From Pedomonas mirosovicensis (GTDB lineage Bacteria; Pseudomonadota; Alphaproteobacteria; Sphingomonadales; Sphingomonadaceae), in assembly GCF_022569295.1 (NCBI RefSeq), contig NZ_JAKFIA010000001.1, positions 1,937,001 through 2,001,000 of the forward strand: DNA of 64,000 bases. The letters run 5' to 3'. How positions within the stretch are numbered: the stretch's first letter is position 1; each line of letters begins with the position of its first letter. The notes below the pieces were generated by a model. It did no database searches. It was not told where the DNA came from and saw nothing but the letters and a program-made list of their open reading frames with translations. The position numbers and the translations under genes are program-made. Positions 1 through 64,000 of this stretch are shown here, one piece after another.

Positions 1-1105
1 CGTATTCGATGGGCGTGCCGGAGAGTTTGATCGGGTTGGCAGCGGTTCGCACCGTGCCGGAGAGCGGGTGGTCCAGCGCCACCGTCAGGCCGCGTGCCTT
101 GGCCTGCTCGCTTTCGAACGCCTCGGCGACGGACGCGACCCTGCCGCACGGAATGCCCGCCGCATCCAGCGCCGCCAGCCAGTGGCCCGCGTCCTCCCGT
201 TTCAATTCAGCCTCGATCAGCGCCACCAGTTCCGCCCTGTGCGCGACGCGGGCCCGGTTGGTGGCATAGCGTTCATCCTGCGCCCATTCAGGCTTGCCCA
301 GAATGCGCGCGAAGCGGCGGAACTGCTCATCATTGCCCACGGCGACAATGATGCGACCATCCTTTGTGGGAAGATCTTGATAGGGCACGATGTTGGGGTG
401 GGCATTGCCCATGAGGCCCGGCACCACGCCGCCCACCAGATAGTTGGTCGCCTGGTTGGCCAGCCAGCCCAGTTGCACATCGAACAGCGCCATGTCGATG
501 TGCTGCCCCTCGCCCGTGCGGTGGCGGGCCTGAAGCGCGGCGAGAATGGCGACGACGGAATAAAGCCCGGTCGTCAGGTCCGTCACCGCCACGCCCACCT
601 TGGTCGGGCCGCTCTCGGGCGTGCCGGTAATGCTCATCAGGCCTGCCATGCCCTGGATGAGAAAATCATAGCCCGGCCGGTTGGCGTTCGGCCCGTTCTG
701 GCCGAACCCGGTGATGGAACAATAGATGAGGCGCGGGTTGATTTTCCGCAACGTCTCGTAATCCAGCCCGTATTTTGCCAGCCCGCCTGTCTTGAAATTC
801 TCCAGAAGCACGTCGCTCTCTGCGGCGAGCTTGCGGATAATCTCCTGCCCTTTGGGGTGCGTAATATCCAGCGCCAGCGAGCGCTTGCCCCGGTTGGCGC
901 AGAGATAATAGGCGCTCTCGCGCGTCGGGTTGCCCTCCTGGTCCTTCAGGAACGGCGGGCCCCAGCCGCGCGTGTCGTCCCCCGCTTTGGGGCGCTCCAC
1001 CTTGATGACATCCGCGCCGAGATCGGCGAGGATCTGCCCCGCCCACGGCCCTGCCAGCACGCGCGACAGATCCAGCACCCTAATTCCCGCCAACGCACCC
1101 GCCAC
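1..1105 (-). CDS. CaiB/BaiF family CoA transferase (3' end beyond window)
   Basis: Class III CoA transferase, expected to move CoA between carboxylic acids. The visible 368 codons begin at a GTG (complement of 1103-1105) behind a good ribosome site, AAGGGGG. The N-terminus reads GIRVLDLSRVLAGPWAGQ, the usual start of the family, and the catalytic Asp is most likely Asp176 in AVTDLTTG. The conserved GEGQHIDMALFD follows at about 199-210. The gene runs off the left edge, so the C-terminus is missing. It lies 28 bases downstream of the crotonase gene on the same strand, so the two are probably cotranscribed and act on the same acyl-CoA; the substrate cannot be read from sequence. Confidence 0.9.
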   Translation of the reverse strand, partial: MAGALAGIRVLDLSRVLAGPWAGQILADLGADVIKVERPKAGDDTRGWGPPFLKDQEGNPTRESAYYLCANRGKRSLALDITHPKGQEIIRKLAAESDVLLENFKTGGLAKYGLDYETLRKINPRLIYCSITGFGQNGPNANRPGYDFLIQGMAGLMSITGTPESGPTKVGVAVTDLTTGLYSVVAILAALQARHRTGEGQHIDMALFDVQLGWLANQATNYLVGGVVPGLMGNAHPNIVPYQDLPTKDGRIIVAVGNDEQFRRFARILGKPEWAQDERYATNRARVAHRAELVALIEAELKREDAGHWLAALDAAGIPCGRVASVAEAFESEQAKARGLTVALDHPLSGTVRTAANPIKLSGTPIEY

Positions 1106-1133
1106 GGCTTATCCCCCTTGCTCGAAATTGATT

Positions 1134-1913
1134 TCAGCGGACCGGAAAATTCGGCCGCCGTTTTTCGGAAAAGGCCTGCACGCCCTCGCGCAGGTCCGGC
1201 CCGTCGAAGGCATCGAAAAACTGCGCGATCGTTTCCTCATCGTCATCCACCGCGCCGTCCAGAATGCGCTGCACGATTTTCTTGGTGGAGCGGATGGCAT
1301 GCTGCGAGTTGGCCGCGATGCTGTGCGCCAATGCCAGCGCCGCATCCCGCAGTTCTTCCCGTGTCGCCAGCACATCCACCAGCCCCATGTCCCGCGCCTC
1401 CTCGGCACTGAACAGCGCACCGGTGTAGAGAATCCATTTCGCCCGCGCAGGCCCCACCAGATCGACCAGCAGCTTGGTGTCGTGCAGGCTGTAAACCAGC
1501 CCCAGCTTCGCAGGCGTGATGCCCAGCCGCGCCGTCTCTGCCGCCACGCGCAGATCACACGCAATCGCCAGCCCGCAGCCGCCGCCCACGCACACCCCGT
1601 CGATCGCCGCGATGGTGGGCTTCGTCAGCCGCGCCAGCGTCGTCTGCGTCTCGCGGATCGCCGCCTGGTTGCGCCGCCGCCATTCGACATCGGACGCCTT
1701 GGCGGCAAACTCCTCGATGTCCGCCCCCGCGCAAAACGCCTCTGGCGACGAGGAGGCAAGAATGAGCACCTTGGCGCGCGGGTCGGCCTCCACCTGCCGC
1801 AGCAGGCCGGGCATGGCCTCCCACATCTCATGGTTCAGGGCATTCTTCTTCTCGGGCCGATTCAACACCAGCCACGCCACATCGCCCTCGATGCTCAGGT
1901 CCATCACGCTCAT
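1134..1913 (-). CDS. Crotonase-fold (enoyl-CoA hydratase/isomerase family) protein without the hydratase glutamates
   Basis: About 259 residues, one crotonase domain with the oxyanion-hole segments FCAGADI and GVCVGGGCGLA. The two glutamates used by classical enoyl-CoA hydratases are absent: GGGCGLA has Gly where GGGCELA is usual, and ITPAKLGLVYSL has no Glu at the second site. The TP-x-x-LG-x-x-Y pattern instead recalls methylmalonyl-CoA decarboxylase (YgfG/ScpB), so a decarboxylase or another crotonase reaction is more likely than hydration; this is inferred from motifs only. The ATG at 1911-1913 is preferred; an in-frame ATG 11 codons upstream (1946) has no ribosome site. It precedes the CoA transferase on the same strand. 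Confidence 0.85.
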   Translation of the reverse strand: MSVMDLSIEGDVAWLVLNRPEKKNALNHEMWEAMPGLLRQVEADPRAKVLILASSSPEAFCAGADIEEFAAKASDVEWRRRNQAAIRETQTTLARLTKPTIAAIDGVCVGGGCGLAIACDLRVAAETARLGITPAKLGLVYSLHDTKLLVDLVGPARAKWILYTGALFSAEEARDMGLVDVLATREELRDAALALAHSIAANSQHAIRSTKKIVQRILDGAVDDDEETIAQFFDAFDGPDLREGVQAFSEKRRPNFPVR

Positions 1914-1970
1914 GGCCGCCCCGTCCGGTTCCGCTGTCCCCGGCATAGCCGGTTTTGGTTTGTTTTTGCA

Positions 1971-2140
1971 GATTTTTGCAGGAGGGGCTTACCCCTCCTG
2001 CACCTCCCGTTCGTTTGTTCGGGCACATCCTTCATCAAGGCCACGGCCCAATGAATCCATAAGAAAAGGGCCGCACCCGTCACCACGCGCACGGCCCTTT
2101 GAAAGGAATTGGGGGTCGCGAGGGGGAACGCGTTCCCCTG
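1971..2140. repeat. Mosaic hairpin repeat, copy 1
   Basis: Three dyads in one gap between two minus-strand genes: a perfect 10-bp stem with a four-base loop (1978-1987 with 1992-2001), AAAGGGCCG paired with CGGCCCTTT (2065-2073 with 2092-2100), and a 16-bp perfect palindrome (2123-2138). The first hairpin and its flanks are identical over more than 35 bases to the copy near 30600. Same family as the copies near 12.7, 15.2, 17.8, 23.8, 30.6, 36.9, 51.7 and 58.8 kb. It may also end transcription of the oxidoreductase gene. Confidence 0.8.
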
Positions 2141-2153
2141 CGTCAAACCACCC

Positions 2154-5100
2154 TTAAGCAGCCGCCTTTGCTGGAGCCTTTTCCCAGGCTTCCCACAGCT
2201 CGGCCTCGCGCTTGCGGGCAACCGGCAGGCTCGCCGCCTTCACCGGGCCGAAGCCGCGGATCTGGTCCGGCACGGAAGCGATGGCGACAGCCAGCTCCAG
2301 CCGCTCGGCCGTGAGGCCCGCCAGCAGCTTGTCGACGGTGGCGAAGTAGTCCTCCACCAGCTGGCGTTCAGTCTTACGCTCCTCGGTGTAGCCGAAGATG
2401 TCGAGCGCGGTGCCGCGCAGGCCCTTCAGCTTGGCCAGCAGCTTGAACGCGCTGAACATCCAGCCGCCGAACTCCATTTTCTTCGGGCGGCCGGTTGCCG
2501 GATCGTGCTTTGCCAGCAGCGGCGGCGAGAGGTGGAGCTTCAACGCCTTGTGGCTGCCGAACTGGGCCTTGAGGGCCTGCTCGAACCGGCCGTCGGTATA
2601 GAGGCGCGCAACCTCATACTCGTCCTTGTAGGCCATCAGCTTGTAGGCGTTGCGGGCGACAGCCAGCGCCAGCTTTTCCGAGCCCGGTGCAATCCGGCTT
2701 TCGGCCGCCGCCACCTTCTCGACCAAGCTGCGGTAGCGCTCGGCATAGGCGGCGTTCTGGTAGGCGGTCAGGTCCGCAACCCGCTTGGCGACCACTTCGG
2801 CCAGCGTCTTGGCGACCGGCTCGGCGACGGGGCCGCGCGCGGCCTCGATGAGCGCCGATACCCGCGCCGGGTCGTGCGCCAGCAACCGGCCGAGCGCAAA
2901 CGCCCGCTGGTTGAAGCTGACCGCGACGCCGTTGAGCTTGATGGCCGCATCGATGCTGTCCAGCGCCAGCGGCACCCGGCCCTTCTGCCAGGCATAGCCC
3001 AGCATCATCATGTTGGTGGCGATGGCATCGCCCATGACGGCGGTTGCGATCTTCTCTGCCGCCACGAAATCGGTGGCGTCCGGCTTCGTGGCGTTGCGGA
3101 TGGAGCGCTCCACCTGCCCGTGCTTGAAGTCGAAGTCCCGGTTCCGCACGAAGTCGGCGATCGGCTGGATGGCGCTGTTCACCACCGCCGTGGTGCGGTC
3201 CGTGCTCACAAGGTCCTGGATGACCGCGCTGGAGGCCACCACCGCGTCGCAGGCCAAGAGTAGGTCGGTGCCGCCGGTGATGATGCGCGGGCTGAGCAGA
3301 TGCTCGTTGCTCGCGCCCAGCCGCACCTGGGCATAGACCGCGCCGCCCTTCTGGGCGAGGCCCGCCATGTCGGCCGTGGTCGAGGCCTTGCCCTCGAGGT
3401 GCGCCGCCATGCCGAGAATGGCCGAGATGGTGAGCACGCCCGTGCCGCCGATGCCGGTGACGACCACATTATAGTCTTCCGACAGAACGCCGACGTTCGG
3501 CATGGGCACGCCGCTGGCGAAGTCCGTCTCCTTCGGCAGCGATGGCGTTGCGATCTTCGCGCCCTCCACCGTCACGAACGAGGGGCAGAAGCCCTTCACG
3601 CAGGAGAAGTCCTTGTTGCAGCTGGACTGGTTGATGGTCCGCTTGCGGCCGAACTCGGTCTCCAGCGGCTCCACCGACACGCAGTTGGACTGCACCGAGC
3701 AGTCGCCGCAGCCCTCGCACACGGCGGCGTTGATGATGACCCGCTTGTCCGGGTCGGGGAACTGGCCCTTCTTCCGGCGGCGCCGCTTCTCGGCGGCGCA
3801 GGTCTGATCGTAGACGATGACCGTGCAGCCCGGAATTTCGCGGAATTCCTTCTGGATGCGGTCCAGCTCCGAGCGGGGCAGCAGATCAACGCCCTCAGGG
3901 AACTTGATGCTGTCGTACCGGCTCATGTCCTCGGTGAGAACGACGATTCTTTTCACGTTCTCGCCGATGAGCTGCTGGATCAGCTCAGGAATGGTCAGCT
4001 CGCCGTCCACATGCTGGCCGCCGGTCATGGCCACCGCATCGTTGTAGAGCAGCTTGTAGGTGATGTTCACCCCCGCCGCCACCGACTGGCGGATGGCGAG
4101 AATGCCCGAATGGAAGTAGGTGCCATCACCCAGGTTGCAGAAGACGTGCTTTTCGTTGGTGAACGGGGCTTCGCCCATCCACGTCACGCCCTCGCCGCCC
4201 ATGTGGGTGAAGGTATCGGTGTTCCGGTCCATCCACAGCGACATGATGTGGCAGCCGATGCCGGCGAACGCCCGGCTGCCCTCCGGCACCTTGGTCGAGG
4301 TGTTGTGCGGGCAGCCCGAGCAGAAGTAGGGCTTGCGGGCGATCGGCGCGGCATAGCCCTTCTTGGCGGCCGCGCGGGCGGCAAAGACTTCCAGCTTCGC
4401 CTTGATCCGGTCGGTCGTGTGGAAGCGGGCGATGCGCGAGGCGATCACGTGGGCGATCTCACCCAGGCTCAGCTCGTTGTCCGGGTGGAGCAGCCACTGG
4501 CCGTTCTCGTCGTACTTGCCGACGACGCGCGGGCGCACCTTTTCGTCCCAGTTGTAGAGCTGCCACTTGATCTGGTGTTCGAGGAACTCGCGCTTCTCCT
4601 CGATGACGAGCACCTCTTCCAGCCCTTCGCAGAACTGGCGCATGCCATCCGGCTCCAGCGGCCAGGGCATGCCGACCTTGTAGAGGCGAATGCCGATATC
4701 GGCGGCCACCGCTTCGTCGATGCCCAGCTCTTCGAGCGCCTGGAGCGTATCCGCATAGGCCTTGCCGGCCGAGACGATGCCGAGCCGGGGCTTCGGGCTG
4801 TCCCAGATCACCTTGTCGATCTTGTTGGCCTTGGCGAAGGCCTGGGCCGCGAAGCCCTTGTAGAGCTGGAGGCGCGAGTCCTCCTCGCGCCAGATGTCGC
4901 CCAAGCGGATGTGCAGGCCGCCTTCGGGCATCTCGAACTCTGGAATGACGATCTCGCGCCATTCGTTCTCCAGATCGACCGTGGCGGCGGTTTCCACCGT
5001 GTCCGCCGTCGCCTTGAAGCCGACCCAGCAGCCCGAGAAGCGGGACATGGCGAGCCCAAGCAGGCCATATTCCACATACTCGTGCACGCTTGCCGGATAC

Positions 5101-5618
5101 AGGAACGGCATGAACGCCGCCTGGAAGTTGTGGTCCGACTGGTGTGGCAGCGTCGAGGACTTGGCGCCGTGGTCATCGCCCACGATCGCCAGCACGCCGC
5201 CATGGGGCGAGGTGCCGGCCGCGTTGGCGTGCTTCAGCACGTCCATTGAGCGGTCGAGACCCGGCCCCTTGCCGTACCAGATGCCGAACACGCCATCGAC
5301 CTTGGCGCCAGGCCTGAGGCCGACCTGCTGGCTGCCCCAGACGGCCGTGGCCGCCAGGTCCTCGTTGATGCCGGACTTGAACACGATGTTGCGCTCGTCC
5401 AGCAGCTTCTTGGCGCGCCAGAGTTCCTGGTCATAGTTGCCAAGCGGCGATCCCCGGTAGCCGGAGATAAAACCGCCCGTGTTCAGGCCCGCCGCCTTGT
5501 CGCGGGCAGCCTGAACCATTGGCAGGCGCACGAGGGCCTGCAATCCGCTGATAAAAACTCGGCCACGCTCCTTGATGTATTTGTCGTCAAGCGTGACGCG
5601 AGGATCCAAGAGGGCCAT
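2154..5618 (-). CDS. Indolepyruvate ferredoxin oxidoreductase family protein, fused subunits
   Basis: 1154 residues; a single-chain 2-oxoacid:ferredoxin oxidoreductase that oxidatively decarboxylates aryl- or branched pyruvates to acyl-CoA. The N-terminal part is the pyrimidine-binding domain. A CSGCPHNTS cysteine segment comes before the thiamine-diphosphate motif NLGDGTYFHSG with the downstream LLYNDAVAMTGG. A ferredoxin-like cysteine cluster, CEGCGDCSVQSNC, sits near the middle. The C-terminal gamma-type domain begins about VVVTGIGGTGVLT. Length matches the long fused form found in Proteobacteria. The ATG at 5618 is preceded by a GGGGATGGAGAGTGAGGC stretch. It is divergent from the RND genes. 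The two acyl-CoA genes downstream on the same strand suggest arylacetyl-CoA or branched-chain acid breakdown. Confidence 0.93.
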   Translation of the reverse strand: MALLDPRVTLDDKYIKERGRVFISGLQALVRLPMVQAARDKAAGLNTGGFISGYRGSPLGNYDQELWRAKKLLDERNIVFKSGINEDLAATAVWGSQQVGLRPGAKVDGVFGIWYGKGPGLDRSMDVLKHANAAGTSPHGGVLAIVGDDHGAKSSTLPHQSDHNFQAAFMPFLYPASVHEYVEYGLLGLAMSRFSGCWVGFKATADTVETAATVDLENEWREIVIPEFEMPEGGLHIRLGDIWREEDSRLQLYKGFAAQAFAKANKIDKVIWDSPKPRLGIVSAGKAYADTLQALEELGIDEAVAADIGIRLYKVGMPWPLEPDGMRQFCEGLEEVLVIEEKREFLEHQIKWQLYNWDEKVRPRVVGKYDENGQWLLHPDNELSLGEIAHVIASRIARFHTTDRIKAKLEVFAARAAAKKGYAAPIARKPYFCSGCPHNTSTKVPEGSRAFAGIGCHIMSLWMDRNTDTFTHMGGEGVTWMGEAPFTNEKHVFCNLGDGTYFHSGILAIRQSVAAGVNITYKLLYNDAVAMTGGQHVDGELTIPELIQQLIGENVKRIVVLTEDMSRYDSIKFPEGVDLLPRSELDRIQKEFREIPGCTVIVYDQTCAAEKRRRRKKGQFPDPDKRVIINAAVCEGCGDCSVQSNCVSVEPLETEFGRKRTINQSSCNKDFSCVKGFCPSFVTVEGAKIATPSLPKETDFASGVPMPNVGVLSEDYNVVVTGIGGTGVLTISAILGMAAHLEGKASTTADMAGLAQKGGAVYAQVRLGASNEHLLSPRIITGGTDLLLACDAVVASSAVIQDLVSTDRTTAVVNSAIQPIADFVRNRDFDFKHGQVERSIRNATKPDATDFVAAEKIATAVMGDAIATNMMMLGYAWQKGRVPLALDSIDAAIKLNGVAVSFNQRAFALGRLLAHDPARVSALIEAARGPVAEPVAKTLAEVVAKRVADLTAYQNAAYAERYRSLVEKVAAAESRIAPGSEKLALAVARNAYKLMAYKDEYEVARLYTDGRFEQALKAQFGSHKALKLHLSPPLLAKHDPATGRPKKMEFGGWMFSAFKLLAKLKGLRGTALDIFGYTEERKTERQLVEDYFATVDKLLAGLTAERLELAVAIASVPDQIRGFGPVKAASLPVARKREAELWEAWEKAPAKAAA

Positions 5619-5643
5619 GCCTCACTCTCCATCCCCAAATTCT

Positions 5644-5658
5644 GTCAGCTATACTGAC
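5644..5658. promoter_or_regulatory. Inverted repeat GTCAG-N5-CTGAC upstream of the oxidoreductase gene
   Basis: A 15-base dyad, 26 bases before the ATG of the minus-strand oxidoreductase gene and in the divergent gap with the RND genes. Position and symmetry suit a repressor or activator site. No regulator gene lies next to it, so the binding protein is unknown. Confidence 0.35.
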
Positions 5659-5770
5659 CTACTTTGAAATAAATGGAAAGGGGGTCATCTCGCACTGCAG
5701 CATAAATCGGAGGAAAGACGTTAAGAAAAAAGTGCGAAGGATTTGACCTCTGCCGTCGTAACCGAAATTG

Positions 5771-5776
5771 TATAAT
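5771..5776 (+). promoter_or_regulatory. Probable -10 element for the RND operon
   Basis: A perfect TATAAT in an otherwise GC-rich context, 53 bases upstream of the adaptor ATG at 5830. No consensus -35 lies at 17 bases (TTGACC is 22 bases upstream), so an activator or a poor -35 is likely. Just downstream the nonamer GGTTTCCCT occurs twice in tandem (about 5792-5810). Confidence 0.45.
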
Positions 5777-5829
5777 ATCTTTGGGACGGTGGGTTTCCCT
5801 TGGTTTCCCTTTCTGACGGATCGAGTTCT

Positions 5830-6924
5830 ATGTGGCGCCGAGCGATAGCTGTTTTTTCACTAGCCCTTATGACCTCCGCCTGCGGCGGCGAGAGCGGAGC
5901 GCCATCAGAAAAGGGCAGTGCGCGGCGCGCCGAGCAGCCTGCGACCGTGATCGCCAAGCCGGCGACCATGCGCCGCTTTGTTGATGCCATCGAGGCGGTC
6001 GGCACCGCCAATGCGCGCGAATCGGTCGTCATCTCGGCCAACGTCACCGAGCGGGTAAAGGCCCTGCACTTCCACGACGGGCAGGCGGTGAAGAAGGGCC
6101 AGATACTGGCCGAGCTGTCCCTGTCGGAGGAAACCGCCGATCTGGCCGAGGCCCAGGCCCGCCTCAAGGAAGCCCAGCTGCAGCTTGAGCGCGTCCAGCA
6201 GCTGGCCGAGCGCGGCTATGCCACCCGCGCCAACCTCGACCAGCGTATCGCCGAGCGCGATGCCGCCGAAGCCACCATGCAGAGCATCCAGGCCCGTATC
6301 GATGATCGCATCATCCGCGCGCCCTTCTCCGGCATCGCCGGCCTGCGGAACGTGTCGCCAGGCATCATCGTGACCGCCGGCACACCGCTGGTGGAGATCA
6401 GCGACATCTCGACCATCAAGCTCGATTTCACCATTCCCGAGGCCTACCTCAGCCAGGTGGACGTGGGCCAGCAGGTGCAGGCCCGCGTTTCGGCCTTTAA
6501 CAACCAGCTGTTCACTGGCCGGATCACCGCCATCGACCCGCAGGTCGACCCCGTGACCCGCTCGGCCAGCGTGCGGGCTCTCATCGACAACCCGGATCTG
6601 AAGCTGAAGCCCGGCATGCTGATGACTGTCGGCATCATCCGCGAGCAGCGCGACGCCCTGGCCGTGCCGGAGCTGGCCGTCGTCGGCGAGGGCCGCGAGA
6701 AGTATGTCTATACCGTCAACGAGGACGGCCGCACCGTCTCGCGCACCCGCGTCCTGACCGGCGAGCGCCAGCCGGGCTATGTGGAGGTCACCGCCGGTCT
6801 CCAGCCGGGCGATCTGGTGGTGTCCGAGGGCGTGGTGAAGCTGCGCGACGGGTCTCCCATCAAGCTCCTCAAGTCGGCGAGCAACGAGCCCAAGACCGCC
6901 GAACGCGAGACCTCCAGGAGCTAA
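5830..6924 (+). CDS. RND efflux periplasmic adaptor (membrane fusion protein), probable lipoprotein
   Basis: About 364 residues from the ATG at 5830; an in-frame TTG at 5800 is less likely. A hydrophobic leader ends in LMTSAC, giving a candidate lipidated Cys18. Then come the HlyD-type hairpin (AELSLSEETADLAEAQARL onward), the lipoyl half-motif VKALHFHDGQAVKKGQ, and beta-barrel and membrane-proximal domains (PGMLMTVGI, VPELAVVGEG). It links the inner-membrane pump to an outer-membrane channel. The pump gene starts 3 bases after its stop, so they form an operon. No TolC-type channel or TetR regulator lies nearby; a shared channel is probably encoded elsewhere. Confidence 0.92.
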   Translation: MWRRAIAVFSLALMTSACGGESGAPSEKGSARRAEQPATVIAKPATMRRFVDAIEAVGTANARESVVISANVTERVKALHFHDGQAVKKGQILAELSLSEETADLAEAQARLKEAQLQLERVQQLAERGYATRANLDQRIAERDAAEATMQSIQARIDDRIIRAPFSGIAGLRNVSPGIIVTAGTPLVEISDISTIKLDFTIPEAYLSQVDVGQQVQARVSAFNNQLFTGRITAIDPQVDPVTRSASVRALIDNPDLKLKPGMLMTVGIIREQRDALAVPELAVVGEGREKYVYTVNEDGRTVSRTRVLTGERQPGYVEVTAGLQPGDLVVSEGVVKLRDGSPIKLLKSASNEPKTAERETSRS

Positions 6925-6927
6925 CGG

Positions 6928-9900
6928 ATGCGTTTTTCCGACATTGCTGTCCGCCGCCCTGTGTTCGCGGCGGTGCTGAGCCTGCTGATTATCGCGTTCG
7001 GCATCATTTCGTTCACGCGGCTGCCGCTGCGCGAATATCCCAACATCGACATTCCCGTCGTCTCGGTGGACACGAACTACACCGGCGCGGCGGCGGAGGT
7101 CATCGAGAGCCGCATCACCCAGCTGATCGAGGGGCAGATCTCCGGCGTCGAGGGCGTGAAGTCGATCAGTTCCGCCAGCCGGGACGGCCGCTCCGACATC
7201 ACCATCGAGTTCGACATCTCGCGAAACATCGACGACGCCGCCAACGACGTGCGCGACCGCGTCTCCCGCGTTCTCGACAACCTGCCGGAGGAGGCTGATC
7301 CACCCGAGGTCAACAAGGTGGACACGGACGCCCAGCCCATCATCTTCCTCAGCCTGACCAGCAACAAGCACAGCCTCCTTGAGCTGGCGGACTACGCCGA
7401 GCGCTATCTGGTGGATCGCTTCAGCGCCACCAACGGCGTTGCGCGCGTGCAGGTCTACGGCAGCAGCCGCCCGGCCTTGCGGATCTGGCTCAACCGGGAA
7501 CGCCTGGCCGCCTATCAGCTGACCACGGCGGACGTCGAGAGGGCGCTTCGCACGCAGAACGTCGAGCTGCCGGCCGGCCGCATCGAGTCGACCGAGCAGA
7601 ACCTCACCCTTCGTATCAACCGGCCCTACGTGACGCCGGAGGACTTCACCAAGCTCATCATCGGGCGCGGCGCCAACGGCTATCTGGTCCGCATGGGCGA
7701 CATCGCCCAGGTCGAGCTGGGGCAGGAAAACCCCTACACCTTCTACCACAACAGCGGAAAACCGGCCGTTGGCCTTGCCATCGTGCGGCAGTCCAACGCC
7801 AACACGGTGGAAGTGGCCGAGGCCATTCGCAACCTGGTGCCGGAAGTCGCCCGCACCCTGCCGGACGGCATGTCGCTGTTCGTCAACTACGACACGTCGG
7901 TCTTCATCAGCGAGTCCATCAGCAAGGTCTATCACACCCTCGGCGAGGCCGCCGTTCTCGTGGTGGTGGTGATCTTCCTGTTCCTGGGGTCGATGCGCGC
8001 CACCCTGATGCCGGCCGTGGCCGTGCCCATCAGCCTCACCGGCGCGTTCATCCTCCTGGCCGCGCTGGGCTATTCGCTCAACCTGCTCACCCTGCTCGCG
8101 CTGGTGCTGGCGATCGGCCTTGTGGTCGATGACGCCATCGTGGTGCTGGAGAACGTCTATCACCGCATTGAGAAGGGCGAGCCCCCGCTCCTTGCCGCCT
8201 ACAACGGCGCGGGACAAGTCAGCTTCGCCGTCATCGCCTCTACCGTCGTCGTCATGGCGGTGTTCGTGCCGGTGCTGTTCCTGGGCGGCAACGTTGGCCG
8301 CCTGTTCCGCGAGCTGGCGGCGGCCATGATCGGCGCGGTGGGCGTCTCGCTCATCGTCTCGCTGACGCTGACGCCGATGATGTGCTCCAAGATGCTCAAG
8401 GGCAACGTGAAGCCCAACCGCTTCAACCGGAAGGTGGACGAGTATCTCAACCGCCTGGGCGCGGCCTACCGCCGCTCGCTCGACCGGATCCTCGACCGGT
8501 GGGTCCTGATGGGGCTGGCCTGCGTTGCCGTGTTCGGTCTCACCATCTTCGGCCTTATGACGCTCAAGAGCGAGCTGGCGCCGGAAGAGGACACCGGCAT
8601 GGCCCGCGTCACGATCGTCGGCCCGGAAGGCATGGGCTTCGATGCCCTCATCGACTCCACGCTGGAGTTGGAAAAGCGGCTGATGGAGTTTGTTGGCGGC
8701 GACAAGCCGGTCGAGCGCTTCATCGTCCGCGCGCCGAGCCGCTTCGGCTCCAGCGGCGACTTCACCAGCGCCTCGGCCTCGCTCGTTCTCAAGGATTGGG
8801 GCAACCGCGACATCCGCACCCAGGACGTCATCCAGCAGCTGCAGGCGAGGCTGGACGACATGCCCAACGTGCGCGCCTTCGCCAACCAGAACAGCTCTCT
8901 GGGCGGTGGCCGGGGCCGCCCCATCTCGTTCGTCATCAGCGGCTCGTCCTTCGAGGAACTGGCGCGGGCGCGCGACGCGATCATCGCGGCGGCGGCCACC
9001 TACCCCGGCATCCAGGGCCTGGATTCCGACTACAAGGAAACCAAGCCGCAGATGCAGGTGCACATCAACACCACCCGCGCCGCGGACCTGGGCGTGCCGG
9101 TCGCGGACATCGGCGCCACGCTGGAGACCATGATGGGCTCCCGCCGCGTCACCACCTACATCGACCGCGGCGAGGAGTATTACGTGGTCCTCCAGGCCCA
9201 GCGGGAGCACCGCCTCTCGCCATCGGACCTGGAGAACATGTACGTGCGCTCCACCACCACGCAGAAGCTGATCCCGCTCTCCAACCTCGTCAGCCTCGAC
9301 GAGTTCGCGGACGCGGGCACGCTCGGCCGCTACAACCGGCTGCGCGCGATCACGCTCGAGGGCAACGTCGGCCCCGGCTTCTCGCTGGGCGAGGCGCTGT
9401 CGTTCCTGGAGAACGAGGCCCTCAAGCACCCCGAGGTCGTCGCCATCGGCTACAAGGGCGAGTCGCGGGAGTTCAAGGAGGCCGGCTCGGCCCTCATCTT
9501 CGCCCTCATCTTCGCCATCGTCGTCATCTATCTGGTGCTGGCGGCCCAGTTCGAGAGCTTCATCCACCCCATCGTCATCATCCTCACGGTGCCGCTGGCG
9601 GTGGGAGGCGCGGCGCTCGGCCTGCACCTGCTCGGGGCAACGCTGAACATCTTCAGTCAGGTGGGCATCGTCATGCTGGTGGGCCTTGCCACCAAGAACG
9701 GCATTCTGATCGTGGAGTTCGCCAACCAGCTGCGCGACGAAGGCCATTCCATCCGCAACGCCATCCTCAGCGCGTCGGAGCGCCGCCTGCGCCCGATCCT
9801 GATGACCTCCATCGCCACGGTTGCCGGCGCGGTGCCGCTGGTCATCATGGGCGGCGCGGGCGCAGCCTCGCGCCAGTCCATCGGCACGGTGATCGTGTTC

Positions 9901-10050
9901 GGCGTGTCGCTGTCCACCGTCCTCAGCCTCTATGTCATCCCGGTCATCTACAACCGGCTGGCGCGCTACACCCGCTCGCCCGAGGCGGTGACGCGGGATC
10001 TGGAGGCCCAGATGGCAAGCCAGACGGTCACGGCAGAAGCCGCCGAATAG
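6928..10050 (+). CDS. RND multidrug efflux pump, inner-membrane permease (AcrB/MexB class)
   Basis: 1040 residues, the usual size. The first membrane helix starts near residue 10 (RRPVFAAVLSLLIIAFG). A large periplasmic loop follows, then helices 2-6 from about 340, with the proton-relay pair Asp401-Asp402 in GLVVDDAIVVLENV. A second periplasmic loop and helices 8-12 end in VIYNRLARY. The Asp pair indicates a drug/proton antiporter and not a metal pump, which usually carries a different relay. It is cotranscribed with the adaptor and followed by a strong terminator. Substrates cannot be inferred. Confidence 0.95.
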   Translation: MRFSDIAVRRPVFAAVLSLLIIAFGIISFTRLPLREYPNIDIPVVSVDTNYTGAAAEVIESRITQLIEGQISGVEGVKSISSASRDGRSDITIEFDISRNIDDAANDVRDRVSRVLDNLPEEADPPEVNKVDTDAQPIIFLSLTSNKHSLLELADYAERYLVDRFSATNGVARVQVYGSSRPALRIWLNRERLAAYQLTTADVERALRTQNVELPAGRIESTEQNLTLRINRPYVTPEDFTKLIIGRGANGYLVRMGDIAQVELGQENPYTFYHNSGKPAVGLAIVRQSNANTVEVAEAIRNLVPEVARTLPDGMSLFVNYDTSVFISESISKVYHTLGEAAVLVVVVIFLFLGSMRATLMPAVAVPISLTGAFILLAALGYSLNLLTLLALVLAIGLVVDDAIVVLENVYHRIEKGEPPLLAAYNGAGQVSFAVIASTVVVMAVFVPVLFLGGNVGRLFRELAAAMIGAVGVSLIVSLTLTPMMCSKMLKGNVKPNRFNRKVDEYLNRLGAAYRRSLDRILDRWVLMGLACVAVFGLTIFGLMTLKSELAPEEDTGMARVTIVGPEGMGFDALIDSTLELEKRLMEFVGGDKPVERFIVRAPSRFGSSGDFTSASASLVLKDWGNRDIRTQDVIQQLQARLDDMPNVRAFANQNSSLGGGRGRPISFVISGSSFEELARARDAIIAAAATYPGIQGLDSDYKETKPQMQVHINTTRAADLGVPVADIGATLETMMGSRRVTTYIDRGEEYYVVLQAQREHRLSPSDLENMYVRSTTTQKLIPLSNLVSLDEFADAGTLGRYNRLRAITLEGNVGPGFSLGEALSFLENEALKHPEVVAIGYKGESREFKEAGSALIFALIFAIVVIYLVLAAQFESFIHPIVIILTVPLAVGGAALGLHLLGATLNIFSQVGIVMLVGLATKNGILIVEFANQLRDEGHSIRNAILSASERRLRPILMTSIATVAGAVPLVIMGGAGAASRQSIGTVIVFGVSLSTVLSLYVIPVIYNRLARYTRSPEAVTRDLEAQMASQTVTAEAAE

Positions 10051-10083
10051 TCCCTCGGCCCAACAGGGGGACGGAGAAACCAG

Positions 10084-10115
10084 AGCCGCCGCGGGGCCTT
10101 CCTCGCGGCGGCTTT
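10084..10115 (+). terminator. Rho-independent terminator of the RND operon
   Basis: A perfect 10-bp stem, AGCCGCCGCG (10084-10093) with CGCGGCGGCT (10104-10113), ending in TTT, 34 bases after the pump stop codon. Confidence 0.8.
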
Positions 10116-10263
10116 GCTATAAGAAACAGGCCCTGCCCCACTTTTCCCGATGCCAAGCCTTGTGCGCGCCGCCCGAGACCTCTACCTCAGGCGTAATGGC
10201 GCGGGAGACGGTTCGCCGTTTCGCGCCCGGTTTGTGCCCAGCTGGCAAGGATGAGGGAGCCAC

Positions 10264-10572
10264 ATGCAGACTGACAACCGCCTGTTCGATGATCTGTCGC
10301 GGGTTGCCACCGGCGCCGTCGGCGCGCTGGCGGGCATGAAGCGCGAGATCGAGGCCCTCGTGCGCCAGCGCGTGGAACGCGTGGTGGGCGGCCTTGATCT
10401 GGTCAGCCGCGACGAGTTCGAGGCGACACGGGCCATGGCCGAGCGCGCCCGCACGGAAAACGAGGAGCTGAAGGCCCGCGTCGCGGCGCTGGAAGCGGCC
10501 CTCAGGGGTCAGTCTTCTCCCCAGGCCCCTGCCTCGGAAAACGGCTCCGAATCGCCGACCGGGACCATTTAA
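10264..10572 (+). CDS. ubiK: UbiK-family ubiquinone biosynthesis accessory factor (BMFP domain)
   Basis: 102 residues, small and helical. The N-terminal half (DDLSRVATGAVGALAGMKRE) matches the BMFP/YqiC family, and a C-terminal coiled coil (TENEELKARVAALEAALRG) forms the trimer in known members. Family role: it supports the late hydroxylation steps of ubiquinone synthesis with UbiJ at the membrane. The start follows AAGGATGAGGGAGCCAC, a good ribosome site. It stands alone on the plus strand, and a short GC hairpin follows before the next gene. Confidence 0.85.
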   Translation: MQTDNRLFDDLSRVATGAVGALAGMKREIEALVRQRVERVVGGLDLVSRDEFEATRAMAERARTENEELKARVAALEAALRGQSSPQAPASENGSESPTGTI

Positions 10573-10659
10573 CCCCAGGTTTGTCCACAAGATTCTGCGG
10601 TCTGGCTGCCTACCACGCCTTGCGGATACCCATGGTCCGTGAGACTATTTCTAGCGTCT

Positions 10660-10679
10660 GGAGCCACGGCTCCACTTTT
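10660..10679 (+). terminator. Weak terminator-like hairpin after ubiK
   Basis: GGAGCC (10660-10665) and GGCTCC (10668-10673) with TTTT at 10676-10679. It lies 20 bases before the next start codon, so it could also modulate that gene. Confidence 0.4.
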
Positions 10680-10698
10680 GTCGATGTCAGGAGACACC

Positions 10699-11208
10699 AT
10701 GACTGCGCTCGAGTTGGACGATGTCGGTGCGTCGTACGCTGACCCGCTGTCGGTACTCGAATACTGCTGCTCGGAGCGGGACTGGGCCTACGAACGCGAT
10801 AACAACGACGAGTTGATCGTTGCGGCTCCTGGCAGCTGGAACGCCTATCAGCTCCGCGCCTTCTGGCACCGGGACGACCAGGTGATCCAGCTGGCGTGCA
10901 TGCTCGACATCCGCGTGCCGGATGCCAAGCGCGCCGCCATCTACGAAACCCTGGGCCTCATCAACGAGCGGCTGTGGCTGGGGCACTTCGAGATGTGGGC
11001 GCAGGATGGCAGCATCCTGTTCCGCCACGCCATCGTGATGGACGACGACGGCAGCAACCTGTCCTCGTCCCAGGCGCACACCATCCTTGAGTCCATCGTG
11101 GGTGAGTGCGAGCGTTACTACCCGGTCTTCCAGTTCGTCCTGTGGGCGGGCAAGCGCCCGTCCGAGGCGATGGAGGCTGCTCTTTTGGACCCCCAAGGCG
11201 AAGCGTGA
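10699..11208 (+). CDS. YbjN domain protein
   Basis: 169 residues from the ATG at 10699, which follows a clear TCAGGAGACACC ribosome site; the reading frame is open 20 codons further upstream but without one. The fold is the YbjN family (related to type III secretion chaperones): paired segments DWAYERDNNDELIVAA, DQVIQLACMLDIRVP and INERLWLGHFEMW are typical. In Alphaproteobacteria this gene often precedes proC, as here (13 bases apart). Its molecular role is not established; family members have been linked to stress tolerance and motility in enterobacteria. Confidence 0.85.
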   Translation: MTALELDDVGASYADPLSVLEYCCSERDWAYERDNNDELIVAAPGSWNAYQLRAFWHRDDQVIQLACMLDIRVPDAKRAAIYETLGLINERLWLGHFEMWAQDGSILFRHAIVMDDDGSNLSSSQAHTILESIVGECERYYPVFQFVLWAGKRPSEAMEAALLDPQGEA

Positions 11209-11221
11209 GTGGCGAAGTAGA

Positions 11222-12055
11222 ATGAGTATTGAGTTCACGGCGGATCGTCCGCTGCTTCTGGTTGGTTGCGGCAACATGGGCGGGGCCCTGTTCCGGGGCT
11301 GGATTGCCGCCGGCATTTCCCCCAAGGCCATCAGGGTCATCGAGCCGTCCGGCGTCGACCGCCCCGTGGCGTATGGCGCGGAACCGGCCAACGTCTTCAC
11401 CGAGGTGCCGCAGGGCGGCCCCGTGCCGCGCGCCATCCTGATGGCGGTCAAGCCGCAGATGATGGGCAAGGTTCTCCCCACTCTCCGCCCGCTGATCGGC
11501 GAGGATACGCTGGTCATCTCCGTCGCGGCGGGCACCACCCTCAAGCGGATGGAAGAGCTGACCGGCGGGCACCCGCGACTCATCCGCGCCATGCCCAACA
11601 CGCCGGCAGCGGTTGGCCGGGGCGCGACGGTCATCGTCGCCCGCCCGGAAGTTACGCCGGACGAACGGGCGCTCACCAAGAACCTGCTCTCGGCGGTCGG
11701 CTCGGCCTATGAGGTTGAGGAAGAAGCGCTCATCGACGCGGTGACCGCCCTTTCCGGCTCCGGCCCGGCCTATGTTTTCCACCTGATGGAATGCATGGCG
11801 GCGGCGGGCGCGAAGCTCGGCCTGCCCCCGGCATTGGCACTGGATCTGGCCCGTGATACGGTTGCCGGAGCAGGAGAGCTGGCCAAACGCTCGCAGGACG
11901 ACCCCTCGACGTTGCGTGTCCAGGTCACCAGCCCCAATGGCACCACCGCCGCCGGGCTGAGCATCTTGATGAGCGAGCAAGGACTGGCTCCCCTGATCCA
12001 GGCAACCTTGACGGCTGCGTACAACCGCAGCCGGGAGCTCGGACAGGACACATGA
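11222..12055 (+). CDS. proC: Pyrroline-5-carboxylate reductase
   Basis: 277 residues from the ATG at 11222. Last step of proline synthesis: NAD(P)H reduces 1-pyrroline-5-carboxylate to proline in the cytosol. The N-terminal Rossmann motif is LLVGCGNMGGALFRGW. The C-terminal signature ALSGSGPAYVFHLMECM binds substrate and forms the dimer. Length is normal. Its stop shares four bases (ATGA) with the start of the next gene, so the TetR-like gene is translationally coupled to it; ybjN-proC-tetR form one operon. Confidence 0.95.
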   Translation: MSIEFTADRPLLLVGCGNMGGALFRGWIAAGISPKAIRVIEPSGVDRPVAYGAEPANVFTEVPQGGPVPRAILMAVKPQMMGKVLPTLRPLIGEDTLVISVAAGTTLKRMEELTGGHPRLIRAMPNTPAAVGRGATVIVARPEVTPDERALTKNLLSAVGSAYEVEEEALIDAVTALSGSGPAYVFHLMECMAAAGAKLGLPPALALDLARDTVAGAGELAKRSQDDPSTLRVQVTSPNGTTAAGLSILMSEQGLAPLIQATLTAAYNRSRELGQDT

Positions 12056-12675
12056 CCTCAGAACCCCTGGCTGATCTTGATCGCTGCCTTGATGCTTTCA
12101 TGGCCGTGATCGAGCGGCAGGGCTGGCGAGACACCACATTGGAAACCGTTGCTGCCGAGGCGGGGATACCCGTCTGGCAGCTGGTGATGACGGCCGGAAA
12201 TCGCTTCGACATGCTGGCGAAGTTCGGCCGCCGCGCAGACATCGCCGCCCTGCGCTCCGTGAACATGGCCGATGCCGGCCCCAGCACGCGCGACCGCCTT
12301 TTCGATCTCATCATGGCGCGGTTTGACGCCCACCAGCCCTACAAGGGCGCGGTCAGAAACCTGGCAAACGCCTCCTATACCGATCCCGGCCTTGCCGCCT
12401 TCTTCGCCTGCCAGCTGCCGCGCTCCCTCGGCGTGATCGCAGATGCGGCAGGCATGAACACCAGCGGCCTTGCCGGCATGGCTCGGGTGCAGGGACTGAC
12501 GTGCCTCTACCTCTCCGTCACCCGCACCTGGCTGCAGGACGACACGCCCGACATGTCGCGCACCATGGCGGCGCTCGATCAGGCGCTCAGCCGCGCCGAG
12601 CGCTGGTGCAACCGCATGGGCTGGCAGTCCTCGCGCCAGAGCGGCCCCGCGGCGGGTCCCTCTCCGGTCGCCTGA
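12052..12675 (+). CDS. TetR-like (possibly COQ9-related) protein
   Basis: 207 residues. The N-terminal 50 residues read as a degenerate TetR helix-turn-helix (GWRDTTLETVAAEAGIPVWQLVMTAGNRFDML). The helical remainder has no recognisable ligand signature. The start overlaps the proC stop by ATGA. COQ9-family proteins have the same general layout, so a lipid-binding role in ubiquinone synthesis is an alternative, mildly supported by ubiK two genes upstream. Which of the two applies is open. Confidence 0.65.
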   Translation: MTSEPLADLDRCLDAFMAVIERQGWRDTTLETVAAEAGIPVWQLVMTAGNRFDMLAKFGRRADIAALRSVNMADAGPSTRDRLFDLIMARFDAHQPYKGAVRNLANASYTDPGLAAFFACQLPRSLGVIADAAGMNTSGLAGMARVQGLTCLYLSVTRTWLQDDTPDMSRTMAALDQALSRAERWCNRMGWQSSRQSGPAAGPSPVA

Positions 12676-12700
12676 CGGCAAAGCGCTGGATAGGTTTTTG

Positions 12701-12850
12701 TTTCGCAGGAGGGACTTAGCCCCTCCTGCCCTCTCATTCGTTTGATCGGAACGCGCCCTGCATGCATTGGGCAACCGGTTGAAACTCAAAGGGCCGCACA
12801 TCGGTTTGGCCGGGTGCGTCCCTGAAACGGATGGGGGATGCGTCCCCCTT
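12701..12850. repeat. Mosaic hairpin repeat, copy 2 (between convergent genes)
   Basis: Starts with GCAGGAGGG (12705-12713) paired with CCCTCCTGC (12721-12729) and ends with GGGGGA (12833-12838) paired with TCCCCC (12843-12848). In between are the family spacers CTCATTCGTTTGATCGG and AAAGGGCCGCAC. It fills the gap between the TetR-like gene (plus) and the MarR gene (minus) and could terminate both. Confidence 0.75.
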
Positions 12851-12875
12851 GTAATTATCTGAAAATTAAACTGCC

Positions 12876-13364
12876 CTACCGCATCAGGTCCTGAACGGTC
12901 GCCTGCTGGTCCGCCTCGATGAGGCCCATCAGCACGGCCCAGAAGCCCGCCACCGCCTGCGGCCCGGCCTGCCCATAGGCCTGGGCCATGCGGTCCCGAA
13001 TGGCCGCAAAGGTTTCCCGCTCCAGCTCGGCGCCCGTTTCGGTGAGATAAAGGAGGCGCTGGCGCTTGTCGTGGTGGCCGACAGACGACACCACATACCC
13101 CTTGTTCTGCAGATCAGAGAGCACCCGACTCAGGCTCTGCTTGGTGATGCAGAGCAGCTTCAGCAATTCCGATACCGAAAGACCGGGCCTCCGGCCGATG
13201 AAATAAAGCGCCCGGTGGTGCGCCCGGCCGAAACCATGCTTCTCCAAAAGCGCATCAGGACCCTTTGTGAAATCCCTGTAACCGAAGTACAGCAGCTCAA
13301 TCCCGCGGCGAAGCTCAGCCTCACGCAGGAACAGGGGAGAAGCAAGGGAATTTGCGTCAGCCAT
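12876..13364 (-). CDS. MarR-family transcriptional regulator
   Basis: 162 residues, the size of a MarR dimeric winged-helix repressor. The DNA-reading helix is within SVSELLKLLCITKQSLSRVL, and the wing carries the family pattern HHDKRQRLLYLTETG. It starts at the ATG at 13364 and is divergent from ilvE with an 85-base shared gap, so it probably controls ilvE and itself. The ligand is unknown. Loss of MarR binding on ligand release is family knowledge, not seen here. Confidence 0.88.
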   Translation of the reverse strand: MADANSLASPLFLREAELRRGIELLYFGYRDFTKGPDALLEKHGFGRAHHRALYFIGRRPGLSVSELLKLLCITKQSLSRVLSDLQNKGYVVSSVGHHDKRQRLLYLTETGAELERETFAAIRDRMAQAYGQAGPQAVAGFWAVLMGLIEADQQATVQDLMR

Positions 13365-13449
13365 GTTGACTTATATCGCTTAGAATGTTACCGAACACAA
13401 CCCCCCACGTAGAAGAATATTAGAATTTATAGCCACCAAGAGAGGTTCC

Positions 13450-14340
13450 ATGTCCGAGCGTCCTTTTCATGACCGCGACGGCTTTATCTGGTTCGACGGT
13501 CAGCTGGTCCCGCACCGCGAGGCCACGGTGCATGTCCTGACCCATGCGATGCACTACGGCTCGTCGGTCTTCGAAGGACAGCGGGCATACGACGGCAAGA
13601 TCTTCAAGCTGGAAGCACACACCGCCCGCCTGCGGACCTCGGCCAATATGCTCGGCTTCGACATTCCGTACACGGACGCAGAGATTAACGCCGCCTGCTA
13701 TGAACTGATGAAGGCCAATGGCCTTACCAACTGCTACATCCGCCCGGTCGCCTGGCGCGGGTCTGAGCAGATGGGGATTTCGGCGCAGAAGACGAAAATC
13801 CACGTCGCCATCGCCGCATGGGAATGGCCGTCCTACTACTCCATGGAAGAGCGGCTGAAGGGGCTGAAGCTGGACATCGCCCGCTATCGCCGCCCGGCCC
13901 CCTACACCGCGCCGAGCGCCGCCAAGGCCGCCGGCCTTTACATGATCTGCACCGTCTCCAAGCACGCCGCCGAGGAGAAGGGCTGCGCCGATGCGATGAT
14001 GATGGACTACCGGGGCCGGGTGGCCGAGGCCACCAGCGCCAACATCTTCTTCGTGAAGGACGGCGCGATCCACACGCCGGAGCCGGACTGCTTCCTCAAC
14101 GGCCTCACCCGCCAGACCGTGATCGAGCTGGCCCGCAAGCGCGGCATCACCGTCAACGAGCGCGCCATCTGGCCGGAAGAGCTGTCTGACTTCGAGGAAT
14201 GCTTCCTCACCGGCACCGCCGCCGAGGTCTCGCCCGTGTCCCAGATCGGCCCGTGGCACTTCACGGTCGGCGAAATCACCCGCCAGCTGCTGACGGATTA
14301 CGACAATCTGGTCTGGGGCCGCCTGACCAACGCCGCCTGA
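13450..14340 (+). CDS. ilvE: Branched-chain amino acid aminotransferase
   Basis: 296 residues, fold-type IV PLP enzyme. It interconverts valine, leucine and isoleucine with their 2-oxo acids using 2-oxoglutarate. The PLP lysine is Lys159 in SAAKAAGLYM, and the substrate/phosphate segments are MHYGSSVFEGQRAY and SANIFFVKDG. The start ATG follows AGAGAGGTTCC. It is divergent from a MarR gene and followed by a strong terminator, so it is monocistronic. The later ilvA and the 3-hydroxyisobutyryl-CoA hydrolase in this window belong to the same amino-acid family pathways. Confidence 0.94.
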   Translation: MSERPFHDRDGFIWFDGQLVPHREATVHVLTHAMHYGSSVFEGQRAYDGKIFKLEAHTARLRTSANMLGFDIPYTDAEINAACYELMKANGLTNCYIRPVAWRGSEQMGISAQKTKIHVAIAAWEWPSYYSMEERLKGLKLDIARYRRPAPYTAPSAAKAAGLYMICTVSKHAAEEKGCADAMMMDYRGRVAEATSANIFFVKDGAIHTPEPDCFLNGLTRQTVIELARKRGITVNERAIWPEELSDFEECFLTGTAAEVSPVSQIGPWHFTVGEITRQLLTDYDNLVWGRLTNAA

Positions 14341-14366
14341 TCGGCCCCACCGGCCAATTTCAAGAC

Positions 14367-14405
14367 TCCCCCGGATGGCCCGCCCGTCCGGGGGGATTTG
14401 TTTTT
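14367..14405 (+). terminator. Rho-independent terminator of ilvE
   Basis: CCCCCGGA (14368-14375) pairs with TCCGGGGG (14387-14394), followed by GATTTGTTTTT. Starts 27 bases after the ilvE stop. Confidence 0.85.
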
Positions 14406-14538
14406 CTCCGCCCCGCCCTTCACCAGGGGCACGGTCTTCCCCGCTTCCAAAAGCCAATTGGAACCCAGCCAGCACCTTGACCTTGCAGCCGAATTGGTCT
14501 GTCCTCGGCGTGGAGTTGCTTGCCTGGAGGAGTGCTTC

Positions 14539-15030
14539 ATGATTAGGCGTGCCACCCCTGAGGACCGGGATGCCATCTGGGCCATTCTGGAGCCGGTGAT
14601 CCGGGCAGGCGAAACCTACGCGCTCGACCGCGACATGAGCCGGGAAGATGCCCTCGCCTACTGGCTGTCGCCCGGCCATCACGCCCTTGTGCTGGAGGAG
14701 GACGGACAGATCCTCGGCACCTACTACCTGCGGACCAACCAGGCCGGCGGCGGCCGGCACGTGTGCAATTGCGGCTACATGACCTCGCCCGCCGCCCGCG
14801 GCCGGGGCGTTGCGCGGCGCATGTGCGAGCACTCCCTGAAGCTTGCCCGCGACCTCGGCTACCGCGCCATGCAGTTCAACTTCGTCATCAGCACCAACGA
14901 AACTGCCGTGCGCCTGTGGCAAAGCCTCGGCTTTGAAATCGTGGGCCGCCTGCCCGGCGCATTCGAGCACCCGCACCTCGGCTTCGTCGATGCGCTGGTG
15001 TTCTATCAGGACCTCACCCAACCCGCCTGA
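14539..15030 (+). CDS. GNAT family N-acetyltransferase
   Basis: 163 residues from the ATG at 14539, chosen for its GGAGGAG ribosome site; the open frame extends upstream without one. The N-terminus MIRRATPEDRDAIWAI and the acetyl-CoA loop SPAARGRGVARRM (Q/R-x-x-G-x-G/A) are classic. The C-terminal half FNFVISTNETAVRLWQSLGF is the family beta-bulge and helix. It resembles phosphinothricin/L-amino-acid acetyltransferases, but the substrate is not assignable. It is convergent with hppA across repeat copy 3. Confidence 0.88.
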   Translation: MIRRATPEDRDAIWAILEPVIRAGETYALDRDMSREDALAYWLSPGHHALVLEEDGQILGTYYLRTNQAGGGRHVCNCGYMTSPAARGRGVARRMCEHSLKLARDLGYRAMQFNFVISTNETAVRLWQSLGFEIVGRLPGAFEHPHLGFVDALVFYQDLTQPA

Positions 15031-15204
15031 CGCATCATCGCCGTCCCTTCAGCATCTGGAATGGCCCCACAAGCCCCGTAAAGGCCTCTTACAGCGCCAA
15101 AACAGACCTGCCCGCTACCACCATAGCCGCCATAGGCGAAAACCTCTGTACGGGCGTTTTAGACCTATTAGCGGCGATTTTAGTTTATGTTAAATTTCAG
15201 AGAA
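15031..15204. other. Intergenic, no gene seen
   Basis: Between the acetyltransferase stop and repeat copy 3. It holds repeated GCGCC/GGCGA-type short motifs and an AT-rich end (about 15176-15197) but no open frame with a ribosome site and no clear hairpin. Confidence 0.4.
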
Positions 15205-15372
15205 GGATTTAAGGGGGACTCGGTCCCCCTTAAGATCCCATCCCCCATTCGTTTTATCGGACGCATCCTTCATCAAGGACACGGCCCAAAAACGATTGGG
15301 AGGTTGCCAGGAGGGGGAACCCTTGAGTTTGTGCACCTCCGCGCACGGGGCCCCTTCCTGCAACAAGATACC
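15205..15372. repeat. Mosaic hairpin repeat, copy 3 (between convergent genes)
   Basis: Opens with a perfect 11-bp stem (15209-15219 with 15223-15233, loop TCG), followed by the family spacer CCCCCATTCGTTTTATCGG. It closes with GGGAGGTTGCCAGGAGGG and a GTGCACCTCCGCGCAC dyad before CCCCTTCCTGCAA. The last 65 bases match copy 5 (23845-23900) closely. It separates the acetyltransferase gene (plus) from hppA (minus). Confidence 0.8.
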
Positions 15373-15374
15373 CC

Positions 15375-17477
<2,103 letters not shown>

Positions 17478-17599
17478 GAGCGATTCCCCTTGGTTTACCT
17501 GGCTTCGTTGTCATGGACGCTTCCGCAACGACAGGGCATTTTCCGGCGGCCGTCTGCTGGGCCTGTCTTCGGAAAATCAAGCGAAATCAACGCACTGGA

Positions 17600-17740
17600 G
17601 CAATGACCCGCAAACAGGGGTCAAAGGAGGCTCCGCATCATCCATCTTGCACGTTGCTACCGGAGCGGATCGTTGCAAATGCATCAGGGGCTTGCAAGCA
17701 ATCTCGCAGCCGAGGGGGCATCCCTCGGCTGTCGGTTTTC
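17600..17740 (+). ncRNA. Candidate structured RNA with its own terminator (unverified)
   Basis: In the 400-base gap upstream of hppA there are several consecutive stems: TGACCC/GGGTCA (17604-17609 with 17618-17623), GCTCCG/CGGAGC (17630-17635 with 17661-17666), and CAGCCGAGGG/CCCTCGGCTG (17707-17716 with 17722-17731). The last is followed on the plus strand by TCGGTTTTC. No plus-strand gene lies upstream to need a terminator, which suggests a small RNA. The minus-strand reading would be the hppA leader, where no T-run follows. I do not recognise a known RNA family. Confidence 0.3.
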
Positions 17741-17868
17741 TTCGCAGGGGGTCTATACTCTCCCTGCCCCTTCGTTTTGCCGGAACGCGCCCAGCCCTGA
17801 AGGGGGCGGTCCGATCAAACAAAAGGGAGGTTGCCAGGAGGGGGTGAGCCCCTTCCTGCAATAAAAAC
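17741..17868. repeat. Mosaic hairpin repeat, copy 4
   Basis: Has the family pieces GCAGGGGGTCTATACTCTCC, CCTTCGTTTTGCCGGAACGC, GGGAGGTTGCCAGGAGGGGG and the closing GCCCCTTCCTGCAA. It lies 9 bases after the fliL stop (minus strand) and upstream of hppA. Confidence 0.7.
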
Positions 17869-17877
17869 CGGATTATC

Positions 17878-18405
17878 TCAGATCGGCAGGGCCGAGGTGA
17901 CGCGAACGCTGTGGATCACCGGCTTGCCCAGCACCTGATTGACGGCGTCGCGCAGCACCTTCTCGGCCACGTCGTAGTCGAGCAGCTGGGGGTTACGGGC
18001 ATCGGCGATCGGGGTGTGGGACAGGGTTTCGTTGATGGCGTGGCGCACCATGGGAATGCGCGCCTTCACGAACTCGGCGTCTTCCGCCTTCACCTCGAAC
18101 TTGAGGTCGAGGTTCATGTAGCCGCTGAGTTTGCCGTCGCTTGTGACGAGCGGCACGGTCATGCGGGAGAGGTCCACGAACTCCGGGAGCGCGGGCGGCC
18201 CCTCCGGCTCGGCCGGAGCCTGCGCCTCCTCCGCTGCGGCGCCATCATGCTGCGGAGCAAGCAACAGGAAGTAGGCCGCAGCGCCACCACCGCCGACCAG
18301 AATGCCCACCAGCGCCATCAGCATCGGCACGAGCTTGGAGGGCTTCTTCGGCGCGGCAGCGCCGTCCGCTTCCGCCTTGTTCTTAGCCTTCTCCGCCATG
18401 CTCAT
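17878..18405 (-). CDS. fliL: Flagellar basal-body protein FliL
   Basis: 175 residues: a short Lys-rich cytoplasmic tail, one membrane helix at about 26-48 (VPMLMALVGILVGGGGAAAYFLLL), an acidic linker, then the periplasmic stomatin-like FliL domain (PEFVDLSRMTVPLVTSDG onward). FliL rings the stator and tunes torque. Its start lies inside the last 23 bases of thiL, so it is translationally coupled to that gene, an unusual place for a flagellar gene. Two starts (18405 and 18399) are possible. The motB-like gene at 35 kb and flgK-flgL at 49-51 kb are its functional partners in this window. Confidence 0.82.
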   Translation of the reverse strand: MSMAEKAKNKAEADGAAAPKKPSKLVPMLMALVGILVGGGGAAAYFLLLAPQHDGAAAEEAQAPAEPEGPPALPEFVDLSRMTVPLVTSDGKLSGYMNLDLKFEVKAEDAEFVKARIPMVRHAINETLSHTPIADARNPQLLDYDVAEKVLRDAVNQVLGKPVIHSVRVTSALPI

Positions 18406-19357
18406 ACCCCAACGTCGTCAACGCAAGTTCCGCCCCGTCCGGACCAAGGACCGTCAGCCCCTGCCCTGGAAGGACACGGCCGATGCGCGTGACCCTAAGG
18501 CCAAAGCGTTGACAAAGCCCCAACACGGCATCGCGCTGGGCCGGGTCGGCGGTGAAGACGATCTCGTAGTCGTCCCCGCCCGTCGCAAGCTGCAACCGGC
18601 GGGTGAGGTCCTCGCCCGCCCAGGCCTCGCCTGCGGCGGACAGCGGAAACCGCGCCACCTCCAGCACCACCTGCACATTTGAGGCTTCGGCGATGTGGCC
18701 GCTGTCTGCCAGCAGACCGTCGGACACATCGGCCGAGGCGCGGGCCAGCCCCAGCAGCGCACGCCCAAAGTCCACACGCGGCTCGGGCCAGCGGTAGCGC
18801 TGTTCCACCGCGTTTCGGTGGTCTTCCGGCAGGTCCAGCTTGCGGGTGAGGCTTTGCAGGCCAAGCCACGCATCGCCGATGGCGCCGGTGACGTAAACCT
18901 CATCCCCTGCCCGCGCGTGGGCGCGGCTGAGCGCCGTGCCCTGCGGCGTCGTCCCGATCGCGGTGAGGCTGAGCACCAGCCGCTCCTGCGTGCGGATGGT
19001 GTCCCCGCCCCACAGCTGCACATCGTATCGCTCAAGGTCCGCCCGCAGCCCGTCGGTGAAGCAGCGCAGCCAGTCTTCGCCTTGCGCGGGCGTGAGCCCC
19101 AGCCCAAGGAGCACGCCCTGCGGCCTTGCCCCCTTGGCGGCGAGGTCCGAAAGGTTCACCCGCAGCAGCTTGGCGGCGATGGCCTCGGGCGGATCTTCGC
19201 CCAGGAAGTGCACGCCCTCGGCCACCATGTCCTTGGTCAGAACGATGTCGTGCCCCGTGGGCGCGGGCCACACGGCCACGTCGTCCGCAAGACCACGGGC
19301 AGCGGGCGCGCGAGCGATCGGCGCGAGCAAACGGCCGATCAGCTCGAACTCCTTCAC
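18383..19357 (-). CDS. thiL: Thiamine-monophosphate kinase
   Basis: 324 residues. It phosphorylates thiamine monophosphate to the diphosphate cofactor with ATP. N-terminal EFELIGRLLAPIAR and DDVAVWPAPTG, then LTKDMVAEGVHF and the metal site VNLSDLAAKGARP; GGDTIRTQERL and ATGGDDYEIVFT are further family motifs. Its ATG shares four bases with the nusB stop, and its 3' end overlaps fliL. nusB-thiL is a common bacterial pair. The product supplies the cofactor of the oxidoreductase at 2-5.6 kb. Confidence 0.94.
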   Translation of the reverse strand: MKEFELIGRLLAPIARAPAARGLADDVAVWPAPTGHDIVLTKDMVAEGVHFLGEDPPEAIAAKLLRVNLSDLAAKGARPQGVLLGLGLTPAQGEDWLRCFTDGLRADLERYDVQLWGGDTIRTQERLVLSLTAIGTTPQGTALSRAHARAGDEVYVTGAIGDAWLGLQSLTRKLDLPEDHRNAVEQRYRWPEPRVDFGRALLGLARASADVSDGLLADSGHIAEASNVQVVLEVARFPLSAAGEAWAGEDLTRRLQLATGGDDYEIVFTADPAQRDAVLGLCQRFGLRVTRIGRVLPGQGLTVLGPDGAELALTTLGYEHGGEG

Positions 19358-19842
19358 TTTGCGTTGGCGGCCTTGCGGCCCGTGGCGCTGCTCACCCGGT
19401 CAAGGAGGCCGTTCACGAACGCCGCCTCGCGCGGCTCGTAGAAGGCGTGGGCCACGTCCACATATTCGGTGATGACGACCGCCGTCGGCACGTCCGGCCG
19501 GGCAAGCAGCTCATAGGTTCCGGCGCGCAGGATCTGGCGCATCGGCCGGTCCAGCCGGTCCAGCGTCCAGCCCTCGGCCAGATGGCCTGCGATCAACTGA
19601 TCCACCTCGCTGCGGCGCGCCCACGCGCCCGAGACGATATCATCGAACAGGTTGCGATCGGCCCGGATGTAGGTGTCGCCCTCGATCTCGCTGCCGAGCC
19701 GGTGATCGTGGAATTCCTTGATGACGCGGGCAACCGCGTCCTCGCCCATCTCGATCTGGTAGAGCGCCTGCACGGCGGCAAGACGCGCCGCGCTGCGCGG
19801 CGTGCCGGGACGGGTCTTGGGTTTCAGGGTCTGTTCAGTCAC
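19354..19842 (-). CDS. nusB: Transcription antitermination factor NusB
   Basis: 162 residues, all-helical. With NusE (S10) it binds boxA RNA in rRNA operons. The pattern ARLAAVQALYQIEMG near the N-terminus and ELLARPDVPTAVVITEYVDVAHAFY near the C-terminus are the family hallmarks. It starts 6 bases after the ribH stop and overlaps thiL by ATGA, continuing the ribH-nusB-thiL order seen in many bacteria. Confidence 0.94.
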   Translation of the reverse strand: MTEQTLKPKTRPGTPRSAARLAAVQALYQIEMGEDAVARVIKEFHDHRLGSEIEGDTYIRADRNLFDDIVSGAWARRSEVDQLIAGHLAEGWTLDRLDRPMRQILRAGTYELLARPDVPTAVVITEYVDVAHAFYEPREAAFVNGLLDRVSSATGRKAANAK

Positions 19843-19848
19843 GGCAAA

Positions 19849-20286
19849 TCAACCTTCCGCGCCAAAGCGACGACGGTAATCGACCATCGTCAGGGCTGCC
19901 TCAACGGCGGCGCGGCCCTTGTTGCCACGGCCCACGCGGGCGCGCTCCCACGCCTGCACGAAATTCTCCGTCGTCAGGATGCCGTAGCCAATGGCCAGCC
20001 GCTCCCGCACCGCCAGATCCATCAGGCCCCGGGCGCTTTCCTCGCACACGTAGTCGTAGTGGGTGGTCTCGCCGCGCACGACGAGGCCCAGCGCCACATA
20101 GCCGTCGTACTTGCCGCTCTTGGCTGCCATGGCGATTGCGCCTGGAATCTCAAAAGCGCCCGGCACGGCGATCCGCTCCCACGTTGCGCCGGCGGCCTCG
20201 AGAGCCTGCGTGGCCCCCTTCACCAGTTCGTCGGCGATGTCCTCGTAAAAACGAGCCTCGACAATAAGGATATGCGGTGCGGTCAT
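19849..20286 (-). CDS. ribH: 6,7-dimethyl-8-ribityllumazine synthase
   Basis: 145 residues from the ATG at 20286; the open frame reaches 20397 but the upstream part is not homologous. It condenses the pyrimidinedione with 3,4-dihydroxybutanone phosphate, the penultimate riboflavin step. Motifs: VEARFYEDIADELVKGA, VPGAFEIPGAI, ALGLVVRGETTHYDYV with the proton-relay His. It is separated from the upstream ribB-X by 58 bases and lies 6 bases before nusB. Confidence 0.94.
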   Translation of the reverse strand: MTAPHILIVEARFYEDIADELVKGATQALEAAGATWERIAVPGAFEIPGAIAMAAKSGKYDGYVALGLVVRGETTHYDYVCEESARGLMDLAVRERLAIGYGILTTENFVQAWERARVGRGNKGRAAVEAALTMVDYRRRFGAEG

Positions 20287-20344
20287 GGACTTACCTAATG
20301 AATACAAACGAAAAAGAACGAAAACGGGCGGAAGGCCCGCCTGG

Positions 20345-21472
20345 TCATTCGACCGTGAACTGAACCTCGTCAACCACCTGAAGGCCATAGCCCTCAAGGC
20401 CGATGATGGTGTGGCGCGGCGAGCGGGTGAGCAGGATCAGGTCCTTGATGCCCAGATCAAGCAGGATCTGCGCCCCGATGCCGTAGTCGCGCAGCGTATG
20501 GTCTTCCTGCGTCTGGGTGGCGCGCGCCTTCATCTGCTGCGACAGCCGGTCCGGCCGGGTGTCGCGGATGATGACGATGACGCCGCTGCCATGCTGGTCG
20601 ATGGCCTTCATCGCCGCCTGGAGCTGGCCGGTGCGGGTGCCCACCTCGCCCAGCATGTCCTCGAACAGCGAGAGGGCGTGCATGCGGACGAGCGTCGGCT
20701 TCGAGGGGTCGATCTCGCCCTTGATGAGCACCAGGTGTTCGGCATATTCGGCGCGGTTGACGTAGGTCTTCGCCTTCCAGGTGCCGCCGTAGATGCTCTC
20801 CAGCTCGCCCTCGGCGATGCAGGCCACCAGATTGTCGTGGCGGCGGCGATAGGCGATCAGGTCCGCGATGGTGCCAACCTTGAGACCATGGTGCTGGGCG
20901 AAGGCGATCAGGTCCGGCAGGCGGGCCATGGTGCCATCGTCGTTCATGATCTCGCAGATCACGCCCGCGGGCATCAGCCCGGCGAGGCGCGCGATGTCCA
21001 CCGCCGCTTCCGTATGGCCGGCGCGCACCAGCACGCCGCCCTCGCGCGCCATCAGCGGGAACACGTGGCCGGGGGTGACGATGTGTTCCTTGCCCTTGGA
21101 GGGGTCGATGGCAACCGCGATGGTGCGGGCGCGGTCGGCTGCGGAGATGCCGGTGGTGACGCCCTCTTTCGCCTCGATGGAGACGGTGAAGGCGGTTTCG
21201 TGCCGGGTGCCGTTGTTCTGGCTCATCAGCGGCAGGTCGAGCTGGCGCACCCGCTCGGCGGTCATCGACAGGCAGATGAGGCCGCGGCCGTACTTGGCCA
21301 TGAAGTTGATGGCATCGGGGGTCGCCATCTGGGCCGGAATGATGAGGTCGCCCTCGTTCTCCCGGTCCTCGTCGTCCACCAGAATGAACATGCGCCCGTT
21401 GCGGGCGTCCTCGATGATTTCCTCGATGGAAGACAGGGCCTGCAGGTCGCTGGAATGGACCGTCTTCAGCAT
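20345..21472 (-). CDS. ribB: 3,4-dihydroxy-2-butanone-4-phosphate synthase fused to a degenerate GTP cyclohydrolase II domain (RibBX type)
   Basis: 375 residues from the ATG at 21472, which has a strong GAAGGAGG ribosome site. The N-terminal 205 residues are a complete RibB: DDEDRENEGDLI is the acidic metal loop, and RAGHTEAAVDIARLAG is the ribulose-phosphate site. The C-terminal part aligns with GTP cyclohydrolase II by DYGIGAQILLDLGIKDLILLT, but the zinc site is gone. Where the active enzyme has H-SECLTGD...LRCDCG, this one reads VRMHALSLFEDMLGEVGTRTG. The cyclohydrolase is therefore expected to be inactive and another GTP cyclohydrolase must exist. Its start overlaps the ribE stop by seven bases. 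Confidence 0.93.
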   Translation of the reverse strand: MLKTVHSSDLQALSSIEEIIEDARNGRMFILVDDEDRENEGDLIIPAQMATPDAINFMAKYGRGLICLSMTAERVRQLDLPLMSQNNGTRHETAFTVSIEAKEGVTTGISAADRARTIAVAIDPSKGKEHIVTPGHVFPLMAREGGVLVRAGHTEAAVDIARLAGLMPAGVICEIMNDDGTMARLPDLIAFAQHHGLKVGTIADLIAYRRRHDNLVACIAEGELESIYGGTWKAKTYVNRAEYAEHLVLIKGEIDPSKPTLVRMHALSLFEDMLGEVGTRTGQLQAAMKAIDQHGSGVIVIIRDTRPDRLSQQMKARATQTQEDHTLRDYGIGAQILLDLGIKDLILLTRSPRHTIIGLEGYGLQVVDEVQFTVE

Positions 21473-22071
21473 GACGCAACCTCCTTCAGTCGCGCCACAT
21501 ACCGCGCGAGCACGTCGATCTCGATGTTCACCGCATCGCCCACCTTGGCCTGGCCGAGGGTGGTGCATGCCTGGGTGTGGGGAATGATGTTCACCTCGAA
21601 CAGCGCGCCCTCCGCGCTGTCCTCCACCGCGTTCACGGTGAGCGAGATGCCATCCACCGTGACGGAGCCCTTCTGGGCAACATAAGGCGCAAGCGCCTTC
21701 GGGATTTGAAACTGAATGCGCCGGGACGCGCCATCGGGCACGATGCTGGTGATGCGGCCCACCGCATCCACATGGCCGGTGACGATGTGCCCGCCCAGCT
21801 CATCGCCCACCTTCAGCGCCCGCTCCAGATTGACCGGCGTGCCCGCCTGCCAGCTTGCCAGCGCCGAGCGCGCGAGCGTTTCTCCGGAAACATCGACGGC
21901 GAACCAGTCTTCGCCCTTGTCGACCACCGTCAGGCAGACGCCCGAACAGGCGATGGATGCGCCGATCTCGACCGTCGAGAGGTCGAACGCGGTGCCAAGA
22001 ACAATGCGCGTATCGCCGCGCTGCTCGATGGAACGGACGGTGCCGATGTCTGTGATGATGCCTGTGAACAT
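21466..22071 (-). CDS. ribE: Riboflavin synthase (alpha subunit)
   Basis: 201 residues with the two lumazine-binding repeats: MFTGIITDIGTV with VNLERALKVGDELGGHIVTGHVD, and the second repeat SVTVDGISLTVNAVED. It dismutates two lumazines into riboflavin. It is 12 bases after ribD and overlaps the start of ribB-X, so the three genes form one operon. Also called ribC in some genomes. Confidence 0.94.
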   Translation of the reverse strand: MFTGIITDIGTVRSIEQRGDTRIVLGTAFDLSTVEIGASIACSGVCLTVVDKGEDWFAVDVSGETLARSALASWQAGTPVNLERALKVGDELGGHIVTGHVDAVGRITSIVPDGASRRIQFQIPKALAPYVAQKGSVTVDGISLTVNAVEDSAEGALFEVNIIPHTQACTTLGQAKVGDAVNIEIDVLARYVARLKEVASC

Positions 22072-22083
22072 AGCAGCTTCCCG

Positions 22084-23094
22084 TTAGCGGATACGCTCCA
22101 AAACCGCCAGCCGAACTTGACCCAGAGCGCAAGTGTCCAGCGCGCGCCAGCGTCCGTGCGCCTCATCCAGCCGGGCAAGGCCCAGATCCTCGACCCCGCT
22201 GCGCCCGTCGCCAAGGATGATCGGGGCAGTATACCACAGCAGACAGTCTACCAGATCGTGACGAAGCAGCGCCGCCGCAAGCCCCGCCCCCCCTTCGGCC
22301 ATCACCCTGAGCGCCCCTTCCGCCGCCAGCCCGGCCAGCATTTCCGGCAGGGACTGGCCGGAGAGAATCTCCGCCTTCCCCGCCAGCTTCAGGTTGGACG
22401 GAATCTGGCCAAGCGTCTGGCTCGCCACCACCGGGCGGGGCGAGCGGTGTTCGAGGCCCGGCAGGCGCACGTCCAGCAGCGGATCGTCCGCCTCAAGCGT
22501 GCGGCGGCCGATAAGAATAATGTCGTGCCGCGCCCGCTCCAGATGCACATGCGCCCTCGCCTCCGGGCCGGTGATCCAGCGACTCTCGCCATTGGAAAGG
22601 GCAATGCGGCCATCAAGCGAGGTCGCCAGCTTCAAGGTGACTTCCGGCCGCCCTTCGGCAAGGCGCAGGCGAAAGCCGCGCTGCTGGCGCACCGCCTCCG
22701 CCTCCAGAACGCCGGTGGTGACGCAAATGCCCGCCTGTTGCAGCGCCAGCGCGCCGTGCCCCGCCGTGCGCGGGTCCGGGTCCAGCGTGGCGATGACCAC
22801 CCGCTCTGGCTGCGCGGCGAGCAGCAGACTGGTACAGGAGGCCCCACGCGGGCTTTCATGCGCGCAGGGCTCAAGGGTGACATAAACCGTGGAGTCGCGG
22901 GCCGCCGCGCCCGCCTGTTCCAAGGCCATGGCCTCGGCATGGGGGCGGCCGCCGGGCTGGGTCCAGCCCCGGCCGACGACGACACCATCCTTGATGATAA
23001 CGCAGCCCACCGACGGATTGGGCTGGGTTTGCCCCAGGCCGCGCTCGGCCAGAGCCAGCGCCGAGCGCATCCATCGGAAATCTTGGTTCATCAA
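22084..23094 (-). CDS. ribD: Bifunctional riboflavin deaminase/reductase
   Basis: 336 residues. The N-terminal deaminase carries zinc ligands His52, Cys77 and Cys87 (PHAEAMAL, LEPCAHESPRGASC). The C-terminal reductase starts near 145 with VTLKLATSLDGRIALSNGES and has MAEGGAGLAAALLR. Together these do the second and third steps from GTP. A run of seven Gs in the reductase keeps frame. It starts 18 bases after the nrdR stop; no FMN riboswitch is visible upstream. Confidence 0.94.
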   Translation of the reverse strand: MMNQDFRWMRSALALAERGLGQTQPNPSVGCVIIKDGVVVGRGWTQPGGRPHAEAMALEQAGAAARDSTVYVTLEPCAHESPRGASCTSLLLAAQPERVVIATLDPDPRTAGHGALALQQAGICVTTGVLEAEAVRQQRGFRLRLAEGRPEVTLKLATSLDGRIALSNGESRWITGPEARAHVHLERARHDIILIGRRTLEADDPLLDVRLPGLEHRSPRPVVASQTLGQIPSNLKLAGKAEILSGQSLPEMLAGLAAEGALRVMAEGGAGLAAALLRHDLVDCLLWYTAPIILGDGRSGVEDLGLARLDEAHGRWRALDTCALGQVRLAVLERIR

Positions 23095-23112
23095 GCCTGC
23101 TTTCGCTTACGG

Positions 23113-23604
23113 CTACTCGCTTTTCCAGACATCCAGTTCGCGATTGTCCACAAGCTTTCCGCCCAACTGGCCAACGAAAGTCTCGAAGTCCTTGGCCTCG
23201 CGGAAGTTCTTGTAAACCGACGCAAAGCGGACATAGGCAACCGGATCGAGCGCCTCAAGCCGCTCCATCACCAATTCGCCGATCTGGTGGGCCGGAATCT
23301 CGTTCTCGCCCATCGACTCGAGCTGGCGCACGATGCCCGTCACCAGCCGGTCGATCCGGTCCGGCTCCACCGGACGCTTACGAAGCGCAATGCGAATGGA
23401 GCGCTCCAGCTTGTCGCGCTCGAACAATTCGCGCTTGCCCGATTTCTTGATGACCACCAGTTCCCGCAGCTGAACCCGCTCGAAGGTGGTAAACCGCGCG
23501 CCGCAGGCCGGGCACTGACGCCGCCGCCGAATGGCCGAGTTGTCCTCGGTCGGGCGGCTATCCTTCACCTGCGTATCTTCGTGACTGCAAAATGGACAAC
23601 GCAT
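23113..23604 (-). CDS. nrdR: Transcriptional repressor NrdR
   Basis: 163 residues. A zinc ribbon at the N-terminus uses Cys3, Cys6, Cys31 and Cys34 (RCPFC and CPACG), followed by an ATP-cone (about 49-139). It represses ribonucleotide reductase genes in response to (d)ATP. It sits between glyA and ribD, a placement shared by many Alphaproteobacteria. Length is normal. Confidence 0.95.
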
Positions 23605-23704
23605 CAGCGCTTCCGCCTTTCATCCCGATTGGCGAGCATGGCCGGACAGTAGTCCACACCAGATATGGTGTCCACTCCGCCATCAGCCTCTAAATCGATT
23701 TATT

Positions 23705-23905
23705 ATTCTTGCAGGGGTCTCGGACCCCTGCACCCCCTTCCCTTTTGGGGCGCGCCCGTGATGGAGGGCGAATCCCATTCAGGAACACGAAAAGGGCCGC
23801 GCCCTGCATGACGGACGCGGCCCGAAAATCGAATGGGAGGTTGCCAGGAGGGAGCTGTTATTTTGTGCGCCTCCGCGCACGGGGCCCCTCCTGCAAACAA
23901 CCCAA
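23705..23905. repeat. Mosaic hairpin repeat, copy 5 (largest)
   Basis: Left end: GCAGGGGTC (23711-23719) with GACCCCTGC (23723-23731), loop TCG. Middle: AAAGGGCCGCG pairing with CGCGGCCC. Right end: GGGAGGTTGCCAGGAGGG, then a GTGCGCCTCCGCGCAC dyad and CCCCTCCTGCAAA. The two ends face each other like a REP pair (BIME). It lies between glyA (stop 23911) and nrdR on the minus strand. Confidence 0.8.
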
Positions 23906-23910
23906 AGGTT

Positions 23911-25224
23911 TTACCCCTGATAGATCGGGAAGCGCTTGCACAGCGCCGAGACGCGGGCGCGCACATCGGCTTCCACGGCCTGATTGTTCTCGGGGCCATT
24001 GGCGACGAGGCCGTCCAGCACGTCGGCGATCATGTCACCGATTTCCTGGAACTCGGCCACGCCGAAGCCGCGGGTGGTGCCGGCGGGCGAGCCCACGCGG
24101 ATGCCCGAGGTCTTGGTCGGCGGAAGCGGGTCGAACGGCACGCCGTTCTTGTTGCAGGTGATGCCCGCGCGCTCCAGCGCCTCGTCGGCGTCCTTGCCGG
24201 TGAGGCCCTTCGGGCGCAGGTCGATGAGCGCCAGGTGGGTGTCGGTGCCGCCGGCCACGATATCGCAGCCGCGCTCCTTCAGGCGTGCCGCCAGAACCTG
24301 CGCGTTCTCGATCACCTTCTTGGCGTAGACCTTGAACTCCGGCTGGAGCGCCTCACCGAAGGCGACGGCCTTGGCGGCGATGACGTGCATCAGCGGGCCG
24401 CCCTGCAGGCCGGGGAACACCGCCGAGTTGATCTTCTTGGCGATATCCTCGCGGTTGGTGAGGATCATGCCGCCGCGCGGGCCACGCAGGGTCTTGTGGG
24501 TGGTGGTGGTCACCACGTCCGCATAGGGCAGCGGGTTCGGGTGCGCGCCACCGGCAACGAGGCCGGCGAAGTGGGCCATATCCACCATCAGGAGCGCGCC
24601 GACCGAGTCGGCGATCTCGCGGAAGCGCTTGAAGTCCAGCGTGCGCGGATAGGCCGAGCCGCCCGCGATGATGAGCTTGGGGCTATGTTCCTTGGCGAGC
24701 CGCTCCACCTCGTCGAAGTCGATCAGGTGGGTGTTCGGGTCAACGCCGTACTGCACCGCCTTGAACCACTTGCCGGAGAGCGCCGGGGGCGCGCCGTGGG
24801 TCAGGTGGCCGCCTGCCGCCAGCGACAGGCCCATGATGGTGTCGCCCGGCTGGAACAGAGCCAGCATGACCGCGCCGTTGGCCTGCGCGCCGGAGTGCGG
24901 CTGCACGTTGACGAACTCGGCGCCGAACAGCTTCTTGGCGCGATCGATCGCCAGCTGCTCGGCGATATCGACGTGGTGGCAGCCCTGGTAGTAGCGCTTG
25001 TGGGGGTAGCCCTCGGCGTACTTGTTGGTGAGCACCGAGCCTTGCGCTTCCAGCACCGCCTGGGAGACGATGTTCTCCGAGGCGATCAGCTCGATCTGGT
25101 CCTGCTGGCGGCGCAGCTCGCCCTCGATGGCGGCGGCCAGTTCCGGGTCCGCCTGCGCGACGCCGGCGGTGAAGAAATCGGGGGCGCGGCCCTCGGTTTC
25201 GGTCTTAAGAGCGGCGGAAGTCAT
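23911..25224 (-). CDS. glyA: Serine hydroxymethyltransferase
   Basis: 437 residues; PLP lysine Lys244 in [14 protein letters not shown]. It converts serine and tetrahydrofolate to glycine and methylene-tetrahydrofolate, which feeds MetF at 42-43 kb. Other motifs: [19 protein letters not shown] and [15 protein letters not shown] 10-residue N-terminal extension over the usual start is present. It follows rpiB; in the uncorrected sequence the shifted rpiB frame runs 20 bases into it. Confidence 0.96.
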
Positions 25225-25687
25225 CGCTTATTCTCCCTGGGTACGAAGGGGCGGATTGGAAAGCTTGTCGATCCGCCGCTGGTGACGGCCGCCGTCGAAG
25301 GGGGGTCGCCAGAAACTCTTTCAGAATGTCGCGGGCCACGTCCACGCCGGTCAGGCGCTCGCCCAGCGCCAGCACGTTGGCATCGTTGTGCTGGCGAGCG
25401 AGGCGCGCCATCAGGCCGCTGGTGCACAGCGCCGCGCGCACGGCGGGGTTGCGGTTGGCCGCAATCGAGATGCCGATGCCCGAACCGCAGACCACGACGC
25501 CCAGCTGCGCCTTGCCGTCCGCCACCGCGTCGGCCACGGCATAGCCGAAGTCCGGATAGTCCACCGACTCGGAGCCGCAGGTGCCCAGATCCAGCACGTT
25601 GAACCCGCTCTCATGCAGGTCATCCATCAGGATCTGCTTCAGCTTGACGCCGGCATGATCCGAACCGATCGCAACAGTCTTGGTCAT
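25205..25687 (-). CDS. rpiB: Ribose-5-phosphate isomerase B, C-terminus altered by a one-base shift
   Basis: As read, 160 residues from the ATG at 25687. It isomerises ribose-5-phosphate and ribulose-5-phosphate; the latter is the RibB substrate. [11 protein letters not shown] and Cys68 in [15 protein letters not shown] are the family motifs. After Pro129 (EFLATP) the frame changes and runs into glyA. Removing one base from the six-G run at 25300-25305 restores the expected tail [13 protein letters not shown] and a TAA at 25228, three bases before the glyA start. So the native protein is about 152 residues, and the shift is either an error or slippage. Confidence 0.9.
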
Positions 25688-25841
25688 GAAATCTCTCGAC
25701 TCGAAAGCAGGAGTTAGGGGCCGGTCTTTCAGGCCTGCCATAACGGGGGCGCTCCTAGCACAGCCGGACCACAAGGGCTAGGGGGTGGCAGAATGAACAG
25801 CCATGCGCCCACGCTATAGGCAGGGAGTTCCCCTCTCCGCC

Positions 25842-26093
25842 TCAAACGATCAGCCCGCGTCGGGGGTGCTGCGTCGTTTTGGCGGGCTCCTGCGTGTCGC
25901 CCTCCCCGCCCTGCCCGAGAGACGCCTTCAGCTTGCGGATCGCCATGTTGGCCAGCACGTGGCTCGGTGTATGGCTGGAGCCGACGACGACCGCCTCCAG
26001 CCCGGTGAGCGGATCGATGGCGCACACCTTGACGCTGCTGCCGACCGGCGTGAACTCCACAAAGAAGCCCTCGAAGTCCGTCTCGTCGGTCAT
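25842..26093 (-). CDS. Small conserved alphaproteobacterial protein (DUF6898-like)
   Basis: 83 residues; reads FEGFFVEFTPVGSSVKVCAIDP, then TGLEAVVVGSSHTPSHVLANM and AIRKLKASL. The pattern of a short F-VPVGG-VKV-AIDP strand pair followed by a helix recalls a short family I remember as DUF6898; that assignment is from memory. Starts 43 bases downstream of hemA, with rpiB 155 bases further on. The function is unknown. A Gln/Glu-rich tail adds about 20 residues. Confidence 0.65.
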   Translation of the reverse strand: MTDETDFEGFFVEFTPVGSSVKVCAIDPLTGLEAVVVGSSHTPSHVLANMAIRKLKASLGQGGEGDTQEPAKTTQHPRRGLIV

Positions 26094-26136
26094 GGCGCGG
26101 GCTCGTTGCGATCAGGCGCGACGCTGTGGCGGCCGG

Positions 26137-27351
26137 TCAGGCCGCCAGTTGCAGGTCAAGACGGTCCCAGATTTCCAGGAGGGCGTCGCGCAGGGCGACC
26201 ATCATGGTATCGTCGTGGTACGGCGTCGGCGTGAAGCGCAGGCGCTCCGTGCCACGCGGGACGGTCGGGTAGTTGATGGGCTGGACGTAGATGCCGTACT
26301 CCAGCAGCAGGATATCGGAGATCTTCTTGCAGCGCACCGGATCGCCCACTTTGACGGGGACGATGTGGCTGACCGACGGCATGACCGGCAGGCCCGCTTC
26401 CGCCAGCAGGTCCTTGAGGAACTGGGCGCGCTCCTGATGGCGCTCGCGCTCCACCTGGCTTTCCTTCAGGTGGCGGATGCTCGCCAGCGCGCCGGACACC
26501 AGCACCGGGGCCAGCGAGGTGGAGAAGATGAAGCCCGGAGCATAGGAGCGCACCACGTCGATGATGGTCTTGCTCGCGGTGATGTAGCCGCCCATCACGC
26601 CGAAGGCCTTGCCCAGCGTGCCCTCGATGATGGTAAGGCGTTGGGCAACGCCGTCCCGCTCCGAAATGCCGCCGCCGCGCGCGCCGTACATGCCGACCGC
26701 GTGCACCTCATCCAGGTAGGTGAGCGCGTTGTACTTGTCGGCCAGGTCGCAGATCTCCTTGATGGGGGCGATGTCGCCATCCATCGAGTAGACCGACTCG
26801 AAGGCGATCAGCTTGGGCGTCTCTGCCGGACAGGCGGCCAGCAGCTCCTCCAGATGCTGGAGGTCGTTGTGGCGGAAGATGTGCTTCTCGCAGCCCGAGT
26901 TGCGGATGCCCGCGATCATGGAGGCGTGGTTCAGCTCGTCCGAGAAGATCACGCAGCCGGGCAGCAGGCGGGCGAGCGTCGAGAGCGTCGCCTCGTTCGA
27001 GACATAGCCGGAGGTGAAGGTGAGCGCGGCTTCCTTGCCGTGCAGGTCCGCCAGTTCGGCTTCCAGATCGAGGTGATAGTGGGTGTTGCCGCTGATGTTG
27101 CGGGTGCCGCCCGAGCCTGCGCCCACATCATGCAGCGCCTGCTCCATGGCCTCGATCACCTTGGGGTGCTGACCCATGCATAGGTAGTCGTTGGAGCACC
27201 ACATGACGATGGGACGCTGGCCGTTGTGACCGGCAAAGCAACGAGCATTGGGATACGCGCCACGGTTCCGCAGGATATCGATAAAGACGCGATACCGGCC
27301 CTCTTGATGCAGGCGATCGATCGCCTCCTGAAAAACTCTCTCGTAGTTCAT
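26137..27351 (-). CDS. hemA: 5-aminolevulinate synthase (C4 pathway)
   Basis: 404 residues. It condenses glycine and succinyl-CoA to 5-aminolevulinate, the first heme step in Alphaproteobacteria and mitochondria. The PLP lysine is Lys248 in [33 protein letters not shown] and [10 protein letters not shown] are family motifs. HemB, the next enzyme, is encoded at 29.6 kb on the other strand. Start ATG at 27351. No Fnr box (TTGAT-N4-ATCAA) or heme-regulatory CP motif is seen. Confidence 0.96.
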
Positions 27352-27476
27352 GGCCGAGCGTCCTGGACCGTTACGTTTGATTTATACCTATGTATCCGTG
27401 GGTTCCCCCGCAATAGCCGAATTTGTCGCAACCCTGCCGCTTCGGGCGGCTTTTGCGCCCAACCCCCACTTTGGTG

Positions 27477-28529
27477 TTAGTCGAGACGCACGTCTCCGCC
27501 TGCCGGTTCCTGAAAATGCGCCTCGACCATCTCGGGCGTGACGTCGGCAAGGCTCGCCGGGCTCCAGCGGGGGTTGCGGTCCTTGTCGATCAGCTGGGCG
27601 CGCACGCCCTCGTAGAAGTCCTGGCCATGCTTGATCCGGCAGACCATACGATACTCCTGCCGCAGGCACCCGGCCAGGTCGAGGCCCCGCCCGGCCCGCA
27701 CCGCCCGCAGCGTCAGCTTCAGCGAGGTGGGCGACAGCGCGAGCAGCCGGTCGCGCAGGGCAACGGCCCAGTCGTCACCGCCGGACAGCGCGGCGACGAT
27801 TTCCTCCACCGTCTCGCCCGCGAAGTACCGGTCGATCTTCGCCTGCATCCCGGCCAGCGCCGACTCGCCGGGGTCGGCGTGGAAGCGGGAGAGGATCTCC
27901 TCCACCGAAGCGTCCTCATGGATGAGCGCCTGCGCCAGCGCCTCGATCCGCTCGGAGGGCACGTAGTGCGTGGCAATGCCCGCATAGAGGCAGTCCGCCG
28001 CCTTCAGGCGCTCGCCGAGCAGGCCGAGGTAAACGCCCAGCTGGCCCGGCATGTGGCCGAGCAGGTGCGTGCCGCCCACGTCCGGAATGAGGCCGATGCC
28101 GGTCTCCGGCATGGCGAACAGGGTCTTCTCGGTGGCGACGCGATAGGGACCATGGACCGACAGGCCGACGCCCCCGCCCATGACGATGCCGTCGATGAGC
28201 GCCACATACGGCTTGGGGAAGGTGCTGGTCAGGTAATCGGCGCGGTATTCGTCGAAGAAGAAGCGCTCGTAGCCCTCCCCGCCCGCGCGTCCCGCCCGGT
28301 GCATGCTCACGACGTCGCCGCCCGCGCAGAAGGCCCGGTCCCCCGCCCCGCGGATGAGGACGATCTGAACCGCCGGGTTATCCTCCCACGCCTTCATCTG
28401 GTCGTGGATGGCAATGCACATGGGGTGCGTCAGCGCATTCAGCGCCTTGGGGCGGTTGAGGGTGATGATGCCCGCGCGACCCTCGATCTCGAACAGAACG
28501 TCTTCATTCACAAGAGCGGCGTCGTTCAT
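27477..28529 (-). CDS. 3-hydroxyisobutyryl-CoA hydrolase (crotonase superfamily)
   Basis: 350 residues from the ATG at 28529 (ribosome site GAGGGAACC). In valine breakdown it hydrolyses 3-hydroxyisobutyryl-CoA. The catalytic region MPETGIGLIPDVGGTHLLG and oxyanion segment GAGDRAFCAGGDV distinguish it from hydratases, as does the helical C-terminal extension typical of HIBCH. The beta-hydroxyacid dehydrogenase at 32.6 kb could take the next step. An enoyl-CoA hydratase of uncertain role is the alternative. Confidence 0.88.
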   Translation of the reverse strand: MNDAALVNEDVLFEIEGRAGIITLNRPKALNALTHPMCIAIHDQMKAWEDNPAVQIVLIRGAGDRAFCAGGDVVSMHRAGRAGGEGYERFFFDEYRADYLTSTFPKPYVALIDGIVMGGGVGLSVHGPYRVATEKTLFAMPETGIGLIPDVGGTHLLGHMPGQLGVYLGLLGERLKAADCLYAGIATHYVPSERIEALAQALIHEDASVEEILSRFHADPGESALAGMQAKIDRYFAGETVEEIVAALSGGDDWAVALRDRLLALSPTSLKLTLRAVRAGRGLDLAGCLRQEYRMVCRIKHGQDFYEGVRAQLIDKDRNPRWSPASLADVTPEMVEAHFQEPAGGDVRLD

Positions 28530-28579
28530 GGTTCCCTCATCCGTCAGAAAGCTGCGATCAAAAAATGGTCGCCACAGTC

Positions 28580-29392
28580 CTAAAGCGTGACGACCCTGTC
28601 CAGCCCATAGGAATGAAGAGCCGATGTGAGAAAATGCACATCCTCGTCCGCCCGCGTGAAGACGGCGAGGCCCGAAGGCTCGCCTTCCCACTCAACGCCC
28701 TCGCACAGGTGGGCGACGCGGCGGGCGATGCCCTCCCCGCTATCCACCCAGTTGAACGGGCGCGGCGCAACGGCGGCCAGTTCGTCCTTCACCAGCGGGA
28801 AATGGGTGCAGGCCAGCACGATCGTATCCAGCCGCTCAGCCCCCGGCTGGCTCAGCAGGCCATCCAGCACTGCCCGATACTCCTCGGGGCTCGTCGGCTG
28901 GCCGCGCAGCTTGCGCTCCGCCAGCACCACCAGCTCGGCCGAGCCATGGCGCAGCACCAGGCAATCGCGGGCGAACTCGGCCACCAGATTGTCCACATAG
29001 GCCTGCCGCACCGTGGCGTTGGTGCCCAGCACGCCGATGACCCGGCTTTTGCTGATGGCGGCGGCGGGCTTTACCGCCGGAACGGTGCCCACCACCGGCA
29101 CGTTCAAGACCGCGCGCACTTGAGAGAGCGCAATGGTGCAGGCGGTATTGCAGGCGATGACCACCAGTTCCGGGTCGAACCGCTCGACGAGGCGACCGAG
29201 CAGAGCCGGCACGCGGGCGCTCAGCTCCGCCTCGGTCTTGGTGCCGTAGGGAAATCCGCCGTTATCCGCGCAGTAAACCACGGGAGCATCGGGGAGCTTC
29301 CGGCGGATCTCGGCCAGTACCGAGAGGCCGCCGACGCCGGAATCGAATACCAGCAACGGTTTTCGCGTTTTCGCCAACTTGTGACAATCCAC
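28580..29392 (-). CDS. murI: Glutamate racemase
   Basis: 270 residues. Makes D-glutamate for peptidoglycan. The cofactor-independent catalytic pair is Cys81 in IACNTACT and the Cys in VLACTHFPLV; VFDSGVGGLSVL and the NGGFPYG loop bind substrate. Start at 29392. It is divergent from hemB with a 173-base gap. The D-amino-acid link to the dipeptide epimerase at 62.7 kb is functional only; they are far apart. Confidence 0.93.
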   Translation of the reverse strand: MDCHKLAKTRKPLLVFDSGVGGLSVLAEIRRKLPDAPVVYCADNGGFPYGTKTEAELSARVPALLGRLVERFDPELVVIACNTACTIALSQVRAVLNVPVVGTVPAVKPAAAISKSRVIGVLGTNATVRQAYVDNLVAEFARDCLVLRHGSAELVVLAERKLRGQPTSPEEYRAVLDGLLSQPGAERLDTIVLACTHFPLVKDELAAVAPRPFNWVDSGEGIARRVAHLCEGVEWEGEPSGLAVFTRADEDVHFLTSALHSYGLDRVVTL

Positions 29393-29565
29393 ACGGTTGA
29401 AAGTAAGCAGAACTCGTGTCTAGAGCATTTCCCGCCGGCTTGGAAACAGCCAGCGATGAGCAAAAGCGGCAGATGGGGAAACCGGCGCGCCCCGCGGCAT
29501 CCCGATGATGCCAAAGCGTTCCGGGCGCTCGCACCGCTGCCGCCAACCCAGTTGAGGTTCTGATC

Positions 29566-30574
<1,009 letters not shown>

Positions 30575-30589
30575 GTTTTTGTTTTCTTG

Positions 30590-30757
30590 AGGGATTTTTG
30601 CAGGAGGGGCTTACCCCTCCTGCACCTCCCATTCTTTTCAAAGGGCCGCGCCTGCTACGGCCCGAAGTGACCTCTCCGGTCGCGCTGAACGATACGACCG
30701 GGTGCGTCCCCATATACGAATGGGGGATCGAAAGGGGGGCTGAGTCCCCCTTTCCTC
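30590..30757. repeat. Mosaic hairpin repeat, copy 6 (between convergent genes)
   Basis: Left hairpin GCAGGAGGGG (30600-30609) with CCCCTCCTGC (30614-30623) is identical, with flanks, to copy 1. Then CCCATTCTTTTCAAAGGGCC and the GGGTGCGTCCCC spacer, closing with AAAGGGGG (30731-30738) and CCCCCTTT (30746-30753). It lies between hemB (plus) and the amidohydrolase gene (minus). Confidence 0.8.
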
Positions 30758-30762
30758 TTAAC

Positions 30763-32458
30763 TTACCGAGTCACAGCGTTTGATGCCGTCTCGGCACTGC
30801 ACCGACCTTCGGCGCAGTAGACGCGCTTTCCGGCCACCCAGGTTTCGAGCACCTTGGTTTGCCACAGCTCGGAAGGCGGCGATTTGAAGATGTCCTTGTC
30901 CACGAGGATGAAGTCGGCCCATTTGCCTGCCGTCAGGCTGCCCACCTGGCTTTCCTGATGGCCGGCATAGGCCGCGCCCAGCGTGAAGGCGTGGAAGGCT
31001 TCTACCAGCGACAGCTTCTCCTCCGGCCGCCAGCCGCCCGGCGGCTCGCCCTCGCGGGTCTGGCGCGTCACCGCTGCATGGAGGCCATAGAAGGGGTTGG
31101 GCGACTCGACCGGGAAGTCGGAGCCGAAGGCGAGCTTCGCCCCGGTGTTCAGCACGGTGCGCCAGGCGTAGGCCCCTTCCAGCCGATCGTGGCCGAGGCG
31201 CTTTTCGGCCATCTGCCAGTCGGAGGTGGCGTGGGTCGGCTGCATGGAGGCGATCAGCCCCAGCTGGGCCAACCGCTTGATGTCCTCCGGGCTCAGCACC
31301 TGCGCGTGTTCGATGCGGTGGCGCAGCCCCTGCCCGGTGTGGCGCAGGATCATCTCGAATGCGTTCAGGATCTGCCGGTTGGCGGCATCGCCGATGGCGT
31401 GGACGTTGACCTGATAGCCTTTGGCTATGGCCTTGGAGATCATGTTGGCCACCGCTGCATCGCTGTGGAACGGCAGGCCCTTGCTGTCGGGCGCATCCGA
31501 ATAGGGCTCGAGCAGCGCCGCCCCGCGGGAGCCGAGCGCGCCATCCGAGTAGAGCTTGACCGAGCGCAGCGACAGGCGGCCGTCATAAAGGCCGGTCTGC
31601 GGTCCCTCTTTCGAGAGGATGTCGAAGTCCTTCCCCGTCCCGCCGATCATGGCGTAGATGCGCGTCGTCAGCCGGCCTTCCTCGCCGAAGCGGCGGTAAA
31701 GCGTCCATGTTTTCGCATCGATCCCGGCGTCATGCACACCGGTCAGGCCCACCGAGGCCATGATTTTCAGCGCCGCTTCAAGGGCTGCGGCCTGCTCGGC
31801 CTCGGTCGGCTCGGGCACGTGTTTTGCCACCAGATCCTGCGCGCCATCGACAAACACGCCCGCCGGGCTGCCGTCTTCCTTGCGGATAATCTCGCCGCCC
31901 TTGGGGTCTTTCGTCTTGGCCGTCACCTTGGCGAGCTGGATCGCCTTGCTGTTGGCCCAGGCGGCGTGGCCGTCCACCCGCTCCAGCCATACGGGCCGGT
32001 CCGCCACCGCCTTGTCCAGCTCCTCGGCCGTCGGAAAGCGGCCGAGCCCCCCAGATTTCCTGGTTCCAGCCGCGCCCCTTGATCCACTTGGCGTCCGGGT
32101 TGGCCTCGGCATAGGCCTTCACCTTCGCCAGCGCCTCATCGAGCGAGCGGGTGTCCGACAGATCAACCGTCAGGGCGTTGAAACCCAAGCCCATCACATG
32201 GCCATGGGCGTCGATGAGGCCGGGCAGCATCACCGCCCCGCGCCCGTCCACCACTTCGGCATCCTCTGCGCGGTTGCGAAGCGCATCCTTGCCGCCGACG
32301 GCCTCCACCTTGCCGCTGTCGTCGATCAGGGCGGCCTCGAATGTCTTAAGCCGGCCCAGCCCATCAAGGGTGTAGCCCTTCACGTTCTCGACAAAAGTGG
32401 CAGCCTGCGCGGTTCCGCCGATGCAGGTTGCCAGAAGAAACGCCGTGGCAAGACGCAT
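30763..32458 (-). pseudogene. Secreted amidohydrolase (YtcJ-like), interrupted by a one-base shift
   Basis: The first part (from 32458) carries a signal peptide (RLATAFLLATCIGGTAQAA) and the metal motif LPGLIDAHGHVMGLG. The rest (to 30763) continues HDAGIDAKTWTLYR, SVKLYSDGALGSRGAALLEPY, RIEHAQVLS and FGSDFPVE, a full amidohydrolase of the YtcJ type. The frames join if one base is removed from the six-C run at 32047-32052, giving WNQEIWGLGRFPTAEELD. The corrected length is about 564 residues. The substrate is unknown; the exported location suggests a periplasmic amide or ester. Convergent with hemB. Confidence 0.87.
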
Positions 32459-32552
32459 GGAAATACTCCCCCTTTGTGATCGCCCCCGTTACGGCAGCAT
32501 ATGGACCCCAGCCCGGACCGGACAAGGCCCCAGACCGGGCAAGGGCCCGGCC

Positions 32553-33419
32553 TTACCCCCGGAAGCGGCGGATCAGCGACGACGTATCCTGCCGGCCGCC
32601 GCCCATCTTTTGCACGTCGGCATAGAACTGGTCCACCAGCGCCGTCACCGGCAGCGGCGCGCCGATGCGGCGGGCCTCGTCGAGCACCAGCCCTAAATCC
32701 TTCCGCATCCAGTCCACCGCGAAGCCGAAGTCGAACTGGCCATCGACCATGGTGGAGGAGCGGTTTTCCATCTGCCAGCTTTGCGCCGCGCCCTTGGAGA
32801 TCACCTCCACCACCGCACGGGGGTCGAGCCCCGCCGTCATGGCGAAATTCAGCGCTTCGGACAGGCCCTGCACGATGCCTGCGATGCAGATCTGGTTGAC
32901 CATCTTGGTCAGCTGGCCGGAGCCGCTGGGGCCCATGAGGCCGATGCGCTGGGCATAGGCCTGCATCACCGGCTCGGCCTGCTTGAACTGTTCGGCATCG
33001 CCGCCAACCATGATGGTGAGCTTGCCGTTTTCCGCGCCCGCCTGACCGCCGGAGACCGGCGCATCGAGAAAGCCGATGCCCTTCGCCCTGGCCTCGGCCT
33101 CTAGCTCGCGCGACACCTGCGCGGAGACGGTGGTGTGATCGACGAACAGGCTGCCCTCGGCCATGGCATGGAAGGCCCCATCCGGCCCGATGGTCACCTC
33201 GCGCAGGTCGTTATCCGCGCCCACGCAGCAAAACACGAAATCGCATCCCTGGGCTGCCTGCCCCGGCGTTGGGGCCCACGCGCCGCCGTTCTCGGCCACC
33301 CAGCGTTCCGCCTTGGAGGTGGTGCGGTTGTACACCCTTACCTCATGCCCGGCCTTCGCCAGATGCCGCGCCATCGGCGCGCCCATGACGCCCAGTCCCA
33401 GAAACGCAATCTTCGCCAT
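32553..33419 (-). CDS. Beta-hydroxyacid dehydrogenase (3-hydroxyisobutyrate dehydrogenase-like)
   Basis: 288 residues from the ATG at 33419, downstream of GAATTAGGGG. The Rossmann motif is IAFLGLGVMGAPMARHLAKAG, the substrate loop FLDAPVSGGQAGAENGKL, and the catalytic Lys is in GSGQLTKMVNQI. NRTTSKAE after the second beta strand suggests NADP(H). 3-hydroxyisobutyrate is one candidate substrate (valine pathway, with the hydrolase at 28 kb); tartronate semialdehyde or succinic semialdehyde are alternatives. Confidence 0.88.
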   Translation of the reverse strand: MAKIAFLGLGVMGAPMARHLAKAGHEVRVYNRTTSKAERWVAENGGAWAPTPGQAAQGCDFVFCCVGADNDLREVTIGPDGAFHAMAEGSLFVDHTTVSAQVSRELEAEARAKGIGFLDAPVSGGQAGAENGKLTIMVGGDAEQFKQAEPVMQAYAQRIGLMGPSGSGQLTKMVNQICIAGIVQGLSEALNFAMTAGLDPRAVVEVISKGAAQSWQMENRSSTMVDGQFDFGFAVDWMRKDLGLVLDEARRIGAPLPVTALVDQFYADVQKMGGGRQDTSSLIRRFRG

Positions 33420-33644
33420 TTCGCAAACCCCTAATTCGTACTGCCCCCGTGTCCTAGCACAGGCCGCCCCCCTCAGCGCGAGGCCGCAGCGACGCAGGAA
33501 AGTCACACAAGTCCAGCACTGGACTCACAGAATGTTGCTGAGGTCAGCAACGAAGTGTATGCCCTCCCCTAGCACCGGCCTCACGCTATCCCCTAAGACA
33601 GCGCCGACCGGCCCCCTTTGACGATTGAACAGGCGTACGAGACC

Positions 33645-34904
33645 ATGATCGTGGCACAAGCACAGCCCGCCAGCGGCGACTCCGCCGCATCCCTCCCCGT
33701 GACGTTTGAGGATGTGCGGATGGCCCATGCCGCCATTCGGGACTCGATCATCAATACGCCCTGCCTCAAGAGCCGCACCCTCAGCGACATCTTCGGGGCC
33801 GAGATCTGGCTGAAATTCGAGAACCTCCAGTTCACCGCCTCGTTCAAGGAGCGCGGCGCGCTCAACCGCCTGCTGCACCTGAGCGAGGCCCAGCGCAAGG
33901 CGGGCGTTATTGCCATGTCGGCGGGCAACCACGCCCAGGGCGTTGCCTACCACGCCAGCCGCCTCGGCATTCCGGCCACCATCGTCATGCCGCAGGGCAC
34001 GCCGACGGTGAAGGTGCAGCAGACGGCAAGCCACGGCGCGCGCGTCATCCTGCACGGCGAAAAGCTGGAAGAGGCCACCGCCCTTGCCCAGCAGCTGGCG
34101 AAGGACGAGGGGCTGACCTTCGTCCATCCGTTCGATGACGCGCTGGTGATGGCCGGCCAGGGCACCATCGCGCTGGAAATGCTGGAGACCGCGCCGGATC
34201 TGGATTGTCTCATCGTGCCCATCGGCGGCGGCGGACTGATCTCCGGCGTCGCCACCGCGGCACGCGCCATCAAGCCGGACATGCAGATCATCGGCGTGCA
34301 GGCGGAGCTTTACCCCTCCATGGCCGCCAAGGTGAAGGGCTTCGAGGCGATTTGCGACGGCGACTCGCTGGCCGAGGGCATCGCGGTCAAATACCCCGGC
34401 CAGCTCACCTATCAGGTGGTCAAGGCGCTGGTGAACGACATCGTTCTGGTCTCCGAGGCCGAGCTGGAGCGGGCCGTCTCCCTGCTGCTCACCATCGAGA
34501 AGACCGTGGCCGAGGGCGCAGGCGCGGCGGGTCTTGCCGCGCTGGTGGCCCAGGCCGCGCCCTACCGGGGCAAGAAGATCGGCCTCATCATCAGCGGCGG
34601 CAACATCGACACCCGCCTGCTCGCCAACGTGCTCCTGCGCGAACTGGCCCGCGAAGGGCGGCTGGCGCGCCTTCGCATCCGCCTCAAGGACCGGCCGGGC
34701 GAGCTGTTCCATGTCACTCAGATCTTCCACGAGCATCAGGTGAACATTGTCGAGGTGAGCCATCAGCGGGTGTTCACCAAGCTGCCGGCCAAGGGCACCT
34801 ATGCGGACATCGAGGTGGAAACCCGCGACCGGGACCATCTGGACCAGCTCATCACCACCCTGCGCTCGCGCGGCTACGACGTGCGGGTGATCGAGGCAGT
34901 GTAA
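33645..34904 (+). CDS. ilvA: Threonine ammonia-lyase (dehydratase) with one ACT domain
   Basis: 419 residues from the ATG at 33645; a TTG nine codons upstream also opens the frame. It deaminates threonine to 2-oxobutyrate for isoleucine. The PLP lysine is Lys68 in TASFKERGALNRLL, and the phosphate loop is IGGGGLISGVAT. A C-terminal ACT domain (about 330-419, RLRIRLKDRPGELFHVTQIF) binds amino acid effectors. This single-ACT layout is the short catabolic-like form common in Alphaproteobacteria. It is divergent from the dehydrogenase. Confidence 0.93.
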   Translation: MIVAQAQPASGDSAASLPVTFEDVRMAHAAIRDSIINTPCLKSRTLSDIFGAEIWLKFENLQFTASFKERGALNRLLHLSEAQRKAGVIAMSAGNHAQGVAYHASRLGIPATIVMPQGTPTVKVQQTASHGARVILHGEKLEEATALAQQLAKDEGLTFVHPFDDALVMAGQGTIALEMLETAPDLDCLIVPIGGGGLISGVATAARAIKPDMQIIGVQAELYPSMAAKVKGFEAICDGDSLAEGIAVKYPGQLTYQVVKALVNDIVLVSEAELERAVSLLLTIEKTVAEGAGAAGLAALVAQAAPYRGKKIGLIISGGNIDTRLLANVLLRELAREGRLARLRIRLKDRPGELFHVTQIFHEHQVNIVEVSHQRVFTKLPAKGTYADIEVETRDRDHLDQLITTLRSRGYDVRVIEAV

Positions 34905-34923
34905 GCCCCGTTTCGGCAAAAGG

Positions 34924-34938
34924 ATAACCTCCCCTTAA
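34924..34938 (+). promoter_or_regulatory. CtrA-like box, one mismatch (ATAA-N7-TTAA)
   Basis: ATAA at 34924-34927, seven bases, TTAA at 34935-34938, 48 bases before the motB-like ATG. One base differs from TTAA-N7-TTAA. The position suits CtrA control of a flagellar gene; chance occurrence is possible. Confidence 0.4.
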
Positions 34939-34985
34939 CCGCTTCGCCCCATAGTGCGGCCAAGTACTGTGTGGGACATGTGGTC

Positions 34986-35906
34986 ATGGCCAAGGGCAAG
35001 GGCGGCAACGATGTTCGCCCCATCATCATCAAGAGGGTCAAGAAGGTCAGCGGCGGCCACCATGGCGGCGCGTGGAAGGTGGCCTACGCCGATTTCGTGA
35101 CGGCCATGATGGCCTTCTTCATGCTGCTGTGGCTGCTCACCGTCTCGGACAAGGTGACGCTGCAGGGCATCGCCGACTACTTCTCCCCCTCCAACGCCAC
35201 CATGTCCAACTCCTCGGGCGCGGGCGGCATCCTGGCCGGCACCGCGCTGGAATCCGAAGGCGCGAAGGCCAGCGGCGCGCGCATCATGGCCATTCCCAGC
35301 TCATCGCCCAGCAAGGCATCCCAATCCAACGAGTCCGCCCGTGAGGACCAGCAGCAGAGCGAGCAGAACCCGACCTATGCGATGAAGCTGCCGACTGCCA
35401 CGGACGCAAAGCTGCTGAAGGCGGAGGACGACCTGAAGACGGCCATTCAGGAAACCCCCGAGCTGCAGAAGCATCGGGACCAGATCATTATGGAGCAGAC
35501 GCCCGATGGATTGCGGATCCAGCTGATCGACCGGGACGAACGGCCAATGTTCCGGCCCAGCACGGCCACGCCCTATGCCTTTTACATCCGCATTCTCCAG
35601 ACCATCGCGGGCGTCATCCAGACCGTGCCCAACCGTATTTCCATTACCGGGCACACCGATGGCTCCGTCTCCGCCAGCGAAGGCCAGTACGGCAATTGGG
35701 AGCTGTCGGCCGACCGGGCGAATGCTACTCGCCGGGTGCTGCGGGACGCCGGCGTGCGCCCCGATCGCATGGCCGAGGTGACCGGGCGAGCCGCCACCCA
35801 GCCGCTCTACCCGGATGAGCCGAATCGGCCGGAAAACCGCCGTGTCGCCATTCTCCTTCTCAGGGAAGCGCCGGCCCTTGCCCCCGGCTTCGCGAATGGC
35901 GACTGA
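34986..35906 (+). CDS. motB: Flagellar motor protein MotB-like
   Basis: 306 residues from the ATG at 34986; GTG codons 6-15 bases upstream are alternatives. Short basic N-terminus, one membrane helix with the proton-channel Asp in AYADFVTAMMAFFMLLWLL, a long Ser/Gln-rich linker (about 70-140), and a C-terminal OmpA-like peptidoglycan-binding domain (GHTDGSVSASE, LSADRANATRRVL). It anchors the stator to the wall. No motA lies beside it. A CtrA-like box precedes it. Confidence 0.87.
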   Translation: MAKGKGGNDVRPIIIKRVKKVSGGHHGGAWKVAYADFVTAMMAFFMLLWLLTVSDKVTLQGIADYFSPSNATMSNSSGAGGILAGTALESEGAKASGARIMAIPSSSPSKASQSNESAREDQQQSEQNPTYAMKLPTATDAKLLKAEDDLKTAIQETPELQKHRDQIIMEQTPDGLRIQLIDRDERPMFRPSTATPYAFYIRILQTIAGVIQTVPNRISITGHTDGSVSASEGQYGNWELSADRANATRRVLRDAGVRPDRMAEVTGRAATQPLYPDEPNRPENRRVAILLLREAPALAPGFANGD

Positions 35907-35995
35907 CCCCGGCCTCGCCCTGCCTCACTCCTGAGAAAATCCCCGGTTTTCCCCTTTCCCGCGGCAATGGCGCGCCTATACTGAAAACTGTGGTT

Positions 35996-36029
35996 GAAGG
36001 GCGGCTTGCCGCACGCGGCATCGCCCTTC
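35996..36029 (+). promoter_or_regulatory. Long leader hairpin upstream of bpt
   Basis: GAAGGGCG (35996-36003) pairs with CGCCCTTC (36022-36029), and inside it TGCCGC pairs with GCGGCA. It ends 34 bases before the transferase start. No T-run follows, so a leader structure or boundary element is more likely than a terminator. Confidence 0.4.
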
Positions 36030-36063
36030 CGGCAGTGGCTCGTAGACTGTTCAGCGGGTGAGG

Positions 36064-36888
36064 ATGAACGATCAGATACTTCAGTTCCCGCGCTTCTTTC
36101 TGACAGCGCCCGGCCCCTGTCCGTATCTGCCCGGCCGGGTGGAGCGGAAGGTGTTTACCGAATTGCGCGGGCTTGATGCCTCTTCCTTCAACGAAGCCCT
36201 TGGCCGCATGGGGTTTCGCCGCAGCCAGAATGTCGCCTACCGCCCCGCCTGCGACCGCTGCTGCGCCTGCCAGTCCGTGCGAGTGCGGGCGGATGCGTTC
36301 AAGCCCAGCGGCACCATGCGAAAGGTGCTGCGGCGTAACGGCGACCTTTTGGTGAGCGCCTGCGAGCCCTGGGCGACGGCGGAGCAGTTCGACCTGCTCC
36401 AGCGCTACCTGCATGCCCGCCACCCGGAAGGCGGCATGACCCAGATGGACGCGGACGACTACGCCGACATGGTGGAGCGCACGCCGGTCGATACGGTGGT
36501 CTACGAATACCGCGAGCCGAGCGCGAACGGCCCCGATGCGGACGGTGGCGGCCGCCTCGTCGGCGTGTGCCTGACGGACCACCACTCGGATGGCCTTTCC
36601 ATGGTCTACAGCTTCTTCGAGCCGGACGGCGAACGCCAGAGCCTTGGCACCTACATCATCCTCGACCACATCCGCCGCGCGGCCGAGCTGTCCCTGCCCT
36701 ATGTGTATCTGGGCTACTGGATCCCCAACTGCCGCCAGATGACCTACAAGATCCACTACAAGCCGCTCGACGTGCTGACCGCCAGCGGCTGGATCCCCAT
36801 TGAGGAGCTGGAAACCGGCGAGCACGCCGGCAGACCCTCCATGCCCGCCATGGGGCACTACGCCTTCCGCCCCGCCGAAAAGGCCTGA
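36064..36888 (+). CDS. bpt: Aspartate/glutamate leucyltransferase (arginyltransferase family)
   Basis: 274 residues from the ATG at 36064 (ribosome site GTGAGG). It adds leucine to N-terminal Asp/Glu (N-end rule). The Cys-rich N-terminal motif [16 protein letters not shown] and the GNAT-like core [38 protein letters not shown] identify the family. It sits after the motB-like gene and ends against repeat copy 7. The choice of Leu over Arg as donor rests on the bacterial family. Confidence 0.93.
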
Positions 36889-36904
36889 CGGCTTTTCTCA
36901 GACT

Positions 36905-36975
36905 ATAGGATTTTTGCAGGGGTCTCGGGCCGCGTTTTCAGCGCACTCTGGAGACGCGGCCCAGTGAAAACAACA
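36905..36975. repeat. Mosaic hairpin repeat, copy 7 (short)
   Basis: GGATTTTTGCAGGGGTCTCG as in copies 5 and 6, then GGGCCGCGT (36927-36935) pairing with ACGCGGCCC (36954-36962). It lies between convergent bpt and the beta-helix gene. Confidence 0.65.
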
Positions 36976-36982
36976 ACCAGCC

Positions 36983-38590
36983 TCAGCGCCCCACCCACGG
37001 TTCAGCGCAGGTCTTTCCGCCCGCCAGGCTGAACGGCCCGATGTCCGGCTTTGCGCCGTCGTGGAGCCGCCCGCAGAAATCGACGCGCCCGGCGGGCAGC
37101 GGCTTGCCCCGCCCGGCAATGGCGTCCACATCCTTGGGCGTGAAATCGCCCTTGGCCGGGTTCTGGAACAGGCCGTTGCTCACCTCGTTCAGCAGCGCCG
37201 CCGTCCAGCCGGGGGTCGCGTTGGCTTCCAGCGTGGCAATGCCGCCATCGCGCTCCCGCACGCGGCCGTCGATGATGTTGTTGAAGATCAGCGCGTCGGA
37301 CTGCTTATAGCGCACGTCGATCCCCATGGTGCCCGCGATCAGGTTGTTGTGGATGACCGCGTTCGACGCCTTGTTCAAATAAATGCCCACGTCGTTGGGG
37401 CAATTGAGGATGACGTTGTTGCGGATCACCCCGCCCTCGTTCTCAAACGCGCAACTCCGGTCACGGCAGGCATAGTGCGCCGTGCCGCCGCCGCCCAGCG
37501 ACAGCCCAAGCCGGATGCCGCCCCGGTGCTTCCACTCGCACATCACGAGGTTGCGCTCGAACACGCCGCCCCGGTTCGCGCCCTTGAAGAAAGCGGCGTA
37601 GCTGGTGTTATCGGCGCCCACCTTGGCGAAATCCGCCAGAATGTTGGAGGCCACCCGCCAGCCATCCGCGCCGACGATATCCACCAGCGTGACCGGCCGG
37701 GTGGTGTTGCGGGGGCGGTCATTGCTGAACCGGTTGCCCTCGATGAGGCCATAGTCGGGCGCCTGTTCGCGCTTGCGCCCCAGGTTCACCTTGATGGGCG
37801 CGTTGAAGTTCCGCAGCACGTTGTTGCGAATGATGGTGCCCTTGGCGCTCTGCACGATATGCAGGGCGTGCTCGCAATATTCATCGATCGGGCACGTGCC
37901 TTCAAAAGAAAGATTTTCAAATACCCAGTAGGCGCCGTAAACGGCAAAGCCCTGCGTCGTGCGGACTTGCACGGTGGCATCGCCCAGCCGCGCCGCGCGC
38001 ACGAAAATCGGCTGCTCCGGCGTGCCGCTGGTCATGGCTTCGAGGGTGCGCCCCACCACATAGGTGCCGGGCAGCAACAGAATATGGTCGCCCGGCTGCG
38101 CCTTGCGAACGGCTTTGGCCAGCTCGATCGTGTTGGAGACCATCGTTGGTGAAGCCGAGGGCAGGCTTTCCGCCGCCGGCGCGCTTCGCTCACCGTCTTC
38201 CGCCGGCCCCATCACCGGCAGGGGAACGCCCTCCGCCGAATAGCGGGCCGGAAGCGGCTCTGCCAGCACGCGCGGGCCGACCCTTTCGGAAAGCGCCAGC
38301 CCTTCCGCGCTGGCATCACCGATCATCTGAAAGCTGTGACGGTTGTCGTTCACCATCAGCGCGGCGGGAATGGCGAAGGCCCAGTCGATGGAGGGGTATT
38401 TGGCGCGCTGCCACGCCAGTTCGGGCTTCAGCGCCCGGCTCCAGGTCCGCATGAACGGCTCCTGAAACCGGTATTGCGTCCACAGCGCCGCTGCGATGAC
38501 GACGACGGCAACCATCGCCAGCGCAACTGCGCCCAGCCTGAAAAGCCGCCGCCCCAGCCGTGCGGCCCCGCCCCTGATGCCCTGTTCCAT
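36983..38590 (-). CDS. Membrane-anchored right-handed beta-helix protein
   Basis: 535 residues. An N-terminal membrane helix at about 16-38 (FRLGAVALAMVAVVVIAAALW) anchors it. From about 160 there are repeating parallel beta-helix coils: GDHILLLPGTYVVGRTLEAM, NVQPIF-type turns, GVFERNLVMCEW, GGVIRNNVILNCPNDVGIYL, AVIHNNLIAGTMGIDVRY. Such folds occur in polysaccharide lyases of the PL6 type and in surface proteins. Catalytic Lys/Arg cannot be assigned from sequence alone. There is no lyase operon around it, so the function is open: a periplasmic polysaccharide-active enzyme is an inference. Confidence 0.8.
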   Translation of the reverse strand: MEQGIRGGAARLGRRLFRLGAVALAMVAVVVIAAALWTQYRFQEPFMRTWSRALKPELAWQRAKYPSIDWAFAIPAALMVNDNRHSFQMIGDASAEGLALSERVGPRVLAEPLPARYSAEGVPLPVMGPAEDGERSAPAAESLPSASPTMVSNTIELAKAVRKAQPGDHILLLPGTYVVGRTLEAMTSGTPEQPIFVRAARLGDATVQVRTTQGFAVYGAYWVFENLSFEGTCPIDEYCEHALHIVQSAKGTIIRNNVLRNFNAPIKVNLGRKREQAPDYGLIEGNRFSNDRPRNTTRPVTLVDIVGADGWRVASNILADFAKVGADNTSYAAFFKGANRGGVFERNLVMCEWKHRGGIRLGLSLGGGGTAHYACRDRSCAFENEGGVIRNNVILNCPNDVGIYLNKASNAVIHNNLIAGTMGIDVRYKQSDALIFNNIIDGRVRERDGGIATLEANATPGWTAALLNEVSNGLFQNPAKGDFTPKDVDAIAGRGKPLPAGRVDFCGRLHDGAKPDIGPFSLAGGKTCAEPWVGR

Positions 38591-38664
38591 TCAGCCCCCA
38601 CCAAGCCGCCCCGCATGAGAGGGTGCGGCCCTTGCCTCAAATACGGGCGGCGGGGGCTCTCCTG

Positions 38665-41286
38665 TCAATAGCCGAGGTTCGGTCTCAGCCACCGCTCCGC
38701 CTGCTCGACGGAGACGCCGCGCCGCCGCGCGTAATCTTCCACCTGATCCTTGCCGATACGCGCCACGCCAAAATACTGCGCCTGCGGGTGAGACAGGTAA
38801 TAGCCCGAAACCGCGGCCGTCGGCACCATCGCAAAGCTTTCGGTGAGCACGATGCCGGTGTGCTGGCCGGCGTTCAGCAGCCGGAACAGCTCGGGCTTCT
38901 CCGAATGGTCCGGGCAGGCAGGATACCCCGGCGCGGGGCGGATGCCCTGATACTTCTCGCGGATAATCTCCTCATTGCTGAGGGTTTCATCCGCCGCATA
39001 GCCCCAGTATTCCTTGCGGACGCGCTCGTGCATCCGCTCGGCCAGCGCCTCGGCAAGGCGGTCCGCCAGCGCCTTGAGAAGAATATCCGAGTAATCGTCA
39101 TGCGCCGCCTTGAAGCGGGCCAGATGCGCCTCGATGCCATGGCCCGCCGTCACCGCGAAACCGCCCAGATAATCGTTCTCGTGCGCCACATAATCGGCAA
39201 GGCACATGTTGGGTCGCCCTTCCCGCTTGGCGAACTGCTGGCGCAGGAAGTGCACGCGGGAGAGTTCCTTCGTCCGCGCGTCGTCCTCGAACAGGATTAC
39301 ATCGTCGCCATCGCGCGCGGCGGGCCAGAAGCCGATGACAGCCTTGGCGGTCAGCCACTTCTCCTTGATGATTTTCTCCAGCATTGCCTGCGCGTCGGCG
39401 AACAACTGGCTCGCGCTTTCGCCCACCACCTCGTCGGTGAGGATCGCCGGGTAAGTGCCCGCCAGTTCCCACGAGCGGAAGAACGGCGTCCAGTCGATGC
39501 GCTCGACCAGATCCTCCAGCGGATAATCGTCGAACACCTTCGTCCCGAGGAAAGACGGCTTGGGCGGCACATAACCGTCCCATTCAATCTTCGCGCCGTT
39601 GTTCCGCGCCGCCTCCAGCGAGATAAGCTCGGATTCCTTGTTGTTGGCGCGCTTGATGCGGATGGCCTCATACTCGGCCGCCACGTCCGCCACGAAGGCG
39701 TCGCGCCCGGTCTCCGAAACCAGCGCCGTCGCCACGCCCACCGCCCGGCTGGCGTCTAGCACATGAACGGTCGGCCCCTGATAGCAGGGCGCGATTTTCA
39801 GCGCCGTGTGCACCTTGGAGGTGGTCGCGCCGCCGATCATCAGCGGCAGGGTGAACCCCTCGCGGGTCATCTCTTCCGCCACCGTGCACATTTCATCGAG
39901 CGATGGCGTGATGAGGCCGGAGAGGCCGATGATATCCGCGTTATGGTCCTTCGCCGCCTTCAAAATGGTCTGGAACGGCACCATGACGCCAAGGTCAATG
40001 ACCTCGAAATTGTTGCACTGGAGCACGACGCCCACGATGTTCTTGCCGATATCGTGCACATCGCCCTTCACCGTCGCCATGACGACGCGGCCCTTGGCCT
40101 GCTGGCCTTCGGATTTTTCCGCTTCGATGAAGGGAATGAGGTGCGCCACCGCCTTTTTCATCACGCGGGCGGATTTCACCACCTGCGGCAGGAACATCTT
40201 GCCCGCGCCGAACAGATCGCCGACCACGTTCATGCCCGCCATCAGCGGGCCCTCGATCACCTCGATCGGCCGGGCGAACTGCTTGCGCGCCTCCTCCGTG
40301 TCATCGATGACGTGGGCATCAATGCCCTTCACCATCGCATATTCCAACCGCTTGACGACCGGCCAGGAGCGCCATTCCGCTTCCTGCGTTTCCGCCTGCC
40401 CGCCCGCCTCGCGGTATTTCTCGGCAATGTCCAGCAGCCGTTCGGTCGCATCCGCCCGCCGGTTGAGAATCACGTCTTCCACCCGCTCGCGCAGCTCGGC
40501 GGGAATTTCATCGTAAACGTCCAGCTGGCCGGCGTTGACGATGCCCATGTCCATGCCTGCCTGAATGGCATGGTAGAGGAACACCGAATGCATGGCACGG
40601 CGCACCGGCTCGTTGCCGCGGAAGCTGAAGGAGATGTTGGAAACGCCGCCCGAGATTTTCACATGCGGGCAGCGGACCTTGATCTCCCGGCACGCCTCGA
40701 TGAAATCGACGGCGTAGTTGTTGTGCTCATCAATGCCCGTGGCGACCGCGAAGATGTTGGGGTCGAAAATAATGTCCTCGGGCGGCACATGCGCTTTTTG
40801 CGTGAGCAGCTTGTAAGCGCGCTCGCAAATTTCCACCTTGCGCGCGCAGGTGTCCGCCTGCCCCACTTCATCGAACGCCATCACCACCATGGCTGCGCCG
40901 TAGCGGCGCACCAGGCGGGCCTGCTTGAGAAACGCCTCCTCGCCTTCCTTCATGCTGATGGAATTGACGATGGCCTTGCCGGAGACGCACTTGAGGCCGG
41001 TCTCGATCACGCTCCACTTCGAGCTGTCGATCATGATTGGCACGCGGGCGATATCTGGCTCGGCCGCGATCAGCTTGAGGAAGGTCTCCATCGCCTTTTC
41101 GGCGTCCAGCAGACCCTCGTCCATGTTGATGTCGATGATCTGCGCCCCGGCCTCCACCTGCTGGCGCGCCACATCGAGCGCAGCCGTGTAATCGCCCGCG
41201 AGGATCAGCTTCTTGAACCGGGCGGAGCCGGTCACATTGGTGCGCTCGCCAACGTTGATGAAGGTGGCAGTGGCTTGGCTGGTCAT
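38665..41286 (-). CDS. metH: Methionine synthase, C-terminal half (pterin, cobalamin, activation domains)
   Basis: 873 residues from the ATG at 41286. N-terminal pterin-binding barrel ([19 protein letters not shown]), cap, then the cobalamin domain with the lower-ligand His411 in [19 protein letters not shown], and a C-terminal activation domain ([19 protein letters not shown]) for SAM-dependent repair. The homocysteine domain is absent and is encoded by the gene 61 bases upstream. A split MetH of this kind is known in Alphaproteobacteria. It needs vitamin B12; no B12 riboswitch is visible. Confidence 0.95.
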
Positions 41287-41347
41287 TTTTCGATCACGCA
41301 AAACTTGAGGGCGGCATGGGGCTGGCCCTTGCCTGGGAAAATATCGG

Positions 41348-42394
41348 TCAGGCGGCGAAAGCCTCAAGGCCGGAAAGGCGCAGCCGCGGCTCGGGATGCG
41401 GAATGGCCCGCGGCGGCAGGCCCGTCACGGCCTCGTTTATCCGGGCAATGTGCGCGGGCGTCGTACCGCAGCAGCCGCCAACCACATTGATGAGGCCGTG
41501 CTCCGCCCAGTCCGCGATCAGGCGGCCGGTGGTCTCCGGCAGTTCGTCATATTCGCCCATCTCGTTCGGCAGGCCGGCGTTTGGATAGACGCACAGCAGC
41601 GTGTCGGTAATCTTGGCGAGCGTCGTCACATAAGGGCGCAGCTCGGTCGCGCCGAACGAACAGTTGAGCCCCATGGTCAGCGGGCGGGCATGGCTCACCG
41701 CGTGCCAGAAGGCCTCGACCGTCTGCCCGGAGAGATTGCGGCCGGACATGTCGGTCAGCGTCATCGAGACCATGACCGGAATTTCCTCGCCCCTCGCCTC
41801 GGCCGCCTCATCCACCGCCACCAGCGCCGCCTTGGCGTTGAGCGTGTCGAACACCGTCTCGACGAGAATGAAATCAACGCCGCCATCGAGCAGGCCATCG
41901 ATCTGCTGGCGGTAGACGTCCTTCATCTCATCGAAGCTGACTTCGCGGAAGCCGGGGTTGTTCACATCCGGCGAGACGGAAAGCGTCTTGTTGGTGGGGC
42001 CGATCGCGCCCGCGACGAACCGGGGCCGCTCGGGCGTTGAGTATTCATCCACCAGCGCGCGGGTCAGCTTCGCCGCCGCCACATTGATATCGTAGGTCAG
42101 GTCTTCCGTGCCGTAGTCGGCCTGGCTGATGCGGTTGGCGTTGAAGGTGTTGGTGGCCAGTACATCCGCGCCTGCTTCCAGATATTGGCGGCAGATGCCG
42201 GCGATATCGTCGGGGCGGGTGAGGTTGAGCAGGTCGTTGTTGCCCTTCTGGTCGCGCGTGAAATCGCGGCCGGCGCGAAAATCCGTTTCCGTCAGCTTCA
42301 GCCGCTGGATGGCGGTCCCATAAGGACCATCCTTCACCAGAATGCGGGCGGCGGCCGCCTGCTTAAATTGCTCTGCCTTCTGCGCCCTGTTCAT
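41348..42394 (-). CDS. Methionine synthase, N-terminal homocysteine methyltransferase half
   Basis: 348 residues from the ATG at 42394, which shares ATGA with the metF stop and has a GGAGGTTGC ribosome site. The homocysteine S-methyltransferase barrel has its zinc ligands in GLNCSFGA and [31 protein letters not shown] is also typical. It must act with the C-terminal MetH half encoded next. A frame starting 18 codons upstream has no support. Usually called metH too. Confidence 0.94.
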
Positions 42395-43314
42395 GCCGCA
42401 ACCTCCACATCCGGCGCTGTTGCGGGCCGCACCCCCAGAAGGTGGCAAATGGCCCCGGTCAGCTCAGCCCGGTTCAACGTATAGAAATGAAATTCTCGAA
42501 TGCCGCGCTGATAGAGCCGCGCGCACAGCTCCGCCGCGATGGTGGCAGAAACCAGTTGCCGCGTTTGCGGCCGGTCGTCCAGCCCGTCGAACAGGCGGCC
42601 CATCCAATCGGGCACGCTCGCGCCGCACAGCTCCGCCATGCGCTTCAGCTGAGCAAAATTGGTGACCGGCAAAATGCCCGGCACCACCGGCACCTCAATG
42701 CCCGCCGCCAGCGCCAGATCCACAAACCGCAGGTAGCAGTCGGGATCGAAAAAGAACTGGGTGATGGCCCGGCTTGCGCCCGCATCGACCTTGCGCTTCA
42801 GGTTTTCGATATCGGCAATGCGCGAGGGGCTGTCCGGGTGGCACTCGGGATAGGCGCCGACGCTGATTTCGAACGGCGCGATTTTTCTCAGGCCCGCCAC
42901 CAGATCGGCCGCACAGGTGTACCCCTCGGGGTGCGGCACGAACGGCGTGTTGATGCCGGTCGGCATATCGCCCCGCAACGCCACGATGTGACGAACGCCG
43001 CTGTCCCAGTAGGCCCTCGCCACCTCATCCACTTCATCCCGGCTGGCGGCAACGCAGGTCAGGTGCGCCGCGGGCACGAGGCTGGTTTCATTCAGGATGC
43101 GGGTGACGGTGTTGTGCGTGCGCTCGCGCGTCGAGCCGCCCGCGCCATAGGTGACGGAGACGAACCGCGGGTTCAGCGGCTCCAGCGTCTTGACGGAATT
43201 CCACAGCGTCTCTTCCATCTTTTCCGTCTTAGGCGGAAAGAACTCAAAGGACACGCCGATATCGCCGGGTACATCGGCGAACAGCGGGCGGAAGCTCGGG
43301 GTCAGGGGGTTCAT
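42391..43314 (-). CDS. metF: 5,10-methylenetetrahydrofolate reductase
   Basis: 307 residues. FAD-dependent reduction of methylene-tetrahydrofolate to the methyl form used by MetH. GVSFEFFPPKTEKMEETLW at the N-terminus and VTYGAGGSTRERTHNTVT are family motifs, and ITQFFFDPDCYLRF is the folate segment. It is translationally coupled to the methyltransferase gene (ATGA) and follows the ArsR-fusion gene by 15 bases, so the four genes form one operon. Confidence 0.95.
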   Translation of the reverse strand: MNPLTPSFRPLFADVPGDIGVSFEFFPPKTEKMEETLWNSVKTLEPLNPRFVSVTYGAGGSTRERTHNTVTRILNETSLVPAAHLTCVAASRDEVDEVARAYWDSGVRHIVALRGDMPTGINTPFVPHPEGYTCAADLVAGLRKIAPFEISVGAYPECHPDSPSRIADIENLKRKVDAGASRAITQFFFDPDCYLRFVDLALAAGIEVPVVPGILPVTNFAQLKRMAELCGASVPDWMGRLFDGLDDRPQTRQLVSATIAAELCARLYQRGIREFHFYTLNRAELTGAICHLLGVRPATAPDVEVAA

Positions 43315-43329
43315 GGGCTTGCCTTATCC

Positions 43330-44265
43330 TTATTTCTTTTCGCCGAGCCACAATGTCACGGTCAGTTCGCTTCCCTGCAGATGCTCCGCAACCCTTGCCT
43401 TGAGACCAGCGGCCTCCATCCATTCCGTAACCTGCCGGTCCGAAAATCCAAGACGGCGATGGGCATGTTCCTCGCGCAGGAATTCCTTATCGTGCGGAGC
43501 GAAGTCCGCCACCAGCAGCCGCCCTTCGGGACGCAACACCCGCGCGGCTTCCTGTATGGCCGCCTGCGGCTCCTCCGCATAGTGCAGCACCTGATGAATA
43601 ACGACGGCATCATAAACCGCCGTGCCGTTGAGCGCATACATGTCGCCCATGCGAACCTGCACGTTGCGAAGCTCCGCCGCCTCCAGCCGGGTGCGGGCGA
43701 ACTTGAGCATTTCCTGGCTGGTATCGATGCCGACGGCGCGACTGACATGCGGGCCCAGCACCTCGAGAATGCGGCCGGTGCCGGTGCCGATGTCCAGCAG
43801 GTTCTCCACCGGCTTTGCCATCAGGTGGCGGATGATCGCATCCTCCACCTCCCGCTCGGAAATGTAGAGGGAGCGCACCTGATCCCACTCTTCGGCGTGC
43901 TCGGAGAAATAGGCGTTGGCGCGGCTCACCCGCTCCGCCTGCACATCCTTCAGCCGGGCAATGTCCCCGCACAGCGTCGGATCATCAGCGGGCACCAAAA
44001 CATCCAGCATCCGGCGCAGGATTTCGGCCAGCTCCCCTTCCGCCAGGCGGAAGAACACCCACGCCCCTTCCTTGTGGCGCTCCACCAGGCCGGCATCGAC
44101 CAGGATTTTCAGATGCCGCGACACCCGTGGCTGGCTTTGCCGCAGGATCCGTGTCAGATCGCTGACGGCCAATTCGCCATAGTGCAGCAACGCCAGGATT
44201 CGCAGGCGGCTGGGGTCGGCCGAGGCCTTGAGAACTGTGAGGGCTGCTTCCATACATGTGGACAT
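43330..44265 (-). CDS. ArsR-family winged helix fused to a SAM-dependent methyltransferase
   Basis: About 311 residues from the ATG at 44265; ATG 44253 and TTG 44289 are alternatives. The N-terminal 90 residues are an ArsR DNA-binding domain (SADPSRLRILALLHYGELAVSD, RILRQSQPRVSRHLKIL) and the rest a class I methyltransferase (NLLDIGTGTGRILEVLG, HQVLHYAEEPQAAIQEAARVL). It heads metF-metH, and a 20-base palindrome covers its start, so it most likely represses itself and the operon in response to SAM or SAH. That sensing role is inferred from related SahR-type regulators. Confidence 0.9.
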   Translation of the reverse strand: MSTCMEAALTVLKASADPSRLRILALLHYGELAVSDLTRILRQSQPRVSRHLKILVDAGLVERHKEGAWVFFRLAEGELAEILRRMLDVLVPADDPTLCGDIARLKDVQAERVSRANAYFSEHAEEWDQVRSLYISEREVEDAIIRHLMAKPVENLLDIGTGTGRILEVLGPHVSRAVGIDTSQEMLKFARTRLEAAELRNVQVRMGDMYALNGTAVYDAVVIHQVLHYAEEPQAAIQEAARVLRPEGRLLVADFAPHDKEFLREEHAHRRLGFSDRQVTEWMEAAGLKARVAEHLQGSELTVTLWLGEKK

Positions 44266-44281
44266 AAAGATATCTTTATGT
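44262..44281. promoter_or_regulatory. 20-base perfect palindrome, candidate operator of the met operon
   Basis: ACATAAAGATATCTTTATGT is exactly its own complement. It overlaps the start codon of the ArsR-fusion gene. ArsR-type regulators bind such short AT-rich palindromes, so it is the best candidate operator. No second copy was seen upstream of metA. Confidence 0.7.
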
Positions 44282-44409
44282 TGCGTCAATAGATCGATAG
44301 ACGCCAGAACGACTGGGCGCGCAAAACGTTCACCCGTTCAGGGTAGCCGGTGGCGCAAGGCGACGATCCGCCCAGGCAGGCGGCGCCAAATCCAACTGTC
44401 AGGAAAGAA

Positions 44410-46035
44410 TCAGGCGGCAGGCAGCAGAACGGTGAAGCGCGCGCCCAGCCCGACCTTGCTGTCGAGCGAAATGTCGCCGCCCATGAGCCGCGCCAGCCGG
44501 CGGGAGATGTGGAGGCCAAGCCCCGTGCCTTCCGGCTTGCCGGTGTAGGTATCGCCCACGCACTGCTGGAACTTCTCGAACACGCGCTCGTGATTTTCCG
44601 GCGCGATACCGGTGCCGGTATCCCACACGGTGAAGGCCACCATGGGCGTCGCGCCGGGCATGTGGGCAACATCGAGGCCGATGCGCCCGCCCTCCGGCGT
44701 GAACTTGACCGCGTTGGTGAGAAGGTTGACCAGGATCTGGAGCGCGCGCCGCTCGTCCGCCATCACGCGGACCGAAGGGTCGCAGCGCACGGCGCTGAGG
44801 TCGATGGACTTGGCCTCGGCGCGCAGCAGCAGGAGACTCCGGGCCTGATCCACCAGCGGGGCAAGGCTCATGCCCTCCAGCGTCAGGGTCAGCTCGCCGC
44901 TCTCGATCACGCTGACATCCAGCACGTCGTTGATGAGGCCGAGGAGATGATAGCCCGCCGTGACGATATCGTTGGCGTAGGCCACGTAATGGGGCTGCAA
45001 ATCGCCGAACACCTGCATCTGCATGGCCTCGGCAAAGCCGATGATGGCATTGAGCGGCGTGCGAAGCTCATGGCTCATGGAGGCCAGGAACTCGTTCTTC
45101 GCCTCCAGCGCCAGCCGCGCCTGCTCGGAGGCCACGTCGAGCGCGGTGTTCTTCTTGGTCAGCTCGGCCAGCGCGTCTTCCAGATTGCGGTGGGCGCTGC
45201 GGGTCTGCTCCTCCATCAGGTAGGTGCGCGTCACGTCCATGCCGACGCCGCGATAACCCCGGAATGCCCCGGCGTCATCGAACACCGGCACGCCCGCCAG
45301 ATGGAAGAGGATGGCATCCCCGGCCGCGTCCTCCATCACCATCAGCTGGTTGCGGAACGGCGCATGGGTGGCGACAGCCCTCTCGAACGGCATGTCGCCG
45401 GCCATGTTGGCCTCGAACCGCCCCAGGGACTGGAGCGGCTTGCCGATGAGCATGGCGACCGGACTGCCGATCAGCGCCGTCAGCCGGTCGGAGAGCGCCG
45501 TCAGGCGCTGAAGCTCGTCGATTTCCCAGAACCAGTCGGACGAGGCGCGGGCGAAATCGCGGAAGCGGGCCTGATCCATGATCGCCGACTGGGTGCGGTT
45601 GACCTGGGCAGTCGCCTCCTGCAGCGTTCCCGTCACGCCCACCACCCGGCCGCCATCGCCGCGCATCGGCGTGAAATTGGCCCAGTAGTGGCGAACGACG
45701 CCGCCCACGGTGACGCTGAGCGAGCGGTTGACCTGCCGTCCCCACAGCAGCGCCGCGTCGATGCCAGTCTGGAACGATGGAATCCCCACCTCCGCCTCGC
45801 TGCCGCCGCAGGCGAGATTCAACTGGCGAAAGGCCTCGTTACAGTCCACCACCCGGCCGTTCCGGTCGGCCTTGAACAGCAGCGTATTGGCCTCATTCTC
45901 AAGGGAATGGACCGTCGCGGACGTCGCCTCGTTCTTCTGATCCCCCTGCTGTTCGGGCGTCCGGCGGGCCGAGCGCAAGGGGGGAAGCACCAGCACCGGC
46001 CCTGTCTCATTCGAGCCGGAGTCAATCCGCCCCAT
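44410..46035 (-). CDS. PAS-domain sensor histidine kinase (soluble)
   Basis: 541 residues from the ATG at 46035, which has a GGGGTG ribosome site and overlaps the upstream DUF2336 stop by 14 bases. Two PAS-like regions (ANTLLFKADRNGRVVDCNEAF; DWFWEIDELQRLTALSDRL) precede the phosphorylation His in SHELRTPLNAIIGFAEAMQ and an ATPase domain (NLLTNAVKFTPEGG, DTGTGI, GTGLGLHISRRL). There are no membrane helices, so it is cytosolic. No partner receiver is beside it. Coupling to DUF2336 suggests a joint role. Confidence 0.9.
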   Translation of the reverse strand: MGRIDSGSNETGPVLVLPPLRSARRTPEQQGDQKNEATSATVHSLENEANTLLFKADRNGRVVDCNEAFRQLNLACGGSEAEVGIPSFQTGIDAALLWGRQVNRSLSVTVGGVVRHYWANFTPMRGDGGRVVGVTGTLQEATAQVNRTQSAIMDQARFRDFARASSDWFWEIDELQRLTALSDRLTALIGSPVAMLIGKPLQSLGRFEANMAGDMPFERAVATHAPFRNQLMVMEDAAGDAILFHLAGVPVFDDAGAFRGYRGVGMDVTRTYLMEEQTRSAHRNLEDALAELTKKNTALDVASEQARLALEAKNEFLASMSHELRTPLNAIIGFAEAMQMQVFGDLQPHYVAYANDIVTAGYHLLGLINDVLDVSVIESGELTLTLEGMSLAPLVDQARSLLLLRAEAKSIDLSAVRCDPSVRVMADERRALQILVNLLTNAVKFTPEGGRIGLDVAHMPGATPMVAFTVWDTGTGIAPENHERVFEKFQQCVGDTYTGKPEGTGLGLHISRRLARLMGGDISLDSKVGLGARFTVLLPAA

Positions 46036-47164
46036 GCTGCACCCCATCGATCGCCAGCACGTAGGATGCATCCCGCTGCCACAGCTTCAACACCCGTTCC
46101 GCCCTTGCGGGGTCCAACTCATCGTACAGCTTGAGAATGGTGGTCAGCACTTCCGGCCGCTGCATGGCCAGCGGGTTATTCACCTGCCCAAGCAACAGGA
46201 CGATATGGGCCATGATATCCCGCGACATGCCAATGGCGCGCGCCAGAACAATGAAGCTCTCCAACTGCCGGCTGGAGATGATATGCCAGCCGATGCGGCT
46301 GTCGATCTGGGCCCGCTCGCAAATGCCGGCCAGGAACAGGGCAACGCGCTGCTGCCGCAGCACCTGGAGAAGAAACGTGTCTGTCAGTTCCCCCAGCTCC
46401 TGCAGGCGCCGGGCCAGCCGGTGGGCCCGCGCCTGAAGGCTCTGCCCATCCTCCATCTCGACGACGGCCTGGCGCGTCGCGCTCTGCAGGGCCGCATCCA
46501 GGGTTTCCTCGTCTATGGTGAATTCGGTGAGAATGCGCCGGCGCAGGGCCGCCGAAACCCACCAGTACATGCGATGCGCTAGCTCCGGCGGCAGGTCCGA
46601 GCGGGACAGGAGCGGCTCCTGGAACCGGTCGAGCCGGCGACTCTCGGCCACCAGATACTCCATCGCCCGGCGCGACAGGGCGGCGTCCTCGTTGCGAATC
46701 AGCGCCTCGATGACATCGGGCGAGCCGTGCTCGATCAGCGCATCGGCCACCGGCTCGCTCAGCCGGTCCCGCATGGCGATGGCAAGGCGGTGCTGGTCCG
46801 TGCGCTTCTTGACAATCTCGATCAGGTCCGAGTCCTGCAGGACCTTGCTCTGTTCCAGCAGCGGGCGGGCGACCTCGATCTCGTCGTTGGCCAGCATCCG
46901 CTCCAGCTCGGGCAGGTCCACCTCTGAGCGCAGCAGCATCTCGGCCAGGTTGCGCCGCACGTCCATCTCGATGCTCTTGACCAGCTTGGTCAGGACATCG
47001 GTCATCAGCGCGCGCTGCTGTTCCGTCAGGCGGTAACGATCGGGCAGGAAGAAATCGATGATCGCATGAATGAGCTCCTTGCGCGCCTCGTGTGACCGAT
47101 CCGCGGCTAAGCCCAACAGCTTCTCGATATCATCCTGACTCATGCTTTGCTGGCCAGCTGTCAT
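46022..47164 (-). CDS. DUF2336 protein (first paralogue)
   Basis: About 380 residues from the ATG at 47164; ATG 47143 is an alternative. Entirely helical repeats (HEAT-like): SHEARKELIHAIIDFFLP, VRRNLAEMLLRSEVDLPELERML, SEPVADALIEHGSPDVIEALIRN. DUF2336 is an alphaproteobacterial family of uncharacterised role; several members sit beside polarity, flagellar or two-component genes. It overlaps the downstream histidine kinase, so the two are coupled. A near-CtrA box lies upstream. The second paralogue is at 58.9 kb. Confidence 0.88.
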   Translation of the reverse strand: MTAGQQSMSQDDIEKLLGLAADRSHEARKELIHAIIDFFLPDRYRLTEQQRALMTDVLTKLVKSIEMDVRRNLAEMLLRSEVDLPELERMLANDEIEVARPLLEQSKVLQDSDLIEIVKKRTDQHRLAIAMRDRLSEPVADALIEHGSPDVIEALIRNEDAALSRRAMEYLVAESRRLDRFQEPLLSRSDLPPELAHRMYWWVSAALRRRILTEFTIDEETLDAALQSATRQAVVEMEDGQSLQARAHRLARRLQELGELTDTFLLQVLRQQRVALFLAGICERAQIDSRIGWHIISSRQLESFIVLARAIGMSRDIMAHIVLLLGQVNNPLAMQRPEVLTTILKLYDELDPARAERVLKLWQRDASYVLAIDGVQHGAD

Positions 47165-47195
47165 CTCCACCGGTTCAGGGTTAACGCGGCGGGAA

Positions 47196-47210
47196 TTAAT
47201 AAGCCATTAC
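47196..47210. promoter_or_regulatory. CtrA-like box, one mismatch, upstream of DUF2336
   Basis: On the plus strand TTAA (47196-47199), seven bases, TTAC (47207-47210). It lies 32-46 bases upstream of the minus-strand start at 47164. Confidence 0.35.
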
Positions 47211-47269
47211 CATGCAAGAAGAAAACGCATCAATCCAGAGGTTTAACGCCGCCACCAGCAACCAACGCC

Positions 47270-47297
47270 CTGTCCGGGGTAATTTCGCCCCGGACAG
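47270..47297 (-). terminator. Hairpin downstream of metA
   Basis: CTGTCCGGGG (47270-47279) with CCCCGGACAG (47288-47297), a perfect 10-bp stem 24 bases past the metA stop. No T-run follows, so termination efficiency is uncertain. Confidence 0.55.
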
Positions 47298-47320
47298 AGG
47301 ATGGTTTCCGGCGAACCAGC

Positions 47321-48253
47321 TCAGCCCCGCGCCCGATCTTCCTGCAGGATGCCGAGATCAAACGGCGTGTCGCGATAAAGGCAGGTGATCCAGTTCCAGA
47401 ACAGCATATGGGCGAAGGGCCGCCACTGGTTCATGGGCATGCGCTGCGGATCATCGCTGGGGAAGTAGCCATGCGGCACCGGCGTCGTCGGGTCGGCCGC
47501 CACGTCGCGGAAATACTCACCCTTCAGCGTGTCCGTGTCATATTCAAGATGGTTGAACATGAACAGGTCGCCATTGGCGTCGTCCTGCACCAGACAGATG
47601 CCGGTATCGGGCGAGTCCGCCAGAATCCGCAAATGCGGGTGCCCGGCGATATCCTCGTGCCGCACCCCGCTCCAGCGCGACACGGGGGCCGGGAAGGCAT
47701 CGGGGAAGCCGCGCAGCAGCGGCACGTCCGGCGCGCGCACGGTTTGCGGGTAGATGCCCGACAGCTTGCAATCGAAGTGCTCCTTGTCGACGCCATATCC
47801 GGCGTAGAGCGCCGCCAGCGCGCCCCAGCAGATGCCGAAGCGCCGGAACACATTGGTGCGGGACCACGCGAAGATGTCCAGGAACTCGGGCCAGTAGGCC
47901 ACGTCGTCGTAGGCCATGGTCTCCACCGGCGCGCCGGTGATAATCATGGCGTCGAAGCGCTCCGCCCGCACCTCGTCGAGCGTGCGATAGAAGGCCTGCA
48001 GATGTTCGATCGGCGTGTTGCGCGGGGTGTAGCTGGCGGTGGTGAGCAGCGACAGCTCCACCTGCAGCGGCGTGTGGCTCAGCAGCCGGGCGATCTGCAC
48101 CTCGGTTGCGATCTTGGTCGGCATGAGGTTGAGCAGCAAGATTCGCAACGGGCGGATATCCTGCCGGAGGGCAACGCCTTCCGGGATCAGTTCCACTCCT
48201 TCACTACGCAGCACGGCTTCCGCGGGGGAGCCATCGGGAATCTTGATTGGCAT
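47321..48253 (-). CDS. metA: Homoserine O-acetyltransferase (MetA family, Glu111 type)
   Basis: 310 residues. Activates homoserine for methionine synthesis. The nucleophile is Cys142 in FGICWGALAAL, with the His in FNHLEYDTDTL. Residue 111, which selects the acyl donor, is Glu (TGAPVETM); in this family Gly111 goes with succinyl-CoA and Glu111 with acetyl-CoA, so acetyl-CoA is predicted in spite of the usual 'succinyltransferase' label. Monocistronic; a leader with partial SAM-II resemblance precedes it. Confidence 0.92.
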   Translation of the reverse strand: MPIKIPDGSPAEAVLRSEGVELIPEGVALRQDIRPLRILLLNLMPTKIATEVQIARLLSHTPLQVELSLLTTASYTPRNTPIEHLQAFYRTLDEVRAERFDAMIITGAPVETMAYDDVAYWPEFLDIFAWSRTNVFRRFGICWGALAALYAGYGVDKEHFDCKLSGIYPQTVRAPDVPLLRGFPDAFPAPVSRWSGVRHEDIAGHPHLRILADSPDTGICLVQDDANGDLFMFNHLEYDTDTLKGEYFRDVAADPTTPVPHGYFPSDDPQRMPMNQWRPFAHMLFWNWITCLYRDTPFDLGILQEDRARG

Positions 48254-48283
48254 GGCACGAACCAGACTTACAAACGCGAGGAA

Positions 48284-48332
48284 TGCCCAACGGGCAACCG
48301 TACCGTTATGCGAGCCTGACCAAAATCACAAC
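48284..48332 (-). promoter_or_regulatory. metA leader with partial SAM-II riboswitch resemblance
   Basis: On the minus strand, GTTGTG (48332-48327) and CATAAC (48310-48305) form a stem enclosing GATTTTGGTCAGGCTCG, similar to the GTGATTTG...GGCTTGCA core of SAM-II. The downstream SAM-II pseudoknot strand is not recognisable. A hairpin TGCCC-GTT-GGGCA follows (48296-48284). SAM-II elements are known upstream of alphaproteobacterial metA, which motivates the call; the match is only partial. Confidence 0.25.
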
Positions 48333-48384
48333 CCTCCCTACCGTCGAACGCCGATGGCGGCTCCCCTTACGGGGTGTTTCCTGC

Positions 48385-49308
48385 CTAAAGGAACTTGGAC
48401 AGGTTGAGCTGGCTGAGCATGCTGGTCACCTGATAGGAGGCCTGGAGCGCCGACTGGTCGTTGAGGAACCGGGTGATCGCCTCGCCCATGTCCACATCCT
48501 CGATGCCCGAGACGAAGGTCTCGAAATAGATCCTCTGGTCGTCCAGCTGGCCGGTCACATCCTTGATCTGGCTCTGGCGCAGGCCGTTGGCGGTCTGGAT
48601 GCCCCGCATGGTATCGATCGCGCCGTCCAGAACGGAAATCTGGGATTCCAGAAAGGCCTTCTGATCGTCGGTCAGCGGACCGTTGATGGGCCCCATCGGT
48701 CCGTCGTTGAACTCTTTCAGGCTCTTGATGGCCTCCATCAGCGGCCCGGCCGCCTCGTCCGCCAGCACGCCATACTGCATGGTAAAAGTATCCGTGACGC
48801 GGACGGAGCCCTTGTTCTGGTCGTTGGCGAAGGCGTCCGCCGCGCTGGGCAGCGCCGCCAGATCCTCAAGGCTGGTGATGGAGAAGGGTTGGGTGTCCGT
48901 CTTGGATCCGCTGAACAGATAGGAATTGCCGATCTTCGTGTTCAGCGACGAGGCAATCATCTGGAAGTTCGAGTCCAGGATCTGGTCGAACCCCTGGCCG
49001 TCCCCCATCGCCAGCGCCTCGAGGATGGACTGCTTCAGGGACTCGGCGTTGTCCAGCATGGATCCCAGCTGGAGGTCGATGAGCGAGAGGGTCTGGCCCA
49101 CCTCATCCGCGGTTTCCTTGTAGGCCTGGGTGCGGGCCAAAGCCGCGCGGGCCGAAACCACGGTGGAGGCCTGCGGCGCGATCCCGCGGTAGTCCTCGGC
49201 CTTCTTGCCCGTGTTGATCTGCTGCTGGACCTTGTACAGATCAGACTGGTTTCGCAGCAGCCCCTGCAGCAGGGACTGATTATGCGAGTAGCTGGCAACC
49301 CGTGTCAT
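48385..49308 (-). CDS. flgL: Flagellar hook-associated protein 3
   Basis: 307 residues with the flagellin-like ends: N-terminal LLRNQSDLYKVQQQINTGKK and C-terminal FLNDQSALQASYQVTSMLSQL. Joins hook to filament with FlgK. It starts 16 bases after the flgK stop. No flagellin gene is in this window. Confidence 0.93.
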   Translation of the reverse strand: MTRVASYSHNQSLLQGLLRNQSDLYKVQQQINTGKKAEDYRGIAPQASTVVSARAALARTQAYKETADEVGQTLSLIDLQLGSMLDNAESLKQSILEALAMGDGQGFDQILDSNFQMIASSLNTKIGNSYLFSGSKTDTQPFSITSLEDLAALPSAADAFANDQNKGSVRVTDTFTMQYGVLADEAAGPLMEAIKSLKEFNDGPMGPINGPLTDDQKAFLESQISVLDGAIDTMRGIQTANGLRQSQIKDVTGQLDDQRIYFETFVSGIEDVDMGEAITRFLNDQSALQASYQVTSMLSQLNLSKFL

Positions 49309-49324
49309 TTATCCGCTCCAATCA

Positions 49325-51446
49325 TCACTGCACGACAGCCAGGAGCGTGTCGTACATCTCCTTGGCCGTCGTAATCAGCCGCGCCGCCGCGTTGTAGCTG
49401 TTCTGAAAAACGATCATGTTGCTCAGCTCCTCGTCGAGGTTGACGCCCGAGTAGTCGTCGCGCCGCTGTACGACGGTGGTGAGCAGCGTGTTGGCATCGG
49501 CCGCGCCCGTGTCGGCGCGCTGAGCCTTCATGGCCGCATCGCCAAGCATGAACCCCATGTATTCGGACAGAGATGCCGAGACCGAGGCCAGATCGCCGGC
49601 CTTGCCGAAGGTCAGCGTCTTGTTGCTGAGATCAAAGAGGGCGTTGGCGCCCCGCTGGTCCCCCCTCGCCCAGCGCCGTCTCGCCCACCAGGGCGGAGGT
49701 ATCGAACCGGGCCAGGGCCAGATTGAACGGGTTGCTCTCGATATCCGAGCGGACCGAGAGGCCCCCGGCGATCTTGGCCTGCGCGCCGTGGCCAAGGCCG
49801 AAGAAGCTGCTGAGCGAAACCCCGGTGCTCCCGCGCTGGGTTGAATCCGAGACCACATGGATCTCGGCGCTGGCGTAGCTCGACTTTGGCGTCGCCACCA
49901 GCTGCCCCTGCGCGTCGAGCGAGAAGGTCATGTAGTTACCCAGCGCCCCTGGGCCGTTCAGCTCGTTGATGATGTCGTTGAAGGTGCCGGCGCCAACGGT
50001 CAGCGTATAGCTGCCGATGATCCGGTTGGAGGTGTCGCGCACCTCCAGGTACATGGAGCCGCCTGGGGTGAAGCCGTGCGCGTTGGCGCCGGCAACGCCG
50101 GTGGCGAAGCTCGTGTTCTGCTTCGAGACGATGAGGTCGTTGAGGCCGAAGAAGTGCGAGAAGCCCCGGCCGCCCCGGCTGGACGGCGCCGCTGCGTCAT
50201 CGGCCACCACCACGCCGTTGCCGGCGGCGTTGGCCTTGATGGTCAGCTTGCCGTCGGTGAAGCTCGCCGTGCCCGCGCCGCCCAGACCTGAATTGATCAG
50301 AGTGACGACATCATTGATCGTCGCATTTGCCGGCAGGGCGGAGAAGTTGATGCTTGTCTTGGCGACGACCCTTCCGTCCTTGTCGACGACGGCGAAGGTG
50401 GACGTGCCCGTAAAGCCATGCGGGTCCGTGCCCAGAAGGCCGGTCTGCCGGCCGGTCAGCGCATTCGGCGCCGGCACCGCCGAGCTGGCGTTGTGAACGG
50501 CATTCACCTCGTCGGCAAAGGCGCGGGCCAGCTCGCCGAGTTCGGCGGCAACAGCCGGCAGCTCCTTGTCGCGCAGGTCGAGAAGACCCTTCAGCTTACC
50601 CGAGCTTAGCTTGCCGTCGAGCACGGTGCCCGTATCGGACAGCGCCCCGGTGCCGGGATGTACCGACAGAATGCGGATCTGCGGGAAGTTGGTCTCCGGC
50701 GCCACGACGCCCGGCGACTGGTAGTCCAGCTGATACAGAGACTTGTCCAGCAAGGTCGTACCGTTGGCGGTGACGATTTCGACCGAGCCGTCCCCCGCAT
50801 CGACCGTGCGAATGTCGATGAGCGATGAAAGCTCCTCGATCGCCTGGGCCCGCTGCTCCTCGAGAGCGGAGGCGTTGCCGTTCGTCACCTTGGTCTGGAC
50901 GATGCGCGGGTTCAGGTCGTGAATGCGGGAGAGCAGATCGTTGATGGTCTTGACCGTCTCCATCGCCTGGTTGCTGGCATCCGCGCGCAACCCCTGGATC
51001 TGGCTGGAGAGGTACTCCACCTCCTCCGTGAACCGCGAAAGACTGTCGACCACGCCCTGACGGCGAACCGAATCCCCCGCATCGTTCGTGAGGGTGGAGA
51101 TGGCGGTAAAGATGCTGTCCAGCTGGGCGCTGATGCTGCTTTCTGAATCCGACGAACCGATGAGCCCCTGCAGACGGTCGTGGAACTGCTGCATGATGGA
51201 GTAGCGGCCGGAATCGCCGCTGGCATCGTACACGGCCTTTTCCAGAAACTGGTCCGTTACCCGCCGGATCTGGCCGATCTTCACCCCGGCGATCTGGCCG
51301 CCATAGGCGTTGGCTTCGAACATCACCTCTTCCCGGCTGTAGCCGGAAGTGTTCACGTTGGCGATGTTGTTGGTGACCGACCGCAGCGCGGCCTGCGAGG
51401 CGGACAGGCCGGAATAGGCCGAGCTGATGATATTGCTGAGCGTCAT
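49325..51446 (-). pseudogene. flgK: Flagellar hook-associated protein 1, interrupted by a one-base shift
   Basis: ATG at 51446 with GGGAGCC upstream. N-terminal LSNIISSAYSGLSASQAALR and NNIANVNTSGYSREEV are typical. The frame is intact to about 49665, and the C-terminal third (NALFDLSNKTLTFGKAGDL to the stop at 49325, with SYNAAARLITTAKEMYDTLL) is in another frame. Deleting one base of the six-C run at 49660-49665 joins them (ALGEGDQRGANALFD). Corrected length about 706 residues. The start shares ATGA with a 41-residue ORF and lies below a sigma-54 promoter. Confidence 0.9.
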
Positions 51447-51568
51447 GCGCCGGCTCCCGTGCCAGCCTTGCCGAGCGGCAAGATTTGCCGAGCCGAAACG
51501 GTTGGCACCGGGAGGCCGCAGGCCTTCCCCGACGCCGACAAACTGCGGTTTTCCTGCAGATTGGCCAT
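51443..51568 (-). CDS. 41-residue ORF coupled to flgK
   Basis: ATG at 51568 after GAGCGGAGCGAA, stop TGA at 51443 sharing ATGA with flgK. It reads MANLQENRSLSASGKACGLP, continuing VPTVSARQILPLGKAGTGAG; Gly/Ala-rich at the end, no match I recognise. It lies directly downstream of a sigma-54 promoter, so it would be the first translated gene of the flgK operon. A leader peptide that couples translation, or a small flagellar factor, are both possible. Confidence 0.4.
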   Translation of the reverse strand: MANLQENRSLSASGKACGLPVPTVSARQILPLGKAGTGAGA

Positions 51569-51607
51569 TTCGCTCCGCTCTTTCCTCACATTTCCTGTGA
51601 GGGAATA

Positions 51608-51623
51608 CGCAAAAGCGATGCCA
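51608..51623 (-). promoter_or_regulatory. Sigma-54 promoter upstream of flgK
   Basis: Minus-strand TGGCATCGCTTTTGCG has the invariant GG and GC exactly 12 bases apart, close to the TGGCAC-N5-TTGCW consensus. Late flagellar genes in Caulobacter-like bacteria use sigma-54. Transcription would start near 51596. Confidence 0.7.
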
Positions 51624-51652
51624 AGTTTGGGCTGGGCGGGAAGATGGGAGCA

Positions 51653-51862
51653 ATAAGGGGGTCTCGCCCCCTCCCGTTTGCGAGGGCAAACAGGCAAAAG
51701 AGGAAAGGGAGCCTCAGGCCCCCTTTCGATCCCCCATTCGCTTTTCGGGACGCACCCGGTCAAAGCGCTGGAGTTAGAAGCCTCCACCGTTCATGCAGGG
51801 CGCGGCCCGCTCAAACGAATGGGGAGGTTGCCAAGAGGGGCAAGCCCCTCCTGCAAGAACAA
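51653..51862. repeat. Mosaic hairpin repeat, copy 8
   Basis: Pieces AGGGGGTCTCGCCCCCTCC, AAAGGGAGCCTCAGGCCCCC, CCCCATTCGCTTTTCGGGAC and GGGAGGTTGCCAAGAGGGG, then the closing GCCCCTCCTGCAA. It lies between the flgK promoter and the Wzi-like gene (stop 51874), both minus strand. Confidence 0.75.
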
Positions 51863-51873
51863 CCCGGCGCGGA

Positions 51874-53349
51874 TCAGAATCGCGAGCGCAGGCCCAGCTC
51901 GATCTGGCCCTTCAGCGGCGAACGGCCCGGCGTGTTGGGCGCATCCGTCTGCAACCGCCCCTCCACGCGAACATCGCCCCAGCGGGTCGGCCACTCGACG
52001 CCCGCCTCGCCGATCCACATTTTCTCGTTGTTCTGGCTGATGCGATAGCGCGCATCATTCGTCAGGTTGATGTTGGCCCGGCGAACCGCGCCATAGAAGC
52101 GGCGGTTCTTGTCGTCGGTGAGCGAGCCGGTCACGGAGAACAGGCGGCTGTCGCCATCGAGGCTGGCCCCGATGGGCCGGTCATAATAGGTGTAGCCGTC
52201 GCGGTAGATGAAGTGGTTGTAGGTGGAGCCCGGCGCGTGATTGCCGACCCACCCGGCCGGTTTTTCGGTCAGGAAGAAGGCGTAGGTGTCACTATACTCG
52301 ACACCCACCCGCCAGATCGAGCCCTTGCCGATGCCGCCGGTCAGCGAGCCGCCCGCGGTGTAGGAAAGCTGCTCGATCATCAGCGCGCCGTCGCCGTCCT
52401 CGCCAATCACCTCGCCGTAAAGCGCCGCCGTCGTCGGCCCGACCTTGCCGCTGATGCGGATGTCCGCACCGGCGATCTGGTTGCCGGGCTCGTCGAGCGT
52501 GCCGGTGTTGTCCGCGCTGCCGATGGCGAAGATCGCATCCTTCCAGATGTCGAAGCCGCAGGGGCGGTCCTTGCCGCACAGCTGCATGGTGCGGTTGAGA
52601 CCGATTTCCACTGCCTGCACCGGCTTGAAGGAGAAGCGCATGCCGACGACGAGCGGATGCTGGTAATCGTTCCGGCTCTTTTCCAGCCGCCCGACGAACA
52701 TGTCGAACCGCCACGGCCCCAGAAGGTTGAGCACCGGCCAGCTGAACGGATCGGGCGAGAGCCGCTTGATGCCGATCTTCGGGAACGGCCGGGCGCTGTT
52801 GGACATGAGGAGCGCGCTCTCCTGCCCCGGCCCCCACCAGGTGTCCACGAAGCCGACGTACCCCGCCCAGTTGCCGAAGCGGTGGGCTAGGTAGACGTTC
52901 TCGAAGTGGTAGTCCTTGCCGCCCTGCTTGGCGCGCCAGCCGACGCCGTAGTTGATGGTGGTGCCGCCCAGCTCGTGGGACACCTGAACCGAGGCATCCA
53001 CGTCCTCGCGGGCGGAATCGCCGAAGTCCCGCACCAGGGAGGCCTCGTTCGTCACGCCGGCATCGAAGGTGTAGACCGTGCCCTGCTGCGCCATGTCGAG
53101 GTGGATTCGCAGCCGTTCCGCCGCAGCTGCCAGATGGGGCGGCAAGCCGTCGACATCGAGCGTGGATACGGCCTCGCTGATCTGCGCCCACGGCAGCGGC
53201 CAGCTCGAGATGGGGCCGCCCAGCAGGCCGGCATCGGCCAGAAGCTCCACATCCTGGCGCAGCTGACGGTCGCCGGTCTCCGCCCAGGGCGAGGCATGGA
53301 CCGATGCGCTGGCCAGGGAAAGCGCCAGAGCCGTCAACAAAACGCGCAT
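51874..53349 (-). CDS. Wzi-like capsule assembly outer-membrane protein
   Basis: 491 residues. Signal peptide ending ASASVHASPWAE, then a helical N-terminal part and a beta-barrel; the last residues QIELGLRSRF end in Phe, as outer-membrane barrels do. GFVDTWWGPGQESALLMSNS and AFFLTEKPAGWVG are Wzi-family features. In enteric bacteria Wzi anchors group 1 capsule at the surface. No capsule cluster is next to it; only the nucleotidyltransferase-like gene is close (87 bases). Confidence 0.88.
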   Translation of the reverse strand: MRVLLTALALSLASASVHASPWAETGDRQLRQDVELLADAGLLGGPISSWPLPWAQISEAVSTLDVDGLPPHLAAAAERLRIHLDMAQQGTVYTFDAGVTNEASLVRDFGDSAREDVDASVQVSHELGGTTINYGVGWRAKQGGKDYHFENVYLAHRFGNWAGYVGFVDTWWGPGQESALLMSNSARPFPKIGIKRLSPDPFSWPVLNLLGPWRFDMFVGRLEKSRNDYQHPLVVGMRFSFKPVQAVEIGLNRTMQLCGKDRPCGFDIWKDAIFAIGSADNTGTLDEPGNQIAGADIRISGKVGPTTAALYGEVIGEDGDGALMIEQLSYTAGGSLTGGIGKGSIWRVGVEYSDTYAFFLTEKPAGWVGNHAPGSTYNHFIYRDGYTYYDRPIGASLDGDSRLFSVTGSLTDDKNRRFYGAVRRANINLTNDARYRISQNNEKMWIGEAGVEWPTRWGDVRVEGRLQTDAPNTPGRSPLKGQIELGLRSRF

Positions 53350-53436
53350 AACTTACCCCCTCGTGGCAAAGGACGCCGACTGTCTGCGTCCAGTTTTGTT
53401 TCGCAGCAGGCTAAATAAAGAAAAATGAACGTCTGT

Positions 53437-54786
53437 CTATCCGCTGTGGCTGGCGGACGATGAAGAAGCGGCGTCCGCCGCCCCCTCGTCAGCGGCGGAG
53501 GGGCCGCGCACCAGCAGCTTCAGCTGTACGATGAAAATGGCCAGAACGAGCGCGTAGGTGACGGCGCTGTACCCCGCCAGCGCCCAGAAGCCGCCATACC
53601 ACACCCCCGGCAGGCCGCAGAGCAGCAGGAACCACATGTTGGTCTGCGCGCCGCTGCCGAGCAGCCCGATCAGCCGCGGCAGGCCCGGCCTGTCTTCCAG
53701 CGAGGACTGGAACAGGCGGCGGAAGTAATGGCGGTGCAGGTCCGCCGAGAGGCGGCAGACCAGCAGCAGCAGCGCCACGGCCACCGCCGCCATGCCGTCG
53801 GTCCGCAAGAAAGCCACGCACAGGCCGGCATACCACCCGGTCTCCGCCAATCGCGGCATCAGGCGATGCGCCCACCGGGGCGCGGGCGGATCGAGCCGTA
53901 CCTGCTCGATGCGGTGGGACAGCTCCAGCGAAAAGCCCATGAGAATGGCCGAGGCGACGCCCGCCCAGAACCACCCCAGGGCAAAGGCGACAATCGCCAG
54001 CAATCCCAGCGCCGCCCCGCCATAGGCCACCGGCACCGCGCCAAGGCGCAGCCGGTCGCCATGCAGCAGGGCAAGGCGGGCGAGCGGCGCATAGATCCAG
54101 CGGGTCGGCGCATCGTCCCGGCTGGCGTCCGCCACCAGCGACAGGCTCAGGTCCGCCTTGTCCGCCTCCTCCTGCCGGGTGATGGCGTGCCAGATCAGGG
54201 GCACGTCCCGTCCCTGCAGCGGGTCGAAGCCGCCGCATTCCGAGGCTTCCAGGTAATGCGCCGGCAGGTCCACCATGGCGGCGCGCAGCATGGTCTGCTC
54301 GAAATCCCAGTCGCCCAGCCCCTTGGCGACCCGGCGCACGAGCTGGCCCGGCAGCACGCTGACAGCGGCGGAGAAGTACTGCGCGGTCAGCCGCACGGCC
54401 TGCTCCGGCACGGCGGGGCCTGCCAGCCACACGGAGATGACGGCCTCGTCCTCAAGGCTGGCCGCCCGCGTGACCAGGCGCGGATCAACCACGAAGCCTT
54501 CCTCGATGAGCAGCACCCGATCGTCCGTTTCGATCCGGCTTGTCAGATGCTCGGCATCGCGCACCACATCGAGCATGGGGTAACGGCGGCGCAGCAGGTC
54601 AAGCTCGCCTGCAAGAGCGGGGCCGATCTCCTCGGCCAGCACGATCACGCGCGCCGCACCGGCCCGCAACGCCAGACGGATGTTCCGCTCCAACAGCGTG
54701 ATCCCGCCGACCCTGAACAGGGCAGACGGATCGTCACCCCCCTCACGGTGAGGATGGTTTGCACAGAACAGCCCGATAAGCGCCAT
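53437..54786 (-). CDS. Nucleotidyltransferase-like membrane protein, function unknown
   Basis: 449 residues. The N-terminal 240 residues resemble a MobA/IPCT-type GT-A nucleotidyltransferase (ALFRVGGITLLERNIRLAL, then ARVIVLAEEIG), but the usual glycine-rich GxGTR loop is replaced by FCANHPHREGGDD. The C-terminal half has about six membrane helices (GGAALGLLAIVAFALGWFWA onward). The layout matches bifunctional IPC transferase/DIPP synthases, but the CDP-alcohol phosphotransferase motif DG-x2-AR is not seen, so it is probably a divergent or inactive relative. The product may concern surface lipids or capsule, given the Wzi-like gene 87 bases downstream. Confidence 0.6.
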   Translation of the reverse strand: MALIGLFCANHPHREGGDDPSALFRVGGITLLERNIRLALRAGAARVIVLAEEIGPALAGELDLLRRRYPMLDVVRDAEHLTSRIETDDRVLLIEEGFVVDPRLVTRAASLEDEAVISVWLAGPAVPEQAVRLTAQYFSAAVSVLPGQLVRRVAKGLGDWDFEQTMLRAAMVDLPAHYLEASECGGFDPLQGRDVPLIWHAITRQEEADKADLSLSLVADASRDDAPTRWIYAPLARLALLHGDRLRLGAVPVAYGGAALGLLAIVAFALGWFWAGVASAILMGFSLELSHRIEQVRLDPPAPRWAHRLMPRLAETGWYAGLCVAFLRTDGMAAVAVALLLLVCRLSADLHRHYFRRLFQSSLEDRPGLPRLIGLLGSGAQTNMWFLLLCGLPGVWYGGFWALAGYSAVTYALVLAIFIVQLKLLVRGPSAADEGAADAASSSSASHSG

Positions 54787-54901
54787 GACGCTCCTCTTCT
54801 GGAGATGCCGGTCGTCTCAAGACTCGGCCATCTCTAAGGCCATTCCTCGCCCAGTGCCAGCGGCCAGCGGCCCGATGCCCACAGTTTGGCGGTATTCGGG
54901 C

Positions 54902-55423
54902 TTAGCGGTACTTGGCGATGACCTGTTCCAGCCCCCGCTGGAGCGCCGCCCCGATCTCGCCGCCGTCACCCTTGATGCGATCGCGGATTACCGCCCGCAT
55001 GGCGTCGATGTGGGCCTTGATGATCTCCACATGGTTGTCGTTGATGTCCTGCCGGATCGCCGAGAACCGGTTGAGGGAGGTGGAGAAAGCCGTCACCAGC
55101 GGGTAGCCGAAGGTACCGCCCTGCCCCTTGAGATCATGGGCCAGGCGGGTGATCTGCTCGAACAGGCCACGCCGCTGCTCGGGGCTGTCAACGCAGCGCC
55201 GGTGCAGTTCATAGAGGGAGCTGATCTGTCCGTTGACCCAATCCGGATAGTCTTCCGACATCTCCTCGAAGATCCGCTGGGCGGCCTCCAGCGCCTTCTC
55301 GTCGATGTAGGAGGGCTCATCGATCGGGCGCCCGAGGCCAACCGTCTTTTCCTTGAGCCGGTTGCGGAGCCGGTAGAAGCGAACCTTGACCGCCGGCTTG
55401 GCGGATACGCTCATGTCAGCCAT
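54902..55423 (-). CDS. Histidine phosphotransfer (Hpt) domain protein
   Basis: 173 residues; starts at 55423 with a near-perfect ribosome site (GGAGGTGATCC). The helical Hpt domain carries the phosphorylatable His96 in TRLAHDLKGQGGTFGYPLV. The N-terminal 35 residues are basic and unrelated. It overlaps the stop of the receiver gene upstream by eight bases, so the two are one translational unit. It likely relays phosphate in a cytosolic phosphorelay. The partner receiver lacks its phosphorylation Asp. Confidence 0.86.
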   Translation of the reverse strand: MADMSVSAKPAVKVRFYRLRNRLKEKTVGLGRPIDEPSYIDEKALEAAQRIFEEMSEDYPDWVNGQISSLYELHRRCVDSPEQRRGLFEQITRLAHDLKGQGGTFGYPLVTAFSTSLNRFSAIRQDINDNHVEIIKAHIDAMRAVIRDRIKGDGGEIGAALQRGLEQVIAKYR

Positions 55424-55964
55424 GGATCACCTCCACTTCCGGGCTTTTGTCCGTCAATACGCGACGATCCGGCCCGTCGAACGGCAGGCTCTGCCGCCGC
55501 CGGTCCGGCCCGAAGTAATCCTTTGTGTGCACGAACTGCCGGTTCTTGTTGATGATGGATGTCAGCTTCTCGCCGAGGGCCCGGATCGTGAACGGCTTTG
55601 TAAGCACGTCATGCGCCCCGAGGTTCCGCGCCTCTTCCACCCGCGCCCGATCCGAATAGGCGGTGACCATCAGGAAGGGAACGAAGCGGTCCGGCGAATC
55701 CTTGTGCCGGCGCACCCAGCGCAGCAGCATCGCCCCGTCCACCGGCGACATCTGCCAATTCGATAGAATGAGGTCGACGCTCATGGCCCCCGCCCGCACC
55801 GGATCCTGATGAACCTGCTGAATAAGCTCGATGGCGCGTCCCCCGTGCTCGGCCGACAGCACCTGCCCTACGCCAAGCACCTTAAGAGATTGAATGAGGA
55901 GTGACCGGATAAACGGGCTGTCTTCCACCACAAGAACGCTCAGCCGCTGCAAATCTAACGCCAT
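55416..55964 (-). CDS. Single-domain receiver protein with Asn at the phosphorylation site
   Basis: 182 residues: a CheY-like domain (residues 8-130) and a 45-residue tail with the repeated FGPDRRR and DGPDRR. The metal acids Glu14-Asp15, Thr101 and Lys123 are in place, but the phospho-acceptor is Asn69 (DLILSNWQMSPVDG; codon AAT). It cannot be phosphorylated normally and may act as a constant-state receiver or bind the Hpt partner. The sequencing pattern elsewhere is indel-type, so this substitution is probably real. Coupled to the Hpt gene. Confidence 0.85.
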   Translation of the reverse strand: MALDLQRLSVLVVEDSPFIRSLLIQSLKVLGVGQVLSAEHGGRAIELIQQVHQDPVRAGAMSVDLILSNWQMSPVDGAMLLRWVRRHKDSPDRFVPFLMVTAYSDRARVEEARNLGAHDVLTKPFTIRALGEKLTSIINKNRQFVHTKDYFGPDRRRQSLPFDGPDRRVLTDKSPEVEVIHG

Positions 55965-56427
55965 GACTGCTGCCCCCGGCGCCCAGCGCCGCTCCCTCTT
56001 ACGAACATTCCTATCCCCGCTGCCCCCAGCGCTGTTGCATATTTAAGTCAAAGCGTAAGGGACCCGGCCGCCCATGCCAACCATATGCTGCTAGTAGACC
56101 TGCTTTTTGTCCAAACAACAGGCTTGCATCCGGCCCGTTGAGGCGTCTTTTCTATCATACCGCATCATTCCCGCGGGATCGTGGCCTTTCTCCTTGATGC
56201 AAACTATGCGAGCGTCGCGGCCGATGTATTGGACATCCCCTTCAGACTCTGACAAATCACACGGACCGGCAATTGACGCTGCCGCGCAAATTGCTAACGC
56301 TACGTTAATCCTTTGGAGTGACCCGCTCGTGCGTAGATCTGCGTTCAGATCCAGATTCGCCGGAAACCATTCCGAAACCGAGACCGTTGTCCCCCCATCC
56401 GCCGGCGCTGAAGGTAGTGGAGAAGCC
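55965..56427. other. Intergenic region with promoter elements
   Basis: Divergent gap between the receiver gene (minus) and the coiled-coil gene (plus). A frame is open from 56107 into the latter, but its first 107 codons look non-coding and lack a ribosome site. A CtrA-like box lies at 56294-56308. Moderately AT-rich near 56040-56110. Confidence 0.5.
56294..56308 (+). promoter_or_regulatory. CtrA-like box, one mismatch (CTAA-N7-TTAA)
   Basis: CTAA at 56294-56297, seven bases, TTAA at 56305-56308, 120 bases upstream of the coiled-coil gene start at 56428. Confidence 0.35.
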
Positions 56428-58968
56428 ATGTCATCGGAAACCACGGCGGCAGCCATTCCAAATGACTTTCCGGCCCAAACCGACCTGATGGACTCCCCCA
56501 TGGCAGAGACTGACGACGCAGAAGCGGATGGCACGGCACGCCCACGCGCACCGCTTTGGGTTGCCCTTGGTCTTTCCTTCATCTGGCTCGCCCTTGTTGG
56601 CGCGGCCCTCTATGTTCTCTACCAGAACCAGGGCCTGGCCCGGCCGAGCCTCATCGAACTGGCCATCTTCGCCGCGGGCGTCACCGCCCCGCTTTCGGTC
56701 ATCTGGCTGGTGGCGGGATTCTTCATTGTGCGCGCCCAGGCGCCGGCCTCGCGCGTGCAGCTTCACGACGCGCTTCTTGCCGAGCGGCGTCTGCGCCGAG
56801 CGGCCGAGCGGCTCAGCGGCAGCTTCTCCGCCTTTGATGGCGCGCTCAACGTTGCCGAGCACCGGGCCGAAGGCCTGTCCTCCGGCATCGAGCAGCAGAT
56901 CGGCCGCCTCGTCAACGCGGTGGAGACGCTGGGCGGTGTCACCGAAAAGGCGGAAGCGCGCCTTGCCGCCAGCGCCTCGGCCCTTGGCGGCTCCAGCGAG
57001 GCGCTGGAAGGCGTTACCACGCGCCTCACTGGCGCGGTGGACGAGGCCCGCCGCCACGTAACCGACATGCCGGGCGTGCTGGAACCGCTGGCCAACCGCA
57101 TCGACGGCCTGGCCGAGAAGCTGCAGGGCGCCGGCACCATCAGCCACGATCTGGCCGAATCCCTCTCCCGCGCCATCAACCAGCTGGTGCTCCGCCATCG
57201 GGACCTGAACGCCAGCCTCGGCGCGACCGACAAGACCACGACCGATCTTCTTGCCCGCATCGAGGCCGCCAGCGCCGCGCTTGAGGCTCAGGCGGCGACG
57301 CTGGACGAACGCAGCCAGTCCATCGCCAGCCAGCTCGGGAGCAGCCGCGACCAGATCGCCGCCAGCATGGACGACATGGCCGCCCGCCTGTCCTCGCTCA
57401 CCGGATCGGCAAAGGATCTGGCCGCCGAGCAGGCCGAGGCGCTGGAGGCGACGATCGACTCCCTGCGCGCCCGCCTCAACAGCGCGGCCGGCGAGGCGAT
57501 GAACACCCTCGCCCACCAGACCCAGCACGTCAGCGCCAGCATCAACCAGCTGCTGAGCCAGTTCGCCGGCCAGCGCCAGTCGGCCGCCGAGGATGTGGCC
57601 CGCCTGCACGAATCCTGGCGCGAGGTGGAAAGCCTGGTCGCCGAGGGCCTCACCCGGCAGGACCAGAGCGTCACCGAGCTTCAGCAGCGGCTGCGCGCCC
57701 TCAGCGACGAGGCGCGCACCCTGCCCCAGGCCATCACCGACGGCATGACCGCCACCGACCAGATGCAGCACGCCCTGGTCGAGACCCAGCGCGAGGCATC
57801 CCGCCTCACCCAGTCGCTGGCCGCCACCATCGAGCAGGCCTCCGAGGCCCGCGCGACCGTGGCCGAAGCGGCGGAGCACTCCAACACCATGGTCGGCGGC
57901 ATGCAGGCGGTCTCCACGGGCGCAGCGCAGCTGTCGGAAACCCTGGCCGCCGTTTCGGCAACGCTCGACCGCCAGCGCGAGGAGCTGGATGCGCTCCAGA
58001 CCAGCATGACGCATGCCCTGGCCGAGATGACCCCGGCCTTGTCCGCCGCTCGCGAGGCCACCCAGGCGACCGCCATTCAAAGCTCCAGCCAGCTGGTGGA
58101 AGCTTTGGGCCGCATCCGCACCATGACCGCGCAGGCCAGCGAGGCCCTGAAGACCGCGGCGGACGACATTGTTCAAACCGCCCAATCCACCCTGCGCCGC
58201 ATGAGCGTGGAGACCATCCGCGAGGAACTGGTCCAGCCGCTGCGGGAGAGCATCGATGAGGTGGAGACCGCCAGCCAGCGCGGCGTCGAGGCGACCCGGG
58301 CCGCCGTCGGCCAGCTGCACGGCGAGATGACGCGGCTCAACGAACTGGCTACGGCCATCGAACGGCGCGTGGCCGAAACCGACGCCTATCTCGGCCAGAA
58401 ATCCGAACAGGACCTCTCCCGCGCCGCCGCTCACCTGATCGAAAGCCTCAACTCCGCCGCCATCGACATCGCCAAGATGCTGGGCACGGAAGTCTCCGAC
58501 ACCGAGTGGCAGGCCTACCTCAAGGGCGACCGCAGCATCTTCGTGCGCCGGGCCGTCAAGCTGGCGGACCGGGGCGAGCGCACGCAGATCACCCGCCTGT
58601 TCGATACGGATACCGAATTCCGCGATCAGGTTCGCCGCTACATCCGTGATTTCGAGAAGCTGATCGGCCGCACCATGGCCGAGCGCGACGGGCAGGCTCT
58701 CAGCGTTACCCTGCTATCCTCGGACATGGGCAAGCTCTATGTGATGCTGGCCCAGTCCATCAACCGCCTCGGGGGGCTGATCCGGCGCGGGCCAATGAGC
58801 TGGACAGGGTGCGGGGGCCAAGCCCCCCTTGCAAGACAACAAACCCAACGCCAGATAAAAAAAGCCGGGCGCGCCTTGCGGACTCGGCTTTCTTATTGCC
58901 TGTGGCAGGCTGCCTTTATGACTTGCTGGCCGCAGCGGATCCTTCGCGCCCGGCGATCTTGGCGATGA
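56428..58968 (+). CDS. Large coiled-coil inner-membrane protein (native end probably 58780)
   Basis: As read, 846 residues from the ATG at 56428 (ribosome site GGAGAAG). Two membrane helices lie near residues 40-95 (APLWVALGLSFIWLALVGAA; AAGVTAPLSVIWLVAGFFIV), then about 500 residues of coiled coil, with a conserved globular end (DTEWQAYLKGD, LSSDMGKLYVMLAQSINRL). The layout recalls TipN, the new-pole marker of Caulobacter. The last 62 residues (from LIRRGPMSW) come from repeat copy 9; one base fewer in the six-G run at 58771-58776 ends the gene with LGG-stop at 58780. The convergent DUF2336 gene is then no longer overlapped. Confidence 0.82.
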   Translation: MSSETTAAAIPNDFPAQTDLMDSPMAETDDAEADGTARPRAPLWVALGLSFIWLALVGAALYVLYQNQGLARPSLIELAIFAAGVTAPLSVIWLVAGFFIVRAQAPASRVQLHDALLAERRLRRAAERLSGSFSAFDGALNVAEHRAEGLSSGIEQQIGRLVNAVETLGGVTEKAEARLAASASALGGSSEALEGVTTRLTGAVDEARRHVTDMPGVLEPLANRIDGLAEKLQGAGTISHDLAESLSRAINQLVLRHRDLNASLGATDKTTTDLLARIEAASAALEAQAATLDERSQSIASQLGSSRDQIAASMDDMAARLSSLTGSAKDLAAEQAEALEATIDSLRARLNSAAGEAMNTLAHQTQHVSASINQLLSQFAGQRQSAAEDVARLHESWREVESLVAEGLTRQDQSVTELQQRLRALSDEARTLPQAITDGMTATDQMQHALVETQREASRLTQSLAATIEQASEARATVAEAAEHSNTMVGGMQAVSTGAAQLSETLAAVSATLDRQREELDALQTSMTHALAEMTPALSAAREATQATAIQSSSQLVEALGRIRTMTAQASEALKTAADDIVQTAQSTLRRMSVETIREELVQPLRESIDEVETASQRGVEATRAAVGQLHGEMTRLNELATAIERRVAETDAYLGQKSEQDLSRAAAHLIESLNSAAIDIAKMLGTEVSDTEWQAYLKGDRSIFVRRAVKLADRGERTQITRLFDTDTEFRDQVRRYIRDFEKLIGRTMAERDGQALSVTLLSSDMGKLYVMLAQSINRLGGLIRRGPMSWTGCGGQAPLARQQTQRQIKKAGRALRTRLSYCLWQAAFMTCWPQRILRARRSWR
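58806..58836. repeat. Mosaic hairpin repeat, copy 9 (core hairpin only)
   Basis: GGTGCGGGGGCCAAGCCCCC, stem GGGGGC (58813-58818) with GCCCCC (58822-58827), followed by CTTGCAAGAC. It is the core of the family, and lies in the gap between the corrected coiled-coil gene and DUF2336. Confidence 0.55.
58857..58895. terminator. Bidirectional terminator-like hairpin
   Basis: AAAGCCG (58861-58867) pairs with CGGCTTT (58885-58891), with an A-run before and CTTATT after, so it can act on both the plus-strand coiled-coil gene and the minus-strand DUF2336 gene. Confidence 0.6.
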
Positions 58969-60046
58969 AATAGTCCAGATTCTCCGGGTCCATGCTTTCC
59001 TCGAACTGGGTCAGCACCCGCTCGATGGTCATTTCCCGAATCGTCTGCCGGTCGCAATCAACCATGTGCGACAGCTCGTCGATCGCCTGCAGCGCCGTCT
59101 TGGCAACGGGCAGCGACTGGGCCGGCAGACCGCAGCGGTGGAACAGGCGGGCAAGACCCTTGCCGCCGCGATCATGGATCAGCTGGTGAGCGTTGGCGAC
59201 GGGAATGTCCGCCCGCTTGGCCATCGCCACCTCGAAGAAGGAGATATCGCCCATGCACAGGGCGCGCATGATGATGGTCGGCGTCAGCCGCCCGTTGGCG
59301 TGCAGCTGGTCGACCAGTTCGAACACATCGGGCGTGTCGCTGGAGCCGCCCAGCAGGTTGAGCGTGGCCCGCTCGCGGCTGTCGAGCAGCAAGTCCATCG
59401 CCACGTCGGGCGATAGGTCATGGTGCGTCACCAGGTGGTCGCGAATCTTCTCGGAGACCAGCGTCACCAGCCGCTCGGCAATCTTCATCGGCAGCACCGA
59501 GCGTTCCGCCATCGGATTGGAGATACGCTTGATGTGTCCGAAGTCATCGAGCACGCGGCTCATGGTCTTCTCGTTGAGCTGGGCGCCATCGTTGGCGACC
59601 AGGCGGGCCACCACGTCCTCGTTGCAGGTCTCGACGAGCGCATCGGAGATCCGCTCGGAGACCACGGCCCGCCCCGCCACCGCCACCTGGTATTCGGCGG
59701 GCTTGGACTGGATGATGCCCAGGAGGTCGTCGTCCGTCAGCACGGAGCTGGCCTCGATGATCGGCAGCGCCACCTCGGCAATGTCATTCGCCAACGCAAC
59801 CGCCACATCATGCGGCAGCTCCGGGCTCAGGCGGATGCTCTGCGACAGAGCCTCCCTCACCTTCAATTCCACATCGCGCGCCATGATGCGGAAGATTTCC
59901 TCGGCCAGAATCCGCTCCCGCTCGCCAAGGGCGCCGTTGGCAAAGGCCGAGGCCACCTTGGACGCTGTCAGGGCTCTGTTGTCGGTCGATGGGTCCGACA
60001 GGAGTTTCTTCACGTCTTCAACGGAAAGCTGATGTCCGGCACTCAA
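58916..60046 (-). CDS. DUF2336 protein (second paralogue)
   Basis: 376 residues, starting at a TTG (60046) that has an excellent GGAGGTGAGATC ribosome site; upstream frame is open but has no site. Helical repeats as in the first paralogue: SIRLSPELPHDVAVALANDI, DLLGIIQSKPAEYQVAVAGR, VSEKIRDHLVTHHDLSPDVA. Role unknown; convergent with the coiled-coil gene. A perfect CtrA box lies 80 bases upstream, so it is likely cell-cycle controlled. Confidence 0.87.
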   Translation of the reverse strand: MSAGHQLSVEDVKKLLSDPSTDNRALTASKVASAFANGALGERERILAEEIFRIMARDVELKVREALSQSIRLSPELPHDVAVALANDIAEVALPIIEASSVLTDDDLLGIIQSKPAEYQVAVAGRAVVSERISDALVETCNEDVVARLVANDGAQLNEKTMSRVLDDFGHIKRISNPMAERSVLPMKIAERLVTLVSEKIRDHLVTHHDLSPDVAMDLLLDSRERATLNLLGGSSDTPDVFELVDQLHANGRLTPTIIMRALCMGDISFFEVAMAKRADIPVANAHQLIHDRGGKGLARLFHRCGLPAQSLPVAKTALQAIDELSHMVDCDRQTIREMTIERVLTQFEESMDPENLDYFIAKIAGREGSAAASKS

Positions 60047-60126
60047 GATCTCACCTCCGAACGTGTCAGCCCATCGGGGCTGTTGCGCGCAACGTCCATG
60101 ACGCAACCATCGTTAAGCGCCACTGG

Positions 60127-60141
60127 TTAAGTGGGGGTTAA
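60127..60141. promoter_or_regulatory. Perfect CtrA-type box TTAA-N7-TTAA
   Basis: TTAA at 60127-60130 and 60138-60141 with GTGGGGG between. Another TTAA lies at 60113-60116. It is in the upstream region of the minus-strand DUF2336 gene. A perfect match is rare in such GC-rich DNA. CtrA consensus in Caulobacter and relatives is this same spacing. Confidence 0.7.
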
Positions 60142-60235
60142 GCGCCCACGCCGCTGAAACGAAACATGGACGTTTCTAACCCGCCAATCCACGCGGAATA
60201 GTATACCTGCTTTCATGCGGGGCAGAAATGCCACG

Positions 60236-60271
60236 AAAAGCAGAAGCCCGACCTTTCGGCCGGGCTTCTGC
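60236..60271 (-). terminator. Rho-independent terminator of aqpZ
   Basis: GCAGAAGCCCG (60240-60250) pairs with CGGGCTTCTGC (60261-60271); reading on the minus strand a TTTTC follows. 25 bases past the aqpZ stop. Confidence 0.85.
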
Positions 60272-60295
60272 CAGTCGCGCGTTGAAACGCCGTTT

Positions 60296-61003
60296 TTAGT
60301 TCTTCTCTTCCCCGGCCAGGCCGCGATAGGCGAAGCCGGCGATCACCGCGCCGATGATCGGCGCCACCCAGAACAGCCAGAGCTGCTGCAGCGCGAGGCC
60401 CCCGACCAGCAGCGCCGGGCCGGTGCTGCGCGCCGGATTGACCGAGGTGTTGGTCACTGGAATGCTGATGAGGTGGATGAGCGTCAGGGCAAGGCCGATG
60501 GCGATTGGCGCAAATCCCGCCGGCGCGCGCCGGTCGGTCGCCCCCAGAATGACGATCAGGAAGCCGAAGGTCAGCACGATTTCCGTGATGAGGCCGGCCG
60601 TCAGGCCATAGCCGCCCGGCGACAGGGTGCCGTAGCCGTTCACGGCAAGGCCGTTGGCCGCCAGCGTGAAGCCTTCCTTGTCGCCGGCGATCAGCAGGAT
60701 AACGCCGGCCGCGATAATGGCGCCGATCACCTGGGCGATGACGTAGGGCGCGATCTCCTTCGCCGGGAAGCGGCCGCCCGACCACAGGCCGATGGTCACG
60801 GCCGGGTTGAGGTGGCAGCCCGAGATGTGGCCGATGGCATAGGCCATGGTCAGAACCGTAAGGCCGAAGGCCAGGGCAACGCCCAGAAACCCAATCCCGA
60901 GATCCGGAAAGCCTGCCGCGAGAACCGCGCTGCCGCATCCGCCGAGCACCAACCAGAACGTACCCAGAAGCTCTGCAAACAACCGTTTAGGCAATGGAGC
61001 CAT
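60296..61003 (-). CDS. aqpZ: Aquaporin Z
   Basis: 235 residues, six membrane helices and two pore half-helices with the NPA motifs HLNPAVTIG and SVNPARSTG. The narrow filter carries the Arg after the second NPA and an invariant His (ISGCHLNPA precedes the first), as in water-selective AqpZ. It moves water across the inner membrane during osmotic change. Monocistronic with its own terminator; a 461-base gap lies upstream. Confidence 0.95.
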
Positions 61004-61464
61004 ACTTTCTTCCTTTTCCTGAGCCCGCCTGCCCTCAAAGGCAGCACAGGCGTAAAAGCAGGCTCGATGCTATGCAGTAACGATCTACATTCCAATACAA
61101 AAATGAGATGCTTGAGTTACCCACCGCTTTAACTGAACAAATAATATGCGCCGCAAGCCCACCCGGCAGGGATAAGAATAATTTCTACAAGCATATTGAT
61201 TTGGGAGTGGGCCGCTCGTTTCTTTGCCGTTAGCGTGCTGGAGCGCGCTTGGAGAGCACGAAATCTCCCAGCGAAATCAAGCCTTGGGATCGGGCGGATA
61301 AAGCGCTAATTCAGCTGCGGTTCAGCCGTTCTGGACGATGGTCCGCGGCAAAAGAGCAAGCCTGCAGGACTTGGCAGAGCTTCGCCCAGACACTAACTAC
61401 CTAGCTTTGGGCGGCAAGAGTTATGGCCGCGCGCCGTTCGCGTCCGAAGAGAAAAGGAGCAAGT
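61004..61464. other. Intergenic region, no gene seen
   Basis: Between divergent aqpZ and the MlaC-like gene. AT-rich around 61080-61200 (possible aqpZ promoter), GC-rich after that. No ORF with a ribosome site, no tRNA, no clear hairpin with a T-run was found. Confidence 0.45.
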
Positions 61465-62133
61465 ATGCGACTTCGTTTTAATGCGTTCCTGGCCACCGCG
61501 CTCGCCCTGGGTTCCCTCACCGCCACCAGCGTTTATGCCCCTGCCGCCCTGGCGGCGGAGGATGCCGTGAACGCCAGCGCCGCCACCAAGTTCATCCAGA
61601 CCCTGGCGGATCAGGCCTTCGAGGTGCTGCGGAACCAGTCGCTCAGCCAGGCGCAGCGGGACCAGCAGTTCCGCCAGCTGCTGCAGAAGGGCTTCGCGCT
61701 CGACATCATCGGCAACGGCGTGCTCGGCACTGCCCGCCGCACGGCAACGCCGGAGCAGCTGAAGGCCTTCCATGCGGTTTTCCCGGATTACGTCATCCGC
61801 ATCTACTCGTCCCGCCTGACCGAGTATGGCAACTCCACGCTCAAGGTGACGGGCACCGCCCCGGCCCCGCGCGGCGACATCTACGTGCGAACCCTCGTCA
61901 CCGGCCCCAACGTGCAGCAGCCGGTCCACGCCGACTGGCGCATCCGCAACGTGGCCGGGCGCGGCCTCAAGGTCATCGACCTGTCGCTTGAGGGCGTGAG
62001 CATGGCTGTCACCCAGCGGGACGAGTTCAATGCCAAGATCCAGGCGCGCGGCCTTGACGGCCTGATCGCCGAGATGAAGAGCACGACCGTCTCTTCCACC
62101 AAGACGGCGGCCAGCACCCCCGAGAAGCGATGA
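61465..62133 (+). CDS. MlaC-family phospholipid-binding periplasmic protein
   Basis: 222 residues from the ATG at 61465 (ribosome site AAAAGGAG). Signal peptide ends YAPAALAAED. The Ttg2D/MlaC domain (ATKFIQTLADQAFEVLRNQS, YVIRIYSSRLTEYG, ADWRIRNVAGRGLKVIDLSL) binds one phospholipid and shuttles it between outer and inner membranes. No mlaFEDB lies beside it. Its stop shares ATGA with the carbonic anhydrase gene. Confidence 0.88.
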   Translation: MRLRFNAFLATALALGSLTATSVYAPAALAAEDAVNASAATKFIQTLADQAFEVLRNQSLSQAQRDQQFRQLLQKGFALDIIGNGVLGTARRTATPEQLKAFHAVFPDYVIRIYSSRLTEYGNSTLKVTGTAPAPRGDIYVRTLVTGPNVQQPVHADWRIRNVAGRGLKVIDLSLEGVSMAVTQRDEFNAKIQARGLDGLIAEMKSTTVSSTKTAASTPEKR

Positions 62134-62723
62134 GCAGCCAGCCAGGCTTTGCGGACGCCGCCTTCGTCCATCCCACCGCCCTCCTCTACGGGCGCGTGAG
62201 GCTATGCGAGGGCGCGTCCGTCTGGCCCTATGTGGTAATGCGATCCGAGACAGCGCATATCCACATTGGCAGCTTTACCAATGTGCAGGACTTCGTGATG
62301 GTCCACACCAGCCCCAATCTCCCCGTGGAGGTTGGGGCTTTCTGTTCCATCACCCACCACGCCACGCTGCATGGCTGCCGCATCGGCGACAACTGCCTCA
62401 TCGGCATCAACGCCACGGTTTATGACGGCGCGCAGGTGGGCAACAACTGCATCATCGGCCAGCACAGCTATGTGAAGGAGGGCACGGAGATCCCCGACAA
62501 TTCCATTGTCGTCGGCTCTCCCGCCAAGGTGATCCGCACCCGGAACAGCTGGATTCCCAACCGGCTGAACGCCCTTCTCTACCACCGCAACGCCCTTGCC
62601 TACGCGCGCGGCGACCACCGCGCCTGGGACGGGCCGGAGTTCGAGCGGTTCGTGCAGGAAACGCTGGAGCGGCTGCACCGGGAATTTGAGGATCTTGAAC
62701 GGGGCAATCATGCGCCAGCTTGA
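62130..62723 (+). CDS. Gamma-type carbonic anhydrase-like hexapeptide-repeat protein
   Basis: 197 residues. Left-handed beta-helix with hexapeptide repeats (LYGRVRLCEGASVWPYVVM, IGDNCLIGINATVYDGAQVG) and metal-type His in VMVHTSPN and ITHHATLHGC. Related proteins hydrate carbon dioxide or store metal; many bacterial relatives (YrdA/CaiE) are only weakly active. A short helical tail follows. It overlaps the next gene's start by 14 bases. Confidence 0.9.
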   Translation: MSSQPGFADAAFVHPTALLYGRVRLCEGASVWPYVVMRSETAHIHIGSFTNVQDFVMVHTSPNLPVEVGAFCSITHHATLHGCRIGDNCLIGINATVYDGAQVGNNCIIGQHSYVKEGTEIPDNSIVVGSPAKVIRTRNSWIPNRLNALLYHRNALAYARGDHRAWDGPEFERFVQETLERLHREFEDLERGNHAPA

Positions 62724-63690
62724 CGTTCGCGTCGACACCTTCCCCATTCGCGGGGCCTTCACCATTTCACGCGGCAGCAAAACCCAGGCGGAAGTCATCA
62801 CCGTCCGCCTAACGGAAAACGGCGTGACCGGCTGGGCCGAGAGCGTGCCCTATGGCCGCTACGGCGAAACGCTGGAGAGCGTCGCCGCCCAGATCAACGC
62901 CATCCGCGCCCAGCTGCAGGCCGGGTGCAGCCGTGCCGACATCAGCCGCCTGCTGCCTCCCGGCGCGGCCCGCAATGCGGTCGATTGCGCCCTGTGGGAC
63001 CTGGAAGCCCGCCAGCGCGGAACGCCGGTGTGGGAACTGGCGGGGCTGAAGCCGCCCGCACCTGTCACCACCGCCTACACCCTCAGCCTTGCGGCGCCCG
63101 AGGCCATGGCCGAGGCCGCGCGCAATGCGCCGGGCACCGATCTTCTGAAGCTGAAGCTCGGCGGCGAGGCGGACCTCGATCGCCTGCGGGCCGTGCGCGA
63201 GGCCGCGCCCGAGGCGCGCCTGATCGTCGATGCCAACGAGGGCTGGGACTTTGAGACGCTCGAGCGGCTGGCGCCCCGGTGCGCCGAGCTTGGCGTCGTC
63301 CTCATCGAGCAGCCCCTGCCCGCCGCGCAGGACCACATGCTCACCCGCGGCCGGTATCCGGTCAGCATCTGCGCGGACGAATCATGCCACACCGCCGCTG
63401 ACATGGACCGGCTGGCCGACCGCTACGACGCGGTCAACATCAAGCTGGACAAGACCGGCGGCCTCACCGAGGCCATCCACACGCTGGAGCGGGCGCGCAG
63501 CTACGACATGGATATCATGGTCGGCTGCATGGTCGGCTCGTCGCTGGCCATGGCGCCGGCGGTCCTGCTCACCCCTTACGCCGCCTTTGTCGATCTTGAT
63601 GGACCGTTGCTGCTAAGGGAAGACCGAACCCCTTCATTGTGCTATCAGCGCGGCCAGATCATCCCCGGCCCAACGGGCCTGTGGGGCTGA
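62710..63690 (+). CDS. Dipeptide epimerase (enolase superfamily, AEE/DgcA type)
   Basis: 326 residues from the ATG at 62710. A capping domain, then the barrel: KxK motif in LLKLKLGGEADLDRL, metal ligands in IVDANEGWDFE, EQPLPAAQD and CADESCH, and the Lys in INIKLDKTGG. It epimerises L-Ala-D/L-Glu in peptidoglycan recycling. The overlap with the carbonic anhydrase gene couples them. Other enolase-superfamily activities (muconate cycloisomerase) are less likely from the KxK set. Confidence 0.9.
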   Translation: MRQLDVRVDTFPIRGAFTISRGSKTQAEVITVRLTENGVTGWAESVPYGRYGETLESVAAQINAIRAQLQAGCSRADISRLLPPGAARNAVDCALWDLEARQRGTPVWELAGLKPPAPVTTAYTLSLAAPEAMAEAARNAPGTDLLKLKLGGEADLDRLRAVREAAPEARLIVDANEGWDFETLERLAPRCAELGVVLIEQPLPAAQDHMLTRGRYPVSICADESCHTAADMDRLADRYDAVNIKLDKTGGLTEAIHTLERARSYDMDIMVGCMVGSSLAMAPAVLLTPYAAFVDLDGPLLLREDRTPSLCYQRGQIIPGPTGLWG

Positions 63691-63811
63691 AGCATTTCCC
63701 GCCCCACCGGGCAAGGGCTTGCGCTTCAGGAATTGCGGGAACTTGGAACACGGAGCGTCGATCAGTCCGCAAGCGGACCGCGCTGGCTCCGGATGATTAT
63801 GGAGTAGAGTA

Positions 63812-64000
63812 ATGACACAGAACCTGATGCACCTGGTATTCGGCGGGCGGGTGAAAGATCCGCAGGGCCTTGAGTTCGAGGACCTGAACGCCGTTGATTT
63901 CGTTGGCATCTTCCCTGACTACGCCTCGGCCGAGAAGGCGTGGCGCGGCGCGGCCCAGCGCACCGTGGACGACGCCCAGATGAAGTATGTGATCGTTCAC
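63812..64000 (+). CDS. DUF4170 protein (3' end beyond window)
   Basis: ATG at 63812 after ATGGAGTAGAGTA. The first 63 codons read MTQNLMHLVFGGRVKDPQG, then NAVDFVGIFPDYASAEKAWR and DDAQMKYVIVH, which match a short alphaproteobacterial family (DUF4170). The role is unknown; relatives often lie near lipid A genes. It is cut by the window edge. Confidence 0.85.
   Translation, partial: MTQNLMHLVFGGRVKDPQGLEFEDLNAVDFVGIFPDYASAEKAWRGAAQRTVDDAQMKYVIVH

Follow-up and report, generated by a model that had tools for sequence, protein, structure and literature searches.

A probable SahR-type regulator with a fused methyltransferase domain at the head of the metF-metH operon of Pedomonas mirosovicensis

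The regulator gene and its operon

The DNA analysed here is a 64-kb stretch of the Pedomonas mirosovicensis genome, referred to as the window. It carries, on the reverse strand, a regulator gene followed by genes of the methyl cycle in the order sahR, 15 bp, metF, metH1 and metH2, with metF and metH1 joined in the sequence by an ATGA overlap (Table 1). The regulator is encoded in a single frame of 307 amino acids that holds both an ArsR winged helix (residues 13–58; PF01022, E 6.1e-16) and a class I methyltransferase domain (residues 153–248; PF08241, E 1.5e-21), and its score of 88.4 bits with the model NF033788 lies above the cut-off of 55. The first-pass annotation of this DNA had described an ArsR-methyltransferase fusion heading metF-metH, and both the fusion and its position are borne out.

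Table 1. Features of the sahR-metF-metH locus (window coordinates; protein domains in residues of SahR)
Feature	Position	Strand	Evidence
SahR-type operator (predicted), exact 20-bp palindrome ACATAAAGATATCTTTATGT	44262..44281	.	sequence search; conserved upstream of orthologues
sahR, likely start codon ATG	44251..44253	(-)	N-terminal alignment of 29 sequences; no upstream in-frame start in L008, L018, L020, L022
sahR orthologue	43330..44253	(-)	ORF, Pfam, AlphaFold model, orthologues
SahR, ArsR winged helix	residues ~1–72		
SahR, linker helix	residues 92–127		
SahR, class I SAM/SAH-binding methyltransferase domain	residues ~133–307		
metF, methylenetetrahydrofolate reductase	42391..43314	(-)	PF02219 E 3.8e-95; NF006950 388.7 bits, cut-off 382
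metH1, homocysteine S-methyltransferase part	41348..42394	(-)	PF02574; NF007024 positions 5–352
metH2, remaining methionine synthase (pterin, B12, activation domains); coordinates counted from the first in-frame ATG	38665..41286	(-)	PF00809, PF02607, PF02310, PF02965; NF007024 positions 352–1231

Methionine synthase is split in this region (38665–42394), metH1 carrying the homocysteine domain and metH2 the pterin, B12 and activation domains. The gene metA (homoserine O-acyltransferase; 47321–48253) is found 3 kb from the operon. With neither the acetyl nor the succinyl model does its score reach the cut-off, and it shows no SahR-type site at up to 3 mismatches.

The AlphaFold model of the regulator (mean pLDDT 92.2; pTM 0.85) shows the two domains joined by the long linker helix. 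According to this model, the C-terminal domain has the fold of class I SAM-dependent methyltransferases; their SAM-binding motif is kept in its sequence. VIA-align superimposed NodS with bound SAH (3ofk_B) onto the model with a Z score of 23.5 and an rmsd of 2.4 over 188 residues, and the VIA-align matches cover mainly residues 60–307. The best Foldseek matches (Rv2258c, SgvM and others) span both domains only at an rmsd of about 20; the parts are thus common to these proteins and SahR, and the domain arrangement differs. Among the PDB sequence matches listed (60 of 65), most cover a single domain, and 4z2y (CalO6) matches residues 16–250 (E 2.3e-4). The route from a ligand in the methyltransferase pocket to release by the winged helix is of interest here, as no solved ArsR-methyltransferase fusion is found among the listed PDB sequence (60 of 65), Foldseek and VIA-align matches.

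The palindrome and its recurrence

An exact palindrome of 20 bases, ACATAAAGATATCTTTATGT (10 of 10 pairs), is present as the first-pass annotation had stated, and it is the longest perfect palindrome within the window. Base composition predicts about 0.15 perfect palindromes of at least 20 bp per 64 kb, so that palindromy alone is weak evidence. A second match with up to 3 mismatches was found nowhere in the window (shuffles, 0/100). The same annotation had placed the palindrome over the start codon of the regulator. Three in-frame starts come into consideration, namely TTG 44289, ATG 44265, which lies within the palindrome, and ATG 44253. Alignments of the orthologues begin at about ATG 44253, and four orthologous loci (L008, L018, L020, L022) have no in-frame start codon further upstream. 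Both observations favour ATG 44253, and the earlier placement is probably wrong. With translation probably starting at ATG 44253, the palindrome would lie wholly upstream and end 8 bp before sahR. In Sinorhizobium (S.) meliloti the gene is annotated to begin 8 residues earlier, and there too the operator is entirely upstream of its start. A sigma-70 scan of positions 44200–44450 gave no promoter above threshold; by eye, a TTGACG is seen 17 bases before a TATGTC, straddling the palindrome, and is too weak to claim as a promoter.

The host genome (3.63 Mb) was searched with the 16-bp core of the palindrome at up to 2 mismatches, the pattern read backwards serving as control. Four sites were returned and none with the control. 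All four stand, in the right orientation, before genes of the SAM cycle: the sahR-metF-metH operon, ahcY, metK and metE. Copies before met genes besides its own operon, which the first-pass annotation had suggested looking for, therefore exist. The ahcY site is a second exact copy of the core, the metK site (2 mismatches, 7/10 pairs) lies 77 bp before the MetK match, and the metE site (2 mismatches, 8/10 pairs) 352 bp before metE. As a result, ahcY, metH, metH2, metF, metK and sahR each have a predicted site or stand in an operon behind one. At 3 mismatches five sites, the additional one at C1:1913972, compare with three for the backwards control, and this threshold is accordingly not useful.

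The host metE is located on the second contig (L004 1501–1869; G000:C2:716214 onward). Its SahR-type site is followed after 28 bp by a cobalamin riboswitch (RF00174, 131.4 bits). The position of this element between the site and metE suggests double control, so that metE appears to be under a two-key control by SAH and B12. Rfam gave no hit at gathering score in the window, neither for the SAH (RF01057) and SAM_alpha (RF00521) riboswitches nor for any other family. Genome-wide, with 150 first-look candidates scored per genome, RF01057 had no match in the host and none in 14 controls either, and RF00521 had no match in the host and was found in G028. The first-pass annotation had contrasted the system with riboswitches. 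RNA control does occur in the network, given that metE has both the operator and the cobalamin riboswitch.

To what extent gene and site are conserved was examined in 40 genomes, including the host (matches at E ≤ 0.001, orthologues counted by coverage). Some match is present in all 40, in many cases to one domain only. A full-length single orthologue occurs in 35, the gene is in pieces in two (G007, G035), and three are without it (G008, G014, G017). The two pieces in G007 (G007:C1:2367492-2368408) overlap slightly, covering residues 1–204 and 202–306, as expected of a frameshift or a broken gene. Among the 30 loci fetched (host included), the site precedes the orthologue in 28 at up to 2 mismatches and in 29 at up to 3. 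All 30 have metF downstream, and metH1 follows within the stretch in 28, the remaining two stretches ending too early.

Sites were then counted genome-wide at up to 2 mismatches in the host and in 10 of the 39 relatives, which were selected among the carriers of the gene and did not include G007 and G035. Of 43 sites, 31 are upstream of sahR, ahcY, metK or metE; in the 10 relatives 39 sites compare with 4 for the backwards control. The other 12, having none of the tested SAM-cycle genes adjoining, come from G027 (7), G036 (4) and G030 (1), whose GC contents, measured at the loci only, are 0.46, 0.54 and 0.49, respectively, against about 0.65 for G003 and the host. These sites are probably chance occurrences in less GC-rich genomes. 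One of them, a G027 site with 1 mismatch (L038), lies inside an ORF that was read by eye as an oxidoreductase, after a thiolase-like ORF, and was counted as not associated. In the three same-family genomes without the gene no site was found at up to 2 mismatches.

These counts bear on the possibility that the palindrome arose by chance and that the fusion, a methyltransferase working on its own, stands before metF by coincidence. The expectation of about 0.15 such palindromes in 64 kb leaves room for it. Yet the recurrence of copies before SAM-cycle genes speaks for a real palindrome: the site returns before ahcY, metK, metE and the orthologous genes, and sites and gene are jointly absent from G008, G014 and G017. 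We consider a chance repeat extremely improbable.

A wider scan of species genomes, restricted to the best 80 of 583 matching stretches and thus to close relatives, gave the same picture. The matches listed include Azospirillum, Mesorhizobium, Sneathiella, Kiloniella, Phyllobacterium, Allosphingosinicella and many metagenome-assembled genomes. For these 80 of 583 loci the site is found upstream in 77 at up to 2 mismatches and in 79 at up to 3, while control stretches inside genes never came below 5 mismatches; metF is downstream in 77, the exceptions being L085, where the contig ends, L105 and L137. Four named genomes contain 14 sites (backwards control, 1). Ten of the 12 sites fetched from them are before clear sahR, ahcY, metK or metH genes; the contexts inspected did not include the G043 site C12:76641. 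A separate site for metH is present in the Nitrospirillum and Phyllobacterium genomes. Two sites of Mesorhizobium amorphae CCNWGS0123 (L159, L163) precede genes that are 30% identical to MetH1 and 26% identical to MetH2; these may belong to a branch for betaine or another methyl donor that SahR controls.

Plasmid and chromid records contain 13 further relatives, and in all six that come with an annotated feature the label is metalloregulator ArsR/SmtB. The S. meliloti pSymB gene (UIJ93965.1; 1023 bp) is an orthologue with 46.9% identity over 311 columns; it has metF next to it and a site one mismatch off the core. Plasmid p2 of Novosphingobium sp. ES2-1 (L167), typed as conjugative, contains the whole regulator-metF-metH1-metH operon. 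A distant relative with 29% identity over 94% of the query occurs in Leptospira interrogans (NZ_CP020413.2, NZ_CP043881.1).

Effector, catalysis and the arsenic reading

SahR, a regulator of the ArsR family that responds to SAH and recognises a palindrome of 20 bp, is described as occurring mostly in alpha- and deltaproteobacteria (Leyn et al. 2014, PMC4239095). The SahR features that can be judged from sequence are found here, and the gene at 43330..44253 is very probably the SahR of this host, a repressor of its own operon and of ahcY, metK and metE that would be released by SAH. Repression and the identity of the effector are adopted from the published family. The first-pass annotation had proposed a methyltransferase fold that may bind SAM or SAH and so gate DNA binding. 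As far as sensing and gating go, this is in line with SahR as published; it is not new, and the published effector is SAH.

In the mechanism that we envisage, a SahR dimer would bind the palindrome through its ArsR winged helices and repress sahR-metF-metH1-metH2 and, via the further sites, ahcY, metK and metE. The methyltransferase domain would serve as the sensor pocket, to be occupied by SAH as its level rises, presumably with no need for catalysis. The published role being that of a SAH-responsive repressor, SAH most likely releases SahR from DNA rather than tightening its binding. Once loaded with SAH, the protein would lose its hold on DNA, and SAH removal (ahcY) would be switched on together with homocysteine remethylation (metF, metH, metE) and SAM synthesis (metK).

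Alternatively, the effector might be SAM or the SAM:SAH ratio, the SAM-bound protein acting as the repressor; the protein would still be a member of the SahR family. The pocket motifs fit SAM as well as SAH; the genes for making methionine and SAM (metF, metH, metK and metE) each have a site of their own or one ahead of their operon; and the SahR-like SamR of Xanthomonadales has been suggested to respond to SAM (PMC4239095). For SamR, however, SAM was argued from the absence of the other SAM-cycle genes from its regulons, and the effector of SahR itself is published as SAH (PMC4239095). In the host the second exact core copy stands before ahcY, the gene of SAH hydrolase. SAM as the effector is therefore unlikely.

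A different function has been proposed for a similar fusion. In Brevundimonas sp. M20 the fusion of a 'metRFHH' cluster was reported to act as an arsenite methyltransferase and to bind at its own promoter (Li et al. 2023, PMC10190100). Applied to the host, this would make the protein a bifunctional ArsR-M, an arsenic-linked regulator whose second domain methylates arsenite. The Brevundimonas fusion heads an operon of arsR-M, metF, HMT-1 and metH. The findings reported are binding to its own promoter in EMSA, resistance of E. coli to arsenite and, in a coupled methyltransferase assay, activity with arsenite (PMC10190100), and the authors propose mainly non-cysteine contacts to arsenite, so that a lack of cysteines is no full exclusion.

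The host protein, on the other hand, scores 47.8 of 263 bits with the arsenite methyltransferase model NF008823, and all four host sites at up to 2 mismatches are located at SAM-cycle genes. It has a single cysteine, C95, which no other member of the 30-row alignment shares; 3 of the 30 rows have a cysteine in the neighbouring column 94, and 4 have none at all. Positions 29 and 31, at which ligands sit in cysteine-type ArsR sensors, are cysteine in 0 of 30 rows, as is position 131, where we place C134 of the Brevundimonas protein. In a larger alignment of 110 rows (the best 80 of 583 plus the 30 other loci; duplicates were kept, L012 and L101 possibly being the same record), 26 rows lack cysteine altogether and the commonest cysteine column holds 62. 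In the same 110 rows the SAM/SAH pocket residues D154, G156, G158, D177 and D204 are kept in 108–110. With cysteines not conserved and the pocket near-invariant, arsenic chemistry that depends on cysteine is no trait of the SahR family. Cysteine-based sensing of arsenic or metals was likewise thought unlikely, since the conserved cysteine ligands of an ArsR metalloregulator or of ArsM were not found. Given the mainly non-cysteine contacts proposed by the Brevundimonas authors, the arsenite claim is weakened by this, not refuted. For the host, the reading as ArsR-M appears very unlikely.

It may be asked whether the methyltransferase domain of SahR is a live enzyme as well as a receptor. H254, R260, H265, L268, G269 and F270 are outside the SAM-binding motifs and are kept in 108–110 of the 110 rows (including the best 80 of 583). 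This is close to the invariance of the pocket, as if an acceptor site had been kept. This conservation does not show catalysis, and we consider enzymatic activity rather unlikely. H224 and D250 are invariant in the family too but are not counted here, being equally present in the stand-alone YcgJ. Were the domain active, SahR could read the methylation potential through turnover on some acceptor, and the arsenite methylation reported for Brevundimonas could be a side reaction of this activity.

Comparison with known systems

The founding paper on SahR is that of Novichkov et al. from 2014.

The literature knows fusions at the head of this operon by two names, SahR and ArsR-M, with a different function attached to each. 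The Brevundimonas protein resembles that of the host in being an ArsR-methyltransferase fusion, in the order of the four genes and in the palindrome in its own promoter (PMC10190100). By gene order and description, rather than by sequence, it is probably a SahR orthologue, although the article describing it does not appear to mention SahR (PMC10190100). It differs in that the half-sites of its named palindrome, CTTTATATAAAG, are in opposite order to those of the host core, and in that its C134 has no cysteine counterpart in the host (PMC10190100). The arsenite-dependent activity and the reversed half-sites speak against plainly equating ArsR-M with SahR.

SamR of Xanthomonadales is SahR-like and found beside metH genes, as is the host protein, but its palindrome has 24 bp and ahcY is outside its regulon (PMC4239095). 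For the S. meliloti orthologue, the sequence identity, one-mismatch site and adjoining metF given above are points in common with the host; it is 33 residues longer, and in the sequence examined metF is followed by a gene other than metH. An entry 'sahR (1023)' in a paper on Ensifer aridi LMR001 (PMC8877191) is taken here as a gene length, equal to the 1023 bp in S. meliloti; expression of this sahR was highest in the deletion strain of that paper (PMC8877191).

The core regulon published for SahR consists of sahR, ahcY, metH, metH2, metF and metK, with metE included in 29% of the SahR-bearing genomes of four groups (PMC4239095). All seven are also predicted targets in the host, and the ArsR winged helix, the length of the palindrome (20 bp; the comparison does not extend to the letters of the motif) and the occurrence in Alphaproteobacteria are likewise shared (PMC4239095). 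No essential difference from the SahR of that study was found, the host adding a cobalamin riboswitch at metE (PMC4239095). Rather than a new design, the host gene thus adds one genome to the known SahR regulon.
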